Shown here in pieces: positions 1 through 36,246 of a stretch of DNA of 36,246 nucleotides. Location of the stretch: IMG/VR virus record IMGVR_UViG_3300028388_004050, positions 1 through 36,246 of that record; one strand, given 5' to 3'. The notes under the pieces were generated by a model. That model was not told the DNA's origin. It saw only the letters and a list, made by a program, of their open reading frames with translations, and made no database searches. Position numbers and translations under genes: made by a program. This DNA comes from a virus. Every line of letters begins with the position of its first letter. Positions within the stretch are counted from its first letter, which is position 1.

Positions 1-37
1 TTGCATTTATACACTCCTTTTGTTGCGAAGTATATAT

Positions 38-97
38 AGATTCAAACTTTTTGAGAGGGTTTGAATCTGCTGCCTCTGCCAGTTGGGCTACATCGGC
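38..97 (-). pseudogene. Degenerate 5' half of a tRNA fused to a hairpin
   Basis: Read on the minus strand, a tRNA-like 5' half (acceptor-like GCCGATG at 97-91, then the D-arm GCCCAACTGGCAGAGGC) runs into a 10-bp hairpin, AGATTCAAAC pairing with GTTTGAATCT (68-59 with 47-38), instead of a normal anticodon arm and T-arm. No 3' strand complementary to the acceptor is present. The D-arm resembles that of the intact tRNA-Leu(UAA) at 8384-8457. It is probably a tRNA relic whose 3' half was replaced by a terminator-like hairpin. Confidence 0.45.
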
Positions 98-107
98 GTT
101 ATTTTGG

Positions 108-182
108 TGCCCCCTCCCAGACTCGAACTGGGACAACTCTTCGGCCTAAACGAAGCGACTTTACCAATTTGCCCAAGGGGGC
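108..182 (-). tRNA. tRNA-Leu (anticodon UAG), short variable loop
   Basis: The acceptor GCCCCCT pairs fully with AGGGGGC; discriminator A and an encoded CCA (105-107) follow. The anticodon stem CTTCG/CGAAG holds the loop TTTAGGC, so the anticodon is UAG. The T-arm is CCCAG-TTCGAGT-CTGGG. The variable loop is only about 6 nt, whereas leucine tRNAs normally carry a long arm. Confidence 0.8.
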
Positions 183-198
183 TAATGTTATCTGTTGG

Positions 199-270
199 TA
201 GGGGATACTGGAATCGAACCAGTGACACCTGCCGTGTAAAGACAGTGTTCTACCTCTGAACTAATCCCCC
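199..270 (-). tRNA. tRNA-Val (anticodon UAC)
   Basis: The acceptor GGGGGAT pairs with ATCCCCT (first pair G-U), with discriminator A and an encoded CCA at 196-198. The anticodon loop TTTACAC gives UAC. The T-arm is ACTGG-TTCGATT-CCAGT. Its 5' end directly abuts a fragment of another tRNA. Confidence 0.9.
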
Positions 271-295
271 ACTCTACCAACTGAGCTAATCACCT
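271..295 (-). pseudogene. tRNA 5' fragment (acceptor strand plus D-arm)
   Basis: On the minus strand this is AGGTGATTAGCTCAGTTGG followed by TAGAGT, a standard tRNA 5' quarter (acceptor strand, TA, D-arm) that stops exactly where tRNA-Val begins. It has no anticodon arm or T-arm. It also supplies the last codons and the TAG stop of the 61-aa gene at 286-471, so it looks like the scar of a recombination between tRNA genes. Confidence 0.6.
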
Positions 296-471
296 TTAGC
301 ACTTGAATCCACACTATCATCAACTGGTACTAGTTTAGTATCTTTGTTCAAATACTTATACACTTTTACCCACCACTGAAACTGTATTGGGTAGTGCTTG
401 GGATCGGGAAGTTTGTCTACTCCTCGTTCCGCCCAAAAATCAATAAATTGTTTTATTTCTTGATCTGTCAT
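286..471 (-). CDS. Hypothetical small protein (61 aa)
   Basis: A 61-residue soluble protein with an N-terminal stretch rich in W and F (QFIDFWAERGVDKLPDP) and an acidic, serine-rich tail. No family recognised. The start ATG has only a weak upstream purine tract. The 3' end lies inside a tRNA fragment, so the natural C-terminus may have been replaced when the tRNAs rearranged. It sits between tRNA-Ala and tRNA-Val and is probably read from the promoter at 1022-1050. Confidence 0.5.
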   Translation of the reverse strand: MTDQEIKQFIDFWAERGVDKLPDPKHYPIQFQWWVKVYKYLNKDTKLVPVDDSVDSSAKGD

Positions 472-503
472 ATTAGGTTCAATTTAACATCACATAAATT
501 TGG

Positions 504-575
504 TGGAGGATAAGGGAGTCGAACCCTTGACTCTGCCTTGCAAGGGCAGCGTGTTCCCATTAGCACCAATCCCCC
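504..575 (-). tRNA. tRNA-Ala (anticodon UGC)
   Basis: The acceptor GGGGGAT pairs with ATCCTCC (one G-U pair), with discriminator A and an encoded CCA at 501-503. The anticodon stem CTGCC/GGCAG encloses CTTGCAA, anticodon UGC. The T-arm is AAGGG-TTCGACT-CCCTT. Confidence 0.9.
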
Positions 576-581
576 ATTTGG

Positions 582-669
582 CGGAGAGCGGAGGACTCGA
601 ACCCCGTACGCTTTCACGTAGCCTAGTTTTCAAGACTAGTCGTCGCTCCATGCAACTGCTTCACTCTCC
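582..669 (-). tRNA. tRNA-Ser (anticodon UGA)
   Basis: A class II tRNA. The acceptor GGAGAGT pairs with GCTCTCC (one G-U pair); discriminator G and an encoded CCA (579-581) follow. The anticodon arm ACTAG-TCTTGAAAA-CTAG carries UGA. It has a normal long variable arm (about 18 nt, TACGTGAAAGCGTA) and the T-arm loop TTCGAGT. Confidence 0.92.
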
Positions 670-676
670 TAACTGG

Positions 677-750
677 TGGCGGGTGCAGGATTTGCACCTG
701 CGTCCTCCTGGTTATGAGCCAGGTGACCTCGTCTACTAGTCCAACCCGCG
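677..750 (-). tRNA. tRNA-Met-type (anticodon CAU), C1:C72 mismatch
   Basis: The anticodon arm CCTGG-CTCATAA-CCAGG gives CAU; CCA is encoded (674-676). Aligned to the T-arm, the acceptor is CGCGGGT against ACCCGCC, so position 1 is a C:C mismatch and the other six pairs are perfect. An unpaired 1:72 position is a known initiator-tRNA hallmark, but only two G-C pairs flank the anticodon loop, so initiator identity is uncertain. The T-loop is TGCAAAT. CAU could also mean elongator Met or lysidine-modified Ile. Confidence 0.85.
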
Positions 751-850
751 CTATATTAATCTGAAACCTACCCCCCGACCTCGTAGTTTCAAGCCTTCAG
801 AACCTGATCCCCCGTCTTGGGTATCCAACCTCTGACCTTTCCTGATCTGG
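751..850 (-). other. Unassigned 100-nt spacer inside tRNA cluster
   Basis: No cloverleaf or open reading frame could be fitted here. On the minus strand it contains a short stem TTGG-ATAC-CCAA and two direct copies of GATCAGG. It may be an eroded tRNA or simple spacer. Confidence 0.3.
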
Positions 851-923
851 TGCGCTTGGAAGGATTCGAACCCACGACCCAGAGCTTAGAAGGCTCTTGC
901 TCTCTCCACTGAGCTACAAGCGC
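851..923 (-). tRNA. tRNA-Arg (anticodon UCU)
   Basis: The acceptor GCGCTTG pairs fully with CAAGCGC, with discriminator A and an encoded CCA at 848-850. The anticodon stem AGAGC/GCTCT encloses CTTCTAA, anticodon UCU (reads AGA). The T-stem GTGGG/CCTTC has one mismatch. Confidence 0.88.
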
Positions 924-935
924 ATAGTATTTTGG

Positions 936-1006
936 CGGCCCTACGGGACTCTAACCCCGTTCTCCGGTTAGACAGACCGGCATAATAAACCATATACCAT
1001 AGGGCC
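936..1006 (-). tRNA. tRNA-Asp (anticodon GUC)
   Basis: The acceptor GGCCCTA pairs fully with TAGGGCC, with discriminator G and an encoded CCA at 933-935. The anticodon stem CCGGT/ACCGG holds CTGTCTA, anticodon GUC. It is the first tRNA after the promoter at 1022-1050. A second tRNA-Asp(GUC) lies at 5910-5982; the two share little sequence outside the anticodon loop. Confidence 0.85.
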
Positions 1007-1021
1007 TTAACTGATGTTTAT

Positions 1022-1050
1022 AATATAGTCTCAACAATGACAAAAGTCAA
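1022..1050 (-). promoter_or_regulatory. Early sigma70-type promoter
   Basis: On the minus strand TTGACT is followed after 17 nt by TATATT. It fits the recurring TGTTGACTT...TATATT form of this window. The predicted start falls about 10 nt before tRNA-Asp, so it drives the tRNA group at 108-1006. Confidence 0.8.
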
Positions 1051-1099
1051 CAGTGTTCAGCCGGAAATTCTTTTCTAAGTGCGGCCGGATCCGTCACTA

Positions 1100-1609
1100 T
1101 TAAAATTCGTTTGTTGTCCTGGGAATGTTGTTTGGTTGCATTGTCGGCAGTTTCTTTGTTTTACCCTGATAGGATTTCGGCCAACGAGCACCCAACAACC
1201 TGGACTTAGATATTCTCGTGATTGTTACAGCATTACTTTGATTACCACCTAAAACATAAAAGTCAGTTTCATCTTGTCCAACAGCAAACCCAACATGACC
1301 ACCACTACCTCTTTTAAATACTAGCACCGCACCATAATAATCTGGTGTAATTGGATACCCCAAATGTAACCAATTGCGTGCCCAATATGGATTTTCAGCT
1401 AAAGGACCTTTGAATTGCTCATCAGGCAAAGAATTTCTAATTGCGGTTTCAACAAAATCACCACACCACGGTAGTTGTTCTGTATCACCAAGTCTACGGC
1501 CATCTGATCGAAGCCAAGCTGTCAAAGCAGCTTTGTCGTGCTTCTCATGAAGCCCAAAGACCTTTTTACCTTCTGCAATCCAAGGTAGTTCAAACTTTTG
1601 TTTTGCCAT
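1100..1609 (-). CDS. CHAP/TIGR02594-type peptidoglycan hydrolase (putative endolysin)
   Basis: A 169-aa protein resembling the TIGR02594 group of NlpC/P60-CHAP-fold cell-wall amidase/endopeptidases. The putative catalytic Cys is in WCGDFVETAI (about residue 49) and the His in GGHVGFAVG (about residue 103), followed by the typical GGNQSNAVTITRIS strand. There is no signal peptide, so it would need a holin or membrane lesion to reach the wall. The role is likely lysis, or possibly cell-wall opening during infection if it is a virion protein. It stands alone after the methyltransferase-GT29 gene. A TATAAATA-like element (CATAAATA, about 1634-1641) precedes it, which would suit late expression. 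Confidence 0.75.
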   Translation of the reverse strand: MAKQKFELPWIAEGKKVFGLHEKHDKAALTAWLRSDGRRLGDTEQLPWCGDFVETAIRNSLPDEQFKGPLAENPYWARNWLHLGYPITPDYYGAVLVFKRGSGGHVGFAVGQDETDFYVLGGNQSNAVTITRISKSRLLGARWPKSYQGKTKKLPTMQPNNIPRTTNEF

Positions 1610-1646
1610 AATTTCATCCCACTGTTATTATTCTATTTATGGGTAA

Positions 1647-2735
1647 TTAATGTAATTTGATTGATAGTTTGTTTTGGTTTTTATCTATAATTTCGTTAAT
1701 AATTTGTTGCTCGTGTTGCCAATCGTGGGGGCACCTTCGATCTAGCGATCGATCGGGATCGGTCCACGTAGCCGAGGATTTGAAATCAAACCCATAGAGA
1801 TCAATCGATGCAGGATCCCGCTGTAACACCCAATCTAACACGCGTAGACCCGTCGAAGGGTTCTCTATTGAGTGCTGATCCATCAAACGTTGTAGCGCCG
1901 CTATATCGTAGTTTTCTACGCGCTGTTCGCCGGATCCATAGTAAGAAGCGACTTGTAAACGGTAATAGCGGTCGAGATCAACTTGATAGTGAGAATACTC
2001 ATCAGCTCTCCACATTGCCCACACATCAGTCTTCGTCCCCGTCCCCTCGACCCATTGTTTATCGATGTTATAATGATCATAGAACAGTGGCGCCGCTCTA
2101 TTTAATCTGATCACAATGTCGTGATCATCAATTTGTTTTCCATAGTTACTATTAATCAATCGCTCACTATTACCAACAATAGCAACCCTAGCGCCGGTTA
2201 GTTGAATTGGCTTCATAGCAAACCACGTTGGATACTCACTCCATACACTGTATGGCTCATGGCAATCGATCAACACAGGATCTAGCTTGTATTGACTAAC
2301 AAACTTGTTGATCTGATCAACGTGCGGTTGGTGATGTGGATGGTAATCGTCACCAGCAAGTATTCCTCCAACCTTAAGCTTTGGCCACCACGATCGTAAC
2401 GTATGTGCGGTTAGCGCAGGATCATGCGCATAACCATCTACGTAAATGAAATCAAAATATTGATCATTAAACAGACTCAACGCTTGATCAAATGACATGC
2501 GGAGTACTGTGCTTTTTTCTTTGAATGGTAGTAATCTGGTTAATGCGGTTTTGTATTCGTCAACAGTATGCGATCTATCACCAGCCCAAAGATCAACGCT
2601 GAATAAATGGCTAAGGCGGTGCTTTCTAAGCACGCGCTCACTAAACACACCTTCGGCCACGCCAAGCTCAATTCCGACGCCGCCTTTACGAACGACATTG
2701 ACGACATCTTCACGTCGCCGCTTCCATTGCTTCAT
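1647..2735 (-). CDS. Fusion protein: class I methyltransferase + GT29 sialyltransferase-like domain
   Basis: A 362-aa two-domain protein. Residues about 15-165 resemble a class I SAM methyltransferase (motif I GIELGVAEGVFSE; DFIYVDG as the post-II strand; GGILAGDDYHP). Residues about 180-362 resemble the GT29 sialyltransferase fold: an L-motif-like VAIVGNSERL...DDHDIVIRLNRA, then an S-motif-like NPSTGLRVLDWVL and IDLYGFDF. GT29 enzymes transfer sugars from CMP-activated donors to glycans. No signal peptide or membrane segment is visible, so it acts in the cytoplasm, probably on a surface glycan precursor or phage glycan. It belongs functionally with the 10.2-16.9 kb sugar operon although it is 8 kb away. 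Acceptor and donor are unknown. Confidence 0.7.
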   Translation of the reverse strand: MKQWKRRREDVVNVVRKGGVGIELGVAEGVFSERVLRKHRLSHLFSVDLWAGDRSHTVDEYKTALTRLLPFKEKSTVLRMSFDQALSLFNDQYFDFIYVDGYAHDPALTAHTLRSWWPKLKVGGILAGDDYHPHHQPHVDQINKFVSQYKLDPVLIDCHEPYSVWSEYPTWFAMKPIQLTGARVAIVGNSERLINSNYGKQIDDHDIVIRLNRAAPLFYDHYNIDKQWVEGTGTKTDVWAMWRADEYSHYQVDLDRYYRLQVASYYGSGEQRVENYDIAALQRLMDQHSIENPSTGLRVLDWVLQRDPASIDLYGFDFKSSATWTDPDRSLDRRCPHDWQHEQQIINEIIDKNQNKLSIKLH

Positions 2736-2774
2736 AATAAACCTACTAAGTGAATCATCAAAGTATTTATTTAG

Positions 2775-2797
2775 CTTAGGATGAGATTACTCCTAAG
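2775..2797 (-). terminator. Intergenic hairpin
   Basis: A perfect 7-bp stem CTTAGGA/TCCTAAG with a 9-nt loop, between tRNA-His and the start of the methyltransferase-GT29 gene. On the minus strand no U-run follows, so it may be a processing or weak termination signal. Confidence 0.35.
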
Positions 2798-2827
2798 ATT
2801 ATGAGAGCCTTTGAACCGTATCGTTGG

Positions 2828-2899
2828 TCCTACGGTCAGGATTCGAGCCTGATCCTTCTGATCCACAATCAGACGTGCTTCCATTAACACCACCGTAGA
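2828..2899 (-). tRNA. tRNA-His (anticodon GUG), atypical 5' end
   Basis: The anticodon stem TCTGA/TCAGA holds TTGTGGA, anticodon GUG. The T-arm is TCAGG-CTCGAAT-CCTGA. With the D- and T-stems fixed, the acceptor is TCTACGG/CCGTAGG with discriminator A and an encoded CCA (2825-2827). Bacterial tRNA-His normally has an extra G at -1 opposite C73; here -1 is T and 73 is A. Confidence 0.8.
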
Positions 2900-2903
2900 A
2901 TGG

Positions 2904-2976
2904 TGCCTGAGGTACGAATCGAACGCACATCTCTGAGGCTTCAACTCAGCGCTAAGACCACATCAGCTACTCAGGC
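2904..2976 (-). tRNA. tRNA-Phe (anticodon GAA)
   Basis: The acceptor GCCTGAG pairs fully with CTCAGGC, with discriminator A and an encoded CCA at 2901-2903. The anticodon stem CTGAG/CTCAG holds TTGAAGC, anticodon GAA. The T-loop is TTCGATT. Confidence 0.9.
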
Positions 2977-2986
2977 TTATTCTTGG

Positions 2987-3059
2987 AGCCTCTGGAGGGA
3001 TTCGAACCCCCAACTGCCGCGTTCGAAGCGCGGAACTCTATCCACTGAGTTACAGAGGC
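2987..3059 (-). tRNA. tRNA-Arg (anticodon UCG)
   Basis: The acceptor GCCTCTG pairs fully with CAGAGGC, with discriminator T and an encoded CCA at 2984-2986. The anticodon stem CCGCG/CGCGG holds CTTCGAA, anticodon UCG. The first 10 nt of this tRNA are also the last codons and stop (CCT CTG TAA) of the collagen-like lipoprotein gene. Confidence 0.9.
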
Positions 3060-3637
3060 TTACTTTTCTTCCCATTTTTGTTTCCGCCGTGGGAAGGATC
3101 GCTTTTATTATTGCTGTTATTTTCAGCATCATTGTTTGGCGCAGACCCACCTGGAGCTGTTTGATCACCATTACCCCAACCGTTGTTACCTCGAGGGCCA
3201 GAAGGAGTAAGATCGCCAGGATCACCGGGATCGCCAGGATCACCGGGATCACCAGGATCGCCAGGATCGCCAGGATCACCGGGATCACCGGGATCACCAG
3301 GATCGCCAGGATCGCCAGGATCACCAGGATCGCCGGGATCACCAGGATCGCCGGGATCACCAGGATCACTCTTGATTACGTCGTCCCGCGAGTCTTCACT
3401 GACCACAGGGACAATCGCTGTGGTTGATTGACCACACTGTGGATCAAACCACCGCCACAGGAAAAAACGCTGTTCACAATCAATCATCTGCGGGCGAGGT
3501 TTTGGCCGCACAGAAGTTTCCGGGGCTGTATACTTTCCAGTGTACGGCACATCATACTTTTCGACCAGCGTCGTCTTGGGTGCTGAACACGCTGCGACGG
3601 TAAATGATGCAACTACAGCAAGCATTATTTTATTCAT
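3050..3637 (-). CDS. Collagen-like lipoprotein with Gly-Asp-Pro repeats
   Basis: A 195-aa predicted lipoprotein. The N-terminus MNKIMLAVVASFTVAACS has a short basic start, a hydrophobic core and a lipobox (VAAC), so it should be lipidated at Cys17 and anchored in a host membrane. Residues about 93-143 are 17 perfect G-D-P triplets, then a Gly/Asn-rich stretch (GPRGNNGWGNG) and a lysine-rich tail. G-x-y repeats suggest a collagen-like trimer or an extended calcium-binding stalk. The SD AAAGGAAA lies before the ATG and the promoter at 3684-3710 drives it. The last 10 nt overlap tRNA-Arg(UCG). Possible roles are superinfection exclusion or surface masking; neither is shown. Confidence 0.75.
   Translation of the reverse strand: MNKIMLAVVASFTVAACSAPKTTLVEKYDVPYTGKYTAPETSVRPKPRPQMIDCEQRFFLWRWFDPQCGQSTTAIVPVVSEDSRDDVIKSDPGDPGDPGDPGDPGDPGDPGDPGDPGDPGDPGDPGDPGDPGDPGDPGDPGDLTPSGPRGNNGWGNGDQTAPGGSAPNNDAENNSNNKSDPSHGGNKNGKKSKPL
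3211..3363 (-). repeat. 17 tandem 9-nt units encoding Gly-Asp-Pro
   Basis: Seventeen uninterrupted 9-nt units of the form GG[CT]-GAT-CC[CT] on the minus strand. Only the third positions of the Gly and Pro codons vary, all silently, so the repeat is kept at the protein level. Long artificial reading frames in other phases over this stretch are by-products of the repeat. Confidence 0.95.
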
Positions 3638-3683
3638 AACAGTTTCCTTTTAATCAATCAGTTATTATTAACCCCCACAACAA

Positions 3684-3710
3684 TTTATATATAATATAAA
3701 AAGAGGTCAA
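3684..3710 (-). promoter_or_regulatory. Early promoter for the collagen-like lipoprotein
   Basis: On the minus strand TGTTGACC is followed by an AT-rich spacer and TATAAA (15 nt spacing) or TAAATT (17 nt). It is a weaker member of the recurring early promoter series. Confidence 0.55.
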
Positions 3711-3722
3711 CAATTATTTTGG

Positions 3723-3803
3723 AGACCCTAAGAGGATTCGAACCTCTACTCTTGCGAGACCTCGGAGTTGCAATCCGGTGCGTTCCCATTCCGCCATAGA
3801 GTC
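3723..3803 (-). tRNA. tRNA-Cys-type (anticodon GCA) with long variable arm
   Basis: The acceptor GACTCTA pairs with TAGGGTC (two G-U pairs), with discriminator T and an encoded CCA at 3720-3722. The anticodon loop is TTGCAAC, anticodon GCA, on a stem of four good pairs plus a C:A. The T-arm is AGAGG-TTCGAAT-CCTCT. The variable region is about 14 nt and can fold as CTC-GCAA-GAG, which is class II architecture normally limited to Leu, Ser and bacterial Tyr. Confidence 0.75.
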
Positions 3804-3863
3804 TTTATATGGAGTATATACAAATAGTACCCTTACCATCCGGGCCCGTATACATATTTAAAG
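3804..3863. other. Spacer with no recognisable feature
   Basis: The stretch between the Cys-type tRNA and the following tRNA-like element has only a short GGGCCC palindrome near 3841-3847. No gene seen. Confidence 0.4.
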
Positions 3864-3968
3864 CGCGGTGAGCAGGAATCAAACACAAATGTAACGTCGA
3901 CATTACATTCTACTGCGTCTCTCTGACTTGATCAAGTCAGAGCGTCTTTTCACTTAGACCACCACCAC
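3864..3968 (-). ncRNA. tRNA-like element with a 22-bp palindrome
   Basis: A cloverleaf-like RNA of about 105 nt. The acceptor GTGGTGG pairs with TCACCGC (G-U pairs included), the D-stem is GTCT/AGAC with a loop lacking the usual GG, and a long variable arm folds AATGTAA/TTACATT around TGTCGACG. The T-arm is poor, and no CCA is encoded (GCTTT follows). The anticodon-arm position (3921-3942) is a perfect 22-bp palindrome, so the loop would be 8 nt or less and no standard anticodon can be assigned. It could be a decayed class II tRNA or a tRNA mimic. Confidence 0.5.
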
Positions 3969-3995
3969 ATATAGACGCCCAGGCAATATATTTGG

Positions 3996-4079
3996 AGGAC
4001 CGACTGGGATTCGAACCCAGGTGTACAGGGATAAAAAGTCCATTAAAAATCCCCAGCTAAACCTCTCAGCTACCGGTCC
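3996..4079 (-). tRNA. tRNA-Lys-like with duplicated anticodon loop
   Basis: The acceptor GGACCGG pairs with TCGGTCC, with discriminator T and an encoded CCA at 3993-3995. The D-arm and T-arm (CTGGG-TTCGAAT-CCCAG) are normal. The anticodon stem GGGAT/ATCCC encloses 16 nt instead of 7. The interior reads as two imperfect 11-nt copies, GGATTTTTAAT and GGACTTTTTAT, each with a UUU. This suggests a tandem duplication in a tRNA-Lys(UUU). It may be dead, or may hold a removable insertion. Confidence 0.65.
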
Positions 4080-4126
4080 GCACATCGTATTTCTTTTCAC
4101 TGCTCCTCGCCGCCGATCTCGCGAAT

Positions 4127-4354
4127 TTAGTTTATAGACAGTCCATATCCTACCTGGGTTGCTGCGATCAGCTCAGTGAGGTTATTCCACTGTTTGATCG
4201 AGATCGTCGTGTTGGTCACACCCTGCACACGATTCTTTTTAACCATCACACGGCCATCATCGGTCAGATAACCAATCAGCACCGCTTGCTGAATCAGTTT
4301 ACGGGACGTCAGCCGCTGTAGTTGTTCGTTGTCACGAGCGAGGTAAATCATCAT
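4127..4354 (-). CDS. Hypothetical protein (75 aa)
   Basis: A small mixed-charge protein (MMIYLARDNEQLQRLTSRKL...) with no recognised family. The SD AAAGGA lies just before two consecutive ATG codons; either may be used. It is driven by the promoter at 4379-4407, which overlaps a plus-strand promoter for the divergent gene at 4420. Confidence 0.6.
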   Translation of the reverse strand: MMIYLARDNEQLQRLTSRKLIQQAVLIGYLTDDGRVMVKKNRVQGVTNTTISIKQWNNLTELIAATQVGYGLSIN

Positions 4355-4364
4355 CTAGTCCTTT

Positions 4365-4393
4365 TTGTTATACTAAATAATATAGTCTATTAT
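4365..4393 (+). promoter_or_regulatory. Candidate plus-strand promoter
   Basis: TTGTTA and TATTAT are spaced 17 nt apart on the plus strand, upstream of the only plus-strand gene. It occupies nearly the same DNA as the minus-strand promoter at 4379-4407, so the two could not be bound at once. Confidence 0.45.
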
Positions 4394-4407
4394 TAATATT
4401 AAGTCAA
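4379..4407 (-). promoter_or_regulatory. Early promoter for the 75-aa gene
   Basis: On the minus strand TTGACT, 17 nt and TATATT, identical in form to the other early promoters in the window. Confidence 0.75.
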
Positions 4408-4419
4408 CGGAGAAGTGAT

Positions 4420-4833
4420 ATGAAAATTAACTGGGGCGCTGTTGCTACAGCAGCAACGTTAGCAGCATACGGAATTGGTGTAGCGGTTTGGGGCGGATCG
4501 ATGTCAACGAGAATGGACAACGTTGACAAAACCCTCGATCAACTATCTTCACGAATAAACATTGAACGCAGTGTAAACATGGAACGTGATATTCGCGATA
4601 ACAGACGAGAACTAATTGAGCTTGCAGAGGCGCTTGACCAACGTGTTGATTCTATAAGCGTTAAAACAACATCTGATCTCCAACGAGCCTTACAAGACAT
4701 TAACGATAGATTTAAGTTTGTTGAACAAGACAATCGTAATCAGTGGGAAGAAATTAATCGTTCGCCAACTTTTGCTGATCTAGACGATGCTATTCAACAT
4801 TTACAGCAGCAAATAGATCAGTTTTCCCAATAA
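4420..4833 (+). CDS. Membrane-anchored coiled-coil protein (only plus-strand gene)
   Basis: A 137-aa protein with one N-terminal membrane segment (about residues 7-26, AVATAATLAAYGIGVAVWGG) and then a long charged helical region with heptad-like spacing (LDQLSSRI...LIELAEALDQRV...LQRALQDI). This layout is seen in inner-membrane spanin subunits, holin accessory proteins and membrane sensors, but no family is recognised. A clear SD (GGAG, 8 nt before ATG) supports the start. The gene converges on the 67-aa gene, overlapping its 3' end by 16 nt, and diverges from the 75-aa gene through overlapping promoters. Confidence 0.65.
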   Translation: MKINWGAVATAATLAAYGIGVAVWGGSMSTRMDNVDKTLDQLSSRINIERSVNMERDIRDNRRELIELAEALDQRVDSISVKTTSDLQRALQDINDRFKFVEQDNRNQWEEINRSPTFADLDDAIQHLQQQIDQFSQ

Positions 4834-5021
4834 TCGATACAATCGACGTACAGCTTAAGCCACTCAGTGTGTAGCTGTTTGCTATCTTTAATCAATTCCC
4901 GAACAAAGTCAGATGCTGATTGTTCCGGCTGATCTCCGACCCACCGGAAACCGTACTTCTCTGCCATGTGGTTATCGGCATATTGTTTAGCAAAAGCTTC
5001 GATGTCTTCACGTGAAATCAT
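4818..5021 (-). CDS. Hypothetical protein (67 aa)
   Basis: A soluble acidic protein (ISREDIEAFAKQYADNHMAEKYGFRWVGDQ...). No family recognised. The ATG overlaps the TGA of the preceding basic protein by 4 nt (ATGA), and GAGGAGG-like sequence lies just upstream. It is the last gene of a four-gene early operon starting at 5448. Its 3' end overlaps the convergent plus-strand gene. Confidence 0.65.
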   Translation of the reverse strand: MISREDIEAFAKQYADNHMAEKYGFRWVGDQPEQSASDFVRELIKDSKQLHTEWLKLYVDCIDYWEN

Positions 5022-5149
5022 TTGCTTTCCTCCTCTTTGCGGGCTTTGCGAACAGCTTTAGCGGCCGCCCGCTTGAGTTTAACAGTTTTGACGCGGCCCC
5101 AGCTACCAGCCGCCCGTCGTCCAACTTTCTTTGCAAAATTGCTGTTCAT
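5018..5149 (-). CDS. Small highly basic protein (43 aa)
   Basis: MNSNFAKKVGRRAAGSWG and then a Lys/Arg/Ala-rich tail. About one third of the residues are Lys or Arg, which suggests a nucleic-acid or ribosome contact. Its start overlaps the upstream stop (TGATG) and its stop overlaps the next start (ATGA), so the four genes here are translationally coupled. Too short to assign to a family. Confidence 0.6.
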   Translation of the reverse strand: MNSNFAKKVGRRAAGSWGRVKTVKLKRAAAKAVRKARKEEESK

Positions 5150-5283
5150 CACACATACTCCTTTTTTAGAGCAACTTTATCCGCACGGCGCGTAGCCTTT
5201 TTGCTCTTGATATGAGCACCGGATCTCTTTGTGCGTATGTGCTGCACATATGGATTACGGGTCTTGGGAAGTTTCTGTTTCAT
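5149..5283 (-). CDS. Small basic phage protein (44 aa)
   Basis: MKQKLPKTRNPYVQHIRTKR then SGAHIKSKKATRRADK. The RNPYV...GAH.KS.K..RR pattern resembles small basic proteins found in many tailed phages, function unknown. A GGAG sequence sits just before the ATG. It is the second gene of the 5448-4818 operon. Confidence 0.65.
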   Translation of the reverse strand: MKQKLPKTRNPYVQHIRTKRSGAHIKSKKATRRADKVALKKEYV

Positions 5284-5289
5284 ATCTCC

Positions 5290-5448
5290 TCACGTCGCCC
5301 GCGCGGCGCTTACATAGATCGTGATGCTTTCGGGGTAGTCATGCCGACTATCGGGAAGATCACACTGGGGAAGCAACTGTTCACACAGCTCATACCAGAT
5401 GAAAGGGTGAAGGTTAGTGTTGAAGTCTTCTTGATTAAAAACAATCAT
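5290..5448 (-). CDS. Hypothetical protein (52 aa)
   Basis: MIVFNQEDFNTNLHPFIWYE and a C-terminal half with several Asp, Cys and Pro residues. Not recognised. It is the first gene after the promoter at 5474-5502, with SD GGAGAG 6 nt before the ATG. The TGA is separated by 6 nt from the next gene. Confidence 0.6.
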   Translation of the reverse strand: MIVFNQEDFNTNLHPFIWYELCEQLLPQCDLPDSRHDYPESITIYVSAARAT

Positions 5449-5473
5449 GTCTCTCTCCGTTGCTTACATATTA

Positions 5474-5502
5474 AATATAGTATAACGTCAGCTTGAAGTC
5501 AA
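5474..5502 (-). promoter_or_regulatory. Early promoter for the 5448-4818 operon
   Basis: On the minus strand TGTTGACT, 17 nt, TATATT. It lies between tRNA-Glu and the first gene of the small-protein operon. Confidence 0.8.
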
Positions 5503-5515
5503 CAGTTATTTTTGG

Positions 5516-5591
5516 TAGCCCGTAAGAGAATCGAACTCTTTTCTTCCGGGTGAAAACCGGAGATCCTAATACCAATGTAGACGAACGGGCC
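5516..5591 (-). tRNA. tRNA-Glu (anticodon UUC)
   Basis: The acceptor GGCCCGT pairs with ACGGGCT (first pair G-U), with discriminator A and an encoded CCA at 5513-5515. The anticodon stem TCCGG/CCGGA holds TTTTCAC, anticodon UUC. The T-arm is AAGAG-TTCGATT-CTCTT. Confidence 0.9.
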
Positions 5592-5592
5592 A

Positions 5593-5906
5593 TATTACGT
5601 TTTTTGAAGACGCCCCACGGATTCGAACCTACATTTTCATCCATCACCTTACTCGACGTTCGTAGCGCCGGGCGTTACGTGGGCATAAAATTCTGTGGGG
5701 CTCTCCTTAACGTCTCAAGCCGCAGCCGACCCTTTAGAGGTCTACCCCATAAGACGGACATTCCAGATGGCTCAGTGTGCACCTACCGCACCATCTTACT
5801 GTCATATTCGCGGGCACGAGGGGATTTGCACCAGGTCCCTAAACCCTCTCCTCTTGTCGCTTGACTAGGGAATCAACGACGTTAAGCGTCTTGCTCAGCC
5901 GCGTAC
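5593..5906 (-). ncRNA. Unresolved structured RNA region with tRNA-like parts
   Basis: A 310-nt gap in the tRNA array with no plausible gene. On the minus strand it shows: a T-loop-like TTCGAAT (5626-5632); a perfect 7-bp acceptor-like pair GCCCCAC/GTGGGGC between about 5702-5696 and 5613-5619; a second T-loop-like TGCAAAT (near 5823-5829) inside a GAGGG/CCCTC stem; and the hairpin AGATGG/CCATCT. A long-range pair GACGCTT/GGGCGTC could close the whole region, as in tmRNA, but I find neither the tmRNA 5' consensus nor an Ala-Ala-ending tag frame. It could be two decayed tRNAs or one larger RNA. Confidence 0.35.
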
Positions 5907-5909
5907 TGG

Positions 5910-5982
5910 CGGATGTGAAGGGATTCGAACCCTCGCATGGCGGATCGACAGTCCGCTGTGTTAACCACTTCACCACACATCC
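5910..5982 (-). tRNA. tRNA-Asp (anticodon GUC), second copy
   Basis: The acceptor GGATGTG pairs fully with CACATCC, with discriminator G and an encoded CCA at 5907-5909. The anticodon stem GCGGA/TCCGC holds CTGTCGA, anticodon GUC. The T-arm is GAGGG-TTCGAAT-CCCTT. Confidence 0.9.
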
Positions 5983-6017
5983 AAATAGCGTTGTATCTCT
6001 ATACATGTTAGTTTTGG

Positions 6018-6090
6018 CTGGGGAGGTGCGATTCGAACGCACAATAGTAGCTGATTCAAAGTCAGACTGGTCACCGTTTCCCTCTCCCCA
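6018..6090 (-). tRNA. tRNA-Gln (anticodon UUG)
   Basis: The acceptor TGGGGAG pairs fully with CTCCCCA (U1:A72, typical for Gln), with discriminator G and an encoded CCA at 6015-6017. The anticodon loop CTTTGAA gives UUG. The T-arm is GTGCG-TTCGAAT-CGCAC. Confidence 0.88.
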
Positions 6091-6109
6091 AAATTCTAAG
6101 CAAATATGG

Positions 6110-6181
6110 TAGTCCCGGAGTGAATCGAACACTCAACCCTCGCTAATCAGGCGAGTACGTTACCGGTTACGCCACAGGACT
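6110..6181 (-). tRNA. tRNA-Ile (anticodon GAU)
   Basis: The acceptor AGTCCTG pairs with CGGGACT (one G-U pair), with discriminator A and an encoded CCA at 6107-6109. The anticodon stem CTCGC/GCGAG holds CTGATTA, anticodon GAU. The T-arm is GAGTG-TTCGATT-CACTC. Confidence 0.9.
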
Positions 6182-6191
6182 ATTAATCTGG

Positions 6192-6227
6192 TCGGGAGGT
6201 GTGGACTCGAACCACTCCGATTTCCCG
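6192..6227 (-). pseudogene. tRNA 3' half / acceptor-T minihelix
   Basis: A T-arm (GTGG-TTCGAGT-CCAC), a 3' acceptor strand CCTCCCG, discriminator A and an encoded CCA (6189-6191), but no D- or anticodon arm upstream. A local CGGGA (6227-6223) can pair with TCCCG and make a minihelix. It is most likely the 3' remnant of a tRNA. Confidence 0.55.
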
Positions 6228-6353
6228 TTTATCATACTAGCAGATCTTTCCGCTTCATCGTTTTTTATGCGATTGGCTGCTTGATCGTATCTTAGATACC
6301 TGATCCATTTAACTCACTGGGCACTCGCATTGTCAAGAGGCGAGCTGTTATTT
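6228..6353 (-). other. Spacer without gene; one short hairpin
   Basis: No cloverleaf or reading frame. It contains the hairpin GTATC-TTA-GATAC (6287-6299). A TTGACA near 6330 has only a poor -10 partner (TTAAAT, 18 nt). The 5' partner of the half tRNA at 6192-6227 was not found here. Confidence 0.3.
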
Positions 6354-6356
6354 TGG

Positions 6357-6444
6357 TGCCAAGGGGATGGATTCGAACCTCCGTGTTAACCGTTTCCGGA
6401 CCTGATTTACAGTCAGGCTGCTTCGACCGCTTGCATACCTTGGC
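6357..6444 (-). tRNA. tRNA-Tyr (anticodon GUA)
   Basis: A class II tRNA. The acceptor GCCAAGG pairs fully with CCTTGGC, with discriminator A and an encoded CCA at 6354-6356. The anticodon stem CTGA/TCAG encloses CTGTAAA, anticodon GUA, with a normal long variable arm and T-arm loop TTCGAAT. Confidence 0.92.
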
Positions 6445-6452
6445 ATATTTGG

Positions 6453-6526
6453 CTCCCTCCGTGCGACTCGAACGCACAACTCACGGATTAACAGTCCGCC
6501 GCCCCTACCAGTAGGGCCCCGAGGGA
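6453..6526 (-). tRNA. tRNA-Asn (anticodon GUU)
   Basis: The anticodon stem GCGGA/TCCGT holds CTGTTAA, anticodon GUU; discriminator G and an encoded CCA (6450-6452). The acceptor TCCCTCG against GGAGGGA pairs at six positions with a G:G at 7:66. The T-arm is GTGCG-TTCGAGT-CGCAC. Confidence 0.87.
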
Positions 6527-6538
6527 ATAATTTTTTGG

Positions 6539-6613
6539 CAGGGGTGGAGAGAATCGAACTCCCGTCGCAAGGTTTTGGAGACCCGCATCTTATCCATTTA
6601 TGAACACACCCCC
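6539..6613 (-). tRNA. tRNA-Trp (anticodon CCA)
   Basis: The acceptor GGGGGTG pairs with CACCCCT (first pair G-U), with discriminator G and an encoded CCA at 6536-6538. The anticodon loop CTCCAAA gives CCA. The T-arm is CGGGAG-TTCGATT-CTC. The anticodon stem has one mismatch at its base. Confidence 0.85.
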
Positions 6614-6619
6614 GTTGTG

Positions 6620-6679
6620 GGATATTAGTATCCGGCTCTACTCACTAGACAGAGCGACTTAGCTGCTGTTGTTCAGCAG
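6620..6679 (-). ncRNA. Array of three hairpins between two tRNAs
   Basis: Three consecutive perfect stems: CTGCTG/CAGCAG (6663-6679), GCTCT/AGAGC with an 11-nt loop (6635-6655) and GGATA/TATCC with a 4-nt loop (6620-6633). They fill the space between the CCA of tRNA-Arg(ACG) and the 5' end of tRNA-Trp. Their order matches D-, anticodon- and T-arms, but there is no acceptor stem or T-loop consensus. Confidence 0.4.
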
Positions 6680-6691
6680 TACCAGTTTTGG

Positions 6692-6761
6692 CACTCTCGG
6701 GATGAGTCGAACATCCGTAAGCTGGCTTCGTAGACCTGCCACCAGATCCGCTGGCGAGAGT
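6692..6761 (-). tRNA. tRNA-Arg (anticodon ACG)
   Basis: The acceptor ACTCTCG pairs fully with CGAGAGT, with discriminator G and an encoded CCA at 6689-6691. The loop CTACGAA gives ACG, on the stem CAGGT/GCCAG with an A:A mismatch. The T-arm is GGATG-TTCGACT-CATCC. A34 would need conversion to inosine by host TadA. The D-arm is unusual. Confidence 0.72.
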
Positions 6762-6773
6762 ATTAACCAATGA

Positions 6774-6901
6774 CTCTACTTTCAACTGCACTATGGAAGG
6801 ACTCGAACCTTCGGTCGGCCGTCGCCTATTCATCGGAATGCCCCCGAACACATGGAGTCGAACCATGCTTACCGCCTGTCATAGTGCATGTGAAAGTAGA
6901 G
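6774..6901 (-). ncRNA. Structured RNA unit 1, tRNA-like, closed by 18-nt arms
   Basis: Arms at 6774-6791 and 6884-6901 are near-perfect inverted copies (11 outer and 5 inner pairs around a 2-nt mismatch). Inside, the stem continues so that GCACTATG pairs with CATAGTGC, an 8-bp acceptor-like helix. The interior has two tRNA-like 7-nt loops: CATGG-TTCGACT-CCATG and GAAGG-TTCGAGT-CCTTC. The second is a good T-arm next to the acceptor; the first sits in the anticodon-arm position and would read CGA (Ser). There is almost no D-arm and no CCA. Its arms are repeated in unit 2. Confidence 0.5.
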
Positions 6902-7076
6902 CTCTACTTTCAACTGCACACCAATATACTTGGCCAAGTATAACCACGGCGGGTGTGAAGATCAGAATTGTTATCGCTGTCGTCTCCCCCGAGCCTCTTC
7001 ACTCCTAGCTTTTACGTTCGCTAAACGAAACTTGGGGGCAGCGCAACGCCGCTATGGTGTGCATGTGAAAGTAGAG
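6902..7076 (-). ncRNA. Structured RNA unit 2, closed by the same 18-nt arms
   Basis: Arms at 6902-6919 and 7059-7076 are identical to those of unit 1 and directly abut it. Inside: GCACACC/GGTGTGC next to the arms; GCGGCG with a CGCCG partner; GCTG...CCCCC pairing with GGGGG...CAGC; and an 18-bp perfect palindrome at 6925-6942 (TATACTTGG and its complement). There is no tRNA T-loop and no protein frame. It lies about 85 nt downstream of the promoter at 7168-7196, so it should be abundant early in infection. Confidence 0.5.
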
Positions 7077-7167
7077 TCGTTTCCACTTCCCGTTAATCAT
7101 CGGGGTTGCCCTAGAACTTTGGTGTTTCGATTTTCAAAGAGCGGTAGACCCAATCGCCTACATTATT

Positions 7168-7196
7168 AATATAACTATTACTCAACCTAAAGTCAA
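7168..7196 (-). promoter_or_regulatory. Early promoter for the structured RNAs and tRNA array
   Basis: On the minus strand TGTTGACTTT, 17 nt from the -35 to TATATT. It is the only clear promoter upstream of the two structured RNA units and the tRNAs down to 5516. Confidence 0.8.
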
Positions 7197-7210
7197 CAAG
7201 TTTTTTTTGG

Positions 7211-7278
7211 TTGTGCCAGAAAGAATTGAACTTTCCACAAAGGCTTATGAGACCTCTAGTCACACCAGTGATAGCACA
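7211..7278 (-). tRNA. tRNA-Met-type (anticodon CAU), short D-arm
   Basis: The acceptor TGTGCTA pairs with TGGCACA, with discriminator A and an encoded CCA at 7208-7210. The anticodon loop CTCATAA gives CAU, and the T-arm is GAAAG-TTCAATT-CTTTC. The D-arm is small, for a total of 68 nt. Could be Met or lysidine-Ile. Confidence 0.7.
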
Positions 7279-7359
7279 TCAATCAATATAACCTAAACCC
7301 ATTAACACAACCAACACAACCATTGCTAATACAGCACCTACAGCGATCATCTCGGCCAT
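7279..7359 (-). CDS. 26-aa single-pass membrane peptide
   Basis: MAEMIAVGAVLAMVVLVVLM then GLGYID: nearly the whole peptide is one hydrophobic helix. SD GGAGAG sits 5 nt before the ATG, which supports translation. The TGA is immediately before the 5' end of a tRNA-Met. A terminator lies just upstream, so expression may depend on read-through from 7554-7582. Function unknown; comparable tiny phage membrane peptides can modulate host envelope enzymes. Confidence 0.5.
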   Translation of the reverse strand: MAEMIAVGAVLAMVVLVVLMGLGYID

Positions 7360-7372
7360 CTTTCTCTCCATT

Positions 7373-7405
7373 AAAAAACCCTCCGAGACTTTTGTCTGGA
7401 GGGTT
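7373..7405 (-). terminator. Rho-independent terminator
   Basis: The stem AACCCTCC/GGAGGGTT continues as AGAC-TTTT-GTCT (one bulged G), and on the minus strand is followed by TTTT. It separates the 32-aa gene from the membrane-peptide gene. Confidence 0.8.
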
Positions 7406-7427
7406 CCGTTACGTTATGTGGTTATAA

Positions 7428-7526
7428 CTACACCACGTTGGAAACCCCAGACACACGACGATACATAATACGATTCTCAATAAAATCGCACCAGACCGTC
7501 TGTTTATTACTCTGTAGATGTAGCAT
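7428..7526 (-). CDS. Hypothetical 32-aa protein
   Basis: MLHLQSNKQTVWCDFIENRI then MYRRVSGVSNVV. It has SD AAGGA about 7 nt before the ATG, a promoter just upstream (7554-7582) and a terminator just downstream, so it forms a single-gene transcription unit. No family recognised. Confidence 0.5.
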   Translation of the reverse strand: MLHLQSNKQTVWCDFIENRIMYRRVSGVSNVV

Positions 7527-7553
7527 TGTGTGTCCTTACTTAATCCTTGGTAT

Positions 7554-7582
7554 TATATAGTCTTTTTGTAACCGTTAGTCAA
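7554..7582 (-). promoter_or_regulatory. Early promoter for the 32-aa gene
   Basis: On the minus strand TGTTGACT, 17 nt, TATATA. Confidence 0.75.
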
Positions 7583-7593
7583 CAAAAAAATGG

Positions 7594-7665
7594 TGCTTCC
7601 GCTAGGAGTCGAACCTAGTCTATAACCGTTATGAGCGGCACGTGCAACCCTCACACTCCAGAAGC
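7594..7665 (-). tRNA. tRNA with anticodon CAU (Met or Ile2)
   Basis: The acceptor GCTTCTG pairs with CGGAAGC (one G-U pair), with discriminator A and an encoded CCA at 7591-7593. The anticodon loop CTCATAA sits on a CCG/CGG core stem. The T-arm is CTAGG-TTCGACT-CCTAG. It is the third CAU tRNA of the window, so one of the three probably reads AUA after lysidine modification. Confidence 0.87.
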
Positions 7666-7673
7666 ATGTTGTA

Positions 7674-8012
7674 TTAGTATTGTTCAGCGAGACCATTCAG
7701 TACCAACTCTTCATTGAGATTGGTCATCGTCTCACCATAAAAAATTGTAGCTAGGTAACGACCATATTTTCCGGTTTGATCTTTTTCTGTCATAACATAG
7801 ATTTCTGTTCCCGGAGGAATTTGATCTTCTACAAATGATTTAGATACAAGACCATATGGTCGTTCTTCCCCACGAATTTCAGGCGTGTCAATATTAGCTA
7901 ATCGCAGCTGCTCGTTCATCAACCAGGTGTTAAATCCTAGATCAATATCAGCTCGGATTGTGTCACCATCATATATGCTTCTAACAATTGCCCTATAAAA
8001 ATATCGTTGCAT
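7674..8012 (-). CDS. Staphylococcal-nuclease-like (thermonuclease) protein
   Basis: A 112-aa SNase-family OB-fold domain with little else. Family motifs visible: YDGDTIRADID (metal-binding Asp), LRLANIDTPEIRG (Arg and Asp of the active site, then Glu), DQTGKYGRYLA (second catalytic Arg) and the C-terminal NEELVLNGLAE helix. The predicted activity is Ca-dependent hydrolysis of DNA and RNA. There is no signal peptide, so it would act in the cytoplasm, perhaps on host nucleic acid. SD AAGGA precedes the ATG. It follows the secreted-type gene at 8021 by 8 nt. Confidence 0.85.
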   Translation of the reverse strand: MQRYFYRAIVRSIYDGDTIRADIDLGFNTWLMNEQLRLANIDTPEIRGEERPYGLVSKSFVEDQIPPGTEIYVMTEKDQTGKYGRYLATIFYGETMTNLNEELVLNGLAEQY

Positions 8013-8020
8013 AGTATTCC

Positions 8021-8365
8021 TTAAAACATCGGAGGCATAATAACAATTGTTACACTATCGCCGTCTTGTACATCTGCTACAGGAGGAACCGCTATCACCT
8101 GATCGTCTTCTGGAACGACGGTAATTCTTTCGGCCCCATGTGGTCCTCCACCGACCTCGATCCACACTTTCACGCGAACGCCATCTAGTTGTAACACTTG
8201 ACCTCGCCCCCGCAATGAACTTTGATCCCCACTGTTCTCATAATACACTTGAGGCCAGGGATCGCCTTGCTGAATCTCTAACACATCTAACGTATCAACA
8301 CTTCTTGCATCTGCAAGAGACATTGGTGCGGTTAACATCATCAGTACAAATATTAATGATCTCAT
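8021..8365 (-). CDS. Exported protein of unknown function (114 aa)
   Basis: The N-terminus MRSLIFVLMMLTAPMSLADA is a classical Sec signal peptide, likely cut after SLADA. The mature part is beta-rich and acidic (DTLDVLEIQQGDPWPQVYYE...GDSVTIVIMPPMF). No lipobox. SD AAGAGGT precedes the start. No family recognised; a periplasmic role is inferred from the signal peptide only. Confidence 0.65.
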   Translation of the reverse strand: MRSLIFVLMMLTAPMSLADARSVDTLDVLEIQQGDPWPQVYYENSGDQSSLRGRGQVLQLDGVRVKVWIEVGGGPHGAERITVVPEDDQVIAVPPVADVQDGDSVTIVIMPPMF

Positions 8366-8383
8366 GAATAAACCTCTTAATGG

Positions 8384-8457
8384 TACGCCACCTGGGATTC
8401 GAACCCAGACTGAGCGGATTTTAAGTCCGGTCCCTCTGCCAGTTGGGGTAGTGGCGC
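8384..8457 (-). tRNA. tRNA-Leu (anticodon UAA), short variable loop
   Basis: The acceptor GCGCCAC pairs with GTGGCGT (first pair G-U), with discriminator A and an encoded CCA at 8381-8383. The anticodon stem CCGGA/TCCGC holds CTTAAAA, anticodon UAA. The T-arm is CTGGG-TTCGAAT-CCCAG. The variable loop is about 5 nt, not the long arm usual for Leu. Confidence 0.88.
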
Positions 8458-8467
8458 ATTATTAAGA

Positions 8468-8475
8468 TATTTATA
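8468..8475 (-). promoter_or_regulatory. Candidate T4-type late promoter (TATAAATA)
   Basis: An exact TATAAATA on the minus strand, about 10 nt before tRNA-Leu and upstream of the exported-protein gene. In AT-rich DNA this could be chance. Confidence 0.3.
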
Positions 8476-8478
8476 CAC

Positions 8479-8703
8479 TCAATCACCAGTATACCACGGT
8501 ACCTTACTATCTAGAACATATTTAGCAACATCAACATAATCACAATCTTCATCAGTAAGTACTTGCCGGTATTGGTTAATTTGATCAATCTGATTCTGTA
8601 CCTGGTTAGGGTCGGTTAGATGAACATCATTTTTCATCATGCGTTCTAGCTGATAAAACATGTCTTCTAACCGACCGATAATCATATTTTTTACTTGTGA
8701 CAC
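8479..8703 (-). CDS. Hypothetical protein (74 aa)
   Basis: A mostly helical, Gln/Asp-rich protein (QNQIDQINQYRQVLTDEDCDYVDVAKYV). No family recognised. The start is GTG, overlapping the TAG of the preceding gene (TAGTG); GAGGAA 8 nt upstream fits as SD. An internal ATG 18 nt later is the alternative. Confidence 0.6.
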   Translation of the reverse strand: MSQVKNMIIGRLEDMFYQLERMMKNDVHLTDPNQVQNQIDQINQYRQVLTDEDCDYVDVAKYVLDSKVPWYTGD

Positions 8704-8873
8704 TACGCGGCTTCCTCATACTCTTGCGCGAAGAACATCTCCGCCTCATCAATTTCACCCTGCACTTTGCTAATCTCATCAGCAATTGTAGCCAACATCT
8801 GCTCGGACTTCAACATTGCAGCTTGTGCTTGCAGTTTTTCCAAGATCTCCAAACGCGCAAAAAGCTCAGTCAT
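8703..8873 (-). CDS. Small coiled-coil protein (56 aa)
   Basis: MTELFARLEILEKLQAQAAM then a continuous amphipathic helix with acidic end (EIDEAEMFFAQEYEEAA). It is predicted to be one long helix, probably oligomeric. It is the first gene after the near-consensus promoter at 8900-8928 and is coupled to the next gene. Confidence 0.6.
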   Translation of the reverse strand: MTELFARLEILEKLQAQAAMLKSEQMLATIADEISKVQGEIDEAEMFFAQEYEEAA

Positions 8874-8899
8874 CTATCAACTCCTTTGTTTGCAGACCT

Positions 8900-8928
8900 A
8901 GTATACATTGGGTCTGGCATAATGTCAA
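8900..8928 (-). promoter_or_regulatory. Strong near-consensus sigma70 promoter
   Basis: On the minus strand TTGACA, 17 nt, TATACT; the closest to host consensus in the window. It lies just before and partly under the end of the 8933-9355 gene. Confidence 0.82.
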
Positions 8929-8932
8929 CAGG

Positions 8933-9355
8933 TCAAGTACCCCAGGTAATCACGACGACACCGTCTTCTGCCGTTTTAACATCTTCGATAAAGTGGAACC
9001 GACCACCTGCGTTTTCAGCTTCCAGCTGGAAGTAGTACTGACTCATGATCACGTGAACAACATGCTGGACAGGCGCCGCCTTCGGCAGCACAATCACAAA
9101 ATTGGTAGGAATCGTTGGACCATCGTCACTCCACCCCCACAGGTGAGACATAACAACTTTGGTGCCTGCGGGGAGAATGTATTCCGGTCCAAGCTCGAAC
9201 TCGTCATACGTCAGGTCTTCGTCTTCAACAAAATCACCGTTTTCATCAATCACCACATCTGCACACCAGCTGTAGAACCGATTATCAAGAACGTTATCAA
9301 CGTCCAGCAGCGCAATCGGGGCGGCCGCATCAATTTCAAACGTCTTGGTGGTCAT
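8933..9355 (-). CDS. Hypothetical acidic protein (140 aa)
   Basis: A very acidic protein (DENGDFVEDEDLTYDEFELGPEYILPAGTKV...) with predicted beta structure and a C-terminal VVVITWGT. No family recognised. Strong acidity can indicate a DNA mimic or metal-binding protein, but this is only a suggestion. SD GAGAG precedes the ATG. It is driven alone by 9382-9410. Confidence 0.6.
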   Translation of the reverse strand: MTTKTFEIDAAAPIALLDVDNVLDNRFYSWCADVVIDENGDFVEDEDLTYDEFELGPEYILPAGTKVVMSHLWGWSDDGPTIPTNFVIVLPKAAPVQHVVHVIMSQYYFQLEAENAGGRFHFIEDVKTAEDGVVVITWGT

Positions 9356-9381
9356 GTCTCTCTTCCTTTGCCTACACTATT

Positions 9382-9410
9382 AATATAATCATTAGCGGAC
9401 ATAAAGTCAA
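9382..9410 (-). promoter_or_regulatory. Early promoter for the 140-aa acidic gene
   Basis: On the minus strand TGTTGACTTT, 17 nt from the -35 to TATATT. Confidence 0.8.
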
Positions 9411-9413
9411 CAG

Positions 9414-9743
9414 CTACATCAAGTCTTTCTTGATTTGGTGTACAGCGTCAGCGACGATTGGAGGATAGTCACCCATATACGTTCCAGCCCACAGCTGATC
9501 TTCGTCTATTAGGTGCTTGTGGTGGTGTTCGATCTCGTCCCAATTTTTTCTCAGCTTGCGGACCAAATGGTCATACATCTCATCGGTCAAGATCGGATCA
9601 TCTTCGATGTAGTATGCATACGCGGCCATCAAAAACCACGGAACAGACAAATTGATATTATCGTCAATACTGTTGATACAATGCTGATCAAGCAGAATGT
9701 CGTGGGGAGTTGATCCATCCATGAAAACATCAAGCGAGGGCAT
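9414..9743 (-). CDS. Small protein resembling the Ia subdomain of NAD-dependent DNA ligase
   Basis: A 109-aa protein. The stretch PWFLMAAYAYYIEDDPILTD then EMYDHLVRKL matches the pattern YY..D.P.[IL][ST]D..YD.L of the NMN-binding Ia subdomain of bacterial LigA, but there is no adenylation domain. The rest (HHHKHLIDEDQLWAGTYMGDYP) recalls small proteins seen in other tailed phages. It may be a stand-alone helical module or simply convergent. The start overlaps the SprT-like gene by 14 nt. Confidence 0.55.
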   Translation of the reverse strand: MPSLDVFMDGSTPHDILLDQHCINSIDDNINLSVPWFLMAAYAYYIEDDPILTDEMYDHLVRKLRKNWDEIEHHHKHLIDEDQLWAGTYMGDYPPIVADAVHQIKKDLM

Positions 9744-10152
9744 AGTAACGCTCCGTCAGCTCGATTTCCAGTTCGTGCGCTTCGACTTCCCAGGGCAGTT
9801 CAACATAGTTGACACCACAGTACTGCTGACCCTTCCACGTGGTCGGTTCGCCACACTCGCCCTGAACCAGGTCGCCCCTAATTACCTGCCGAACGTGCAC
9901 GAGCTCGTGGATAATCGTTGCAACAATTTCCTGGTGCCGAAGAGCACCATTAATTTCAATTTCAGCTTGATCATCGTCAATGCCGTTGCAATAACCCGCT
10001 TCGCCAAGCGACAGGTCTTTGCTGACAATAACATCAACGAACACATCGTGATCAATCATACCAAGCTGTTCTGCTGCATACTCGATAATGTTCTGCAGCT
10101 CACTGTTGCTGATATGATTGGCTGTGTGACCGTTGACAATTTCATAGATCAT
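9730..10152 (-). CDS. SprT-like zinc metalloprotease (zincin)
   Basis: A 140-aa protein with the zincin helix IIHELVHVRQ (HExxH at about residues 82-86) and a downstream Glu-rich segment PWEVEAHELE that could give the third zinc ligand. SprT/SPRTN-type domains cleave DNA-bound proteins in other systems; the substrate here is unknown. SD AAGGAGAT before the ATG and the promoter at 10179-10207 support the start. It is coupled to the ligase-Ia-like gene. Confidence 0.7.
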   Translation of the reverse strand: MIYEIVNGHTANHISNSELQNIIEYAAEQLGMIDHDVFVDVIVSKDLSLGEAGYCNGIDDDQAEIEINGALRHQEIVATIIHELVHVRQVIRGDLVQGECGEPTTWKGQQYCGVNYVELPWEVEAHELEIELTERYYALA

Positions 10153-10178
10153 GTTGTTGATCTCCTTCTGACACCCTC

Positions 10179-10207
10179 AATATAGGTGCTTTAATAGAAG
10201 ATGTCAA
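10179..10207 (-). promoter_or_regulatory. Early promoter for the protease operon
   Basis: On the minus strand TTGACA, 17 nt, TATATT, directly downstream of the sugar operon's last stop codon. Confidence 0.8.
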
Positions 10208-10804
10208 CTAGTTTTTTGTTCTAATCTCAACATTTTTTGGCACAGAAAACTTGATGTTATCGTGCTTATGGTAAATTACAAATTGGGTGTTGGGGAATTC
10301 CATAAACATGTTTTCCCAAATCGGTCTCCAGTTATTCGTAAGCCTCGCGTTATTAGAAGTGCTACGATCACTGTTGAGAAATAGGTCTGACGAGCTGCGC
10401 AGGTTGAAATCAAACATGGAATCGAACCCATACATGTGGATTTCATCAGCGCCGAGCTTGTTGGCTGTGTAATGTGTAGCCATGTGGCCACAATTAAAGT
10501 CTGTATAGTTTGCAGCATATTTTGGCAACACCAAATAAAATTCTTTGATTTGAGCCGCGTATTTTAGGTAAAAGTCAGGGCGCATTTCTGTAAACTTCTT
10601 CGGACGTGCACCAAGTACCCAATCCCCCGGAACAATTACACTACCTTCATCGATAGTCTTCATCATTTTAAAATCTACAATGCACGTTGTATAAACATTA
10701 GCAACTGAAAACGGTGGCAAGTTACAAGTAATCTTTAAGCCTTTACTTGGCTTATACATTACAGCATTATCACCATTACCAATAATATGTGCGACTTTGC
10801 TCAC
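10208..10804 (-). CDS. Glycosyltransferase-like protein (GT42/GT29/DUF115-like fold)
   Basis: A 198-aa protein. The N-terminal VAHIIGNGDNAVMY resembles the nucleotide-binding start (xxxGNGPS) of bacterial GT42 sialyltransferases and DUF115 proteins, and NKLGADEIHMYGFDSMFD matches the later Gly-Phe/Ile-Asp strand of these folds. It is the last gene of the sugar operon, overlapping the previous gene by 4 nt (ATGA). The predicted role is transfer of a sugar from a CMP or UDP donor; donor and acceptor cannot be read from sequence. It shares the YGFD signature with the C-terminal domain of the fusion at 1647-2735. Confidence 0.55.
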   Translation of the reverse strand: MSKVAHIIGNGDNAVMYKPSKGLKITCNLPPFSVANVYTTCIVDFKMMKTIDEGSVIVPGDWVLGARPKKFTEMRPDFYLKYAAQIKEFYLVLPKYAANYTDFNCGHMATHYTANKLGADEIHMYGFDSMFDFNLRSSSDLFLNSDRSTSNNARLTNNWRPIWENMFMEFPNTQFVIYHKHDNIKFSVPKNVEIRTKN

Positions 10805-11463
10805 TTCTGTACCTCTTTAAGAATATGTTGCTTACCTTTCGCACCAGTCCAATGCATAACAACTGGATTGTCTGGTGCGGTGTTGTCTTGCAGGTCGAGA
10901 CGCAATGTGTTATATTTTCGTGGCAGATCGGTTATGTGTAATAGCCGCCGTATACCAGGGCGAAGTAACTGATGGAGAACTTCTTGATCACCATCACGCG
11001 GAAATTGTTCAACTGCAGCTACCCACTCATCCAAAATAATTGGGCGGTCCTTAAATGCGACAACACCACTGTTGTGCCACTTTTCTCCTCGACGTTTTGA
11101 CCACGGGACATCTTCTACCATAGCAAGTTTGTTTGGTTCAACATTATCAAAAATTGGTAGTAAATTACCTCTAACTTCACAATCAGTGTCGATCCAACAA
11201 ACATAATTCGCTATCTTAGACGCTTCCTGCATAGCAGCGGGCTTTTTAAACCACCCCTTTGCTTTATGTTTTGTCATGTCTAAAATACCATCGCTTATTA
11301 TCGCGAACTCATCATGTGCAATCTCCGACATACCAAAATCACAAACTAAGATCTCCGCTCTACCGCCAGGATTGTGTTTTCGAAATTTTCTTAAAAACCA
11401 ATCCAGCATCCAATCAGTCTTTTTATCACATCCGGTGATAAAAAGTTTATCATATGATTTCAT
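10801..11463 (-). CDS. Glycosyltransferase-like protein with DTD motif
   Basis: About 220 aa from the chosen start (MKSYDKLFITGCDKKTDWML); two upstream ATGs exist. The core ANYVCWIDTDCEVRGNL has the D-x-D pattern used by GT-A glycosyltransferases to hold metal and nucleotide sugar, followed by WHNSGVVAFKDRP and GDQEVLHQLL, which match the GT8-like layout. It overlaps the previous gene by 14 nt and the next by 4 nt. Confidence 0.6.
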   Translation of the reverse strand: MKSYDKLFITGCDKKTDWMLDWFLRKFRKHNPGGRAEILVCDFGMSEIAHDEFAIISDGILDMTKHKAKGWFKKPAAMQEASKIANYVCWIDTDCEVRGNLLPIFDNVEPNKLAMVEDVPWSKRRGEKWHNSGVVAFKDRPIILDEWVAAVEQFPRDGDQEVLHQLLRPGIRRLLHITDLPRKYNTLRLDLQDNTAPDNPVVMHWTGAKGKQHILKEVQK

Positions 11464-12097
11464 ATCCTTCACCATAATTATGTTTAGCCTGTACACCATA
11501 CTGATTTTGAATCGTTGTGAACGAATCGTGAGCTTCTACAGGCCACGGATAATATTCTTCCAAGAACGGAAACATATCAACATTCAAAAACACATCTGTT
11601 GGGCGTGCATGCAATCGAGCTTCTGTGATAATAATTCGGGCGGCTTCTGGTTTAATTCTATATCCGTGAGCGCCAGGGAAATATCTCTTCGATGTTAACG
11701 GATTGACACCAAGTCTCAGAGGATCATTGTACTTACCATATGACGGCCGCCCAAGGTTAATACATCCTTTGTACGAAATTTTATCAGGAATCTTATTAAC
11801 CAATACCGCATCATGCTCAAAAATTGTGTACTGCTGATTGTCTTCAACAGCTTTTTTCCATAGCGTAAAATGCGACAAAAATGCTGCTTGACAATTCTCT
11901 GGCCGCGACCACCTCTCCACCAATCCACTAGGATCAATCTTTTCTTGTTTTAGCTTCTGTTCGATGTCTGTGTTTAGAGGTGTGATCGCCGGAAAAATTT
12001 CCACCTCCATACCAAAAGACGCCGCAGATTTTATACACCGCTTAGCAGCCTCTACAGATCGATTATTATCGAGAATTGTAATTACATAATTTTTCAT
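11450..12097 (-). CDS. GT25-type glycosyltransferase
   Basis: About 215 aa starting at MKNYVITILDNNRSVEAAKR. It has the GT25 pattern: an N-terminal YVITI strand, the mid CQAAFLSHFTLWKKAVEDN segment, TIFEHDAVLV (acidic metal site), then PGAHGYRIKPEAARIII. GT25 enzymes add galactose or glucose to lipooligosaccharide. The ATG overlaps the upstream TGA (ATGA). It is paralogous to the next upstream gene. Confidence 0.72.
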   Translation of the reverse strand: MKNYVITILDNNRSVEAAKRCIKSAASFGMEVEIFPAITPLNTDIEQKLKQEKIDPSGLVERWSRPENCQAAFLSHFTLWKKAVEDNQQYTIFEHDAVLVNKIPDKISYKGCINLGRPSYGKYNDPLRLGVNPLTSKRYFPGAHGYRIKPEAARIIITEARLHARPTDVFLNVDMFPFLEEYYPWPVEAHDSFTTIQNQYGVQAKHNYGEGYEII

Positions 12098-12789
12098 TGT
12101 GTGGTTGTTGAGGGTAGACCCTGTACCTTTGTATAAAACTTCGTTGAAACACCTAAACGAGCAATTAGCTGACGGCACATTAATGCATCATTAGGCCACA
12201 ATCCATATTGATTGACTGCATCAAGTAGGTTTCTGGCTCCACGTGGTGTAACTATATATGCAGAGTTACCAGCAAGCCCTTGCGGAACAGTATCCACATC
12301 AATCTTAGGAACAGCAACAATTGGTTGATTTGCTTGAGATATCACCTGTTGGTAAAACTTAGATGCTAATCGAGTTGCTCCACGAGGATCATTTAATCCG
12401 ACGATATCAAACCGGCCAGTGTCAAAGTCTTCTGGCAATTTATTGATAAACATAGCATCATGCTCTAGAACAACGATCGGTTGATTGTCCCTGTAAGCAA
12501 GATCCCACAAAAAGTAATGGCTTAGCGCACATGCAATACGTTTATTTGGATCAGCAGTTGGATAGGCCGTTTTTGTCAACCCACTGTGAAAATCAATCTG
12601 CTCACCCAACCATGGATAATTCCACTTAATGTTATTCTCGCTTAATAGCCGATCAACATCATGTGGCTGTACAGCAAAAAACTTTTTTATATCAAACTGA
12701 TTACCAACTTTTTTGCTGCTGTCACATAGTGTACGAAATCCTTGCTCAGATACCGGTGATCCATATACGACGATAGCATATACGTTCAC
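12094..12789 (-). CDS. GT25-type glycosyltransferase (second paralogue)
   Basis: A 231-aa protein with the same plan as the gene downstream: RIACALSHYFLWDLAYRDNQ, IVVLEHDAMFINKLP and GLAGNSAYIVTPRGARNLLD. Two adjacent GT25-type genes suggest two linkages of one oligosaccharide or a recent duplication. The ATG overlaps the upstream stop by 4 nt. Confidence 0.72.
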   Translation of the reverse strand: MNVYAIVVYGSPVSEQGFRTLCDSSKKVGNQFDIKKFFAVQPHDVDRLLSENNIKWNYPWLGEQIDFHSGLTKTAYPTADPNKRIACALSHYFLWDLAYRDNQPIVVLEHDAMFINKLPEDFDTGRFDIVGLNDPRGATRLASKFYQQVISQANQPIVAVPKIDVDTVPQGLAGNSAYIVTPRGARNLLDAVNQYGLWPNDALMCRQLIARLGVSTKFYTKVQGLPSTTTQ

Positions 12790-13418
12790 TTGACCACCTC
12801 TATAATGTAGCTATCTGGCTCACCACTTAGCTTTCTGTTATCGTGGTCAATTATCTGGCTGTCCCCGACGACCTTGTTCAATGTCGTGCGGAAATAATTC
12901 ATCTCTAGCTGGTTATATCGTTCCGGGTAGCGCAGCAACCACGGGTGTTGAAGCTGCTGTGATGTCATTGTATCCAGCGGCCAAACGTCTTCAATAAAAT
13001 ATTGTCCCCGATCAGCTACACGCGGCCAAATATTTTTTAGCGTGTCAGCATTAGCTCTTGGTGTATGCAATCCATCATCAATCACAACATCAAACTGAAC
13101 ATCTTTCCACTTGCTGGACATTTGAAACTGTACTCCAGCTTGAGTAGAATCAGTTTTTAACCAATGCACACGAGGATCTTGCAGCACATCAATATCTTCT
13201 ACCTTTACGCGTGTGAAAATATCAATTCCATAGATCTGAGCTTGAGGAAAGTACTCCAACCACGCTTTTATACTTTCGCCGCGAAAGATTCCCACTTCTA
13301 GCAGGTTAAACTGCTTGTCCTTAAAAGACGCAAGGCGATCTTGGTATATCAAATGATAGTGATGCTTTTTAGCTTTATCACATCCAAATTTATTAAATAG
13401 ATTTTCTAGTGCACTCAC
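12786..13418 (-). CDS. Class I SAM-dependent methyltransferase
   Basis: A 210-aa protein. Motif I NLLEVGIFRGESIKAWLEYF, then IYGIDIF (acidic end of strand 2) and FDVVIDDGLHT fit Methyltransf_24-like or macrocin-O-methyltransferase-like enzymes that methylate sugar hydroxyls in antibiotic and capsule pathways. Its position between glycosyltransferases suggests O-methylation of a glycan. It has 4-nt overlaps on both sides. Confidence 0.72.
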   Translation of the reverse strand: MSALENLFNKFGCDKAKKHHYHLIYQDRLASFKDKQFNLLEVGIFRGESIKAWLEYFPQAQIYGIDIFTRVKVEDIDVLQDPRVHWLKTDSTQAGVQFQMSSKWKDVQFDVVIDDGLHTPRANADTLKNIWPRVADRGQYFIEDVWPLDTMTSQQLQHPWLLRYPERYNQLEMNYFRTTLNKVVGDSQIIDHDNRKLSGEPDSYIIEVVK

Positions 13419-14146
13419 AATCTCTTCTCCACTTTGATCATACGCCCATGTCCATCAGAGCTCTTTGCTCCACCGCGAATACTAGTATGTATATCACCAT
13501 ACGGTTGGCTAAGAACTTGATACCATCCCCATTCAGCCGCCCGCAAAACTTTTTGGTTGTGCAATAAGTATACTGTTGCTGGATCAAAGTGCTTAGGCGA
13601 ATGCATTATAACAATGTCTGGTAAATATTCGCACCAATCATTACTTTCTGCGGTTTGATCAGCGACCCGTACTACATCCAAATTATCTACTCTTCTATGC
13701 ATAAAACCAACAGGACCTTGATCTTTTGCAACCTTTAACCATTGGTTAAAATTTACTTTGTTGGATAGCTTTGAGTCCCAACGCAACCTAACTATAACAT
13801 CATATTGGTTTTTGTCAAAAGTTTTTAACAAATCAGCATGTGCAATTATTTGTTTAGTCGAGTGTTTATGTTTTGTATAAGCACGCTGGGATTTTAACCG
13901 AACATAATCCTCGTGCTTCTTGTTACGTGATGGTGGTGTGTCAGTAACTGGACAGTAATCAACGGTTGGTTCATCAGACACATATAAGCGATCTTGAATA
14001 GGAGAAGGAACCATATGTTGATATCCATCCCACGTATGGTAATAAAAATCAGCAGTATGAAATATTGACTGCTGTTGCTTATTGCGTTCTAACACTGTGT
14101 TTTGTGGTAAACGGCATAGGCCAGATACACAGACGGCAACTTTCAT
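13415..14146 (-). CDS. Putative glycosyltransferase-like protein (243 aa)
   Basis: Begins MKVAVCVSGLCRLPQNTVLE, and has ADFYYHTWDG and YDVIVRLRWDSKLS. This plan (short N-terminal strand, Y-H-T-W, IxR.R.D) resembles uncharacterised WavE-like sugar enzymes found in marine phages and bacterial polysaccharide loci. No catalytic residues can be assigned with certainty. It lies in the middle of the sugar operon with 4-nt overlaps. Confidence 0.5.
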   Translation of the reverse strand: MKVAVCVSGLCRLPQNTVLERNKQQQSIFHTADFYYHTWDGYQHMVPSPIQDRLYVSDEPTVDYCPVTDTPPSRNKKHEDYVRLKSQRAYTKHKHSTKQIIAHADLLKTFDKNQYDVIVRLRWDSKLSNKVNFNQWLKVAKDQGPVGFMHRRVDNLDVVRVADQTAESNDWCEYLPDIVIMHSPKHFDPATVYLLHNQKVLRAAEWGWYQVLSQPYGDIHTSIRGGAKSSDGHGRMIKVEKRL

Positions 14147-14826
14147 TGGTAAAACGTGTTCCTTGTTGGACCAGAAGCAAAATCATAACCCCAGTGTTCA
14201 ATATCTTTTGCATACCAGTCAGCTACAATTTGGATTGTCTTTGCTGTATATATGTCTTTATACGATCCTTTGTTTAAAGCTGTAACATTTCGCGCGCGGC
14301 TCATAGCAACCACATTAAAATAATTACACAAATCTTCGTTAAGATTCTCAAACCTTAACATGTCACATCTGACTTTACCATCATTATCACAAACATGATC
14401 AAATGCAGGATACCACCCACGAACAGCGCGGTGCCACATATATGGTTGATTTCCCCACTTATGGCGTTCTTCCAAAAACGCCTCAAAGCTAGAAACATCT
14501 GCATAACTGGCAGGAACCTTTTTCTCTACCTCAATAACCTTTTTCGCAAAAAAGTACCGAGAAACAACCCTATCCCATGGGTTACGAATTACAGCAAATG
14601 CCTGGTAATTGTTTTGTACTGACTGTTTAAGATCTCGCCACCGAGCATGTTCATAGCCATGATGATCGCCCAACGAATTCATTTTATCAAGCAGTGCTTT
14701 GGTGTACTCTGCACTTTTATGATTGTTTGGAGATGCTACAATAAATTTACCCGCGAGAACAGGACTCTTACGAATAGTCATACCCGCATTTTTAGGAATG
14801 TGTATAAAAATCTTTTCAGCAATCAT
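14143..14826 (-). CDS. Sulfotransferase-family protein
   Basis: A 227-aa protein. The 5'-phosphosulfate loop KIFIHIPKNAGMTIRKSP and the 3'-phosphate motif FAVIRNPWDRVVSRYFF are the hallmarks of PAPS-dependent carbohydrate sulfotransferases (Sulfotransfer_2-like). Predicted reaction: transfer of sulfate from PAPS to a sugar hydroxyl. PAPS would have to come from the host. The context implies a sulfated glycan. It has 4-nt overlaps with both neighbours. Confidence 0.75.
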   Translation of the reverse strand: MIAEKIFIHIPKNAGMTIRKSPVLAGKFIVASPNNHKSAEYTKALLDKMNSLGDHHGYEHARWRDLKQSVQNNYQAFAVIRNPWDRVVSRYFFAKKVIEVEKKVPASYADVSSFEAFLEERHKWGNQPYMWHRAVRGWYPAFDHVCDNDGKVRCDMLRFENLNEDLCNYFNVVAMSRARNVTALNKGSYKDIYTAKTIQIVADWYAKDIEHWGYDFASGPTRNTFYQ

Positions 14827-15287
14827 GCTCGTTGATCCATTCTAGCTTTTATTTCTGTTGAGCTGATTGACTGTGTATACGGAAGATAAACCAGAACAAT
14901 CTCACGTTCGTCCAACCACTGTTGAGTAAACTGCATCTGGGAGTAATAGTCACGATTTGCCCAATCTGTGCCAATAGCAATTATATCTGGTTTGACGCGT
15001 TCGATTGCTGGCTTGCTATCTGCTCCACCCGTATTAGCAACTACCTGATCAACATATTTACAAGCCTGTAAAACTTCATATCGTTCTTCATATGTGCAAA
15101 CAGGACCATTGCCTTTATAGCTTGCAATAAACTGATCAGTGTTTAAGCTGACAACAACTTTATCTGCAATTCGTGTGCAATTACGTAAAAAGTTTACATG
15201 ACCCGCATGAAACAAGTCGAAAGTACCCCCGGTATACAATGTTGTGTACCTAGGCCCTCGAGACGATAGTGGTCGAACAACAGACAT
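14823..15287 (-). CDS. Cytidylyltransferase, TagD/glycerol-3-phosphate type
   Basis: A 154-aa single-domain nucleotidyltransferase. YTGGTFDLFHAGHVNFLRNC contains the HxGH signature, and YTQSISSTEIKARM is the C-terminal ISST motif. The best fit is glycerol-3-phosphate cytidylyltransferase, which makes CDP-glycerol; ethanolamine-phosphate or ADP-heptose-type substrates are alternatives. The size matches stand-alone TagD-like enzymes. It would provide an activated precursor for the operon's transferases. Confidence 0.78.
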   Translation of the reverse strand: MSVVRPLSSRGPRYTTLYTGGTFDLFHAGHVNFLRNCTRIADKVVVSLNTDQFIASYKGNGPVCTYEERYEVLQACKYVDQVVANTGGADSKPAIERVKPDIIAIGTDWANRDYYSQMQFTQQWLDEREIVLVYLPYTQSISSTEIKARMDQRA

Positions 15288-16069
15288 TACTGAACCTCAT
15301 TGATCAGCGCTTGAACGTTTTCACCTCGCGCTGGTAGTTTATCTTTTAGGAAGAAATGTACAAAGTGAGCATCTTGCACATACTGCGGCTTAACTGCTTT
15401 ATATAGACAATTCCAAACATATGGCAGATTGACCACTTTCATCTTTTCTTGCTTAACCCAAACGTTGAGCAGCGTTTGATCAGTTGACCATTTCCATGTG
15501 CCGACACCATCAACAAACGGTTTAAATTCAGGGCGCATTAAAAATTGCTTGGGTGTTTGTCCTCGCAAATACTGCTGAATATTTTTGTTAATCACCATCA
15601 TACCCATGTTGTAAAACTCAGCGCCACGATTATTCCACTTCCAATCGATGCTTTTCAGGGTACCATATTGCATCCGTGAATAGTTTACCACCTTTGCAAC
15701 ATGTTGATCAGTAATCGGAGCATCACGCTCAACAACACCACCGAAGGAATACTTTTCCGGAACCTGTTCAAATATGTTTGGGGAATCGGGTCGGATCCAA
15801 ATGTCACTGTCGATTATTGCAATTTGATCATACTTTGGTAGGTATGTAAATGCATTCTCCTTTTCGAAGATAGGCAAATACCCGAGACGCTCAACAGCTT
15901 CTCGGCTTCGATTAGTGGCAAACGGGTCTGGTTTAATCATCAAAATCGGAGTACGTTGGACAATATGATCAATATTATGCTTCTTGCAGTATTCGGCTAC
16001 CGATGCAATACAATGATCATATAATTTAGATCTTTTACCCACGTACACCTGATATATCATTCTCTTCAT
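15287..16069 (-). CDS. Glycosyltransferase, GT8-like
   Basis: A 260-aa protein. QIAIIDSDIWIRPDSPNIFE has the D-x-D metal site of GT-A enzymes. NMGMMVINK, WSTDQTLLNVW and the C-terminal VHFFLKDK are the usual order in GT8-like enzymes. It overlaps the next gene by one base and the previous by 4. Likely transfers a hexose to the operon's glycan. Confidence 0.65.
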   Translation of the reverse strand: MKRMIYQVYVGKRSKLYDHCIASVAEYCKKHNIDHIVQRTPILMIKPDPFATNRSREAVERLGYLPIFEKENAFTYLPKYDQIAIIDSDIWIRPDSPNIFEQVPEKYSFGGVVERDAPITDQHVAKVVNYSRMQYGTLKSIDWKWNNRGAEFYNMGMMVINKNIQQYLRGQTPKQFLMRPEFKPFVDGVGTWKWSTDQTLLNVWVKQEKMKVVNLPYVWNCLYKAVKPQYVQDAHFVHFFLKDKLPARGENVQALINEVQ

Positions 16070-16296
16070 GATCGAATTCTCGTAATAATATGATTGTTGT
16101 GATATACAATAATTTGGTTCGCAAGATCTGTCGCTTGATCTGCGCCCTCCCGGAAACGATTTTTCTTAATCCCTTCATCAACAAAATATTGCAGGTTACT
16201 TAATGTTCCTTGCTTTCGTTCCTGAGGCAAAGTAAAGCCATCGACAATGCTTTCCCACTCGGAACGAGCATTCAACACATCAAATATTGTATTCAC
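16066..16296 (-). CDS. Hypothetical protein (76 aa)
   Basis: A helical, charged protein (IFDVLNARSEWESIVDGFTL...ADQATDLANQIIVYHNN). No family recognised. It is tightly packed between the HAD gene and the GT8-like gene (ATGA overlap), which argues for a linked role. Confidence 0.6.
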   Translation of the reverse strand: MNTIFDVLNARSEWESIVDGFTLPQERKQGTLSNLQYFVDEGIKKNRFREGADQATDLANQIIVYHNNHIITRIRS

Positions 16297-16884
16297 TTAA
16301 ACATCTCCGACAACATAATTATAAACATGCTTCCAATTCTTTAGTACGGGGACAAGCCATTCTTGTTGATTGTGTCCATGTTCGATCAGCACCGAGTCCA
16401 ACCCAGCGTTAAGACCAGCGATGGCATTTTCCGGCTTGTCTTCGACCCACAATAAAGCACTATCTTTGTACTCAGCAAGAGCATCATCTTTATCAGCCCC
16501 TGTATCCAGGTACACAAACCGGTCGAAGACCGTCTCACCAAATAGCCGCTGGAGGTTCATTGTCCGTAGCTTTTGAGCATACGGATCAAGTGAGAGTGAA
16601 GTAATTACATGGAACATGTAGCCATGTTGCTCATGCAGCTTTTTCACGTAATGAATTGCATCACGCAGAGGAGGAACAAAACCAATTGCGGCCGATTGAT
16701 TGAACAGCCGTATTAGCTCTTTCATATCAGGCCGTTCAATACCATACCGCAAATGCATATCATAATCAAGCACATGCGGATGCTGCTTTAGATATCCGTT
16801 TTGTTCCATCCACGAGTCAAAAGCGCCCTCCCAATCCAAGAGAACGCCATCAACATCAGTTAGAATTACTCGCTTCGAAGTCAT
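16297..16884 (-). CDS. HAD-superfamily phosphatase (NT5C-like)
   Basis: A 195-aa protein. Motif I VILTDVDGVLLDWEGAF (nucleophile Asp and acid/base Asp), motif II FHVITSLS and motif IV ALLWVEDKPENAIAG are in the right order for a HAD phosphatase, close to the 5'(3')-deoxyribonucleotidase group. The substrate could be a nucleotide or a sugar/glycerol phosphate of the pathway; position as first gene of the operon favours the latter. The promoter at 16914-16942 is just upstream, inside the preceding gene. Confidence 0.7.
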   Translation of the reverse strand: MTSKRVILTDVDGVLLDWEGAFDSWMEQNGYLKQHPHVLDYDMHLRYGIERPDMKELIRLFNQSAAIGFVPPLRDAIHYVKKLHEQHGYMFHVITSLSLDPYAQKLRTMNLQRLFGETVFDRFVYLDTGADKDDALAEYKDSALLWVEDKPENAIAGLNAGLDSVLIEHGHNQQEWLVPVLKNWKHVYNYVVGDV

Positions 16885-17218
16885 TATCCAACCTTCTTAT
16901 CACTTCCACATCAAATATAGTGTCTTCATCAAAAGAAGTCAACGCTTGTTTTTGTCTGAGGTCGTCAATAGCCTGGTCAATGGTGGTCCAGTATACCCAC
17001 GAAACCAAGCAATGCACATCATCGCGGAACAAAAAATCAATTAACCAAACTAGATTAAACTTGCCTTGCCGCTTCCAAGCCCAGTTTCTAGCAGAAAACG
17101 ATTGGTTAGATGAGCCCCCAAGCACCGTGTTTAAAACAATTGATAATGAAGTGACAACACGCCGAACATACCTTCCAAACGATGAATACCAAAACCCTAA
17201 ATCATCACCACTGTTCAT
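16856..17218 (-). CDS. Conserved phage protein with GG-SNQSFSARNW motif (120 aa)
   Basis: Contains VVTSLSIVLNTVLGGSSNQS then FSARNWAWKRQGKFNLVWLI and a following HCLVSW. This G-G-x-x-N-x-[ST]-F-S-A-R pattern with a downstream lysine-rich, hydrophobic segment and a Cys/His pair recurs in many tailed phages; the function is unknown to me. The start is one of several close ATGs overlapping the previous gene. Its 3' part hosts the promoter for the sugar operon, and it overlaps the HAD gene by 29 nt. Confidence 0.65.
   Translation of the reverse strand: MNSGDDLGFWYSSFGRYVRRVVTSLSIVLNTVLGGSSNQSFSARNWAWKRQGKFNLVWLIDFLFRDDVHCLVSWVYWTTIDQAIDDLRQKQALTSFDEDTIFDVEVIRRLDNDFEASNSN
16914..16942 (-). promoter_or_regulatory. 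Internal early promoter for the sugar operon
   Basis: On the minus strand TTGACT, 17 nt, TATATT, located inside the coding sequence of the 120-aa gene and about 30 nt upstream of the HAD gene. Confidence 0.75.
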
Positions 17219-17378
17219 CATCTTCCAACTCATCATCTTCGCAATATTCCCAAATGTAGTTTTTATACTTTGGCTGCGTTTTACGCTCTTCATGAATACG
17301 ACGAGCGCGTTCCAGATAGTTGTTCTTATTGCGATCACGTTTTTTATTACGTGGATCAAAACGACTATACTTAGCCAT
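17205..17378 (-). CDS. Small charged protein (57 aa)
   Basis: MAKYSRFDPRNKKRDRNKNN then a helical middle (YLERARRIHEERK) and a very acidic tail (EYCEDDELEDDEQW). Half basic, half acidic; no family recognised. It overlaps the start of the 120-aa gene and follows the glutaredoxin gene by 2 nt. Confidence 0.6.
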   Translation of the reverse strand: MAKYSRFDPRNKKRDRNKNNYLERARRIHEERKTQPKYKNYIWEYCEDDELEDDEQW

Positions 17379-17380
17379 TG

Positions 17381-17632
17381 TTAAAATTGTCCTTGTCCAT
17401 AATTACCAATTGTGTTTTCGATTTCCTGGGCAAATTCAGTATACCCTCCAACATGTCTGTTGTTCCAGATGATTTGAGGAACCGTCTTTGCACCAGGAAA
17501 CCTTTGTTTAAAGTCTTGCTGTGTTTGCTTATCATCTACGGTTATATACTGATAATCAAGAGAATATTGCTCCGCGAGACGCTTCGCCTTTTCACAAAAC
17601 ACACATGAAGATGTGCCGTAGATGATAACCAT
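17381..17632 (-). CDS. Glutaredoxin
   Basis: An 83-aa single-domain thioredoxin fold. The active site SSCVFCEKAK (CxxC variant C-V-F-C), the TVPQI cis-proline loop and the HVGGYTEF glutathione-binding motif are all present. It would regenerate the C-terminal cysteines of ribonucleotide reductase or serve general redox balance. It overlaps the membrane-peptide gene by one base (TAATG). Confidence 0.85.
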   Translation of the reverse strand: MVIIYGTSSCVFCEKAKRLAEQYSLDYQYITVDDKQTQQDFKQRFPGAKTVPQIIWNNRHVGGYTEFAQEIENTIGNYGQGQF

Positions 17633-17751
17633 TATTCTACAGTTTCTCTACCAAGAACTTTGTCTACTAGCTTTTTAACCCATGCAGGTTGTGGAAGAAA
17701 ATTCCATCCCACAATTAAACCTACAACAGCTCCAATTAGCATTTCAACCAT
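17632..17751 (-). CDS. 39-aa membrane peptide
   Basis: MVEMLIGAVVGLIVGWNFLP with one membrane helix, then a short amphipathic basic segment (WVKKLVDKVLGRETVE). It overlaps phoH upstream by 8 nt and the glutaredoxin start downstream (TAATG), so it is embedded in a translated operon. No family recognised. Confidence 0.55.
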   Translation of the reverse strand: MVEMLIGAVVGLIVGWNFLPQPAWVKKLVDKVLGRETVE

Positions 17752-18451
17752 TTTTTGCCTCCAACATTTCCTTTGTTAAAATATAGTCTCGTACTAGACC
17801 TGAACGTACAATATCATCCCAGTTAAAATTTATAACGGTGAACATATTCAAATGTTCCACAATGTCCATAAACCTAAACAAGCCATCGCGTTCATCCTGG
17901 AATCTTAGATCGGTTTGTTTATAGTCACCACAAAAAATAATCCTACACCCTTTACCAACTCGTGTCATTACTGTGTCCAACTCGTTAAAATTCATATTCT
18001 GCATTTCGTCAACAACGACAACAGAATTCCTCCATGTAACACCACGCAAATATGATGTGGTGTCAAACTCAATCACCTTTCCCGATACAGCCTTATTATA
18101 TGAAGATCCTTCTCCAAACAACTCATCGCAAATTTGTTTATATGGACTCTTAAAAGGATCTTCTTTTTCCCCTCGTGTACCCGGAAGAAAACCTTGATCT
18201 CTTGTCGGGACGGTCGATCTAATAATTACAACCTTTTCTTGCGGTGTGTTTTCATCTAGTACCGTCTCGAGGGCAAGGTATAGAGCAATAAATGTTTTAC
18301 CAGTACCAGCACTACCTGCTAGCACCATGTTAAATCCCTCATCCCACGCCCCAAACGCTTTTTCTTGATTTAGCGTAATAGGATCAAATTCTAATAAGTC
18401 ATCCAAGCGGACAGACATACTGCCGTTGGGCTTTTTTTCTCTTTTACCCAT
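17744..18451 (-). CDS. phoH: PhoH-like P-loop ATPase
   Basis: A 235-aa protein. Walker A VLAGSAGTGKTFIALYLALE, Walker B NSVVVVDEMQNMNFNEL and the later GKGCRIIFCGDYKQTDLR sensor segment match the PhoH family, which is very common in marine phages. The biochemical role in phages is not established; related proteins couple ATPase activity to RNA metabolism. It overlaps the MPTYT-type gene by one base. Confidence 0.92.
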   Translation of the reverse strand: MGKREKKPNGSMSVRLDDLLEFDPITLNQEKAFGAWDEGFNMVLAGSAGTGKTFIALYLALETVLDENTPQEKVVIIRSTVPTRDQGFLPGTRGEKEDPFKSPYKQICDELFGEGSSYNKAVSGKVIEFDTTSYLRGVTWRNSVVVVDEMQNMNFNELDTVMTRVGKGCRIIFCGDYKQTDLRFQDERDGLFRFMDIVEHLNMFTVINFNWDDIVRSGLVRDYILTKEMLEAKNG

Positions 18452-18681
18452 CAGTCATTAATCGTATTATTACGACCTGTTCCCGATTTTACTCTGCTGA
18501 GAACTTCTTTCCACCCATCCCCAGCTTGCCGCAACGTACCATGCCGTGCGGAAACAAATGATGGTGTCGACAGCTGTTGTGTGTATTCTCCTGATTGGAT
18601 TAGAGACTCGCGCTCTGACAGAGAAAGCGTCATCTCTTTGATCTCTCCAGTGGTGTTGTTCTTCATCGTGTATGTTGGCAT
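18451..18681 (-). CDS. MPTYT-type small phage protein (76 aa)
   Basis: MPTYTMKNNTTGEIKEMTLS resembles the N-terminus of FmdB-like regulatory proteins common in T4-like marine phages, here without the zinc-binding cysteines. The C-terminal part (GDGWKEVLSRVKSGTGRNNT) also fits that group. The SD GGAG is 6 nt before this ATG; ATG one codon earlier is possible. Confidence 0.6.
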   Translation of the reverse strand: MPTYTMKNNTTGEIKEMTLSLSERESLIQSGEYTQQLSTPSFVSARHGTLRQAGDGWKEVLSRVKSGTGRNNTIND

Positions 18682-18698
18682 CATGTTCTCCAAGTAAT

Positions 18699-18721
18699 CG
18701 GCTGGTCAGCTTGACCAGCCG
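18699..18721 (-). promoter_or_regulatory. Perfect stem-loop in the leader of the MPTYT gene
   Basis: A 10-bp perfect stem CGGCTGGTCA/TGACCAGCCG with a 3-nt loop, just upstream of the SD of the gene at 18681. No U-run follows, so it looks like an mRNA-stability or translational element rather than a terminator. Confidence 0.55.
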
Positions 18722-18735
18722 ACCTCGTTTCCTCC

Positions 18736-18900
18736 TTATGCAGCTACTACCTTGACCTCAGCAATACGACTTTCGATAAAATTCAGCTTACGTTGCAGTT
18801 TGTTGAGTGTTTTAGTCTCACCTTTTTTCTTTAATAGGTCAATATACTCACGCACCTGCTGTGAATCATTTAGAAGTCTTTCGTACTGGATCTTTGTCAT
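18736..18900 (-). CDS. Small coiled-coil protein (54 aa)
   Basis: MTKIQYERLLNDSQQVREYI then LKKKGETKTLNKLQRKLNF and a hydrophobic end. It is predicted to be a helical hairpin. SD AAGGAG precedes the ATG. It lies between the DUF6433-like gene and the MPTYT-type gene. No function known. Confidence 0.6.
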   Translation of the reverse strand: MTKIQYERLLNDSQQVREYIDLLKKKGETKTLNKLQRKLNFIESRIAEVKVVAA

Positions 18901-18935
18901 GTCTGCTCCTTATTGTTATTGTACGTTAATACGAC

Positions 18936-19367
18936 TTACTTTTGGATAAGGTTTGGAAATGCCTCCTCTACTAGTTTTTTGGTGATGCCTTTGGCAGGTT
19001 GCTGTTTGTTGATCATTTTACAGACCAACTCAGCGTCCTTCGGATGAATAGACTCTACTAGGCGAACAAACATCGATTCCCGCTTTAAAGCAGGAAGTTT
19101 GTCACCGGGTCCACCCTTGACGAAGTATTTAAATTGAATGTTTTGTTTAAGCAGGTTGCTTGGGATAGCTTTTTCTTCGCATGGTTCATATGGTACTTTA
19201 CCTCCAGGTAAATTCCATTGAACAACTTCATCGAATGTCCCGCGAAGAATATCTTTCAAAGCCCACGATTCGTGCTTACGCAGCATATTTATTTTTTCTT
19301 GTCTAGACTTAGCTTTACTCGCCATTTCAACAACTTCAAAAACATATTTTGAGCTTGTGATCGTCAT
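18936..19367 (-). CDS. DUF6433-like conserved phage protein (143 aa)
   Basis: Starts FEVVEMASKAKSRQEKINML then RKHESWALKDILRGTFD, followed by a P-Y-E-P-C segment. This resembles the family I know as DUF6433, usually found beside replication genes in marine T4-like phages; function unknown. The ATG overlaps the upstream TGA (TGATG), which decides this start over the TTG one codon earlier. Confidence 0.6.
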   Translation of the reverse strand: MTITSSKYVFEVVEMASKAKSRQEKINMLRKHESWALKDILRGTFDEVVQWNLPGGKVPYEPCEEKAIPSNLLKQNIQFKYFVKGGPGDKLPALKRESMFVRLVESIHPKDAELVCKMINKQQPAKGITKKLVEEAFPNLIQK

Positions 19368-20215
19368 CAAATAAAATCTCCAATGTCCTCAATTAATCGG
19401 CGGCATCGATTTTGTATTAAATAGTTTAAAACTTTGCCACGCTTTTCATATTCTTTGTTTTGCTCATCAAAGGTATTTAGGATTTTCTGTTTGACGGGAT
19501 CGGGTGTTTCGCTAAGATCAATCAGTTTTTTATTACGCAAATAATTACGATACACTTGCTCACCAAGAGCATGAGGGTCTTTGATTAATTGCTCCAATGC
19601 GTTATTGCGCAACGGGGTTTGTCTAATACCTTGTTGCGTAAAGATATCATCAGCTGACAACACGTTTGGTACACCATCATCCTTGTCGCCACGAAGGATC
19701 AACTTTTGTAACTCCAATCGAGGGTTATCAATTTTTATCAATTTTTTCAATGTTGGTGAATACTGAGCGACATTGCTGTACCGTTGTAATTGTGCGAAAT
19801 CCTTGTCAGAAGATACAATCATTACAGGCTCGTGTTGGCCAAACTCTTGTGTACGCTCCACCAACACCGCTATTACATCATCAGCTTCACATTGATCAAC
19901 TTTGATGGTTTTGTAAGGAAAGTGTTGTTGTAACTCTTCATAAACTTTGTTGATGATTTCAAACACATTTGACCAATCTATTTGATCCTGCTCGCGGGAT
20001 TGTTTGCGTTTATGTTTGTAATGAGGAAAGTATTGATATCGCCAATTTTTTTGACCATCATTGGCTATAACAATTTCTCCATATTCCCTATGATAACGCT
20101 TACGGTACATACGAATGCTGTTAAGGATCATATGGCGAATAAGATCCTCTTCTATAGCTAGTTTCTGCGTAACAATATTGCTAATAGCAATTGCGTTGTA
20201 ATCAATAATAATCAA
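19367..20215 (-). CDS. rnh: RNase H / 5'-3' exonuclease (T4 Rnh-like FEN)
   Basis: A 282-aa protein, near T4 RNase H (305 aa). Acidic metal sites typical of flap endonucleases are present: IIIDYNAIAIS, VIANDGQKNWR, QCEADDVIAVLV and IVSSDKDFAQLQ, with the helical arch KHKRKQSREQ rich in Lys and Arg. It removes RNA primers and flaps during lagging-strand synthesis. The start appears to be TTG overlapping the previous TGA. Confidence 0.85.
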   Translation of the reverse strand: MIIIDYNAIAISNIVTQKLAIEEDLIRHMILNSIRMYRKRYHREYGEIVIANDGQKNWRYQYFPHYKHKRKQSREQDQIDWSNVFEIINKVYEELQQHFPYKTIKVDQCEADDVIAVLVERTQEFGQHEPVMIVSSDKDFAQLQRYSNVAQYSPTLKKLIKIDNPRLELQKLILRGDKDDGVPNVLSADDIFTQQGIRQTPLRNNALEQLIKDPHALGEQVYRNYLRNKKLIDLSETPDPVKQKILNTFDEQNKEYEKRGKVLNYLIQNRCRRLIEDIGDFI

Positions 20216-20613
20216 GGGGTCATGCTTTCTATGATATCATCAATTTTCTGTTGGATCGGGTCGTTATGTTGATATGTGCCGTTAGCGATCACAGTTTGGC
20301 GATATTGGTCTTTCAACTCCAACATTTCCTGTACAACGTCACCATACACTTCATCAACAATCGATCTAGCAACTTGTAGTTTGGTCATGTCAAGTACGAT
20401 TTTTTTATCAGCGGCTGATAGTAGCATAGCGTCACTAATAAACTGCGCCGCACCGAGAGATACATTAAAATAATATGTAGTACCACCCAGCCGATCATTC
20501 TGTTTCCATTGATAATCCATTTTTGCCGTCGTGACCGGCTTTCCGGAATATTGCTCACCTTCTGATGTGACCTTCATCATTTTAACAAAATTAGTCGTCT
20601 TTTTCATCGCCAT
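20212..20613 (-). CDS. Conserved hypothetical protein (133 aa)
   Basis: A soluble protein: FVKMMKVTSEGEQYSGKPVT, GGTTYYFNVSLGAAQFISDA and a helical C-terminus. It lies between the Seg-like nuclease and RNase H and overlaps both (23 nt and 4 nt). No family recognised; a replication or DNA-handling role is suggested by position only. Confidence 0.6.
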   Translation of the reverse strand: MAMKKTTNFVKMMKVTSEGEQYSGKPVTTAKMDYQWKQNDRLGGTTYYFNVSLGAAQFISDAMLLSAADKKIVLDMTKLQVARSIVDEVYGDVVQEMLELKDQYRQTVIANGTYQHNDPIQQKIDDIIESMTP

Positions 20614-21070
20614 TTTTTCCCATAGTTAGAATGTGCTTGCGGTGGATTTTTGCGCCAACAAAAGCGTTGTAATATTCATCTGGCTTTAATAGAGCGTCCG
20701 TTTCTAGTTGATATTTCAACTCGTAGTACGAACACTCACCTTTTGATTTACACAATTTTAATATAATACGCCGATAATTGTCAACACCATTTTGTTCAAC
20801 TAGTTGTTGAACCTCCGAACTTGACCCATAGTAATCGCGCCAGTCTGATTCAACCAGCACACGCTTACGAGTTTTCCGGGTTTTTGTTTTTGGTAAAATT
20901 TTTTTATTCCAAAAAAACTTTTTGCCAATGTATTTCTTATTGGTGTTTTTTTCAATAATGATATAAACAAACCCATAATAGTCATCAATATTATATTGAT
21001 CGGTGTCAAAGCGGTGAATAAAACTATCATGAGTAATGCCATACTGAGGCTGAGTGTTAATGTACCACAT
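20591..21070 (-). CDS. GIY-YIG-like endonuclease (Seg-type)
   Basis: 159 aa from MWYINTQPQYGITHDS. The segment YGFVYIIIEKNTNKKYIGKK fits the GIY-YIG core (YGF..YII...YIGKK), followed by DYYGSSSEVQQLV and an ECSYYELKYQL segment (Glu of the active site). It may be a Seg-like mobile nuclease or a resident phage repair nuclease. An upstream ATG at 21088 lies inside the terminator hairpin, so the start at 21070 is preferred, although its SD is weak. Confidence 0.72.
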   Translation of the reverse strand: MWYINTQPQYGITHDSFIHRFDTDQYNIDDYYGFVYIIIEKNTNKKYIGKKFFWNKKILPKTKTRKTRKRVLVESDWRDYYGSSSEVQQLVEQNGVDNYRRIILKLCKSKGECSYYELKYQLETDALLKPDEYYNAFVGAKIHRKHILTMGKNGDEKDD

Positions 21071-21073
21071 AAA

Positions 21074-21104
21074 AAATATCCCTATCATAATGATAGGGAT
21101 ATTT
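21074..21104 (-). terminator. Strong rho-independent terminator just before the Seg-like gene
   Basis: A 14-bp perfect stem (21074-21087 with 21091-21104) with a 3-nt loop; on the minus strand it runs straight into TTTTTT and then ATG. It ends the nrdJ-zinc ribbon transcript and occupies the leader of the nuclease gene, where it may also hide the ribosome site. Confidence 0.85.
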
Positions 21105-21113
21105 AGTCATCTA

Positions 21114-21245
21114 TTAATCACACTCTTCGTATTCTGTTTGTTCACCACACATCGAGCATATTGTTGGAACCTCTTCATCTTCAACAACTGTTACAATTGT
21201 TTCGATGTCACACACTTCACATACTGTTACCCATTGCTGTTCCAT
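21114..21245 (-). CDS. Small zinc-ribbon protein (43 aa)
   Basis: MEQQWVTVCEVCDIETIVTV followed by a mid segment EDEEVPTICSMCGEQTEYEE. Two CxxC knuckles (C-E-V-C and C-S-M-C) 17 residues apart make a rubredoxin-like zinc ribbon. It has an ideal SD (AAGGAGG) and follows nrdJ by 9 nt, so it is co-transcribed with it. Possible roles are redox partner or nucleic-acid contact. Confidence 0.7.
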   Translation of the reverse strand: MEQQWVTVCEVCDIETIVTVVEDEEVPTICSMCGEQTEYEECD

Positions 21246-21254
21246 TGATCCTCC

Positions 21255-23483
21255 TTAGAACGTTATATCGCAGGCACCGCCATGACATGATATCGCGCCC
21301 ATTGTATCTATATCTGTGTAGGTTTTGCTGTCAAGTTGATTCTTGAAATCAACTGGCTGCATGTTCTGTTGAATCTTCGTCCACTTGTGAAGTAGGAAAA
21401 CATCTTTCAGACAGTACTCAGTTGTTTTTAGATCACCATCGAAATAATTAGCAGCAAACTTGTGGTATCTACGAATCCAATCGCGACGAATGTCGCTGAG
21501 CTCACCACCCTCACCCTCAACACGTTGAGCTGCGGAACACGCTTCCCACAGGTTATTGAACCCAGCTGCTCGTGTGTCAACAATCAGGCCTGCTGCAAAC
21601 AACGCCGCGCGTCCATATCGCATAACGATCTCTTCTTCTGTCAGAACTTCTGTCATTGGCGCTTGATGGAAATCCTTATCCCCAGATCCAGCAAGGAATG
21701 AAACGCCCGCAAAATAATGACGGTTTTCATATAGGTAATCTTCTACTTGTGTCCACTGATGTGGCAACACTGTCACGGTGTTTGACACATTGTGTCGCAA
21801 TCTAGCGTCTGTGCAAGTTTCAGGCCGTGTTCCTGCTTCAACCCAATTTTGCTGAACAGTACGAACTTTCTCTAGCAAATTGACGCCAAGTAGCTCATCG
21901 CGATAAAAAGACCCCTCTGGGGAAATAATAGGAAACGCCACAACGTAATCTGTATTGTTTGCGGACCACACACTTTCCTCAACCATGTAAGGATTAGTTT
22001 CCGCAATTAACTTGGCAACTTCGTTGTCTTTGTTTAGTTGAATGTGGCGTAGATACCTAGGAGCATGCTCTGCGTGAATACCAGATGATGTTTGTAGAAG
22101 AACAGATGCGTTTCCTGATGGTTTAACACAAGTTGTCCGAGCAGCGACATTAATACCAATCAACTCCGCGACATCTTCATTAACCTTTTTAACGATCTCT
22201 GCTCCCTTTCGCTGGATATCAGCATCAAGAAGAACATCGGGATTGTTCATCCATCCCGTAACAGAAACGCCAAGTAGCGCCTCTCTTTCAAAAATATGTT
22301 TTGTTGTCTCTGTTAGATACTTGAAGTCAGTGTAACCAGCTTGCAGTGTGCCTAGAATTGCAGCTGCACGGCATGCTTTATAGAATTCTTCTTCTGTCGT
22401 ACACTTGCCACCATTAATTTCTGCTAGGTTACATCCTTGCCATCCTGAGACCCCCTCATAGCTTGGCAGCATGCCAATCTCAACACAAGGGTTTGTTGTG
22501 AATTCTTTATCATCAACAAAGTAAAAACCAGGCTCACCAAACTGCTTGATAGACTGCATAATGTTCTTAAACTGTTCGGCAGTTACCTGATCACGAACAA
22601 CAACAGCACTATTGTTAGAACGTCCGCGCTGGGGGTTTTCAATAAACCAATTACCTGTCTTAGCTTTGATCATCGCTTCATCATCAAGGCTAAACAGACA
22701 AATCGTAGCTGACCGACGGACGCCACCGGCAAGAACAGCATCTGCGAGGAACATACAAATATCGTAAACGTGAATTGGCTCTAAGCGAGTTTCACCTTTA
22801 AGCACAAGACCTTGTAGTAGGTGTTCAATCTTGTCAAGAGCGCGTCGAAGAGGTTCTGGTCCTGGTGCCTTAAAACCACCAGAGATTTTTGCGCCTTGGG
22901 GGCGAATATTCTGAAGGTCGAAATATACTTTGCGGCCTTCATATTCGGGAAACTGCCCCCCTCCAACAAAAAACGAGCTGAGCAACACACCAGCACAGTT
23001 TGCCCACCCCTCAACACTATCTTCTGGAACATATGATTTTGCTTGCTTTCTACGTTCGGCAATATCTGGCAACTTCGCGACATGATGCTTTTGCACTGAG
23101 AACCCCGCTCCAGCGCCGCAGAGAAGCACGTAGAACAGCTCTGCGAAGAACCTTGGGCGGTCAGCATAGGAGCTAACACAATTGTACATTCTCATCTGAT
23201 GTTTAAGAAGTTGCTCACCTCCAAACTGCAATGCGCGCTGTGCTCCAAGGGCGTATTGCAGTTTGTACAATGATTCAGCTTCATCGATTAATTGAGCAAG
23301 ACGCTCTGTCATTACACCTTTGTAATAGTCGCGGTGCATGTTCATCACACGACTAACGGATTCTTCCCATGTTTCGTATCTTTCTAACTTATCATCCCAC
23401 CTAGAATAACCTTCGTAAAACTTTGTTTGGCTCATCAATTCACGAGCATCTTTATCTTTATGTGTGGGAACAGTTTTTAGCAT
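21255..23483 (-). CDS. nrdJ: Class II (adenosylcobalamin-dependent) ribonucleoside-triphosphate reductase
   Basis: 742 aa, the length of monomeric RTPR of the Lactobacillus leichmannii type (about 739 aa). The first active-site cysteine is in RMYNCVSSY, the thiyl-radical Cys and catalytic Glu in TNPCVEIGML, the second redox cysteine in WQGCNLAEING, and the swinging C-terminal pair in CHGGACDITF. There is no N-terminal ATP cone. It converts NTPs to dNTPs using B12, without oxygen or a small subunit. It has its own weak promoter after a hairpin at 23582-23614. Confidence 0.93.
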   Translation of the reverse strand: MLKTVPTHKDKDARELMSQTKFYEGYSRWDDKLERYETWEESVSRVMNMHRDYYKGVMTERLAQLIDEAESLYKLQYALGAQRALQFGGEQLLKHQMRMYNCVSSYADRPRFFAELFYVLLCGAGAGFSVQKHHVAKLPDIAERRKQAKSYVPEDSVEGWANCAGVLLSSFFVGGGQFPEYEGRKVYFDLQNIRPQGAKISGGFKAPGPEPLRRALDKIEHLLQGLVLKGETRLEPIHVYDICMFLADAVLAGGVRRSATICLFSLDDEAMIKAKTGNWFIENPQRGRSNNSAVVVRDQVTAEQFKNIMQSIKQFGEPGFYFVDDKEFTTNPCVEIGMLPSYEGVSGWQGCNLAEINGGKCTTEEEFYKACRAAAILGTLQAGYTDFKYLTETTKHIFEREALLGVSVTGWMNNPDVLLDADIQRKGAEIVKKVNEDVAELIGINVAARTTCVKPSGNASVLLQTSSGIHAEHAPRYLRHIQLNKDNEVAKLIAETNPYMVEESVWSANNTDYVVAFPIISPEGSFYRDELLGVNLLEKVRTVQQNWVEAGTRPETCTDARLRHNVSNTVTVLPHQWTQVEDYLYENRHYFAGVSFLAGSGDKDFHQAPMTEVLTEEEIVMRYGRAALFAAGLIVDTRAAGFNNLWEACSAAQRVEGEGGELSDIRRDWIRRYHKFAANYFDGDLKTTEYCLKDVFLLHKWTKIQQNMQPVDFKNQLDSKTYTDIDTMGAISCHGGACDITF

Positions 23484-23561
23484 GGAGAACCTCTTCTAAA
23501 GTCAATAATAGCCGACCCCATTTGTAAGGTGGGGCATTCGAACGTATTGTTTATGGATAGT

Positions 23562-23590
23562 ATTATATAGAAATTTGCAAAACTCGTAAA
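23562..23590 (-). promoter_or_regulatory. Candidate promoter for nrdJ
   Basis: On the minus strand TTTACG, 17 nt, TATAAT. The -10 is perfect but the -35 is weak and sits in the 3' arm of the upstream hairpin. It does not share the TTGACT form of the early promoters. Confidence 0.5.
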
Positions 23591-23614
23591 CGCGCATTTC
23601 CCGCGTTTACGAGT
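23582..23614 (-). terminator. Hairpin ending the late block
   Basis: A 13-bp perfect stem ACTCGTAAACGCG and its complement around a 7-nt loop, followed on the minus strand by TTTTG. It separates the spanin genes from nrdJ. The U-run is short, so termination may be partial. Confidence 0.7.
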
Positions 23615-23638
23615 GTGGTAAAAAAATATTTATTTTAT

Positions 23639-24100
23639 TTAATCTAGTTGACCGTTATAAGCTTGCCCGCCCTCATACGCCAAACGAGAACGCATCATAT
23701 CATGCCAAGCAGCTTCCTCTTGAGCGTTCATATCGCTGACCCAATTAGCTTCGTATTTGATTGAGTTTTCATAATATACAATCAGCTGCTTTTGCTGCTC
23801 AACGTATCGCTCTAGATCTGCCATGTTTAATGACAGTCGCTGATAACCATCAATTGTGGTAGCTACAGCAACAAACGTTCCATTATCATCACGGAACCTA
23901 TCTTTAAAATCTTCCAGATTCTTTTCCGTAACAACATACCACTTGACGTCTTGCATCTCAACGCCGTCGGGGCGAGGTTGAATAGGAATGTTTGGGGCGA
24001 CGTACTGTGTTCGAATTACTGTCTCACTGGTCGGTTGGCTGCACGCGGTTAGGATCAGTAATCCGCTCAATGCGATCAAAGACTTGTTTAGTACCATCAT
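23639..24100 (-). CDS. Outer-membrane lipoprotein, probable o-spanin
   Basis: A 153-aa protein with a signal peptide and lipobox LILTACS (Cys about residue 20), so anchored in the outer membrane. The mature part is polar with a helical C-terminal half. The gene start lies inside the 3' end of the i-spanin gene in another frame (77-nt overlap), the classic embedded spanin arrangement. It would fuse outer and inner membranes at lysis. It is longer than most Rz1 proteins, so part of the chain may have another role. Confidence 0.75.
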   Translation of the reverse strand: MMVLNKSLIALSGLLILTACSQPTSETVIRTQYVAPNIPIQPRPDGVEMQDVKWYVVTEKNLEDFKDRFRDDNGTFVAVATTIDGYQRLSLNMADLERYVEQQKQLIVYYENSIKYEANWVSDMNAQEEAAWHDMMRSRLAYEGGQAYNGQLD

Positions 24101-24425
24101 TAATTCTTCTCTCTATCAATCCTGGCTTTTCGTATGCAAGGTGTTCCAGGTCATGCTCATCAAATAAACCACGCAAGTCATTAACAACTTGCTCGGCAGC
24201 TCGGTTCTGCTCGATTAGTTGGCGATTCAACAATTCAATTCTTTGCTGATCCGCTAGCAGTTTTTCAATTGTTTGTTGGTTTTGCTCAGCTGTTAGTCTT
24301 AGTAGCTGATTTTCCTCAATCATTTGTTCGCGGGTCTCTCGCAGATTGTTAACATATCTTTCGATAAAAAACGCCCCACCTACCGCTATTGAAGCAATAA
24401 TACCCAGCGCATATAATCTCCACAT
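24024..24425 (-). CDS. Inner-membrane i-spanin (Rz-like)
   Basis: A 133-aa protein. One N-terminal membrane anchor (YALGIIASIAVGGAFFIERY) is followed by a long periplasmic coiled coil (REQMIEENQLLRLTAEQNQQ and on). This is the standard i-spanin topology. It partners with the overlapping lipoprotein gene. Confidence 0.82.
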   Translation of the reverse strand: MWRLYALGIIASIAVGGAFFIERYVNNLRETREQMIEENQLLRLTAEQNQQTIEKLLADQQRIELLNRQLIEQNRAAEQVVNDLRGLFDEHDLEHLAYEKPGLIERRINDGTKQVFDRIERITDPNRVQPTDQ

Positions 24426-24426
24426 A

Positions 24427-25419
24427 TCACTTTTCCATATATTTTCTGAACCTCTTTAGAAGTACAGGAGGACGATCTTTACGATATCTTCTATCGACCA
24501 CTATCTTAGCTTTCATCGTTGGAGGCAACGCTACAGATGCATTTCCTATTGATGTCGCCGGTGCAGCTTCTTCATTAACACCATACTTGTCGCGGTATAG
24601 CTTAGCTAACTCCCGAGGACGTAATCCAACATTATAAGAACGAGAAACTGTAAAAGCATGACCTTCAATTGAAGACGATGCCCCTTTGCTTTTGTATAGG
24701 CGATCTAAAGCTTTCAATGCTTGGTCTACTTTGTATTCGTTATCTGTTTGAATACGCTCATTGACGTTGCTGTTTGGCATCTGACTCTTAATCCATGCTT
24801 TGGCAGGAGAATTATTGGGTGTTTTCTTTGCCCACTGAGATATTTTACGATACACGGACAACGCAGCACTCTCGAAATTTGACCCTTCTGAATTGTCGAT
24901 AATAAACATCTGCCGCCCAAAATAATTTTGAAACTTGCCAATATTCTTTTGAACAGCCTTCCACATATTTTCGACTTGATCAGCGGGCAATTTCCTGGAT
25001 CGCATATTGTTGCGAAGCTGTGCTGTATCCAAATCTGTATTAACAAAAATCATCGCAACTTCATACCCAAGATCTTTTAACATTGAAGCTTGCTTTTTAA
25101 TTTTTGGGTAGTCTTTACCAGTACCATCTATTACTAGACCCAAACGGCCATCAATAGCTAATTGCTTTTTTTTACCAGTTAATGCTTTAGCTTGCCCTCG
25201 AATTTCTTGTCCCCGTTTACTGAAAATGTTTTCAGGAGTGGCTTCCATTCCAGCTTTCTTTAGAGCAACTTCAAATGCATCATCACTGTTGATAACTTTA
25301 AATCCTAGTGCCGTCAGAGCGGTTTTGCCGACAATAAAAGACTTGCCAGAACCAGGTCCTCCAGCTAAAAACACAGCTTTAAAAATCGATGGGTCGTTTA
25401 CACCTTCTTGTATGGTCAT
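24427..25419 (-). CDS. P-loop kinase (zeta-toxin / polynucleotide-kinase-like)
   Basis: A 330-aa protein. Walker A FLAGGPGSGKSFIVGKTAL is near the N-terminus, then VINSDDAFE (acceptor Asp pair), GLVIDGTGKDYPKIKKQ (Walker B-like) and a lid with NNMRSRKLPADQ. The fold resembles zeta-toxin and T4 Pnk-like kinases. Residues beyond about 200 form a separate charged region unlike those families. Its place among virion genes is typical of marine T4-like phages; the substrate is unknown. Confidence 0.7.
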   Translation of the reverse strand: MTIQEGVNDPSIFKAVFLAGGPGSGKSFIVGKTALTALGFKVINSDDAFEVALKKAGMEATPENIFSKRGQEIRGQAKALTGKKKQLAIDGRLGLVIDGTGKDYPKIKKQASMLKDLGYEVAMIFVNTDLDTAQLRNNMRSRKLPADQVENMWKAVQKNIGKFQNYFGRQMFIIDNSEGSNFESAALSVYRKISQWAKKTPNNSPAKAWIKSQMPNSNVNERIQTDNEYKVDQALKALDRLYKSKGASSSIEGHAFTVSRSYNVGLRPRELAKLYRDKYGVNEEAAPATSIGNASVALPPTMKAKIVVDRRYRKDRPPVLLKRFRKYMEK

Positions 25420-26003
25420 GTCTTTAACTCTCCAACAGTAAAATAGATCGCTTGGTTGGATCTAACATGTATTCCCTCGTATATATTTAGGCCGTAGATT
25501 TGGCCAACTGGATAGGCATCTTCTCCAACTCGAACATAATCATCCTTGCGAACCAACTCGTCGCACGTTTCGTTTAGTACTTTGTTGTGCCGTAATTTGT
25601 AACTACCAGGTGATAACCGACCATCTTCTAGTATAAACCAATCACTGCTTTCATCGAGAAAATCTAACGGTTCAAATCCATAGTGTTGTAAAGATAAATC
25701 TAACTGCTTTTGAGAAACACCAAATTTTTCTTTTAACAAGAATAGTGCAGCTGCGTAACTCGCAAGCACAGAACGGCCGCCTGGAGCCTTCTCTAATAAC
25801 TTCTTTAGGTTAAAAACTAAACGGTGGAATGATGTGTAAGCTGCACGTTGCTCAGGCGATGAGACCTTTACCGACTTGTCTCGCTTTCCGTTTTTGTCAA
25901 TTAGTCCAAGTTTATACGCTTGCGTTTCCTCAAATGGCGTGACCAATAGTTTGAGGAATCGTAACGTGTATACAAAATCTCCGGCGCGTTTTACAATTGA
26001 CAT
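25416..26003 (-). CDS. Conserved virion-block protein (195 aa)
   Basis: Starts GDFVYTLRFLKLLVTPFEET, then YTSFHRLVFNLKKLLEKAPG and LASYAAALFLLKEKFG. This pattern is shared by uncharacterised proteins next to head and neck genes in marine T4-like phages. No enzymatic motif. It has 4-nt overlap with the kinase and 1-nt overl with the gene at 26003, so it is translationally coupled. Confidence 0.6.
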   Translation of the reverse strand: MSIVKRAGDFVYTLRFLKLLVTPFEETQAYKLGLIDKNGKRDKSVKVSSPEQRAAYTSFHRLVFNLKKLLEKAPGGRSVLASYAAALFLLKEKFGVSQKQLDLSLQHYGFEPLDFLDESSDWFILEDGRLSPGSYKLRHNKVLNETCDELVRKDDYVRVGEDAYPVGQIYGLNIYEGIHVRSNQAIYFTVGELKT

Positions 26004-26365
26004 TATATCTTTCTCAGTGCATCAACAATCGTTGGATCCATGGGAATATTGGTATATTGATCATTACGAATATATTTTAGAAAAATTAGAAACGGCTTAA
26101 TATATGTCCAATGCTTGTCTTCTAATTTTAATTGTAAAATATTCAAACCAGCTTCAATACCAAACACATTAAAAACAACAATTAAATGATTAAGAATTAA
26201 TCGTTCTGATAATTTACCAGTTTCCTCATAACGATTTAACAGTCTTTTAATGTATTTAAATCGTTTAAGATCTTCTTCAAACTCTTCTGCATCAATATAC
26301 TTAGGATTGTAATAATGCTTAGCAGCATATAACAAAAGATTGTCTTCAGTTAACTGGAAATTCAT
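26003..26365 (-). CDS. Conserved virion-block protein (120 aa), DUF7207-like
   Basis: An all-helical protein: LTEDNLLLYAAKHYYNPKYI, LKRFKYIKRLLNRYEETGKL and LILNHLIVVFNVFGIEAGLN. This resembles a small conserved family of marine T4-like phages I know as DUF7207; function unknown. It is AT-richer than its neighbours. It overlaps the next gene by one base. Confidence 0.6.
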   Translation of the reverse strand: MNFQLTEDNLLLYAAKHYYNPKYIDAEEFEEDLKRFKYIKRLLNRYEETGKLSERLILNHLIVVFNVFGIEAGLNILQLKLEDKHWTYIKPFLIFLKYIRNDQYTNIPMDPTIVDALRKI

Positions 26366-26379
26366 AACAATTACTTTTA

Positions 26380-26703
26380 CTAGGAAAAGAAGGTTTTCAT
26401 CCGCTCGACTAAAGTTTCTTTTTTGTATCGACGATCTAGTTCAATCCCATGCTGCCGTCCATACGATTCTAGCTCATCTTTTGTCATCTCATCCAATGAC
26501 TTGTTGTTTGGAGGAGCTTCATTTAATTGCTGTGGGGCTGGTGTTGTCTTTTGTTCTACCACGATGTTCTCCTTACCATTATATGCATCAATGTCTCGCT
26601 GAGAGAGTTTACGGGCAGCTAATAGCTCTCCTGTGCGAGGGTGTCTCCACCCCTCGCGAGAAGGAACAGCATGTTTAGCCCAGTTTGGAGGTTTAATTGC
26701 CAT
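26380..26703 (-). CDS. Protein with C-terminal SAP/HeH-like DNA-binding helix pair
   Basis: A 107-aa protein. The N-terminus KPPNWAKHAVPSREGWRHPR then TGELLAARKLSQRDIDAYNG is typical of virion-block proteins in these phages. The last 40 residues, LDEMTKDELESYGRQHGIEL and RRYKKETLVERM, form a helix-extended loop-helix like SAP, HeH and the Rho N-terminal domain. It may contact packaged DNA. Confidence 0.65.
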   Translation of the reverse strand: MAIKPPNWAKHAVPSREGWRHPRTGELLAARKLSQRDIDAYNGKENIVVEQKTTPAPQQLNEAPPNNKSLDEMTKDELESYGRQHGIELDRRYKKETLVERMKTFFS

Positions 26704-26772
26704 GTTTTTTTCCGTTGACCTTTTGAAAAACCTGTGTAAAATAAGAGCAGCGCCCTTAGAGGTGGCTGCAGA
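26704..26772 (-). other. Short intergenic region with weak terminator-like hairpin
   Basis: On the minus strand GCAGC pairs with GCTGC around 13 nt, followed by CTTATTTT. It may attenuate transcription between the EF-hand-like gene and the SAP-like gene. Confidence 0.35.
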
Positions 26773-27303
26773 TTAGGAGCTTTTAACAGCCTTACCTTTT
26801 GTAGTATCTGTAGGTGTTTGCATCTTGTCGCCCTGAGGATTATCTCCACGACGCATAGGAGATTTTACACCAGCCTTTGCTGCTGCAATAGTCTCTGCTG
26901 CTGCTTTAGCACCATCAATACCAGAGTCTTGACCTTGAAGACCCCCATGCTTAGCAACAAACTCTTTTTCTTTACCAGATGCCTTTGAATCAATTGGCTC
27001 TGGTGCTGTTGCATTTTTATAGTGTTCTGCGCGCTTCTCAATAATCCGATTGTAGATTGGTCTAGACTTTTGTTCTGTTCGCGTTTCTTTCTCAACAGCC
27101 TTTGTTACTTTCTTGCGACGGTTGTGAAGATACTTATCTGTAGAATCAGTATCACCATCATTGTCGATATCTTTATCGTCACGTTCGTCGTAATCACCTT
27201 CTAATTCATCCTTATCTACAGGATCTAGCTTCTTTTTCTTTTGCTCCGCAAGCAAAACTTCTTTATAAGCTGCTGCGATGCTTTTAATGTCCTTAGTTCT
27301 CAT
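26773..27303 (-). CDS. Virion-block protein with EF-hand/dockerin-like loop (176 aa)
   Basis: A highly charged, low-complexity protein. DERDDKDIDNDGDTDSTDKY resembles a calcium-binding loop (D-x-D-x-D-G-D). The N-terminus IAAAYKEVLLAEQKKK fits a capsid-targeting-like leader with L-A-E. The C-terminal half is Ala/Gly/Lys-rich. Similar proteins occur near head genes in marine T4-like phages, so scaffold or internal-protein roles are possible. Confidence 0.6.
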   Translation of the reverse strand: MRTKDIKSIAAAYKEVLLAEQKKKKLDPVDKDELEGDYDERDDKDIDNDGDTDSTDKYLHNRRKKVTKAVEKETRTEQKSRPIYNRIIEKRAEHYKNATAPEPIDSKASGKEKEFVAKHGGLQGQDSGIDGAKAAAETIAAAKAGVKSPMRRGDNPQGDKMQTPTDTTKGKAVKSS

Positions 27304-27314
27304 TTAAACTCTCC

Positions 27315-27620
27315 TTAAAAGTAAAATGCATTAATTAAACCTGCTATCGCAACAGGAATTATAACCCATACTAGCTTAGTAATGTTGTTGAGCACACGTG
27401 TGTTCTCGGCAATCTGTAATGTGTGCTCATCCAGCTTTTCACTATGGCGATTTAACCTCTCTATTTCATTTTGACGCGCCGTCTCCAGCGATAAAATCTT
27501 CTCTTCAGTGCGAGCTAGGCTAACCATAGCATCAGTAATCTTATCGATTTTACGTTCAACTCTGTCAAATCGCTCGTTGATAGCCTCTACGTGAAGCATG
27601 TGGGTATCTTGATCAGACAT
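27315..27620 (-). CDS. Coiled-coil protein with C-terminal membrane anchor, XhlA-like
   Basis: A 101-aa protein. A long heptad region (ERFDRVERKIDKITDAMVSL...IERLNRHSEKLDEHTLQIAE) is followed by one C-terminal membrane helix (LVWVIIPVAIAGLINAFYF). This is the layout of XhlA/hemolysin-associated proteins that help holins. An exact TATAAATA lies about 20 nt upstream, which fits late expression. Confidence 0.6.
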   Translation of the reverse strand: MSDQDTHMLHVEAINERFDRVERKIDKITDAMVSLARTEEKILSLETARQNEIERLNRHSEKLDEHTLQIAENTRVLNNITKLVWVIIPVAIAGLINAFYF

Positions 27621-27638
27621 CTGTTAACCTTATTAACC

Positions 27639-28202
27639 TTATTTATATTTTTGTTTGCTAGTACGTAGAACATCAGCAAACGCTTTGCGGCGTTCTACAC
27701 GCTTCTTAATTGCATCCTTAACATAATCATCTGCTGTCTTTGGTGGATGGTACTTTCCACTTTTGTCGCGATATCCCCCACTGATAACACGAGCCTCATC
27801 AATATCATTATCAACTTCTTCTTTGACAGCTTTTAGTTGAGATCCTTTTGCCTTCGCGGCTCCAAGGCTATATCGAATTCGATTTGGTGATAAACCAATT
27901 GGTTTAACGTTATACGTATCATCGCCAAACACATGAATAACTTCGTGCTTGTGTCCTTTATGGGGACCAGTTGTGGCAATTACTACATCACCCTTTTGAT
28001 ATTGGTGACTACCTTCCTTGAGGTCGCTTACCTTACTGATGTTATTTTCAGCAACCTTTTTTGCTGTTGCTGTTGCAATTGCCATCTTCTTATCCATTGG
28101 CATATCTGGATTGTCGCGTTCAATTGCTTTAGCTATTTCTTCGCGCTTGCGCTTTTCTGCTTTTGTAAGAGTTTTTTCTACAAGCTGCTTAAAGTTTTTC
28201 AT
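27639..28202 (-). CDS. Virion-block protein with KOW-like segment (187 aa)
   Basis: The leader MKNFKQLVEKTLTKAEKRKR has the F-K-x-L-V-E pattern of a capsid-targeting sequence. QKGDVVIATTGPHKGHKHEV then IHVFGDDTYNVKPIG resembles a KOW/SH3-like RNA- or protein-binding motif. The C-terminus is basic. A role inside the head is inferred from leader and context. Confidence 0.6.
   Translation of the reverse strand: MKNFKQLVEKTLTKAEKRKREEIAKAIERDNPDMPMDKKMAIATATAKKVAENNISKVSDLKEGSHQYQKGDVVIATTGPHKGHKHEVIHVFGDDTYNVKPIGLSPNRIRYSLGAAKAKGSQLKAVKEEVDNDIDEARVISGGYRDKSGKYHPPKTADDYVKDAIKKRVERRKAFADVLRTSKQKYK
27640..27647 (-). promoter_or_regulatory. Candidate T4-type late promoter (TATAAATA)
   Basis: An exact TATAAATA on the minus strand at the end of the KOW-type gene, about 20 nt before the start of the XhlA-like gene. 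Confidence 0.45.
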
Positions 28203-29662
28203 TGGTCCATGCCCCTGTTAACTTTAATCATTCGACGGCGGCGTGCTTTGTCAATGATTCGATTGTGCTTTTGTTTTAATTGCTCACGCTCCTGGCGTTG
28301 GCGCTCTTTCATTTTCTCACGCTCAGATTGCATATTATCTCGTGTGGTCAAAATATCTTGCTCTGAAACAGTTTGTCCGGGAGTAATCTTCTTTGCCTTT
28401 TTAGTAGATTGTGGTGTGCCCCACTCAGGTTGATCTTTATACAAACGATCTGTGTGTTTTTGTTCATAGCGAACGATCTTGTTTGGTGTTTTAAAATTCT
28501 TCTTACGCATGATTGTTTTTGCCACAACGTCAAACTCATCGTTACGAGGATCATACTTAACAACAATTGGCATGTTTAGATCGCTTTGCATGTCTTTAAT
28601 TACAACTTCAGCATTCTTTTGTGATTTTAAAGGACGCCCTTGCTTTGCATAGATTTTCTTAATCAGTGAAGCGACCTCTGCCATCTTAATACATGGGTCG
28701 TTACGATCATCGCCAAGGCGCTCGCCAAAATGCCGTGTAAACTCGAAATCGATTTTATACTTCTCAAACATTCGATCAACAAACTTTTCAAACGCTTGAA
28801 TGTGCTTGCGAGAAACTAAATCACATGTATTTGACTGTTCAATTAGTTCAATATCGTCTAACCACTTGCGTAATCTTTGACCATTACCTTCAACAATAAC
28901 ATAATTTGGGCCGCGAGTCGCAATTTTCATTACTTGGTTTGTTTGCTTTACAATTACATCATCACCTTCAAGAAATATTTCACCGGCAACATATTGCTCT
29001 CTTATAGAAGATACAGGCTGCAATTCTATATGGCGAGTAAACTCAGAAGCCTCTTTTAACCCTAAACCTCTACGAACATCATTAAACAACTTTTTCGTAT
29101 CACGGTCGGACATTGAGCTTGGAACACCTTGTGCAAACGATGTGAAGTCCCTGTCGACAGCAAAAGACCTCATTTTAGACGCCGACATTCCTTCTACACC
29201 TTCTGCATCTGGATCTCGCTCTCCAGCAGATATCACTTTGATCGACGCGAAGTTGTAAAATCCATGCCGCGCTTTCTGCCCGTTGTATTTGTTTAACAGT
29301 GTCTCAAATTCATTAACACGATCAGAACCAACAACCATCACGAGGCGTCTATATCCTTGATTATACAACTCAACAGCAGCTTCAATTGCAGTGCGAACGT
29401 TTTTATTAATCATTATGTTCCGCGCATGCTTGGGGAACATCTTACGCACGTGCTTAACTTTATCTGTATATTCTAATGGATTCTTTTTTGAATCGTGAGA
29501 TTGACTGAGAAACACTTTGTAGTCATGTCGTCTCGCGCTGCTAGATAGTTTTTCTAGCAGTTTACCATGGCCAATTGTCGGAGGGTTCATTCGGCCAAAC
29601 GTAAAATAGACCGTTTGTTCCTCTTCAACAAGAAACTGAGAAAATGAGCTAATATTAGTCAT
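28199..29662 (-). CDS. Cytidylyltransferase-like two-domain virion protein
   Basis: 487 aa from the ATG at 29662, which overlaps the stop of the previous gene. After the leader MTNISSFSQFLVEEE comes a nucleotidyltransferase domain: FTFGRMNPPTIGHGKLLEKL carries the HxGH-like T-I-G-H signature, and VEGMSASKMRS is its C-terminal motif. Residues about 290-420 form a second conserved domain (FEFTRHFGERLGDDRNDPCI...NAEVVIKDMQSDLNMPIVVK) known from structural genes of marine phages. The tail is Lys/Arg/Gln-rich. It likely makes or uses a CDP or NAD-type product; the substrate is unknown. Confidence 0.68.
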   Translation of the reverse strand: MTNISSFSQFLVEEEQTVYFTFGRMNPPTIGHGKLLEKLSSSARRHDYKVFLSQSHDSKKNPLEYTDKVKHVRKMFPKHARNIMINKNVRTAIEAAVELYNQGYRRLVMVVGSDRVNEFETLLNKYNGQKARHGFYNFASIKVISAGERDPDAEGVEGMSASKMRSFAVDRDFTSFAQGVPSSMSDRDTKKLFNDVRRGLGLKEASEFTRHIELQPVSSIREQYVAGEIFLEGDDVIVKQTNQVMKIATRGPNYVIVEGNGQRLRKWLDDIELIEQSNTCDLVSRKHIQAFEKFVDRMFEKYKIDFEFTRHFGERLGDDRNDPCIKMAEVASLIKKIYAKQGRPLKSQKNAEVVIKDMQSDLNMPIVVKYDPRNDEFDVVAKTIMRKKNFKTPNKIVRYEQKHTDRLYKDQPEWGTPQSTKKAKKITPGQTVSEQDILTTRDNMQSEREKMKERQRQEREQLKQKHNRIIDKARRRRMIKVNRGMDQ

Positions 29663-30512
29663 TAGATGGCTTACCTTGCCGCCTCTGGAGTTCTTTTTTA
29701 CGGACCTTCGGAAGCATTTTGCGTGCCAAACGATCAATCCGTGGGCCCATCTTATCTAGGCGCTTTTCAATCTCTTGTCTACGCTGAAACGTCATCTCAC
29801 CTTTGTCTTGATTCTTAGCTAGCTTGCCAAAGATCGCTTTGCGTGCATGTTTTCTAGCGCGCTTCTCCAATGTTTCCTTAGATGCCATCCGCCGTTTTGC
29901 GCGCTGTTGACCCAACTTAATTCGCGACTTGATTTTCTTCATCATTCTTGCACGAGCGCGGCGCTGTGCAGCATCAAGCGCTTCGCCAAGGTCTGATACT
30001 TCTTTTAGATCCTGGTCGTAGATAATCTTGTCACCAACTTTTGCTTCATCCAGTGATCCGCTACCGGATGTAAGGCTGTAGCTACCTTTGTGACGAGAAC
30101 CGTCCCAAGCATGCATTACACCCTTCTTATTGTCCTTTGTCATTTTCCAACCCATTCGCTCGACCTTGCCCTTCCATGTAGCAAAGGAGGTGTGACGAGT
30201 TGCTTCTTCAAGATCACTTCCACGCTTTTTCATCTCAACACCAATTGCTGATTGAACATGCTTTAGCTTGTGAGGTAGTAATTTCTTACCTTTACCTTTA
30301 TTAACAACATAGTCTTGATGATCTTGCTTTAGTTGTTTATTAGTCTTCAAGCTCATAATTTGACTAAGCGTTTTTTTGCTAATCATATTATCAGTAAAGG
30401 ATTCTTCAACATCCGCGCGCTTACGCTTGTGGGCGTTCTTCTTTGTCTGCTCAGGCTCACCTGGAGTATAGTCAACGTTCAGGTAGTTGGTAAACTTTAG
30501 ATTTTTCTTCAT
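29655..30512 (-). CDS. Basic prohead-core-like protein
   Basis: 285 aa from the fifth-codon ATG (SD GGGAAC), though ATG at 30524 is possible. The C-terminal 110 residues are one long Lys/Arg-rich helical region (AAQRRARARMMKKIKSRIKL...RQEIEKRLDKMGPRIDRLAR) matching a conserved domain of marine T4-like structural genes. The strong positive charge suggests contact with packaged DNA or the prohead core. The leader LKFTNYLNVD lacks the L-x-E site. Confidence 0.62.
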   Translation of the reverse strand: MKKNLKFTNYLNVDYTPGEPEQTKKNAHKRKRADVEESFTDNMISKKTLSQIMSLKTNKQLKQDHQDYVVNKGKGKKLLPHKLKHVQSAIGVEMKKRGSDLEEATRHTSFATWKGKVERMGWKMTKDNKKGVMHAWDGSRHKGSYSLTSGSGSLDEAKVGDKIIYDQDLKEVSDLGEALDAAQRRARARMMKKIKSRIKLGQQRAKRRMASKETLEKRARKHARKAIFGKLAKNQDKGEMTFQRRQEIEKRLDKMGPRIDRLARKMLPKVRKKELQRRQGKPSND

Positions 30513-30529
30513 AGTTGTTCCCATTTAAT

Positions 30530-31753
30530 CTATCGTTGCCATCCTTTAAGAATATCGGGGTTAAAATTGTTGTGGGAGAATTCCATGCGGTCGACAATTT
30601 TAAGAGCGTTTCCTCCAAGTTTGTCTATACTAACGTAACCTTCATGACCAGTGGTTTTAAATCCATATCGCGTTTTAACAAACGTTCCAATTCTTTGCAA
30701 TCGATTTAAAGTATTTATAAGTTTAATTTTAGCGGTTACAATTGCTTTCTGCAAGTCAAACATTTTTACTAAATTTTGTTTATTTTGATTTGAAAAGAAC
30801 TTTAACAATTGATCGCGCTTTTTTATCTGTGTCGTTTGCCCCCGAACAGTTTTTCTTTTTTGAATTTCTTTTTCAAATTTTTGGTGAATCCAATGAATAA
30901 GATGTTCAACATGCTTTTTAGTATCTTTTATGACTTCTCCTTTACGTACAAAACTATTGTTAAACGTTTCTATCATTATAGCAAGATCGCGATTACGTTC
31001 TAGTTCTCTTAACGTGCTACCTTTAATTTGATTGAATATCTTACCTGCTTCCGACAGAGCGGCAGTTACCTGTTCGGTTTCCTGCTTAGACATTGTTGCG
31101 TTGGTCATATCACGAAGCATAGCATCTTGCGACCACACATTGCGCGACTTTTTGAACTTTGTTACATCGACACCATATGACGCCTTCATGTTTTCAAACG
31201 TAGACCCACTGTATGATGTGTGCCACACAATACCTATCTTGGATTTGAGAATAGTCTTAGCTTCAGGGGAATCAAGCGGTACCGCATAAACGATTGTGTT
31301 CGGGTGAAAGGTTATATACTTTTCACCGTGGATCTTTTCCTTTTTTAGGTCTCCAGGACCAAACAAGAAGTCTCCCTGAACAACACCTTTGATTCCTAAT
31401 TCTGGTAAATAAAGTAATGCAGCTTTCATCTTGTTTGCTAGATCGCCAGACATATCTTGATCAATCTGCTCAGCTGTTTTATACACCTTTGGATTCTTGT
31501 TGAATACACCCTTCTTAGCGACGAAGAACGCGCCGTCTGACGGGTCTTGACCAGCAAACACAGCAGGAGCCCCATCCCATTTTACACTAACGCTTCCTTG
31601 GTGAACTCCACCAAGCATATCGCGAAGAGATCGAAGTGCCAGAATAGCTTGCCGAGTACCATCTACACCGCCATAGATCACCTTGTCCTCAAGTCAAAGA
31701 TGCGTCATATGGGTGTTTTTCTGTTCTGTGATATAAGACTTAAACTGTTCCAT
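30530..31753 (-). CDS. Ligase-like KWDG protein (DUF6267-like) with in-frame UGA at codon 20
   Basis: The frame opens at ATG 31753 behind a strong SD (AAAGGAGG), encodes MEQFKSYITEQKNTHMTHL, meets TGA at 31694-31696, and continues in the same frame for 383 codons from GTG 31681. The continuation has VKWDGAPAVFAG (K-x-D-G, as in nucleotidyltransferase/ligase folds), GVVQGDFLFGPGD and IKGSTLRELERNRD. Homologues I remember have N-T-H-M-x-H-L-E-D uninterrupted. Matching CTT codons flank the TGA, so hopping would restore exactly H-L-E-D-K. Reinitiation at GTG (GAGG 5 nt upstream) would give a leaderless form. Sequencing error or a true pseudogene is possible. Confidence 0.6.
31691..31699 (-). other. 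Candidate recoding site CTT-TGA-CTT
   Basis: The zero-frame stop of the ligase-like gene. CTTTGAC is also the core of the prfB frameshift site, but a +1 shift here meets TGA six codons later, so frameshifting is unproductive. Readthrough or a CTT-to-CTT hop would yield full-length protein. Confidence 0.5.
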
Positions 31754-31955
31754 AATCGGCTTTTACCTCCTTTCTCTTAATCGTACGACCCCTACGATAA
31801 CCTTCAGGTTCTGTTCCCTCAGTTATATACAGATTATTAGTCCCATCTGTATACCATTTTAAATTCTTTTCAGATACAGCGCTTCTACCGTACATTGGAT
31901 TGTTTTTGCCAGATTTATCCCGCTGTTGCATTTTCTTCATTTTATTCTTGATCAT
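31740..31955 (-). CDS. Homing-endonuclease remnant (NUMOD3-type)
   Basis: A 71-aa protein. KSGKNNPMYGRSAVSEKN matches the NUMOD3 DNA-binding motif of GIY-YIG and HNH homing endonucleases, and KWYTDGTNNLYITEGTEPEG then YRRGR matches the C-terminal W-Y-x-x-G...EG..P.G..RGR segment of such enzymes. There is no nuclease domain, so it is a truncated or relic form. It starts at a TAATG overlap with the previous gene, and its end overlaps the start of the interrupted ligase-like gene by 14 nt. Confidence 0.65.
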   Translation of the reverse strand: MIKNKMKKMQQRDKSGKNNPMYGRSAVSEKNLKWYTDGTNNLYITEGTEPEGYRRGRTIKRKEVKADYGTV

Positions 31956-32683
31956 TATTCCTTCTTTAACAAATAATCACCAATGCATGTTACGCGAGCA
32001 TTGTTGGTTCTAACAGAAATTCTTATGTCAATATCTGTTCTAGCATGCAATGTAAATGGAATCACAAAATCTGTTTTACAAGGGCCCCCATCCCCAGAAA
32101 CCTCATACGCATGTCGAACGTGAAACGATTGCTCGTTTGGCGCCCGTACGTACATAGATCCCGAAGCATCCGCTGCTTTTGTGATTGTGCTTATTCCTTG
32201 TAACGGAAAAGCAGTCCAACCATTAGGCACAGTATACGTTGCCATCAATGTCGTTCCGTTACCTGCGTTTATCTGACCAACAATTGTGTTAACACGGCGC
32301 AGTGTAATGTTGCCTGTATTATTTGGAGAACCGTTGGAGATTTCCGCGTTTAACAATCTAATATACGACCGTGTGGTGTTTTGAGTTGATGTAGATAATG
32401 TCAAGGTCTCTTCGGTTAAATCATAGTTAGAATCAAGTCCAACAATTGTTAGTGACGATCCTGAATCTGCTACATCCCCCGCTTGAACAACTAGAGGTCC
32501 AGCACCTGCAGAATCAAACACTTCCCATGGATACGTAGTATCGTTAACGTCCCATACAGAACCAGTTTGACCGTTGCTCATCTGAGGAACAACTCCGACT
32601 CGATGTAGGCTGGACGTTTTAAACACATTACCACTGGCAATGTTAATACGTTCTGCTATCGAGCTGTTGTCGAGATATTTCAT
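31955..32683 (-). CDS. Virion structural protein (fibre/decoration-like, 242 aa)
   Basis: A beta-rich, Thr/Ser/Asn-rich protein. GSSLTIVGLDSNYDLTEETL then TLSTSTQNTTRSYIRLLNAE is a recurring motif of exposed structural proteins in marine phages. The C-terminus HARTDIDIRISVRTNNARVT may be a beta strand for assembly. No enzymatic motif. The ATG at 32683 overlaps the upstream TGA (ATGA), which favours it over the ATG 12 nt earlier. Confidence 0.6.
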   Translation of the reverse strand: MKYLDNSSIAERINIASGNVFKTSSLHRVGVVPQMSNGQTGSVWDVNDTTYPWEVFDSAGAGPLVVQAGDVADSGSSLTIVGLDSNYDLTEETLTLSTSTQNTTRSYIRLLNAEISNGSPNNTGNITLRRVNTIVGQINAGNGTTLMATYTVPNGWTAFPLQGISTITKAADASGSMYVRAPNEQSFHVRHAYEVSGDGGPCKTDFVIPFTLHARTDIDIRISVRTNNARVTCIGDYLLKKE

Positions 32684-33486
32684 TTTGGTTTCCAACCTGA
32701 ATTCAGGAATAGATTTTGAATTCCTTGCGCTGAGTCAATTGTGTGAGGTGATTTACCTTTTGTTTTTAGTCGACCTTGGAATCTTAATCCAGCAGTTCTA
32801 GCTTCTGTTCCATCAGGTAATTTCACCTTGCCCCCTGAATATGCTAATCGAACTTCAATTTGAATTTCACCCCTCAAACGAGGAACAGGCAACCCATGGA
32901 TATTCCTACCCATATAAAACAATCCAGCGCCACCAATTTGGATGTAATATACACCCTTCTTATTGTAATGTTTCTCAATAAATGATGCGTCTGTCTGCAC
33001 CCTTGTATTGATATCTTTCAACAATCCCGCGTCCTTTAACTGATCACGACCTGACTTTGCAACCTTTAGAGGAATTCCACTAATTTGTTTATGATACTGT
33101 ACGGGATGTAATTTACGGGCTGCTTTAATATAATTATCAAGAGCCTTTGTTTTACCCTTAACAGCAGATAACAACAATTCAAGATCAGCCGGGTCGATCT
33201 TTTTTGCAGGAGTGAATTGTTTTGTGTTCATATCATATCTAAACGATCCCCCTCCCATTTGGTCATCGGCTGATAATTTTACCTCAATATTAAATGGTTT
33301 GCCATTCAATTTGCCTTCTATATCACCGGCGCCCACATTAGAAAAACCCGCCGCAGGTTTATCACCGGGCTGAAAAAAATCAACTCCAGAGTTTAGAATA
33401 GCGTTGTATATTTTCAACTCATAATCTAAACCTCTTTGTCCAGCGACCATCTTTTCTTCCTGTATATAAGATTTGAACGATAGCAT
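32680..33486 (-). CDS. Putative PD-(D/E)XK-fold nuclease with capsid-targeting-like leader
   Basis: 268 aa from MLSFKSYIQEEKMVAGQRGL. The leader matches F-K-x-Y-I-x-E, like that of the ligase-like protein. The core DYELKIYNAILN, then VGAGDIEGKLNGKPFNIEVK, gives the E...D-(x)n-E-x-K order of PD-(D/E)XK nucleases. It is the first gene of the late block, next to a TATAAATA promoter. If packaged, it could be ejected with the DNA to act on host DNA. The nuclease call is by motif only. Confidence 0.55.
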   Translation of the reverse strand: MLSFKSYIQEEKMVAGQRGLDYELKIYNAILNSGVDFFQPGDKPAAGFSNVGAGDIEGKLNGKPFNIEVKLSADDQMGGGSFRYDMNTKQFTPAKKIDPADLELLLSAVKGKTKALDNYIKAARKLHPVQYHKQISGIPLKVAKSGRDQLKDAGLLKDINTRVQTDASFIEKHYNKKGVYYIQIGGAGLFYMGRNIHGLPVPRLRGEIQIEVRLAYSGGKVKLPDGTEARTAGLRFQGRLKTKGKSPHTIDSAQGIQNLFLNSGWKPK

Positions 33487-33524
33487 GTTATGTCTCAATA
33501 TTATTGTTATTCTGCAGTTAAGGC

Positions 33525-33532
33525 TATTTATA
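33525..33532 (-). promoter_or_regulatory. T4-type late promoter (TATAAATA)
   Basis: An exact TATAAATA on the minus strand, immediately after the U-run of the terminator at 33540-33560 and about 38 nt before the first gene of the virion block. Position and sequence fit a T4-like late promoter read by a phage sigma/sliding-clamp system. Confidence 0.65.
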
Positions 33533-33539
33533 ATAAAAA

Positions 33540-33560
33540 AGGGCCCACAAAATGGGCCCT
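33540..33560 (-). terminator. Rho-independent terminator between early and late blocks
   Basis: An 8-bp stem AGGGCCCA/TGGGCCCT with a TTTTG loop, followed on the minus strand by TTTTTTA. It closes the early unit ending with the 63-aa gene. Confidence 0.88.
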
Positions 33561-33580
33561 AGTAAACACTGTGTTTGGAT

Positions 33581-33772
33581 TCATTTTCGCCTGATATACG
33601 CGTTGTCGTCTTCTACATCAACACGAAACTGATATTGATCGAAACCAGAATCAATAAGCATTTGGTTAATGTTTCGCACCAACTTAGCAATGTTTTCTAC
33701 TTCGTCAATATCTTCTGCAGAATTCATTTCGAAAACCAATTCTGGCTGATCATCTTTATTTACATAGGTCAT
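33581..33772 (-). CDS. Hypothetical acidic protein (63 aa)
   Basis: MTYVNKDDQPELVFEMNSAE with a helix and a beta-ending FRVDVEDDNAYIRRK. No family recognised. It is the last gene before the strong terminator. It has GAGAGGTGT upstream as SD. Confidence 0.6.
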   Translation of the reverse strand: MTYVNKDDQPELVFEMNSAEDIDEVENIAKLVRNINQMLIDSGFDQYQFRVDVEDDNAYIRRK

Positions 33773-33805
33773 CTTTACACCTCTCAGTTGGTGTGCTTAT
33801 GTATA

Positions 33806-33898
33806 TCACTTCTTCTTGTTTTTCGAACGGTTTTTTCGCTTATTCGATCCAAGTTTCCGCCGACCTTTCGGCGGTCTATTTTTCCGGGGCCATGGCAT
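33806..33898 (-). CDS. Very basic 30-aa peptide
   Basis: MPWPRKNRPPKGRRKLGSNK then RKNRSKNKKK: more than half of the residues are Lys or Arg. The ATG overlaps the preceding TAA (TAATG), so it is coupled to the membrane protein gene. It is probably an RNA- or DNA-binding peptide if expressed. Confidence 0.5.
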   Translation of the reverse strand: MPWPRKNRPPKGRRKLGSNKRKNRSKNKKK

Positions 33899-34134
33899 TA
33901 GTTCACAACTCCTTCTTCTGCAATTCCTTTAAAGATTTCAACAATCACCCAGCTAAAAACTTGCCATGCGTCAACCACAACCTGCCAAAAAGCAGCATAG
34001 ACGCTGATCACAGTTTCTAGCGGCGTACCCGCTGCCAAAGCGACAGCACCGACAACAATTAGTGCGCCGACCATTGCAGAGACAAGCCACATTGCTAGCG
34101 CTACCCAAAACATCATAAGCTTAACAATCATCAT
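33898..34134 (-). CDS. Small integral membrane protein (78 aa)
   Basis: Two hydrophobic helices: VKLMMFWVALAMWLVSAMVG with the following IVVGAVALAAG, and VYAAFWQVVVDAWQVFSWVI. The size and topology could suit a holin or host-membrane modifier, but the early-type location speaks against a lysis role. No family recognised. Confidence 0.6.
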   Translation of the reverse strand: MMIVKLMMFWVALAMWLVSAMVGALIVVGAVALAAGTPLETVISVYAAFWQVVVDAWQVFSWVIVEIFKGIAEEGVVN

Positions 34135-34164
34135 ATTAACCCTTTATGGGAGGAGGAAGGCTGC

Positions 34165-35133
34165 TTACGCAGCCTCCGCATATTTAACAGCCAGGTTAGC
34201 CGCCTTAATTTTGCGAGCTTGGTTCTGACCAAACCATGCACTCTGCAGACGAGTGTCGGCCGCCCGACCGAGCTTGTGGTCGGTCAGATAAGTGACGCTA
34301 TTCAGCGCCTGCCACCACGTACCCTGACCATACTCAGCACCAGGCTGAGTTTCCAGGTTATCGAACGCTGCCTTAGCATTGCGAGTCAGGTCTTCAACAG
34401 TGTTGACAGCCTCACCCTTGTTTTTGTTGTACGTGTGCGGGAACACCTCGTTGTAGTAGTTGAGCAGCGCATCAACCGAGAATTTCTTCTCGCTGAGGAA
34501 CTTTGCCATTTCCTTGTACTTAGCAAATTTCTTGCTAGCAAGGCCGAGAGTGTTCTTGACAGCTTCCGCATCAAACACCGTACGGTGATTCATCTTGACA
34601 AAGTTTTTCGATGCAGCCTGCAGCGAGAACGACAGCGTGTTGTTGCAAACCACCCGAATCGGCGTAAAGCGAACATCGATCGCTTTACCATATTCGTGCG
34701 GGTTGCTAAACAGCAGATAGCTGTCAACCTGGTCTTCACCAAGAATCGTAAAAGATTCTTGAACCTTTGCAAGAGCCCAAACGTTGCGGCCTCCTTTCAG
34801 TGAACCAGCGGTGTTCATTTCCATGTCACCAGCTTCGACATACTCGGTGAAAAATTCAAACGCATCAGCGTTCTGCACCGGATTCCAGTCGTCACCAACA
34901 ACATCAAGTACTTTGTTGTCAGCGGTGCGGATCAGAGCCTGACGACCAGGAACCGCGATACCATTTTCAGTAACCAGCTGCTGCTTTTCAACTTCCCAAT
35001 TAACACCGGCAGCTTCCATCATTTGCTGCGGCGTCAGATCATTGCTGACCGCAACACCATAACCATGCCACGGGACGTCACCATTGTACGCCATCTGGGC
35101 CTGACCATCGACAAATTCCAGTTCATGCGCCAT
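34165..35133 (-). CDS. DUF932 / TIGR03299 phage-plasmid protein
   Basis: A 322-aa protein. PWHGYGVAVSNDLTPQQMME, VVGDDWNPVQNADAFEFF, PIRVVCNNTLSFSLQ and the C-terminal GTWWQALNSVTYLTDHKLGR are the conserved segments of the TIGR03299 family (within DUF932), abundant in phages and plasmids. The function is not established. SD AAAGGA before the ATG. It is expressed alone from the promoter at 35173-35201. Confidence 0.85.
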   Translation of the reverse strand: MAHELEFVDGQAQMAYNGDVPWHGYGVAVSNDLTPQQMMEAAGVNWEVEKQQLVTENGIAVPGRQALIRTADNKVLDVVGDDWNPVQNADAFEFFTEYVEAGDMEMNTAGSLKGGRNVWALAKVQESFTILGEDQVDSYLLFSNPHEYGKAIDVRFTPIRVVCNNTLSFSLQAASKNFVKMNHRTVFDAEAVKNTLGLASKKFAKYKEMAKFLSEKKFSVDALLNYYNEVFPHTYNKNKGEAVNTVEDLTRNAKAAFDNLETQPGAEYGQGTWWQALNSVTYLTDHKLGRAADTRLQSAWFGQNQARKIKAANLAVKYAEAA

Positions 35134-35172
35134 TATGTAAATCCTTTCATGTTCGTCATTGTTGATAAGTTA

Positions 35173-35201
35173 AATATAAGTGTTTCTTACTGTAAAGTCA
35201 A
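35173..35201 (-). promoter_or_regulatory. Early promoter for the DUF932 gene
   Basis: On the minus strand TGTTGACTTT, 17 nt from the -35 to TATATT. Confidence 0.8.
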
Positions 35202-35205
35202 CACT

Positions 35206-35382
35206 TTATTTGTAGTGTTTACCAAAAAACACCAAATTCAATCCGTATGTGTCGTCGTGGTCAGTCCAAAAGTCATCATTAGCATCGATAGGAACCAAAA
35301 TGTTAATCGTCTGACCACGATGGTTTTCCAACACGACAATGTTATCGGTATTACTGTGAGGTTTAATTTGTACAAACTTCAT
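35206..35382 (-). CDS. Hypothetical protein (58 aa)
   Basis: MKFVQIKPHSNTDNIVVLEN then a beta-rich, acidic chain. The ATG at 35382 has an ideal SD (GGAG, inside the end of the upstream gene); the longer frame upstream overlaps that gene and is unlikely. No family recognised. Confidence 0.6.
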   Translation of the reverse strand: MKFVQIKPHSNTDNIVVLENHRGQTINILVPIDANDDFWTDHDDTYGLNLVFFGKHYK

Positions 35383-35383
35383 T

Positions 35384-35800
35384 TTAAACTCCAAAGAACC
35401 GTTTGACATCCCACCACGTACCAACAACAAGCGGTTCCACAAAGTCGTTTTCACGACCCCACACTTCGGCACGTCCAAACGTTTTTTTATGACCGCTACG
35501 CGGGATGATGGTGTATACAACATCGCCGGTTTTTATATTACAGATCCGGAAGTCATCATATAGACGACCATAAACAGGACAGTTGTTCTTAAAGAACACG
35601 TACATGTTTTCACAATCGACTTTGCTTGACTTGGCGACCTGCTTAACTTTTGCGGTGAGTTGGATCGTCTTGTTGCGCAGCGACGTGTCGCGGCAGAACC
35701 AGTCATACCACCCAGCTTCACACTGAGTTTCGATCGCCGACGAGTTGAACTCTCCCGCATCAAAACGTTTGATGAAATTGTTAATCGGCATATTTTCCAT
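35384..35800 (-). CDS. Conserved hypothetical protein (138 aa)
   Basis: Starts NMPINNFIKRFDAGEFNSSA; has WYDWFCRDTSLRNKTIQLTA, ENMYVFFKNNCPVYGRLYDD and a C-terminal GTWWDVKRFF. Similar small proteins with WYDWFC occur in other phages; function unknown. The ATG overlaps the previous TAA (TAATG). Confidence 0.6.
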   Translation of the reverse strand: MENMPINNFIKRFDAGEFNSSAIETQCEAGWYDWFCRDTSLRNKTIQLTAKVKQVAKSSKVDCENMYVFFKNNCPVYGRLYDDFRICNIKTGDVVYTIIPRSGHKKTFGRAEVWGRENDFVEPLVVGTWWDVKRFFGV

Positions 35801-35991
35801 TACACTTCTCCCAGTTTATCTTTCCAGTACAGCTTAATCCACCGCTCCGGGTTGTGATCAAGATGGCGTTTTGCCACATCGATTGCAGGTTCGCTAGACA
35901 GCGAACTGACCGCATTGCAAAACGGTATCTCAAAGCTTTCAACCATCCAACGGGCGACATCCTCGTACACCATTTGTTCAAAATCAGTCAT
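35800..35991 (-). CDS. Hypothetical protein (63 aa)
   Basis: MTDFEQMVYEDVARWMVESF and a C-terminal HNPERWIKLYWKDKLGEV. Helical and acidic. SD GAGGAAA just before the ATG, overlapping the previous gene's stop region. No family recognised. Confidence 0.6.
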   Translation of the reverse strand: MTDFEQMVYEDVARWMVESFEIPFCNAVSSLSSEPAIDVAKRHLDHNPERWIKLYWKDKLGEV

Positions 35992-36000
35992 TGGTTTTCC

Positions 36001-36087
36001 TCAGAAAATCAGTGCAACAGCAATGGCCGTGTAAAACACCACGGTCCAAATGATTACATACGCAAGCATTTTAGCAGAGTTATCCAT
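36001..36087 (-). CDS. 28-aa membrane peptide
   Basis: MDNSAKMLAYVIIWTVVFYT then AIAVALIF: a short polar start and one membrane helix. The start overlaps the stop of the previous gene (TAATG). One of several tiny membrane peptides of the window (also 7279-7359 and 17632-17751). Confidence 0.5.
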   Translation of the reverse strand: MDNSAKMLAYVIIWTVVFYTAIAVALIF

Positions 36088-36242
36088 TAGTCGACCTCAT
36101 ATGCATTAGTGATTTGAAGAACCTGCATGTAAAGCTCTTCGGCAATGGTAGTATCATTCAACTGTTGAATTTCAAGCTGCCGATACCGCTGCAACAGGTT
36201 CCGAAGAGTGCCGGCGGCACACTTGAGGTCACGAACAGTCAT
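36087..36242 (-). CDS. Hypothetical helical protein (51 aa)
   Basis: MTVRDLKCAAGTLRNLLQRY then a helical Gln/Leu-rich stretch ending in NAYEVD. The ATG is 4 nt from the window edge, so a start further upstream cannot be excluded. No family recognised. Confidence 0.55.
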   Translation of the reverse strand: MTVRDLKCAAGTLRNLLQRYRQLEIQQLNDTTIAEELYMQVLQITNAYEVD

Positions 36243-36246
36243 CGTG

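What the first reader, a model, noticed from the sequence alone, without database searches (positions are those of the whole stretch)
6774..7076. Two abutting structured RNAs closed by identical 18-nt arms, partly tRNA-like
The arms at 6774-6791, 6884-6901, 6902-6919 and 7059-7076 are two copies of one inverted-repeat pair, meeting in a 22-bp palindrome at 6891-6912. Unit 1 has an 8-bp acceptor-like helix and two TTCGANT loops; unit 2 has GC-rich internal helices and an 18-bp palindrome. They follow a strong early promoter and precede a tRNA array. No known RNA family fits. They could be tRNA mimics, decoys for host RNases or toxins (e.g. anticodon nucleases), or processing modules.
Basis: seen in the sequence. 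Interest (0 to 1): 0.85.

Follow-up and report, generated by a model that had tools for sequence, protein, structure and literature searches.

The report
Stalked RNAs opening phage tRNA operons
This phage, like dozens of related uncultured phages, starts its tRNA gene clusters with a copy of the host's ribosomal-RNA operon leader followed by small structured RNAs held in a conserved two-part stem, many of them tRNA-like, which is an undescribed RNA class.

Summary
In detail: two abutting RNAs closed by identical 18-nt arms. They read on the minus strand (7076 to 6774).

Pattern scans of IMG/VR found about 63 further distinct homologous units in roughly 55 other viral contigs. A stalk of 11 bp, a C-A/G-Y mismatch and 7-10 bp is constant; its pairs covary strongly and tolerate G-U but not A-C. 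The payload varies: about 43 clusters, units of 74-175 nt, 27 of 65 units carrying one to three true T arms. Window unit 1 has covarying relatives; unit 2 has none found.

The context is constant: sigma-70-like promoter, boxA, a covarying UAG-hairpin-GAUGAU element, one or more stalked RNAs, then tRNAs, often within 1-7 nt. boxA and element match the rRNA leader of Rhodobacterales (element in 6 of 7 genera, 0 of 8 other proteobacteria). So these T4-like phages most likely open tRNA operons with a host rRNA leader, gaining Nus antitermination and a pre-rRNA-style leader-trailer helix (inferred).

No Rfam family fits. One relative resembles YrlA, but the Ro60-binding stem and a TROVE gene are absent. 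T4 species 1/2 RNAs are positional analogues. Payload function (decoy or processing module) remains open; nothing here shows expression.

The parts
7168..7196 (-). sigma-70-like promoter, TTGACT-17-TATATT
   Evidence: 10 of 12 matches; 0.8 expected by chance in the region, so weak on its own
7130..7142 (-). boxA, GCTCTTTGAAAAT, as in Rhodobacterales rRNA leaders
   Evidence: (only exact match in the window)
7092..7117 (-). leader element GUUC-UA-GGGCAACCC-CGAUGAU-UAAC, a variant of the UAG-hairpin-GAUGAU element of Rhodobacterales rRNA leaders (its outer helix is shorter than in relatives)
   Evidence: listed there as ldr; for relatives and hosts
7084..7090 (-). GGAAGUG, leader segment able to pair with UACUUUC of the 5' arm (possible co-transcriptional intermediate)
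   Evidence: tentative
6902..7076 (-). stalked RNA unit 2, 175 nt, GC-rich payload without T arm
   Evidence: no payload homologue found
7059..7076 (-). 5' arm of unit 2 stalk, CUCUACUUUCA-CA-UGCAC
6925..6942 (-). 18-nt palindrome UAUACUUGGCCAAGUAUA inside unit 2
   Evidence: sequence
6902..6919 (-). 3' arm of unit 2 stalk, GUGCA-GU-UGAAAGUAGAG
6774..6901 (-). stalked RNA unit 1, 128 nt, two T arms; relatives L098:11346-11473, L161 minus strand 707-832, L092:586-709
6884..6901 (-). 5' arm of unit 1 stalk
6851..6867 (-). T arm 1, CAUGG-UUCGACU-CCAUG
6817..6826 (-). hairpin GGC-GACG-GCC, conserved in the unit 1 family
6796..6812 (-). T arm 2, GAAGG-UUCGAGU-CCUUC, directly next to the inner stalk helix
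6774..6791 (-). 3' arm of unit 1 stalk
5513..6613 (-). downstream tRNA array (ARAGORN: Asn, Tyr, Ile, Gln, Asp, Glu; Rfam adds 6539-6613); further tRNAs continue to position 105

Best explanation
These are two members of an undescribed family of phage 'stalked RNAs' that open rRNA-operon-like tRNA transcription units. Shown by sequence: each unit has a constant, covarying stalk (11 bp, CA/GY mismatch, 7-10 bp) around a variable structured payload, and follows a boxA and a UAG-hairpin-GAUGAU element that are also found in Rhodobacterales rRNA leaders. Inferred: the nascent boxA loads host NusB/NusE and partners, giving a Rho-resistant polymerase for the long untranslated tRNA operon; the tethered leader brings the 5' arm to the 3' arm, forming a leader-trailer helix as in pre-16S rRNA; a host double-strand nuclease, most likely RNase III, cuts the roughly 22-position stalk, releasing the payload RNA and leaving a short leader on the next tRNA for RNase P. 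The released payloads are stable RNAs, many of them tRNA mimics that cannot be aminoacylated, and probably occupy host tRNA-binding enzymes or nucleases; this last step is the weakest.
For: Stalk covariation: 14 of 19 pairs change on both sides, score 0.513 against 0.162 shuffled and at most 0.134 slid. G-U outnumbers A-C 58 to 6, so the selected molecule is RNA of this strand. 32 of 33 hits of the first pattern scan have a stalk although pairing was not asked for; the reversed pattern gave no hit in 48 records. Window unit 1 family: 17 pairs with double changes. boxA-like within 250 nt upstream in 37 of 63 units against 3.6% control; 18 of 24 exact boxA sites are followed by a unit within 300 nt; a scan for the boxA leader alone returned only contigs already known to carry units. 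Leader element: 18 phage leaders and 3 host rRNA leaders, 2 chance hits, in 3.4 Mb; covariation 0.693 against 0.240; 6 of 7 Rhodobacterales rRNA leaders, 0 of 8 others. tRNA start within 7 nt of the stalk in 23 of 65 units. boxA and leader-trailer helix roles in rrn operons: PMC10250234.
Against: No transcript, protein binding or cleavage was measured. The host is inferred, not known. 26 of 63 units have no recognisable boxA in 250 nt, some being second units of tandems. The stalk sequence was not found in the six alphaproteobacterial rRNA operons looked at. The stalk is more conserved in sequence than RNase III alone is known to need, which suggests another, specific reader. The exact search strings fixed ten letters of each arm, so their conservation is partly selected by the method. 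Most payload clusters (25 of 43) have no T arm.
Confidence: 0.6

Rival explanations
1. The payloads are the point: decoy tRNA mimics that bind host or defence nucleases (anticodon nucleases, RNase P and others), the stalk being a stability clamp. Diversity would reflect an arms race.
For: 27 of 65 units carry canonical T arms, 0.1% expected, none on the other strand; one relative has the tRNA order T arm, acceptor, D arm with the stalk in place of the anticodon arm and matches YrlA at 32 bits; [quoted passage not shown] payload families are conserved and covary.
Against: 25 of 43 payload clusters have no T arm, and several are plain hairpins; no defence target is known; the position directly before tRNAs and the rRNA leader are not explained by decoy function alone.
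Confidence: 0.3
2. Pure transcription and processing module: leader, boxA and stalk promote read-through and give a clean 5' end to the first tRNA; the payload is a passive loop, often made of old tRNA pieces.
For: Leader and stalk constant, payload replaceable; stalk ends 1-7 nt before the first tRNA in 23 of 65 units.
Against: Payload families are conserved between different operons and contigs and covary; tandem units (window, L104, L105, L153, L158) would be redundant.
Confidence: 0.3
3. Y RNA-like scaffold: the stalk binds a host Ro60/Rsr protein and the payload tethers a partner such as PNPase.
For: Same topology as YrlA in L097:2752-2861; a constant stem with a mismatch plus a variable effector is the Y RNA plan.
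Against: No TROVE gene in 49 records and no RtcB in 28; the stalk motif differs from the stem of the YrlA model; score far below gathering (32 of 69 bits).
Confidence: 0.08
4. DNA-level element: the arms are recombination sites or terminal repeats of a mobile cassette, and the RNA structure is incidental.
For: Cassette-like exchange of payloads between operons, and identical arms in both window copies.
Against: G-U pairs tolerated, A-C not (58 to 6), which is an RNA signature of one strand; the inner helix covaries per unit; fixed orientation and place behind boxA.
Confidence: 0.04
5. Decayed tRNA genes flanked by chance inverted repeats.
For: tRNA-like pieces in many payloads; a degenerate tRNA nearby.
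Against: Covariation, recurrence in about 55 other contigs, fold z-scores.
Confidence: 0.01

Closest known systems
Bacterial rRNA operon leader: boxA antitermination (rrnTAC) and pre-16S leader-trailer helix, Rhodobacterales version
   Same: boxA of the same or nearly the same sequence; covarying UAG-hairpin-GAUGAU element; long helix closing a structured RNA downstream
   Different: the enclosed RNA is small (units of 74-175 nt) and variable, not rRNA; boxA to element spacing is about 16-21 nt instead of about 80; the stalk sequence is not the host one; it drives tRNAs
T4 stable RNAs species 1 and 2 (rnaC, rnaD)
   Same: small RNAs of unknown function in the tRNA cluster of a T4-like phage; species 1 ends in a T arm
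   Different: no stalk with CA/GU mismatch, no boxA leader in the cluster, and they lie at the end, not the start, of the cluster
YrlA, bacterial Y RNA (RF02553)
   Same: constant stem plus tRNA-like domain with the stem in place of the anticodon arm, in one relative (L097:2752-2861)
   Different: YrlA stem motif not matched, no TROVE gene, most payloads unrelated, sub-threshold score
GOLLD and ROOL RNAs
   Same: structured RNAs reported in phages, some near tRNA genes (own knowledge; PMC12286853 was located but not read)
   Different: far larger; no Rfam match in the window
Circularly permuted tRNA genes
   Same: order of arms in L097:2752-2861
   Different: no evidence of maturation to a tRNA; the ends lie in the stalk

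Membership tests
Host-type rrn leader (boxA plus leader element) | boxA consensus upstream | tested here: met
   7130-7142
Host-type rrn leader (boxA plus leader element) | UAG-hairpin-GAUGAU element shared with rRNA leaders of one bacterial order | tested here: met
   the window copy is a variant with a shortened outer helix and missed the strict filter
Host-type rrn leader (boxA plus leader element) | Nus factor recruitment and antitermination | not testable with these tools
   needs transcription assays
Pre-rRNA leader-trailer helix cut by RNase III | long covarying helix closing the RNA | tested here: met
Pre-rRNA leader-trailer helix cut by RNase III | same helix sequence as host pre-rRNA | tested here: not met
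   six alphaproteobacterial operons
Pre-rRNA leader-trailer helix cut by RNase III | cleavage by RNase III | not testable with these tools
   no RNA data
tRNA | full cloverleaf at Rfam threshold | tested here: not met
   unit 1 16.2 bits against 29; no ARAGORN call
tRNA mimic | canonical T arm | tested here: met
   unit 1 has two; unit 2 has none
YrlA / Y RNA | Rfam RF02553 above gathering score | tested here: not met
   window units: no hit; best relative 32 of 69 bits
YrlA / Y RNA | Ro60 (TROVE) partner encoded nearby | tested here: not met
   0 of 49 records; a host-encoded partner is not excluded
T4 species 1/2 RNA | sequence or structure homology | tested here: inconclusive
   shared T arm only; no BLAST hit of the window units to T4
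Integron attC or mobile terminal repeats | DNA-level repeat without strand-specific wobble | tested here: not met
   58 G-U against 6 A-C

The most novel reading that the evidence does not exclude
A whole viral RNA system: T4-like phages of Rhodobacterales copy the host rRNA leader to run tRNA operons as pseudo-rRNA operons, and use the constant stalk as a docking or excision frame to release an interchangeable library of small RNAs (over 40 kinds so far, up to three T loops each) that jam host tRNA-handling enzymes or tRNA-cutting defences.
Probability: 0.3. Interest if true: 0.95.

Novelty: categorically new. Interest (0 to 1): 0.86.

Why it matters
It adds an RNA class with a constant frame and interchangeable contents to phage biology, suggests that a virus copies the host rRNA antitermination leader for its own tRNA operons, gives a host prediction for uncultured phages from RNA motifs alone, and offers a testable lead on the long-open question of what the non-tRNA stable RNAs of phage tRNA clusters (such as T4 species 1 and 2) do. 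It also marks a conserved element of Rhodobacterales rRNA leaders, for which I found no description in the one literature search made.

Tried and rejected
Whole-unit BLAST against cultured phages: only tRNA matches. Exact stalk search in 84,980 prokaryote genomes: five hits, the three printed out being chance and the two in Streptococcus not looked at. Stalk in cultured phages: none. Y RNA reading: rejected as membership, kept as analogy. Host pre-rRNA stalk as the source of the phage stalk: not found. DNA recombination site: rejected by G-U bias. Cultured roseophages DSS3P8 and RcXuper: tRNA arrays without boxA or element (one hit inside a tRNA gene). Four cultured relatives by protein (C48C1, Melnitz, phiM12, RHph_I1_18): no boxA motif. 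Homologues of the unit 2 payload: none found. No structure prediction job was run, since the object is RNA.

Full report
CHECK OF THE OBSERVATION. All tRNAs of the window lie on the minus strand, as do the promoter (7196-7168) and boxA (7142-7130), so the RNA reads 7076 to 6774: unit 2 first, then unit 1, then the array. Minus-strand folds are far more stable than shuffles (z -4.6, -5.3, -6.6). Each stalk is 11 bp, a 2x2 mismatch (C-U and A-G), then 9 bp.

RELATIVES. RNR-based retrieval brought two contigs, L042 and L043, with the same arms carrying compensatory changes (CUCUGUUUUC/GAAAACAGAG for CUCUACUUUC/GAAAGUAGAG) and other payloads in the same place. Three scans of IMG/VR with the two stalk cores and a free gap gave more. 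Of the 33 hits of the first scan all but one (L114) show stalk complementarity beyond the pattern although pairing was not asked for. The reversed pattern found nothing in 48 records, the real one matched in 45, a few of these being chance matches without a stalk. The collected set is 65 distinct units in 60 loci including the window; four pairs of loci share a contig, so about 56 contigs including the window. A caution: ten letters of each arm were fixed by the search, and the later scan of the loci also filtered on pairing, so conservation of the core is partly by construction. Columns 1-6 and 17-21 of each arm were free of the search strings.

STALK. On 38 distinct stalks 97.4% of cells pair, 14 of 19 pairs change on both sides, covariation 0.513 against 0.162 in shuffles and at most 0.134 when slid. 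The innermost pairs take nearly every standard pair type. The A-G mismatch is invariant, the neighbouring C faces U or C in almost all. G-U pairs number 58, A-C pairs 6: selection acts on RNA of this strand. boxA sites without a standard unit include L138:2774 and L148:12330, where the same plan appears with other letters next to the mismatch (sequences; my reading).

PAYLOADS. At 0.8 similarity there are 43 clusters. 27 of 65 payloads have one to three canonical T arms, against 0.1% expected by dinucleotide shuffling and none on the reverse strand. Others are simple bulged hairpins. The family of window unit 1 (L098, L161, more distantly L092) keeps two T arms and a GGC-GACG-GCC hairpin with 17 double-changed pairs, 8 of them in the stalk and the rest inside, including both T arms; it rests on four sequences. 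A three-T-arm family (L104, L130, L158) covaries too. L097:2752-2861 has the arm order of a tRNA opened in the anticodon loop and hits YrlA at 32 bits, below the 69-bit threshold. No payload relative of unit 2 was found.

LEADER. The order promoter, boxA, leader element, unit(s), tRNAs recurs. A boxA-like site lies within 250 nt upstream of 37 of 63 units (control 3.6%), and a tRNA starts within 7 nt of the stalk in 23 of 65. Of 24 distinct exact boxA sites, 18 have a unit within 300 nt. A scan for boxA leader plus GAAACAGA found six loci, all already known to carry units. Downstream of boxA many leaders hold UA-[hairpin]-GAURAY closed by an outer helix; the two helices covary (0.693 against 0.240 shuffled, at most 0.153 slid). 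In 3.4 Mb this element occurs in 18 phage leaders, in the rRNA leaders of Ruegeria, Marivivens and Sulfitobacter, and twice by chance. With seven Rhodobacterales and eight other proteobacterial rRNA leaders it is in six and none respectively, the search there being slightly looser. The window copy is a variant whose outer helix is shorter (sequence). The most likely hosts are therefore Rhodobacterales (inference).

A POSSIBLE FOLDING INTERMEDIATE. In 26 of 58 leaders a copy of the 3' arm (such as GGAAACAGA) sits before the 5' arm and could pair with it first. For units with unusual arms the own leader fits better than swapped leaders (5 of 1000 swaps as good). This is suggestive only; the simpler run-length comparison was weak.

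WHO CARRIES THEM. Two long records hold a full T4 gp23 capsid gene; best protein relatives of the window include T4-like phages of Methylophilales, Sinorhizobium and Rhizobium. None of the tested cultured phages has the motif.

MECHANISM. In E. coli rrn operons boxA recruits the Nus complex and the leader-trailer helix forms as the trailer emerges, with an RNase III site in it (PMC10250234). I infer the same logic here: antitermination for an untranslated tRNA operon, a stalk formed around a small RNA, and cleavage that frees both the RNA and the first tRNA. What is shown is the sequence anatomy, the covariation, the strand and the shared leader. What is inferred is Nus binding, cleavage, release and the payload's task. 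Decoy and passive-loop readings of the payload remain about equally likely.

NOVELTY. No Rfam family fits the window units. The three closest things, rrn leaders, T4 species 1/2 RNAs and YrlA, each share one trait and fail another. Literature searches found no description of such units, but the library is partial.

Noticed in passing
window 7211-7280 (-): Degenerate tRNA-Met-like gene just before the promoter (Rfam 17.8 bits on the stretch cut at 7250); relatives L042 and L043 have a called tRNA-Met(CAT) at the same place.
   Followed up: partly
L138 minus strand 2774 on, L148:12330 on: boxA-led units with a variant stalk (CA mismatch followed by GAUAUAC, partner GUAUAUC in L138), suggesting the family is wider than the search strings.
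   Followed up: no
upstream of units in L113, L117, L093, L128, L090, L092, L130: A second leader motif, roughly GAAUGGGCGUCCU-GGNGAUGGAAGCG-AAGCUGAAAAAUCC, used next to the stalk in place of or after the GAUGAU element.
   Followed up: no
L198, L199, L204, L206, L210, L217: Rhodobacterales rRNA leaders carry a conserved UAG-hairpin-GAUGAU element about 80 nt after boxA; its role in the bacterium is not known to me.
   Followed up: partly
window 1100-1609 (-): 169-aa ORF within the tRNA region matching only the C-terminal part (984-1147 of 1179) of a baseplate hub and tail lysozyme family.
   Followed up: no
window 9414-9743 (-): 109-aa ORF with only the N-terminal NAD-binding part of an NAD-dependent DNA ligase.
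   Followed up: no
window 11450-12789 (-): Two neighbouring ORFs match LPS-type glycosyltransferase family 25.
   Followed up: no
window 7674-8012 (-): Staphylococcal-nuclease-like gene sitting between tRNA genes.
   Followed up: no
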